Part shown: positions 1 through 15,937 of the stretch, in pieces
Numbering within the stretch: position 1 is the stretch's first letter
How the letters are laid out: every line of letters begins with the position of its first letter
Assembly: GCA_016213865.1 (NCBI GenBank)
Contig: JACQZL010000076.1
Coordinates: 1-15,937 of the forward strand
Source of the DNA: Candidatus Rifleibacteriota bacterium
GTDB taxonomy: Bacteria > UBP17 > UBA6191 > JACPRK01
DNA: 15,937 nucleotides
Direction of reading: 5' to 3'
The notes under the pieces: generated by a model
The model's input: only the letters and a program-made list of their open reading frames with translations
Told to the model about the DNA's origin: nothing
Database searches by the model: none
Made by a program: the position numbers and the translations under genes

Positions 1-19
1 GACCAGGGCGACTTTGCAT

Positions 20-47
20 ATCCCCTTTTCGCCTCAACATCCCCTTT
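20..47. repeat. Short direct repeat at left edge
   Basis: The 9-mer ATCCCCTTT occurs at 20-28 and again at 39-47, a 19-bp period. On the minus strand this reads as two AAAGGGGAT boxes. Repeated boxes of this kind are seen near the ends of some insertion sequences, IS21-like ones among them, so the window may start at the edge of a mobile element. No transposase is visible here, so this is only a guess. The rest of 1-200 holds no gene I can support. Confidence 0.3.
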
Positions 48-214
48 GAGACGTCATTACCGCATGCTCCTGCATCACTACGTCGCCGCTGCTCTCAAAC
101 GCGCCCAGCAAGCCCACGGTCTTCGCCGCGTCCACGCAAGACTACCCAACGACTCCTGCCAGCAAATCCATGACTGCTGGCGAATCAAGCAAGGTCATGC
201 GTCGGCTCTAAAGC

Positions 215-243
215 TTGACGGTGACATACACGCCATGTATGTC
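215..243 (+). promoter_or_regulatory. Candidate promoter of primase-integrase operon
   Basis: TTGACG at 215-220 is a good -35 match. It is followed after 17 bases by TATGTC at 238-243, a weak -10 match. The palindrome at 222-244 fills the spacer and covers the -10, where a repressor would block polymerase. The call rests on motif matching only. Confidence 0.4.
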
Positions 244-244
244 A
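222..244. promoter_or_regulatory. Perfect 9-bp palindrome, candidate operator or recombinase site
   Basis: TGACATACA (222-230) is the exact reverse complement of TGTATGTCA (236-244), separated by 5 bases (CGCCA). Further related half-sites lie alongside: TATACAC at 248-254 echoes CATACAC at 225-231 with a 23-bp offset, and GTGACAT (221-227) is mirrored by ATGTCAC (261-267). Nested half-sites about two helical turns apart suit cooperative binding of a dimeric repressor. Inverted arms with a short spacer are also the form of a tyrosine-recombinase core site. It lies 66 bases upstream of the primase start. Confidence 0.55.
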
Positions 245-309
245 GCGTATACACCTCGTGATGTCACGGTTTTCCTCGCTTTGTCCTTGACACAACAGGA
301 GGCCAGCCC

Positions 310-2520
310 ATGCCCCGCATCCCCACCGACGAACTCGAGCGCCTCAAGCGCGAAGTCTCCCTGGAGCGCCTGGCCGAAGCCCGCGGCGTCGCCCTCCTGA
401 AGAAGGGCAAGGACCTCCACGGCCGCTGCCCCTTCCACGAGGACCGCACCCCCTCCCTCGTCATCGATATCGAGGCCAACCTCTGGCACTGCTTCGGCGC
501 CTGCAATGCCGGCGGCTCCGTCGTCGACTGGGTCATGCGCGACCGCGCCGTCAGCTTCCGTCACGCCATCGAGATCCTCCGCACCGACCTCCCCAGCATC
601 TTCTCCGCCCCGCCCACTTCCGCCGCCAAGCGCTCCACCGTGCGCGTGCTCCCGCCCGCCGTCACTCCCTCCGCCGATGACCGCGCTCTCCTCGCCCAGG
701 TCGTCGTCTACTACCACCGCAAGCTCAAGGAGTCCCCCGCCGCTCTGGCCTACCTCGACAAGCGCGGCCTGTCGGCCCCGGGCCTCATCGACCACTTCCA
801 GATCGGATTCTCCGATCGCACCCTCGGCCTCACCATCCCTGACAACGGCCGCAAGGCCGGCGCCGAGCTCCGAGAACGCCTCACCCGGATCGGCATCCTC
901 AACGCCGAGACCGGCCACGAGCTCTACCGCGGCATGCTCACCATCCCCACCTTCGATCTGGACGGTCAGGTCGTGGGCCTCTACGGCCGCCGCGCCAGCG
1001 AGTCCATGCGCGAGACGGCCACCAAGCACCGCAACCTCACCGGCGCTCTCTCGGGCGTGCTCAACCTCGCCGCCTTCGCCGCCTCCGAAGAGCTCATCCT
1101 CTGCGAGGCCGCCCTCGACGCGATGACCTTCTGGGCCGCCGGCTACAGAAATGTCACCTGCACCTTCGGCACCAACGGCTTCACCGACGAGCTGGCCGCC
1201 GCGCTGGCCAAGCACGCCACCAAGCGCGTCCTCATCGCCTTCGACCGCGATGCCGCCGGCGACACCGCCGCCGCCGGCGTCGCCGAGCGCCTCATGGCGC
1301 GCGGCATCGATTGCTACCGCATCCTCTTCCCCCACGGCCTGGACGCCAACACCTCCTTCGCCGCGCTGCGCATCAACCTGCGTGTGCGCGCCGACGTCGG
1401 CTTCCACGTCGACACCCTCGATCTCCTCCAGGCCCGAGCCCGCGCTGCCTTCGAGAAGGCCGCCGCCCTCGAGCTCGGCGTTGCGGAGGACTTGATCCAT
1501 CACGACCTGGCCGCCCTCCTGGGCGCCCTCGACGAGCTGCTCGTCGGCTACCTCGCCACCGTCAGCCGCAAGCTCGACAGGCCGCTCGCGCTGATCGTTC
1601 AGTCCACCTCCGCCGCCGGCAAGTCCACCCTCATGGACGCCATCCTCGACTTCGTCCCCGAGGAAGACCGGGAGCAGTTCTCCGCGCTCACCGACCAGGC
1701 CCTCTTCTACATGGGCGAGACCAACCTCGCCCACAAGATCCTCGCCATCGTCGAGGAGGAAGGCGCCGAGCGCGCCTCCTACGCCCTCAAGATCCTCCAG
1801 TCCGAAGGCCAGCTCAACATCGCCTCCACCGGAAAGGACCCGGCCACGGGAAGACTCGTCACCCACGAGTACAAAGTCCAGGGCCCCGTGATGATCTTCC
1901 TCACCACCACCGCCATCGACCTCGACGAAGAACTCCAGAACCGCTGCCTCGTCCTCACCGTCGACGAGAACCGCTCCCAGACCCAACGGATTCACCAGCT
2001 CCAGCGACTCGAGCATACCCTCGACGGCCTCAAGTCCAAGGCCCAACGAGCCACCATCCTCAAGCGTCACCAGAATGTCCAGCGTCTGCTGGCACCTCTG
2101 ACCGTCGTCAACCCCTTCGTCAACCAGCTCCGCTTCCCCGACGACAAGACCCGCACCCGCCGCGACCACGCCAAGTACCTCAACCTCATCGACGCCGTCG
2201 CACTCCTCCACCAGCACCAGCGACCGATCCTCTCGACCCCGCTTTCCGACGGTTCCACTCTCCGCTACATCCAGGTCACCCCGGAGGATCTCGCCCTGGC
2301 CAAACGCCTGGCCGACGAGGTGCTCGGCCGCTCCCTCGACGAGCTGCCCCCCGCAGACCCGCCGCTTCCTCGGTCACCTCGACGCCCTGGTCACCCAGGG
2401 CTGCTCTCACAACGAGTGAGACCGCCGCGACTTCCACTTCACCCGCAAGGCCGCCCGCGACTTTACCGGCTGGTCAGACTTCCAGGTGCGCACCCACCTG
2501 GACAAGCTCGCGAGCCTTGA
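310..2520 (+). CDS. CHC2/Toprim primase-ATPase of mobile element, 3' end frameshifted
   Basis: This is a DnaG-like primase with a fused ATPase domain, of the type carried by phages and integrative elements to prime their own replication. A CHC2 zinc finger has ligands C40, H43, C61 and C65. A Toprim fold follows with E266 and the DxD pair D312/D314 in FDRDAAGD. A P-loop (STSAAGKST, K438) and a Walker B-like ILAIVEEEG form the ATPase core. The ATG at 310 has AGGAGG at 297-302 with a 7-base spacer. The family-like reading stops at about residue 680, at a C6 run (2347-2352). Beyond it this frame gives Pro/Arg-rich nonsense to 2520, while the frame one base later continues sensibly (RRFLGHLDALV) but meets TGA at 2417-2419. 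The gene is therefore probably a pseudogene. Reconstructed, it would be about 905 residues and end at 3028, overlapping the integrase start. Confidence 0.85.
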   Translation: MPRIPTDELERLKREVSLERLAEARGVALLKKGKDLHGRCPFHEDRTPSLVIDIEANLWHCFGACNAGGSVVDWVMRDRAVSFRHAIEILRTDLPSIFSAPPTSAAKRSTVRVLPPAVTPSADDRALLAQVVVYYHRKLKESPAALAYLDKRGLSAPGLIDHFQIGFSDRTLGLTIPDNGRKAGAELRERLTRIGILNAETGHELYRGMLTIPTFDLDGQVVGLYGRRASESMRETATKHRNLTGALSGVLNLAAFAASEELILCEAALDAMTFWAAGYRNVTCTFGTNGFTDELAAALAKHATKRVLIAFDRDAAGDTAAAGVAERLMARGIDCYRILFPHGLDANTSFAALRINLRVRADVGFHVDTLDLLQARARAAFEKAAALELGVAEDLIHHDLAALLGALDELLVGYLATVSRKLDRPLALIVQSTSAAGKSTLMDAILDFVPEEDREQFSALTDQALFYMGETNLAHKILAIVEEEGAERASYALKILQSEGQLNIASTGKDPATGRLVTHEYKVQGPVMIFLTTTAIDLDEELQNRCLVLTVDENRSQTQRIHQLQRLEHTLDGLKSKAQRATILKRHQNVQRLLAPLTVVNPFVNQLRFPDDKTRTRRDHAKYLNLIDAVALLHQHQRPILSTPLSDGSTLRYIQVTPEDLALAKRLADEVLGRSLDELPPADPPLPRSPRRPGHPGLLSQRVRPPRLPLHPQGRPRLYRLVRLPGAHPPGQAREP

Positions 2521-3028
2521 GTACCTGCTCGTCCACCGCGGCTGCCGAGGCCAGAGCTTCGTCTACGAGCTCCTCTACGACGGCCAGGGCGCCGACGGCC
2601 GCCGCTTCGTCATGGGGCTTGTCGAGCCCGACACCCGCCTCATCGCCCCGCCCAACCATGCTGCAGCCTGCGACTACGGCGATAAGTTCGAGGGGTCGCC
2701 ACCAGAGTCCGAGGTCGAAGCCACGAAGTTCGAGCCCTCATCGAGCCCCCAAGGTGCCCCCATCGAGCCCCCCTTGCGGTCGCACTCCGTGCCCGAAACC
2801 CTGCTCCCCGAGCCTCCTCTCGAGACTCGCTCGCCAGAGAGCCCCGAAAACGCACATCTGGAACATCTCCCCGATTCGAAGCCGTACCCCAAGCCCGCCC
2901 CCCGCCGCTGCCTCCCACGCGCCACCGCCGCGATCGCCGCCGCGGCCCCCGTGGCGACTGCCGGCGTCCCGACCGTCCCGCGTCCCGGCGGCAACGGTTC
3001 GTCCCACCCGAAGGCCGCCCACCGATGA
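2420..3028 (+). pseudogene. Detached C-terminal part of the primase-ATPase
   Basis: This frame follows the in-frame TGA at 2417-2419. It reads RRDFHFTRKAARDFTGWSD and then HLDKLASLEYLLVHRG, a winged-helix-like segment that normally closes this kind of primase-ATPase. A long Ser/Pro/Glu-rich and Arg/Ala-rich tail follows to 3028. CGA to TGA would be a single transition in the stop codon. A GTG at 2486 could in theory restart translation, but it has no good ribosome site. The stop TGA at 3026-3028 overlaps the integrase ATG at 3025 as ATGA. That overlap supports this as the original frame and shows that the two genes were translationally coupled. Confidence 0.7.
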
Positions 3029-4230
3029 ACCCCAAGAAGGACCCGGCCCCCTGGCGCCCGCCCGACGTCGGCGATCCGGCCGATCCGCTCGGCTTCACCC
3101 GCGCCATCGCCGACTACCTCGAGGCCCGCGCCATGCGCGGCGACACCCAGCACACCCTCCACGGCAAGGCCAAGGACTTGGAGTACTTCCTCCGCTGGGC
3201 CGAGCCCCGCGGCCTGATTCGCCCCGCCGACATCACCCGCCCCATCCTCGAGCGCTACCAGCGCACCCTCTTCTACTACCGCAAGAAGAACGGCCGCCCT
3301 CTCGCCTTCTCCACCCAGCGCCACCGCTTGACCGTGCTTCGCAGCCTCTTCGGCTTCCTCGCCCGCGCCAACCGCATCCTCTACAACCCCGCTTCCGACC
3401 TCGACCTGCCTAGGCTGCGCGAGCGCCTGCCCCCGCCCGTGCTCTCCTCAGCCGAGATCGAGCAAGTCCTCGCCCTCCCCGACGTCACCGACGTCTACGG
3501 CCTGCGCGATCGGGCACTGTTGGAGACCTTCTACTCGACTGCCATGCGCCGCAGCGAGCTCGCGCACCTCAAGCTCCCCGAGCTCGACTTCTCCCGCGGA
3601 ACCGTCACCATCCGCTCCGGCAAGGGCGGCAAGGACCGCGTCGTCCCCATCGGCGAACGCGCCCTGGCCTGGCTCGAGCGCTATCTGGCCGAGAGCCGCC
3701 CCCGCCTCGTCATCGAGCCTGACGAAGGCTTCCTCTTCCTCACCTACCTCGGCCAGAGCTTCGACCCCGACCACCTCTCCTACCTCGTCGCACGTTTCAT
3801 CGACCAGGCCGACCTCGGGAAGTCGGGCTCCTGTCACCTCATCCGCCACTCCGTCGCGACCCTCATGCTCGAGCACGGCGCCGATTGCCGCTACGTGCAA
3901 GAGCTGCTCGGCCACTCCCAGCTCTCCACCACCCAGATCTGCCTCCAGGTCACCATCACCCGACTCAAAGCCGTCCACGCCGCCACCCATCCCGGCGCCC
4001 TGCTCAAGCCACCACGACCGCCCGACCAGTCCCCCACTGCCGCACAGGTCCCAACTCCGGCTCGCGACGACTCGGCCCCCAACACCCTGGCGGACTTGCC
4101 ACAGCCCGGTTGCGTCGACCCCTCGCTCGGTTACCGGGTCGAGGGTCTCCGTCGCGTCTTGCTCGCCGCTCTCGACCAGGAGGCCGACGACGACGCCCCG
4201 GAGCGCCCCGACCCCGGTGGCCCGATCTGA
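3025..4230 (+). CDS. Tyrosine recombinase/integrase, catalytic Tyr replaced by Cys
   Basis: This is a XerC/D-type tyrosine recombinase of 401 residues. The N-terminal SAM-like core-binding domain spans roughly residues 22-120. The catalytic domain shows Arg-I at R175 (TAMRRSEL), the beta-hairpin Lys in SGKGGKDR (K200), HLIRH with H271 and R274, and H297 in LGHSQLSTT. The box that normally reads TQIYTHV reads TQICLQV, which puts Cys306 (TGC) at the nucleophile position. TAC to TGC is one transition. The downstream RLKAVHAATHP signature is intact. A Pro-rich C-terminal tail of about 70 residues exceeds the usual length of about 300. The gene overlaps the primase frame by 4 bases (ATGA), so it is in the same operon. 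I infer it no longer performs strand cleavage, which fits the broken primase upstream. Confidence 0.93.
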   Translation: MNPKKDPAPWRPPDVGDPADPLGFTRAIADYLEARAMRGDTQHTLHGKAKDLEYFLRWAEPRGLIRPADITRPILERYQRTLFYYRKKNGRPLAFSTQRHRLTVLRSLFGFLARANRILYNPASDLDLPRLRERLPPPVLSSAEIEQVLALPDVTDVYGLRDRALLETFYSTAMRRSELAHLKLPELDFSRGTVTIRSGKGGKDRVVPIGERALAWLERYLAESRPRLVIEPDEGFLFLTYLGQSFDPDHLSYLVARFIDQADLGKSGSCHLIRHSVATLMLEHGADCRYVQELLGHSQLSTTQICLQVTITRLKAVHAATHPGALLKPPRPPDQSPTAAQVPTPARDDSAPNTLADLPQPGCVDPSLGYRVEGLRRVLLAALDQEADDDAPERPDPGGPI

Positions 4231-4267
4231 GGCAGCCCTCTCCCTTCGCTGCTAGACTGGATCCTCG

Positions 4268-5236
4268 ATGATCCTCTTGTCAGCAAGAAGAGCAACGAAG
4301 AAGGATAGACCCGGCTCTCTCTGGAACAGCCGACCTTCCCTCTCTTCGCTGCTCGTCTTCCTTGCGTTCGCCCTGGCCGCCCTCGCCCTCACCCCGCGGC
4401 CGGCGCCGACGATGCCCTGCAGGCCCGAAACTCGCGTCAGGGGATCGCTCGCCGTGACGCACTCTTGCGGCCCGTGCTGCACCGCGTCAACGCCGCATCG
4501 CGTCTGGCATCTCAGCCTCGTTCTACGGCGAAGTGCGGCTGGTCTCGGGGTTTTCCTCTCCCCCGACCCCATCGGGTTTGCGGGGGGGATGAACCGGTAC
4601 GGGTATGTGGGCGGGAACCCGCTGAGGTACACGGACCCGCGCGGACTCTGGCGCCTCTCCTTCAACCTCCCCTACGAAGGCGGACCGGGATTCGGCTTCA
4701 GCTTCACCAACGAAGGCCTCTTCGTCGGTTGGACTCGGCTCACCGCTGACGGAATCGAGTTCACCGGTGGGGTAGACATCGCGCCTGTCCTGGTGAACGT
4801 CAGCCGCAACGCTCCCTCGGTTGCTGCAATGGGCCTGCCTCCGCTGACGCCCATTGGAGGGCCAACTCTATCAGGACCGCCGGGAGCACACTCGGGCGGT
4901 GCCTTGGTGATGCGGAGGCCAGGCTTCCAGCCTCCAATGTCCGGGTTCTTCTCGAACTCTGGTGGCCCAGTAAAGTGCGTCAAGCCGCCGACGTCCCCGT
5001 CATCAAGTTCGTCTCCGGCACCTCGCTTCACGCCGGATCAAGACGCCATTATCGACCTGGTACGAGATGCCGTAAGAAGACGTGGGGCACTTACGCAGTC
5101 TGAGGCAGACATGATCAGGCAATGGGCAGACCAGTATGGGCTCAGATTCAGAGGCCCAGAAACTCACCCTGCACGGCCTTTTGGAAGAGTGCCTCACATA
5201 CACGTCGGTCCCTTGGATCATATCGAGGTCAGGTAG
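4268..5236 (+). CDS. Orphan RHS fragment with candidate C-terminal toxin domain
   Basis: Only one RHS core signature is present: FLSPDPIGFAGGMNRYGYVG followed by GNPLRYTDPRGL at residues 96-127. Complete RHS proteins exceed 1,000 residues, so most of the shell is missing. The N-terminus has a signal-like hydrophobic stretch (residues 25-41). Between it and the RHS motif, another frame reads more like protein (ADDALQARNSRQG from 4405), which suggests a scar from deletion and indels. The start codon has no good ribosome site. The C-terminal module, about residues 250-322, is predicted helical and then carries GPETHPARPFGRVPHIHVG and a final DHI, so H310, H312 and H318 could be catalytic. I cannot assign it to a named toxin family. 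Local GC is lower than in neighbours (33 of 60 bases at 5041-5100 against 45 of 60 at 11281-11340), as is common for exchanged toxin tips. It overlaps the next gene by one base. Confidence 0.7.
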   Translation: MILLSARRATKKDRPGSLWNSRPSLSSLLVFLAFALAALALTPRPAPTMPCRPETRVRGSLAVTHSCGPCCTASTPHRVWHLSLVLRRSAAGLGVFLSPDPIGFAGGMNRYGYVGGNPLRYTDPRGLWRLSFNLPYEGGPGFGFSFTNEGLFVGWTRLTADGIEFTGGVDIAPVLVNVSRNAPSVAAMGLPPLTPIGGPTLSGPPGAHSGGALVMRRPGFQPPMSGFFSNSGGPVKCVKPPTSPSSSSSPAPRFTPDQDAIIDLVRDAVRRRGALTQSEADMIRQWADQYGLRFRGPETHPARPFGRVPHIHVGPLDHIEVR

Positions 5237-5655
5237 TGACGTCAGTCGCCTGGCACCCCAATGGCGTCGTCGTACAGTCAGTTGTGGATACTCGCGTGGG
5301 GTCATCCATTGAGTATGGGGCATACGTGGGCATAGCACGGTATCCGTGCTGGCCACTCGGACCTGAGCTGGAGTTTCCAGGATCGACCGAAGTGGCTGCA
5401 CTCTACCGTGAGAGCAATGAACGCTGGTTTTACCGCCATGCCGAGCCTGGCGGGTGTGCTCTTTGGGCAGTCCCCGACGACGCGTTTGTGGACCGGTATC
5501 TGCAAGCCTGTTCTCGAAGAGGCATCTCTTGCCGAGTGCTCTTCGTGAGTTCTTGGGTAGACTTCCCGCTGTATGAGGGGACAAGGTACCTCACTTCGGA
5601 GGGCTCGTGTCGCTTCTTGGGTGGAGCTACATGCGAGGGCAGGCCCGATGGGTAA
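5236..5655 (+). CDS. Candidate immunity protein for the RHS toxin tip
   Basis: A 139-residue reading frame starts with GTG at 5236, whose first base is the last base of the upstream TAG (TAGTG). GAGGT at 5225-5229 gives a 6-base spacer, which is why I prefer this start to the ATG at 5122 inside the RHS frame. The product is acidic to neutral and rich in aromatic residues (WHPNGV, YPCWPLGPELEFPG, RWFYRHAEPGGCALW). It has no signal peptide or membrane helix, so it should be cytoplasmic. A small gene fused by overlap to the 3' end of an RHS C-terminal domain is the standard place for a cognate immunity gene. Its codon use is likewise less GC-rich than the housekeeping genes here. I do not recognise the family. 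The role is inferred from position. Confidence 0.6.
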   Translation: MTSVAWHPNGVVVQSVVDTRVGSSIEYGAYVGIARYPCWPLGPELEFPGSTEVAALYRESNERWFYRHAEPGGCALWAVPDDAFVDRYLQACSRRGISCRVLFVSSWVDFPLYEGTRYLTSEGSCRFLGGATCEGRPDG

Positions 5656-5738
5656 GCCTGTCGGGCGTCTGGGCCGTCGTCGTGGTATCGCTCGTGGGGG
5701 CGGCAGCGTGCCAGGCGCTGGCCGCGCACTCCGCATAG
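5631..5738 (+). CDS. Possible 35-aa signal-peptide-like remnant
   Basis: A short frame starts at ATG 5631 (TGGAG just upstream) and ends at TAG 5736-5738, overlapping the end of the immunity frame. It reads MRGQARW followed by a hydrophobic run (WAVVVVSLVGAAAC) and then QALAAHSA. This has the shape of a Sec signal or weak lipobox with nothing after it. It may be the broken start of an exported protein whose remainder has degenerated, or chance. Confidence 0.25.
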   Translation: MRGQARWVSLSGVWAVVVVSLVGAAACQALAAHSA

Positions 5739-6399
5739 CAGCAAATGAGCGACCGACGCAGCGCTCAAAGGCGGCATCCAAGCGGACGGCCGCGGCAGCC
5801 GTCGACGAAACGCCCGGTACCTACAGGTGCCGACCGAAGCGAAGGGACCAACTACCGGACAGGAACGCTGCCAGAGCGTCTCGCACGGCGTCAGCTCTCT
5901 TTCGGGCGATCTGGGCTCTGACGCCGACGATCACGCGTGTGAGGACCTCCGGGACCCACGGCTCTGGGCGCAAAGCGAGATCGGCGGGCAAGAAGATGCA
6001 GAGCGGAGCGCCGCGGCAGCGCAGAAGCTCGGACTACTCTCGGCGCCTGATGCTGCATCTGGACTCCCGGTGAGAATAGGTCAGTCATCGCAACTCGCCC
6101 GAGACCGACCATGCACGCCGAGAGCATGAACTGCCGACTGACCGGAGTCCCGTCTGCGGCACCACCAGATCAGACAGCGACAGGTCAGACCTTGACCCGT
6201 GGACGAGAACTGCCGCTCTCCTGTTCTCTGTCTTTCAGTCGGCCTGCCATCAGGAACCGAGAGCCAGAAGACAGGAGATTCCAGACTTCAAACCGAGTCC
6301 GACGGCCTCGACCGTCGCAGCGTGCGACGAAAGTCGGAAGGTGCAGACCAAGCGAGGTTCCGCTCCCACCGGCTCACCTGACCCGCGGGCCCCACGCCG
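5739..6399. other. Gene-poor stretch with several inverted repeats
   Basis: No frame here has convincing protein character. The open frames are Arg/Ser/Pro-rich and change identity with frame, and none has a good ribosome site. Several short inverted repeats are visible: GACGGC/GCCGTC (5785-5790/5798-5803), TCTCCTGT/ACAGGAGA (6217-6224/6271-6278), and CGTCGCA/TGCGACG (6313-6319/6323-6329) inside TCCGAC/GTCGGA (6298-6303/6333-6338). None carries a U-tract. The stretch may be decayed coding DNA behind the RHS relic or may hold a structured RNA. I cannot tell which. Confidence 0.4.
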
Positions 6400-6407
6400 C
6401 CTTCACC

Positions 6408-6588
6408 GGGAGCGTCCCCGGAGCATGGGGCAGAGAGGACCAAACGCAAAGACGCCAGGACGCAAAGACGCCAGGAAGTGCTGATCAATAGGACCTTCTT
6501 TGCGACCTTGCGCCTTTGCGGCCTTGCGTTGAAGACAGGCACCGTGGCCACTCGACGACGCGGCTTCCCACGTTTCAGGGACGCTCCC
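6408..6588. mobile_element. 181-bp MITE-like element with 8-bp target duplication
   Basis: GGGAGCGTCCC at 6408-6418 is the exact reverse complement of GGGACGCTCCC at 6578-6588. Similarity extends to about 22 bp (18 of 22 matching) at the two ends. Both ends are bordered directly by CCTTCACC, at 6400-6407 and 6589-6596, an exact 8-bp direct repeat in the form of a target site duplication. The element is non-coding and holds a large internal palindrome. Ends starting GGG with 8-bp duplications would suit IS1595-like mobilisation, but that assignment is inference. The right-hand duplication contains the tamB stop codon, so the insertion landed just behind the gene without changing its product. 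Confidence 0.8.
6443..6530. repeat. CGCAAAG-rich imperfect palindrome inside the MITE
   Basis: The left arm 6443-6478 pairs with the right arm 6495-6530 at 27 of 36 positions, with a 16-base loop. The left arm contains a 16-bp perfect tandem repeat, ACGCAAAGACGCCAGG, at 6444-6459 and 6460-6475. A transcript in either direction could fold into a long hairpin between the convergent RHS/immunity and tamB genes, so it may act as a bidirectional terminator or RNA stabiliser. Confidence 0.7.
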
Positions 6589-6591
6589 CCT

Positions 6592-9500
6592 TCACCAGCG
6601 GAGCTTGTACTCCATCCCCACCTTCGTCTCGTCGGGACGTAGATCCCGCATCAGCTCTTCGCCCAGGGACTTCGTTTCGAGGTTCTTGTCGAGCGTGATG
6701 GAGAGGTTCTTCTCGACATTGTACTGCACGCCCAGGTGATCGAGCGAGCCCTTCTCGGAGCCGACCCGGCCGTCCACCGAGACGAAGACGTTCTTCGAGA
6801 TGTACTTTCCCGCGCTGATCTGCGGAGTGAGCTGCTCCTTGCGGTCGGTGCCGGTGCGGATCAGATTGGTGTCGATGCGGAACTCGTCCAGGCCCATCGC
6901 GCGGCGGACGGCCGCCCCCACGGGCCGATTGAGGAACTGCTCGTCGAAGCGAGCCGAGAGCGGCGCGGCCACCATGCGGCCGACCACGGTGTCGCCCGGG
7001 GCCCCGGCCACCATCGTGTCGCTGCCCGTTGCCAGCATGGCCAGGATCTCCTCCTGCGTGTGGGCCGGCAGGGAACGCAGCGCGAAGCTCATGTGCTCGA
7101 CCGGACCGTTGACCTCGACGTAGACCTTCGTGCGCCCGATGTCCCTGGCCCCCCGCACGCTGATGTAGGGAACCGACGCGGGCCTCCGCCGTGAGGCCTC
7201 GAGCGGCGTCTGCCACGGGAAGAGGTCCTCGGCCGGAGGCGTGCGGTAGGAGACGGTGCCCGACTCGACGGCGAACCGGTGTCCCTGGAAGTAGAGGTGT
7301 CCGCGCACCGCGTTCAGCTCTCCGCCGAGGGTGTAGCCGGGCCCCTGGCCGTTCATCACCAGGGCGCCTTCCAGCTCCGCGTTGACCGCGTCGGACCGGA
7401 CCAGGAAGTTCCCCTTCGCCTCGCCTCGGATCTTGTAGTGGACCGAGTCGGGCATCGCCGCGAAGAAGCTCTCGCTCGAGGGGCCGTCGAAGAGCGCCAG
7501 GTCGAGGATGCCCTTGTCGAAGGTGAAGGACGTGTCGAGCTCGAGCCGGCTCGGCGCTCCCCCCACGTGCATCGAGACCTTCAGGGCCTCCATCGTCAGG
7601 TAGCGGTGGCCGACCCTCACGCCGTCCAGTCCGAGCGCAACGTCCCAGCGAGTCTGCAGCTTGTCCGTCAACGTCACGGCGCCGCTGCCCGTGAGCTTGC
7701 CGCCGGCGAGCTTTCCCGTCAGCTTCCGGAGCTCGGCCCGGTCACGCGTGAAGACCACGGTCATCTCGACCCCCGTCGCCGTCAGCCCGGTCGACCCGAG
7801 CGGCACCTTTCGGGCCGTGGCGGCCAGCAAGCCCTGCACGCGCGGGGCGGCCGGAGTACCCGAGATCGAGACATCGGCCTGGAACGTGCCGTCGCCCGCG
7901 AGCGGCAGCCAGGAGACGAAGAGCGACGCCACCGAGAGGGGCGTGGGCGGGAAGACCAGCCGCAGGTCCATCGGCGCTTCGCCCCAGGAGACCGCGAAGG
8001 GCGAGAGCGAGAGCTGGATCGGGATCCGCCCGCTGATCGAGCAGTCCTGCTTGCCCTGGACCAATGTGAGCTTGTCGACCGACAGCAGGCCGTTGCGGTA
8101 CGACATGCGTCCGGCGATCTCGTCCAGCAGGCGCGCCGCTCCCTTACCGGCCCTCGGACTGGGCACGCCGCCGAGATTGGGGCGCGTCAGCCGCAGGGCG
8201 GCCACGACAGTCGGCCTGACCAGCGACCCGGAGAGCTGCAGGGTTCCGAGGAGCCGGCCGGAGAGAGTCGTGCCTCCGATGGTGTCGAAGTGTACCGGCA
8301 GGTCGGCCATCGAGAGCTTGAAGTCCCAGCCGGAATCGGCCGGCCCGGCGACGCCCTCGAACGTCACGGTGCCGCCGGCGAGGCGGATGGTCGAACGCTG
8401 GAAGACCAGATGCCCCTCGCGCAGCACGCCAGCCACGGGTCCGAGCCCCACCAGTGGCCCCCGCTGCGTGGTGAGAGCCAGCTCCGTGATTCGGAACTCC
8501 ACTTCGGGAGGTTGGCCCGACGCCAGCCGGGCCCGGAAGGTGCCCGCCGCCTTGCCGCCACGCAAGAAGCCACCCTGCGCCAGCAGGAAGGCGACGTCGG
8601 GCAGGTTGAACTTGCCGGTGGCCGTTGCGGCCTTACGCCCTTGCGGGTCCCAGACGACCGCCGCCTCGAGCCTGCCGCGACCCGGCAGCGTGAGCGTCAG
8701 GTCTCCGGCCGCCCCCCTGGGCACGAGCTCGACGCCGACCTGGGGCACCTTCAGATCGAGAGCCGCCACGACCAGGTCGCGAATCCGCGCGTGGACCTCG
8801 TGGACGCCCCCCTGGACCTTCACGTCGGCATCCGCCAGGCCCCGCACGGCGGGCTCGAAGGCCTCCAGGCGCAGGCCTTGCACCTTCGCCACGAGATCGG
8901 GATGGCGCCCGGTCTCGAACAGACCGGAGACGCGAAGCGTCTGGTAGAGCGCCGCGGGCCCCGACCCCTCCAACACGTCGAGCCGCAGGCGGCCGGCGGC
9001 GAGTCTCCCCGCTGCCCGGAGGTTGCCCGCTGCCAGACCCGCAACCTTCACGTTCTTGGCCTGCAGAGCAAACGTCCCTTCCGTCAGGACCGGCGGCCAG
9101 GCGGTTCCGCGAAGCTCGAGCTCGCCACGCATGCCCTCGCCCGAGAGGCCTTTCACGGGCGCCACCAGACTGAGCCACTCGATCGGCAGGTCTTGCACAC
9201 CGGCCTTCGCCCAGAAGACCCCAGCCAGGAGCGACAGCTCGCCCGTACCAGTGGCGGAGGCCTTGCCGCACCGGACCGTGGCGCTCTCCAGCCGCACCAA
9301 CCCCGGCGAGGCCTGGCCGCGCAACTGGCACTGCCCGTCGCCCGGCACGGGCAGCTCCAGGTGGTCCACTTCGACCGTGAAGGGCCAGGGGCCCGGGCCG
9401 GACAGCTCCACTCGCCCCGACGCCGTCGCCGCCGGTCCGAGCCGAGCGAGAGCGGGGACTCGCGCCGCCCGGACCCGGTCGAATCGGACGGTCAGGGACG

Positions 9501-10617
9501 GCCAGGCCTGGCCCGGAACGAACTTGCCTTCCAGACTGGCCTGTCCGGACAACGCCGACACGGTGGCCAGGAGCTCGATCGGAGAGCCGGTGCGCCAGGC
9601 GGCCGTGGCCCGCAGCACCTCGACCGGTCCGGGCCACGAAGGCCCGGTGACCGTGGCCCCCTCGACCAGCGCCTCCGCGTCGCTCGAGACATAGAGAGGC
9701 GGGAGGTTCGAAAGGTCCAGCCGGGACCACTCGCGCGAACGGTCCTTCGGGTCGGGCTCGTGCGTGCGGACCGTCCAGTTGCCCCTGCCCCCGACTCGGC
9801 CGGTAAGACGGGTCCCGGCCCACGCCCGCGGCTCGGAGGCGGGGCGTGCCACGGACGTGCCGGCCTCACCGGCGGCCGCGGAGGCCGTCGGCGTTGACGT
9901 CGGGGCCGTCCGGTCGACCCCGGCGGCAAGGTCCAGTCCCACTCCGGCTGCCAGGGCCGCCGGGTCCTCGCCGCGGAAATCTCGCTGGCCTTCCCAGCGC
10001 CAGTGGCCGACACCACTCTCGGGATCGTAGTTGCCCTGAACGGTCGCGCGCGCCGATTGCCAGCCAACCTGGGCCCGCCCAGCCAGTCCGATCGCGCTCC
10101 ACTCGAGGAAGACGTCGTCCAGGGCCAGCGTCTGGGCCTTCTTCCACGGGAAGTCGCCGGAGAGGACCAGAGTGCCCTTGTCGAGCGTGACGGGGACTCC
10201 GGGGAGCTCCTGTTTCAGCAGGCGGAAGAGCGGCACCAGACGGTGAAGCTCGATCTCGGCCCCGCGCCGTTCGACCTCGAGGACCGCATCCTTGACCTCG
10301 AGCTGGGTAGGGGCCAGCCGCCTGCGAGTGAAGAGCATCGGGAGAAGGTCGTAGCGAACGCGCACGGTCGGCAGGGCCACCCGTACGGCCGTCCGGCCCG
10401 GCACGCGGCTCACGAATTCGAGCTCGTGCAGGACCATGCCCTCGAGGAGGTTGCCCGTGACGGCAGCGACCCGTCCGCTGCCTTCGCCCAGCTCGCGCAG
10501 GGCCGTCTCGATGCGCATCGCGATGAACCGATGGGCGTAGGCGAGCCCGACGCCGAGCAGTCCCAGAAAGACGCACAGGCCGTAGAACAGCCGCATGTAG
10601 CGTGTCGAGAGCCTCAC
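6592..10617 (-). CDS. tamB: TamB-like inner-membrane-anchored protein (DUF490 C-terminus)
   Basis: TamB proteins are anchored in the inner membrane and span the periplasm. They support outer membrane protein assembly with TamA and are implicated in phospholipid transport to the outer membrane. With the GTG start at 10617 the product is 1341 residues, in the family range. An Arg-rich start leads into a single anchor helix (LFYGLCVFLGLLGVGLAYA, about residues 10-28). A very long region of repetitive beta strands follows. The C-terminal domain has the typical pattern: GHLYFQGHRFAVESGTVSY, SLPAHTQEEILAMLATG, ISAGKYISKNVFVSVDG, and a final aromatic (LRW). Start choice is uncertain: GTG 10617 has AGGT five bases upstream, ATG 10596 would begin right at the anchor, and TTG 10683 has no ribosome site. 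No tamA/Omp85 gene lies next to it. It is divergent from the AAA gene. Confidence 0.9.
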   Translation of the reverse strand: MRLSTRYMRLFYGLCVFLGLLGVGLAYAHRFIAMRIETALRELGEGSGRVAAVTGNLLEGMVLHELEFVSRVPGRTAVRVALPTVRVRYDLLPMLFTRRRLAPTQLEVKDAVLEVERRGAEIELHRLVPLFRLLKQELPGVPVTLDKGTLVLSGDFPWKKAQTLALDDVFLEWSAIGLAGRAQVGWQSARATVQGNYDPESGVGHWRWEGQRDFRGEDPAALAAGVGLDLAAGVDRTAPTSTPTASAAAGEAGTSVARPASEPRAWAGTRLTGRVGGRGNWTVRTHEPDPKDRSREWSRLDLSNLPPLYVSSDAEALVEGATVTGPSWPGPVEVLRATAAWRTGSPIELLATVSALSGQASLEGKFVPGQAWPSLTVRFDRVRAARVPALARLGPAATASGRVELSGPGPWPFTVEVDHLELPVPGDGQCQLRGQASPGLVRLESATVRCGKASATGTGELSLLAGVFWAKAGVQDLPIEWLSLVAPVKGLSGEGMRGELELRGTAWPPVLTEGTFALQAKNVKVAGLAAGNLRAAGRLAAGRLRLDVLEGSGPAALYQTLRVSGLFETGRHPDLVAKVQGLRLEAFEPAVRGLADADVKVQGGVHEVHARIRDLVVAALDLKVPQVGVELVPRGAAGDLTLTLPGRGRLEAAVVWDPQGRKAATATGKFNLPDVAFLLAQGGFLRGGKAAGTFRARLASGQPPEVEFRITELALTTQRGPLVGLGPVAGVLREGHLVFQRSTIRLAGGTVTFEGVAGPADSGWDFKLSMADLPVHFDTIGGTTLSGRLLGTLQLSGSLVRPTVVAALRLTRPNLGGVPSPRAGKGAARLLDEIAGRMSYRNGLLSVDKLTLVQGKQDCSISGRIPIQLSLSPFAVSWGEAPMDLRLVFPPTPLSVASLFVSWLPLAGDGTFQADVSISGTPAAPRVQGLLAATARKVPLGSTGLTATGVEMTVVFTRDRAELRKLTGKLAGGKLTGSGAVTLTDKLQTRWDVALGLDGVRVGHRYLTMEALKVSMHVGGAPSRLELDTSFTFDKGILDLALFDGPSSESFFAAMPDSVHYKIRGEAKGNFLVRSDAVNAELEGALVMNGQGPGYTLGGELNAVRGHLYFQGHRFAVESGTVSYRTPPAEDLFPWQTPLEASRRRPASVPYISVRGARDIGRTKVYVEVNGPVEHMSFALRSLPAHTQEEILAMLATGSDTMVAGAPGDTVVGRMVAAPLSARFDEQFLNRPVGAAVRRAMGLDEFRIDTNLIRTGTDRKEQLTPQISAGKYISKNVFVSVDGRVGSEKGSLDHLGVQYNVEKNLSITLDKNLETKSLGEELMRDLRPDETKVGMEYKLRW

Positions 10618-10759
10618 ACGGGACCTGCGATCAGACAGAGCCACCCGGCGCCACGGCGGCTGCCGGAGAGGGCACGGGAACAAGACCAGGAGCTTTCACG
10701 ATCGGGTTGGATGCCGGCGCGCGAGCCGCGGACCGCACTCGGGCCCCGGAGGCGTGCCG

Positions 10760-10789
10760 TTACGCTGACTTCACCGTCCATGATACATT
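10760..10789 (+). promoter_or_regulatory. Candidate promoter of AAA-PLD operon
   Basis: TG-A-TACATT at 10781-10789 is an extended -10 match. Upstream at 10760-10765 there is only a weak -35 (TTACGC, 18-base spacer). It lies in the 240-bp divergent spacer shared with tamB. Just downstream, GGGGA (10793-10797) and TCCCC (10803-10807) form a small inverted repeat that could be an operator or leader hairpin. Confidence 0.35.
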
Positions 10790-10857
10790 TGCGGGGAGAG
10801 CTTCCCCTGATTTCGTTATCGGACCGGGCGGTACGGCCGCCGAAGGAGCCAGCTCGA

Positions 10858-12303
10858 GTGAACAAGTTGGATGAGATCCTCAGAAAGCAGGTCCGGCGCC
10901 CGGACAGCGAGCCCGCCCAGCCGCAAGCCGAGGTCGCGCCGCACCTGTCGGAGGCCGACGTGAGCACGGTCCTTTCGAACGTGCGGCAGGCCCTGGAGAC
11001 GAGCAACGAACCCGGTCGGGCCCCCGGAGGCTTGCCCCCTGCCCCGCGCGACCTCGACGACACGGGCCTCCAGCCCAACTTCATCGGGGACCTGATCCTC
11101 AAGCACCTCTACTACCAGACCGAGATGCGCAGCATCGACATCGCGGACCGCATCGGCCTTCCGTACGGAGGGGTCACGGAGCCGATCCTCGATGCCCTGA
11201 AGGCAGACCGGTGCGTGGAGATCCGCGGCGGCCAGAGCACGATGTCCTTCTCCTGGCGCTACGTGCTGACCAGCCGCGGCGCCGAGCGCGCCAAGGACGC
11301 CCTGGCGCGCAGCTTCTACGTCGGCAAGGCCCCGGTGACGATGGCCGACTACTACACGATGGTCACCGCCCAGACGACCCAGGTGGACGTGACCGCCGAG
11401 GACGTCCGCGCCGCCTACCGCGACCTGGTGGTGCCCGAGGACCTGCTGCGCAAGATCGGCCCCGCGGTCAGCAGCAACAAGTCGATCTTCATGTACGGCC
11501 CTCCCGGCAACGGCAAGACGTCGATCGCCGAGCGCATCTTCCGGGTCCTCTCGGGCACCCTGTGCGTCCCCCACGCCATCGAGATCGACAGCCACATCAT
11601 CAAGCTGTACGACCCGTTCTATCACCTCCCCGTCAGCACGGAGGAGCCCGACAGCATCGAGGCCAGGGACCGAAACCTGGCGCGCTACGACTGTCGCTGG
11701 AACCTCGCGAAGCGCCCGTTCGTCGTGGTCGGCGGCGAGCTGACGCTCGAGACGCTCGACCTGATCTGGAACGACTCGGCGCGCTACTACGAGGCCCCGT
11801 TCCAGCTCAAGTCGAACGGCGGCATCCTGCTGATCGACGACTTCGGCCGCCAGATCATCAAGCCGCAGGACCTGCTCAACCGCTGGATCGTGCCGCTCGA
11901 AAAGGGCGTCGACTACCTGACGCTGCACACGGGCAAGAAGTTCGAGGTGCCCTTCCGCCAGCTCGTCGTCTTCTCCACGAACCTCAACCCCGCGGACCTG
12001 GTCGACGAGGCCTTCCTGCGACGGCTTCGCTACAAGATCGAGATCCCGAACCCGCCCTACGAGGTCTACAACCAGATCTTCCAGACCGCCTGCGGAAAGC
12101 GGGGTATCCAGTACGACGAGGGGGCGGTCCTCTATCTGATGGAGCACAAGTACAAGAAGCTCGGGGTCGATCCCCGGGCCTGCCATCCCCGAGACCTGCT
12201 CGACATCATCGTGGACGAGGCCAAGTATCGCGGCGTCCCCCCGACCCTGACCCAGGAGCTGATCGAGCACGCCTGGGCCAGCTACTTCGTCAGCTACAAG
12301 TGA
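10858..12303 (+). CDS. Winged-helix AAA+ ATPase of unknown role
   Basis: This 481-residue cytoplasmic ATPase starts at GTG 10858, where AAGGAG (10843-10848) sits 9 bases upstream. The open frame extends further left only through the antisense of tamB. Residues 1-70 are polar and Pro-rich, probably a linker. Residues about 75-150 look like a winged helix (SIDIADRIGLPYGGVTEPIL and a basic wing). The AAA+ core has Walker A GPPGNGKT at 214-221 (K220), Walker B GGILLIDDFGR with D327/D328, a sensor-1 Asn in FSTNLNP (N375), and a candidate Arg finger in FLRRLRYKIEI. The C-terminal lid includes RACHPRDLLDIIVDEAKYRG. A DNA- or protein-binding winged helix on an AAA+ motor suggests regulated remodelling of a partner, but I cannot name the substrate. 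It is followed after 13 bases by the PLD gene, presumably as one operon. Confidence 0.93.
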   Translation: MNKLDEILRKQVRRPDSEPAQPQAEVAPHLSEADVSTVLSNVRQALETSNEPGRAPGGLPPAPRDLDDTGLQPNFIGDLILKHLYYQTEMRSIDIADRIGLPYGGVTEPILDALKADRCVEIRGGQSTMSFSWRYVLTSRGAERAKDALARSFYVGKAPVTMADYYTMVTAQTTQVDVTAEDVRAAYRDLVVPEDLLRKIGPAVSSNKSIFMYGPPGNGKTSIAERIFRVLSGTLCVPHAIEIDSHIIKLYDPFYHLPVSTEEPDSIEARDRNLARYDCRWNLAKRPFVVVGGELTLETLDLIWNDSARYYEAPFQLKSNGGILLIDDFGRQIIKPQDLLNRWIVPLEKGVDYLTLHTGKKFEVPFRQLVVFSTNLNPADLVDEAFLRRLRYKIEIPNPPYEVYNQIFQTACGKRGIQYDEGAVLYLMEHKYKKLGVDPRACHPRDLLDIIVDEAKYRGVPPTLTQELIEHAWASYFVSYK

Positions 12304-12316
12304 GCGAGGCCCCTTC

Positions 12317-13966
12317 ATGAGACGAATCGCGCTGCTGGCAATCCTCTTCTCGAGCTGGGCGACGCTCCTCGGCTCGGACGCGCTCGCGGCGCCGCCCGCC
12401 GCCGGGGCCGCCGACTCCCGCGCCGTCTTCATCGCCGAGAAACCGGTCCTCTACGGCGCTCTGCAGGCGATGGTCCAGGCCGCCCGCCGCAACGTGCTCA
12501 TCCGGCTCTTTGCCTTCGCGGACAACGACGGATTGCTCTTCTGCTCGCGCGAAGACCAGCACCCGATGGCCGCCGGGTTCGCCGACGTGCTCATCCGGGC
12601 CAAGCGGGACAACCCCCGGCTCGACCTCGTCCTCGTCATCGATCCGATCAACTTCGTCGATTACCACCAGAACTTCGAGCTTCCCTGGCAACGCTGGGCA
12701 GAACGGCTGCGCGGGATGGGCGGCTTCTTCAACCCGCTGGCCAAGCGGCTCGAGCAGATGGTCGTGGTCAATCGAGCCTATCCCGAGCGGTACGCGCGAC
12801 TCGCCGGGAAGAAGACCGTCCGCGAGCGGCTGCGCGACGCGGGAATCACGGTTCTCTCCACCAACCTCTTCCCCAACCCCGAGAAGAACGCCTTCTTCCG
12901 CACGAAGCCCGGCCGGGAAGAGCCGGCCGACGACGACGACCTGAGGCTGAAAGCCATCCGGCGTCTGCCGGACGAGTACCCGTCGATCGGGGACCGGATC
13001 GCGCTGGAGCGCAAGCTGGCGCTCTACCAGGGCATCTCGCTCGTGGGAGACCACCGCAAGTTCGCCGTCATCGACGATGGCACGCTGGCATGGAATGCCT
13101 CGATGAACGTCTGGGACAACGACTACTACAGTCCGGACGACGGCGTCGTCTGTTCGGGAGCGCTGGCCCGCGACCTCCTGGCGCAGTTCGAGGACGCGCG
13201 CCGTTCGTCGCTCTCGCTGTACGGGCCCCTCCACCGGGCGGGGAAGCTACCCGAGCTGGACCGGCAGTTCTCGAGTCCCGGATACGCCTTCTCTCCCGAC
13301 CCCCGGCCCCCGGTCCTGACGGTCGCGGGCCGGACGCTGGAGCTGTCACCGGCCGCGGGCACGGTGTTGCGTGACGGGGCCATCGCAGGCCGCCTGATCG
13401 AGGCCTTCGACCACCTCGAGGCAGGCGGGCAAGCCGACGTCTACCAGACGCTCATCACGGACCCGGCCTTGATCCAGTCGATCGCGAAGGCTGCCAGGCG
13501 AGGAGTGCGCGTGCGCGTGCTGACCGACGCCTACGAAAACGTGTATGGCCAGGACTGCTCGTTCATCCACGGCAGGGCTTTCCGGCAGTTCCGCGAGGCG
13601 ATCCTGGAGGGGGCCGCCTTGCAGGTGAAGGCCGTGGTCCCCGATCCCAGGGTCTCGGAGATCCACCGCAAGTTCGCGCTGGTCAGAGGCGAGCGCGACG
13701 ATGGCCGCTCGGAGGACTTCCTGCTGACCGGCTCGGCCAACTTCACGGTCCACAGCTCGGACGGGACTCAGCTCGAGCAAGACATCCTCTTCACGCACGG
13801 AGCCGTGATCGAGCAAGCCCGGACCTGGTTCGACGCCGCCTGGACCAACCGGATAGAGGGGGAGCAGAACATGGTCCCCCGTCTCATCCGTCAGGCCTGG
13901 AGGCCCAAGGACTTCATCGGGACGGGCGCCACCTGGTTCCTCTCGCTCTTCGGCCTGGGCGGCTGA
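12317..13966 (+). CDS. Exported phospholipase D-like protein, two HKD-type sites
   Basis: The product has 549 residues. A Sec signal peptide covers about residues 1-25 (RRIALLAILFSSWATLLGS, cleavage near ALAA-PP), so it should act in the periplasm or outside. The first PLD site is complete: GDHRKFAVIDDG with H246, K248 and D253, then NASMN. The second is HRKFALVRG with H450 and K452 but Arg at the Asp position (457), followed by an intact GSANFT. PLD enzymes combine two such motifs into one phosphodiester-cleaving or transferring site, so activity is plausible but not certain. Substrate classes include phospholipids and nucleic acids. Nothing here decides between them. ATG 12317 has GAGG about 7 bases upstream and lies 13 bases after the AAA stop, so the two are probably co-transcribed. 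Confidence 0.92.
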   Translation: MRRIALLAILFSSWATLLGSDALAAPPAAGAADSRAVFIAEKPVLYGALQAMVQAARRNVLIRLFAFADNDGLLFCSREDQHPMAAGFADVLIRAKRDNPRLDLVLVIDPINFVDYHQNFELPWQRWAERLRGMGGFFNPLAKRLEQMVVVNRAYPERYARLAGKKTVRERLRDAGITVLSTNLFPNPEKNAFFRTKPGREEPADDDDLRLKAIRRLPDEYPSIGDRIALERKLALYQGISLVGDHRKFAVIDDGTLAWNASMNVWDNDYYSPDDGVVCSGALARDLLAQFEDARRSSLSLYGPLHRAGKLPELDRQFSSPGYAFSPDPRPPVLTVAGRTLELSPAAGTVLRDGAIAGRLIEAFDHLEAGGQADVYQTLITDPALIQSIAKAARRGVRVRVLTDAYENVYGQDCSFIHGRAFRQFREAILEGAALQVKAVVPDPRVSEIHRKFALVRGERDDGRSEDFLLTGSANFTVHSSDGTQLEQDILFTHGAVIEQARTWFDAAWTNRIEGEQNMVPRLIRQAWRPKDFIGTGATWFLSLFGLGG

Positions 13967-13977
13967 GAGGCCGTAAC

Positions 13978-13995
13978 GACGCGAGGCAGCGCGTC
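13978..13995. other. Short hairpin between convergent genes
   Basis: GACGCG (13978-13983) and CGCGTC (13990-13995) form a 6-bp stem with a 6-base loop, 12 bases after the PLD stop. There is no U-tract, so it is at best a weak or Rho-assisted terminator. The rest of 13967-14066 shows nothing else. Confidence 0.3.
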
Positions 13996-14066
13996 AACGG
14001 GAACGGAACGGAGCAGTCGCGAAGACCGCGCAGGTGCTCCGACGTTCCCCCCCGTGCGTCACCCGG

Positions 14067-14255
14067 TCACTGGACCATGAGAAGGTGACGCGCAATGCCC
14101 GGCAGGTAGGGCTTGAGGTAGAGGAAGAGCAGCACTGCCAGCACCAGCAGGCTCAAGTTGCCGGCGTCGAGGGCCGTGAGCGGCCGGAAGACGAGACCGA
14201 GCAGCCGAGCTATCATCCCCACGGGGAGCAGCAGGGCATTTTCGAGTTTCCGCAT
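14067..14255 (-). CDS. Small two-helix membrane protein, 62 aa
   Basis: The frame starts at ATG 14255, where GGAGG lies 8 bases upstream on the minus strand. The longer open frame to 14342 has no such site. The product begins MRKLENALLLPVGMIARLLG, and its middle is strongly hydrophobic (LSLLVLAVLLFLYL), ending KPYLPGIARHLLMVQ. It probably forms one amphipathic or short helix and one transmembrane helix in the inner membrane. Third codon positions are strongly G/C, as in the real genes around it. I do not recognise the family. It is convergent with the PLD gene and lies beyond the terminator at 14381-14400, so it is probably transcribed separately. Confidence 0.6.
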   Translation of the reverse strand: MRKLENALLLPVGMIARLLGLVFRPLTALDAGNLSLLVLAVLLFLYLKPYLPGIARHLLMVQ

Positions 14256-14380
14256 CTGGAGCACCTCCGGACAGCCGGCCACCTGGCTTGCTGTCCAACG
14301 GTCTCCACACGTCAAACAACGTGCCAGCGGCGATCTGGCCAAAAACGCCCGCGCCGAACCCTATCTGGGCAAAGAAGAGG

Positions 14381-14400
14381 GAGGCCCGTGTCCGGGCCTC
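14381..14400 (-). terminator. Intrinsic terminator of the small-gene pair
   Basis: GAGGCCCG (14381-14388) and CGGGCCTC (14393-14400) form a perfect 8-bp stem with a 4-base loop. On the minus strand the hairpin is followed by a pyrimidine/T-rich tail (CCTCTTCTTTGC). It lies 24 bases after the stop of the 55-aa gene, so it should end minus-strand transcription there. Confidence 0.65.
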
Positions 14401-14424
14401 CCACACGTGCGCTCGTTCCTCGTG

Positions 14425-14592
14425 TCAGTTGATCGCGACCGTGGTCGTGGCGTCTTCGCGCCCAGTGATCCGCAGGACCTCGACTTGCGAGTCTCCTGCA
14501 AAGCTCTGCTCCGAGGGGAGCACCATGTAAACCTCGTAGCTGTCGTCGAAAAGCTGTAGCTGGCGCATGAGCGCCGAGTGGCGATTCCTCAA
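14425..14592 (-). CDS. Small hypothetical protein, about 55 aa, TTG start
   Basis: The reading frame ends at TGA 14425-14427. The best ribosome site on this strand, AGGAGG, stands 8 bases before a TTG at 14592, giving 55 residues. An internal ATG at 14568 would give 47 but has no such site. The product reads MRQLQLFDDSYEVYMVLPSE and ends REDATTTVAIN. It is acidic, with alternating hydrophobic residues that suggest beta strands, and has no signal or membrane helix. It lies 30 bases behind the 58-aa gene and just before a terminator, so the two look like an operon. I do not recognise it. Confidence 0.55.
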   Translation of the reverse strand: MRNRHSALMRQLQLFDDSYEVYMVLPSEQSFAGDSQVEVLRITGREDATTTVAIN

Positions 14593-14622
14593 GGGCGGGT
14601 CCTCCTGGGCGGGGCGGGGGGG

Positions 14623-14799
14623 TCAGAAGAGCAGCATGGTCCGGGTGAGAATGTCGGTGGGCAAGCCGGAGTGCTTGCGGGTGCGAGTCCGCTTCCTGCC
14701 TGGCGTCTGGGAGAGCAGGGCCGAGGTCGGGCGGCCGTGCTCGAGGGTGTGGGTGGCCGTCTGGAACAGCCGGTTGGCTTCGTTTCGCTCGTGCTTCAT
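14623..14799 (-). CDS. Small basic hypothetical protein, 58 aa
   Basis: The start is ATG 14799, with GGAGGA 7-8 bases upstream on the minus strand. The longer open frame to 14934 lacks a comparable site. Third positions are about 90% G/C by my count, so coding is likely. The product reads MKHERNEANRLFQTATHTLE and then a basic middle (PGRKRTRTRKHSG), ending LPTDILTRTMLLF. The basic patch could bind nucleic acid. There is no hydrophobic segment. It lies 172 bases after lpxI and 30 before the 55-aa gene. No family is recognised and no function is assigned. Confidence 0.55.
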   Translation of the reverse strand: MKHERNEANRLFQTATHTLEHGRPTSALLSQTPGRKRTRTRKHSGLPTDILTRTMLLF

Positions 14800-14883
14800 A
14801 GCTGGTTCCTCCTCGGCCCCCGGTGGCGGCCGGAGGCAACTCGAACGCCTCGCGCCCCAGGGAGCGTCACTCCTTCTATCGGC

Positions 14884-14915
14884 GATCCGGGCCGCGAGTT
14901 TAGAGAGGCCGGATC
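14884..14915 (-). other. Hairpin in the lpxI to small-gene spacer
   Basis: GATCCGGGCC at 14884-14893 pairs with GGCCGGATC at 14907-14915, a 9-bp stem with one bulged G and a 13-base loop. It follows the lpxI stop on the minus strand and precedes the 58-aa gene. It lacks a U-tract, so it could be a Rho-assisted terminator of lpxI, an operator, or a leader structure of the small genes. Confidence 0.35.
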
Positions 14916-14971
14916 CAGCGACCCGGCCGCCCACTTCCGCTCACGGCACTGACGCGGCCGTGCAGTGGGGC

Positions 14972-15841
14972 TCACACCGCGACGACGGCGATGCCCGCCT
15001 CGTCGGCGAGGAGGACCACTTCGGCCCGGTCCAGGACGACGGTGCGGCCGGCTTCGACCGCGAGGACGGAGGCCCGGGCGCCGGCCAGGGCTGCGATGGT
15101 CATCGGACCCACGACCGGCAGGTCGAAACGCGTGTCCTGAGAAGGACCGCTGACCTTGACGACCACGGTTCCCGGGCCGCAGCAGGCGCCTGCCCTGGCG
15201 ATGGTGGCGTCGGTGCCCTCGATCGCCTCGACGGCGACGATGACCCTGTCCTTGACCACGACCGTCTGTCCGATGCCGAGGGTCGCCAACTGCCGGGCGA
15301 TGGCCAGCCCGTAGACGATGTCGGCATCTTCGCGGCCAAGCGGAGAACGCCGGGAGAGGACCCCGGGTTGAGGGAGGGCAGGACCCAGGAACGAGGACGA
15401 CTCACGGACCTTGAGGCCTCCTCGCTCCAACTCGGCCGCGATGGCCCGAAGCACGGCGTCGTCGCCGCGGGCCGGCAGCCCTTCCATGGCGCTGACCAGC
15501 CGGGCATCGACGCCTCGCAGGTCGAAGATGCGCTGCTTTTGCACCTTTCCGGCCATGACGAGCTCGCGCACGCCTTCGGCGCGGAAGGTCTCGATCGCCT
15601 GGGTCAAGCTGCCCACGCCGAGCCAGTGGATGCGGTCGACATGCTGGGCCAGTTCCAGGCTGGCCTCGCCCTCGATGGCCACGGCGACAACATCGTAGCC
15701 ATGATCGCGCGCGGCCCGCGCGAGTGAGATCGGGAACCGCCCGCACCCGGCGATAAGTCCCAGCCTCTCCCGGACGCCAGACCGCTCGGAGGCCTGCGCG
15801 CCGGAGCGAGGGACAGGAGAAATCTCATGCCGGGCGGTCAT
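14972..15841 (-). CDS. lpxI: LpxI, UDP-2,3-diacylglucosamine pyrophosphatase
   Basis: LpxI hydrolyses UDP-2,3-diacylglucosamine to 2,3-diacylglucosamine 1-phosphate (lipid X) and UMP in lipid A synthesis. It replaces LpxH in many lineages and acts at the cytoplasmic side of the inner membrane. The 289-residue product has the N-terminal GLIAGCGRFPISLARAARD, the AVEAIEGTD motif at about residues 203-211 (the Asp region known to be critical in the Caulobacter enzyme), and QDTRFDLPVVGPMT at 235-248. Length is close to the usual 270-285. An extra 25 or so N-terminal residues precede the conserved start. ATG 15841 has only a weak GGTGA upstream, so a later start is possible. The usual lpxA/lpxB neighbours would lie beyond the right edge and cannot be seen. 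Its presence confirms an LPS-producing diderm. Confidence 0.95.
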   Translation of the reverse strand: MTARHEISPVPRSGAQASERSGVRERLGLIAGCGRFPISLARAARDHGYDVVAVAIEGEASLELAQHVDRIHWLGVGSLTQAIETFRAEGVRELVMAGKVQKQRIFDLRGVDARLVSAMEGLPARGDDAVLRAIAAELERGGLKVRESSSFLGPALPQPGVLSRRSPLGREDADIVYGLAIARQLATLGIGQTVVVKDRVIVAVEAIEGTDATIARAGACCGPGTVVVKVSGPSQDTRFDLPVVGPMTIAALAGARASVLAVEAGRTVVLDRAEVVLLADEAGIAVVAV

Positions 15842-15937
15842 GTCGTCACCAAAGAGCAGGCATCATAGCACGGCGAGACGACAGGCCGCCACGGGTGCAT
15901 GTCTCGTAGGTGGCCCCCCCCCTTGCGGGATAAACAC
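15842..15937. other. Right edge, upstream of lpxI
   Basis: The last 96 bases contain the upstream region of lpxI and a run of nine C (15914-15922). No gene or clear promoter is visible. The upstream gene, if lpxI is in an operon, lies outside the window. Confidence 0.3.

Follow-up and report, generated by a model that had tools for sequence, protein, structure and literature searches.

A MITE-like palindromic insertion at the end of a tamB-family gene and related elements with differing hairpin cores

Introduction

What is the 181-bp non-coding palindrome that lies just 3' of a tamB-family gene (window 6408-6588), and how did it come to lie there? The window, by which we mean the whole analysed stretch of 15,937 nt, is contig JACQZL010000076.1 of a Candidatus Rifleibacteriota bacterium (GCA_016213865.1). 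A preliminary description of its sequence had taken the palindrome for a MITE-like insertion exactly at the tamB stop codon, and had expected further copies in related genomes, each with its own 8-bp duplication, as well as empty sites in relatives and a transposase gene with the same ends. A MITE at a gene end is, as such, ordinary. The less ordinary part, and the one that could matter, is a possible exchange of cores between transposon frames.

Results and discussion

Structure of the element

The locus consists of the following parts (positions of the window):
6400..6407, no strand: target site duplication, distal copy, CCTTCACC
6408..6588, no strand: MITE-like element, 181 bp
6408..6418, plus strand: left terminal inverted repeat GGGAGCGTCCC, imperfect to 6429; left frame to about 6442
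6443..6478, plus strand: core arm 1, ACGCAAAGACGCCAGG repeated, core type A
6479..6494, no strand: spacer between the core arms
6495..6530, minus strand: core arm 2, an inverted version of arm 1 with 75% complementarity
6531..6588, minus strand: right frame with the GGGAAGCCGC motif common to relatives; terminal inverted repeat at 6578-6588
6589..6596, no strand: target site duplication, gene-side copy, CCTTCACC; contains the tamB stop codon (6592-6594)
6592..10683, minus strand: tamB-family gene (PF04357), into whose 3' end the element inserted; 1363-aa open frame with a putative start

The letters and coordinates of the preliminary description were correct, since both the 11-bp inverted repeats and the abutting CCTTCACC octamers could be re-read in the window. 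The terminal inverted repeats are perfect at 11/11 positions and reach 82% complementarity over 22 nt. The symmetrical non-coding interior that had been described was found as well: it consists of two 36-nt arms in inverted orientation, built from 8/16-nt repeats, the list of open reading frames holds none of ≥100 aa inside 6408-6588, and the frames 6111-6491 (+) and 6575-7216 (-) merely enter the element from the flanks. The window holds 19 inverted pairs that are perfect over 11 nt and whose starts lie 40-1500 nt from each other; among them only the 181-bp element has identical flanking octamers. Octamers agreed by chance at the element's spacing in 59 of 200,000 random draws. It is confirmed that 6408-6588 is a real MITE-like insertion and more than a chance arrangement.

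For the RNA of the tamB strand (6400-6596) a fold of -90.8 kcal/mol is predicted; shuffled sequences average -76.2 (z -3.1), and 1 of 200 did equally well. For the plus-strand DNA of 6408-6588 the fold has a z of -3.6, which 0 of 200 shuffled sequences equalled. A scan of the window against Rfam at gathering score gave 0 matches. The predicted 3' hairpin could possibly affect the stability of the tamB mRNA.

The tamB stop codon and the empty site

In the window tamB ends with ...CGC TGG TGA AGG, followed by the element, and the TGA at 6592-6594 is part of the gene-side CCTTCACC; the 8-bp target thus includes the stop codon, as had been noticed before. Due to this position the stop is the original target sequence, retained inside the gene-side target copy, and the earlier idea that the insertion recreated the stop has to be abandoned. 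In agreement with this, tamB of the two relatives L002 and L003 also ends with TGG TGA (...CGC TGG TGA CGA GG) and is not followed by the element, and both the reading frame and the stop of tamB in the window are unaltered by the insertion. The contig of a third relative, L001, stops inside tamB, so that L002 and L003 are the only ones readable at the tamB end, and both (2/2) lack the element there. A protein search with the TamB end returned the window's own protein together with 25 others (26 in total); the nearest of these others is 67% identical. A tamB scan of genome_contigs gave no match.

Related copies in other genomes

For the adjoining AAA ATPase gene, the nearest loci in genome_contigs (75-77% identical) belong to three MAGs labelled Candidatus Wallbacteria (G001-G003), and a search with the 181-bp element gave partial matches at both element ends in these three. 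A 32-nt pattern of one end (≤3 mismatches) matched 11 times, once in G001, six times in G002 and four times in G003, with 0 matches in the control, and was confined to these 3 of 381 genomes. The 24-nt end pattern (≤2 mismatches) had 19 matches in G001-G003, at least three of which (L042, L047, L048) are unlike family members; the reversed control gave a single match, and the 53 other genomes gave 2. With 3 mismatches, the looser end pattern matched 83 times in G001-G003 and 22 times in controls, and about a quarter of its matches are therefore noise. In viral_contigs two end patterns gave 0 matches each.

At the right end, 11 of the 12 compared copies share 26-30 of 41 positions with the window, and L081, which is off register, shares 10; random stretches reached at most 23 of 41 in 20,000 draws. 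The 13 left ends, one being a G002 terminus described below, match at 17-25 of 30 positions, and since random stretches reach up to 19 of 30 here, 4/13 are not above chance.

Duplications were counted on end pairs that had been picked by end pattern alone, with the flanks ignored, which gave 18 distinct pairs, 70-260 bp apart, among the loci examined. Identical flank octamers (8/8) are present in L014, L054 and the window; the agreement is 7/8 in L050, 6/8 in L017, 5/8 in L057 and ≤3/8 in the remaining 12. Flanks at 7-8 of 8 were thus present in 4/18 pairs including the window, i.e. in 3/17 others, and flanks at ≤6/8 in 14/18, while none of 306 cross-pairings of left and right flanks from different pairs was above 6 of 8. 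In our judgement some low-scoring pairs are chance pairings in long stretches and others aged copies; real members without a visible duplication are L010, L011, L045, L059 and L068. A hand-delimited list of 16 copies holds five at 7-8 of 8. If a 1-bp shift is allowed, an uncontrolled count, five more are added (L128 with 8/8; L010, L045, L079 and L112 with 7/8), and 6 copies stay at ≤6/8 even so. As flank similarity had played a part in the choice of this list, and the right end of L083 had been set after the match was seen, the flank-blind count of 18 pairs is used instead. Near-identical flanks were found for L017/L079 (G002) and L057/L088 (G003), which, judging from these flanks, look like one insertion inherited by both.

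Of the multiple copies that had been expected, related ones are indeed present in G001-G003, but an own 8-bp duplication is visible in some only. The copies at unrelated sites in these genomes and the empty tamB end in 2/2 readable relatives are both traits of a MITE.

A candidate transposase partner

Five contigs of G002 begin 99-140 bp inside one common terminus, with a different flank in each, as is expected where the assembly breaks at a multi-copy element. This terminus and a MITE end of G003:C8 are 86% identical over 43 nt (E 2.7e-6; one end only). An open reading frame enters the terminus and stops within the inverted repeat, and the 40-aa tail of this frame is 100% identical to the end of the protein P0029 (566 aa). 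The best NCBIfam match of P0029 is ISKra4 (E 9.9e-56), with 189.6 bits just under the curated cut-off of 205; further matches are ISLre2 (E 1.5e-17), ISH6 and Pfam UPF0236 (PF06782, E 3.9e-10). The P0029 element is linked to the MITE by one shared terminus and the protein tail, and no complete two-ended autonomous copy was seen in the DNA. Hence, an open reading frame that enters the same kind of end does exist, as the preliminary description had anticipated, but the agreement is that of a single end over 43 nt.

Among the 381 genomes the tail peptide of P0029 was found at the five G002 contig ends only, and tblastn of P0029 against the loci examined and the window likewise returned only G002 contig ends. 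A first tail search with a 232-aa carrier had given nothing. In plasmids neither the tail DNA nor the tail peptide had a match, and P0029 itself hit 24 records, all at <60% identity and none covering 80% of it. In viral_contigs the search for P0029 gave one stretch that matched a pattern and none that encoded a relative, and the PDB sequences contained none either. Among the open reading frames listed beside unpaired ends none was recognised as a transposase. IS66 was the only alternative transposon family searched for as a partner. Its one candidate, a single PF03050 gene in the four genomes searched (in G003), was rejected: the sequence around it contains no more than short approximations of the end, and the encoded C-terminus is unlike the tail peptide.

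We propose that 6408-6588 is a MITE that depends for its movement on an ISKra4-type transposase acting in trans, and put the probability of this reading at roughly 85%, because a longer repeated element of G002 has the same end and its transposase P0029 is nearest to ISKra4. An ISKra4-type transposase (prokaryotic Mutator-like, UPF0236-related) would recognise the GGGAGCG ends, act in trans and duplicate 8 bp of the target upon insertion. One copy would have entered the last codon of tamB in the lineage of the window and, as the stop codon was inside the 8-bp target, tamB would have kept its stop and gained a hairpin behind it. From these comparisons we infer that a transposase of the P0029 type acts on the MITE, and that the insertion took place after the split from the two checkable relatives (L002 and L003).

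For Mutator-like transposon families, PMC3942029 gives inverted repeats of 18-39 bp in which the terminal cytosine is conserved, and target duplications of 8 or 9 bp, which agrees with the present findings. The likeness to the ISKra4 family and p-MULT 4 includes the transposase profile match, the 8-bp duplications and repeats ending in C (GGG inward). The element of the window differs from the ISKra4 family in its 181 bp without a transposase and in its inverted repeat core, and P0029 is just below the family cut-off.

Modular hairpin cores

Family members have common frames but differing cores, of which four kinds were found:
Core A, ACGCAAAG-type arms: the window; degenerate in L081 and L080 of G002 (in L080 only the right half is recognised)
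Core B, TTCGACAAGCTCAGG-type arms: L014, L017, L045, L050, L057
Core C, GTAGGGCGGGC-type arms: L054, L010, L015, L021, L068 (far ends of L015 and L021 undelimited)
Core D, CACAGAG-type arms: L018 (cut by the contig end) and L049 (far end not found)

In addition, L059 is an 81-bp frame that is almost coreless.

Core B alone matched in 5/56 genomes (57 times in G002, 55 in G003, 48 in G035, and 6 and 1 in two more; controls 0). In G035, where L107, L111 and L115 are among the places, the 48 matches are to the TTCGACAAGCTCAGG-type repeat. When 80 B arms, from a biased set of loci, were clustered by their flanks, groups of 8, 8, 5, 4 and 3 and five pairs were obtained and 42 arms stayed single; most of these 80 arms therefore lie outside the GGGAGCG frame, and some in other recurrent frames. 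A sister form of MITE with GGGTGCGC ends carries core B inside (L108, L112, L128), and L128 exhibits the 8-bp duplication CGGAGCGA once one end is shifted by one base. In L023 a GGGAGCG half and a sister-form half seem to be joined through core B, so that it looks like a recombinant between the frames.

The exact core-A pattern occurs in 7/381 genomes (134, 21, 11, 8, 6, 1 and 1 matches, overlaps counted; controls 0) and proved better than a first pattern, which had matched in 2/56; in G001-G003 there is none in exact form. The 134 matches belong to G100, where ten places were examined. Two of them, L239 and L247, are members of a separate 136-bp MITE family with GTAACTGTTCACAC ends, a ACGCAAAG core and perfect 8-bp duplications (GGGCTATC and GAAGTAGG, respectively). 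L238 has the GTAACTGTTCACAC ends and the 136 bp as well; its flanks agree at 5/8, and the octamer GCCGCAAC is found again 5 nt farther outward. The other seven places have one end, degenerate ends or none. As core A is present in the GGGAGCG frame and in the GTAACTGTTCACAC frame, it occurs in at least two frames with dissimilar ends. Core C was found in 7/95 genomes, with 3 control matches, and core D is weak beyond G001 (2/95 genomes, the second with an altered repeat).

A second layer of mobility could be added to the MITE reading, with which it is compatible: the element would be nested, a mobile hairpin having moved, as the inner core, into a MITE frame that was already present. We consider this possible, though doubtful. 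One frame holding four kinds of core, an almost coreless frame (L059), core B occurring by itself in G002, G003 and G035, and core A within GTAACTGTTCACAC ends, with perfect duplications at 2/10 places of G100, all point in this direction; however, recombination between shared hairpins would swap cores too, and L023 resembles such a recombinant. Either the cores are independent mobile hairpins that enter MITE frames, or frames recombine through hairpins common to both and so trade halves. As a tentative proposal, with odds well below even, the ACGCAAAG-, TTCGACAAGCTCAGG-, GTAGGGCGGGC- and CACAGAG-type cores may be portable cassettes that are swapped between unrelated transposon frames and distant bacteria, and many MITEs may be two-part elements, with a frame recognised by a transposase and a core kept by a second process. 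Should the cores be such shared cassettes, many of the hairpins between genes of uncultured bacteria that have no explanation so far would be tied to identifiable transposases, and their spread would be testable.

Other origins of the palindrome

A duplication of 8 bp is common to several IS families. The element might thus be a MITE of another transposon family of this kind, e.g. IS66, and the terminus shared with the ISKra4-type element might be secondary. A few copies begin with GTGAGCG or GTTAGCG, which IS66 ends presumably resemble; since a match of 86% over 43 nt ties the MITE end to the P0029 element, we regard this origin as unlikely. It is most improbable that the palindrome is no inserted transposon at all and was made by the host, as a 3' hairpin or terminator of tamB or as a REP-type palindrome: a strong predicted hairpin at a gene 3' end with an inverted doublet as core would suit this origin, and REP dimers within larger palindromes are known (PMC3733652), but no terminator-like site was found within window 6000-7000, two tamB orthologues lack the element, and the element ends recur at unrelated sites, several of them with 8-bp direct repeats.

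Comparison with known repeats

The element was also compared with further repeats in the literature. Prokaryotic MITEs (PMC10969869) are similar in size (50-500 bp), terminal inverted repeats, direct repeats, intergenic position and hairpin formation, whereas here members that have identical kinds of end differ in their kind of core, and the core cannot be recognised as a remnant of the transposase gene. REP dimers in palindromes (PMC3733652) share the inverted doublet in a larger palindromic frame, and core C has a GTAG foot like theirs; one frame with several kinds of core and the 8-bp duplications set the present elements apart. Nesting itself is not new, since that paper already describes REP dimers enclosed in larger palindromes. 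The Tn3-derived TIMEs (PMC4133298) are also non-autonomous, with mosaic content between transposon ends, but have 38-bp ends of the Tn3 family and 5-6 bp duplications, and their cores are plasmid modules and the like instead of hairpin repeats. A string search of the literature with six strings from the four cores returned no paper on bacterial repeats, judging by title, and one frame with four kinds of core together with one core in dissimilar duplicating frames was not found described in our literature search.

Additional observations

G003 and G002 contain recurrent near-perfect hairpins of about 60 nt with GGGGACACACGAC(C/T)(T/C)ATTTT (L141 13596-13657, L152 17345-17407, L177 16603-16661 and others), and a second set of hairpins with GTGGCGTCTACC(T/C)GTACCGGGTTTTC. 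In the window, a primase-like gene with a CHC2 zinc finger and Toprim (310-4230, plus strand) is followed downstream by a tyrosine recombinase gene, which suggests an integrated mobile element. The open reading frame at 4268-5236 (plus strand) is without a Pfam match and has a repeat at its end that we take to be of the RHS type; it is perhaps an RHS remnant.
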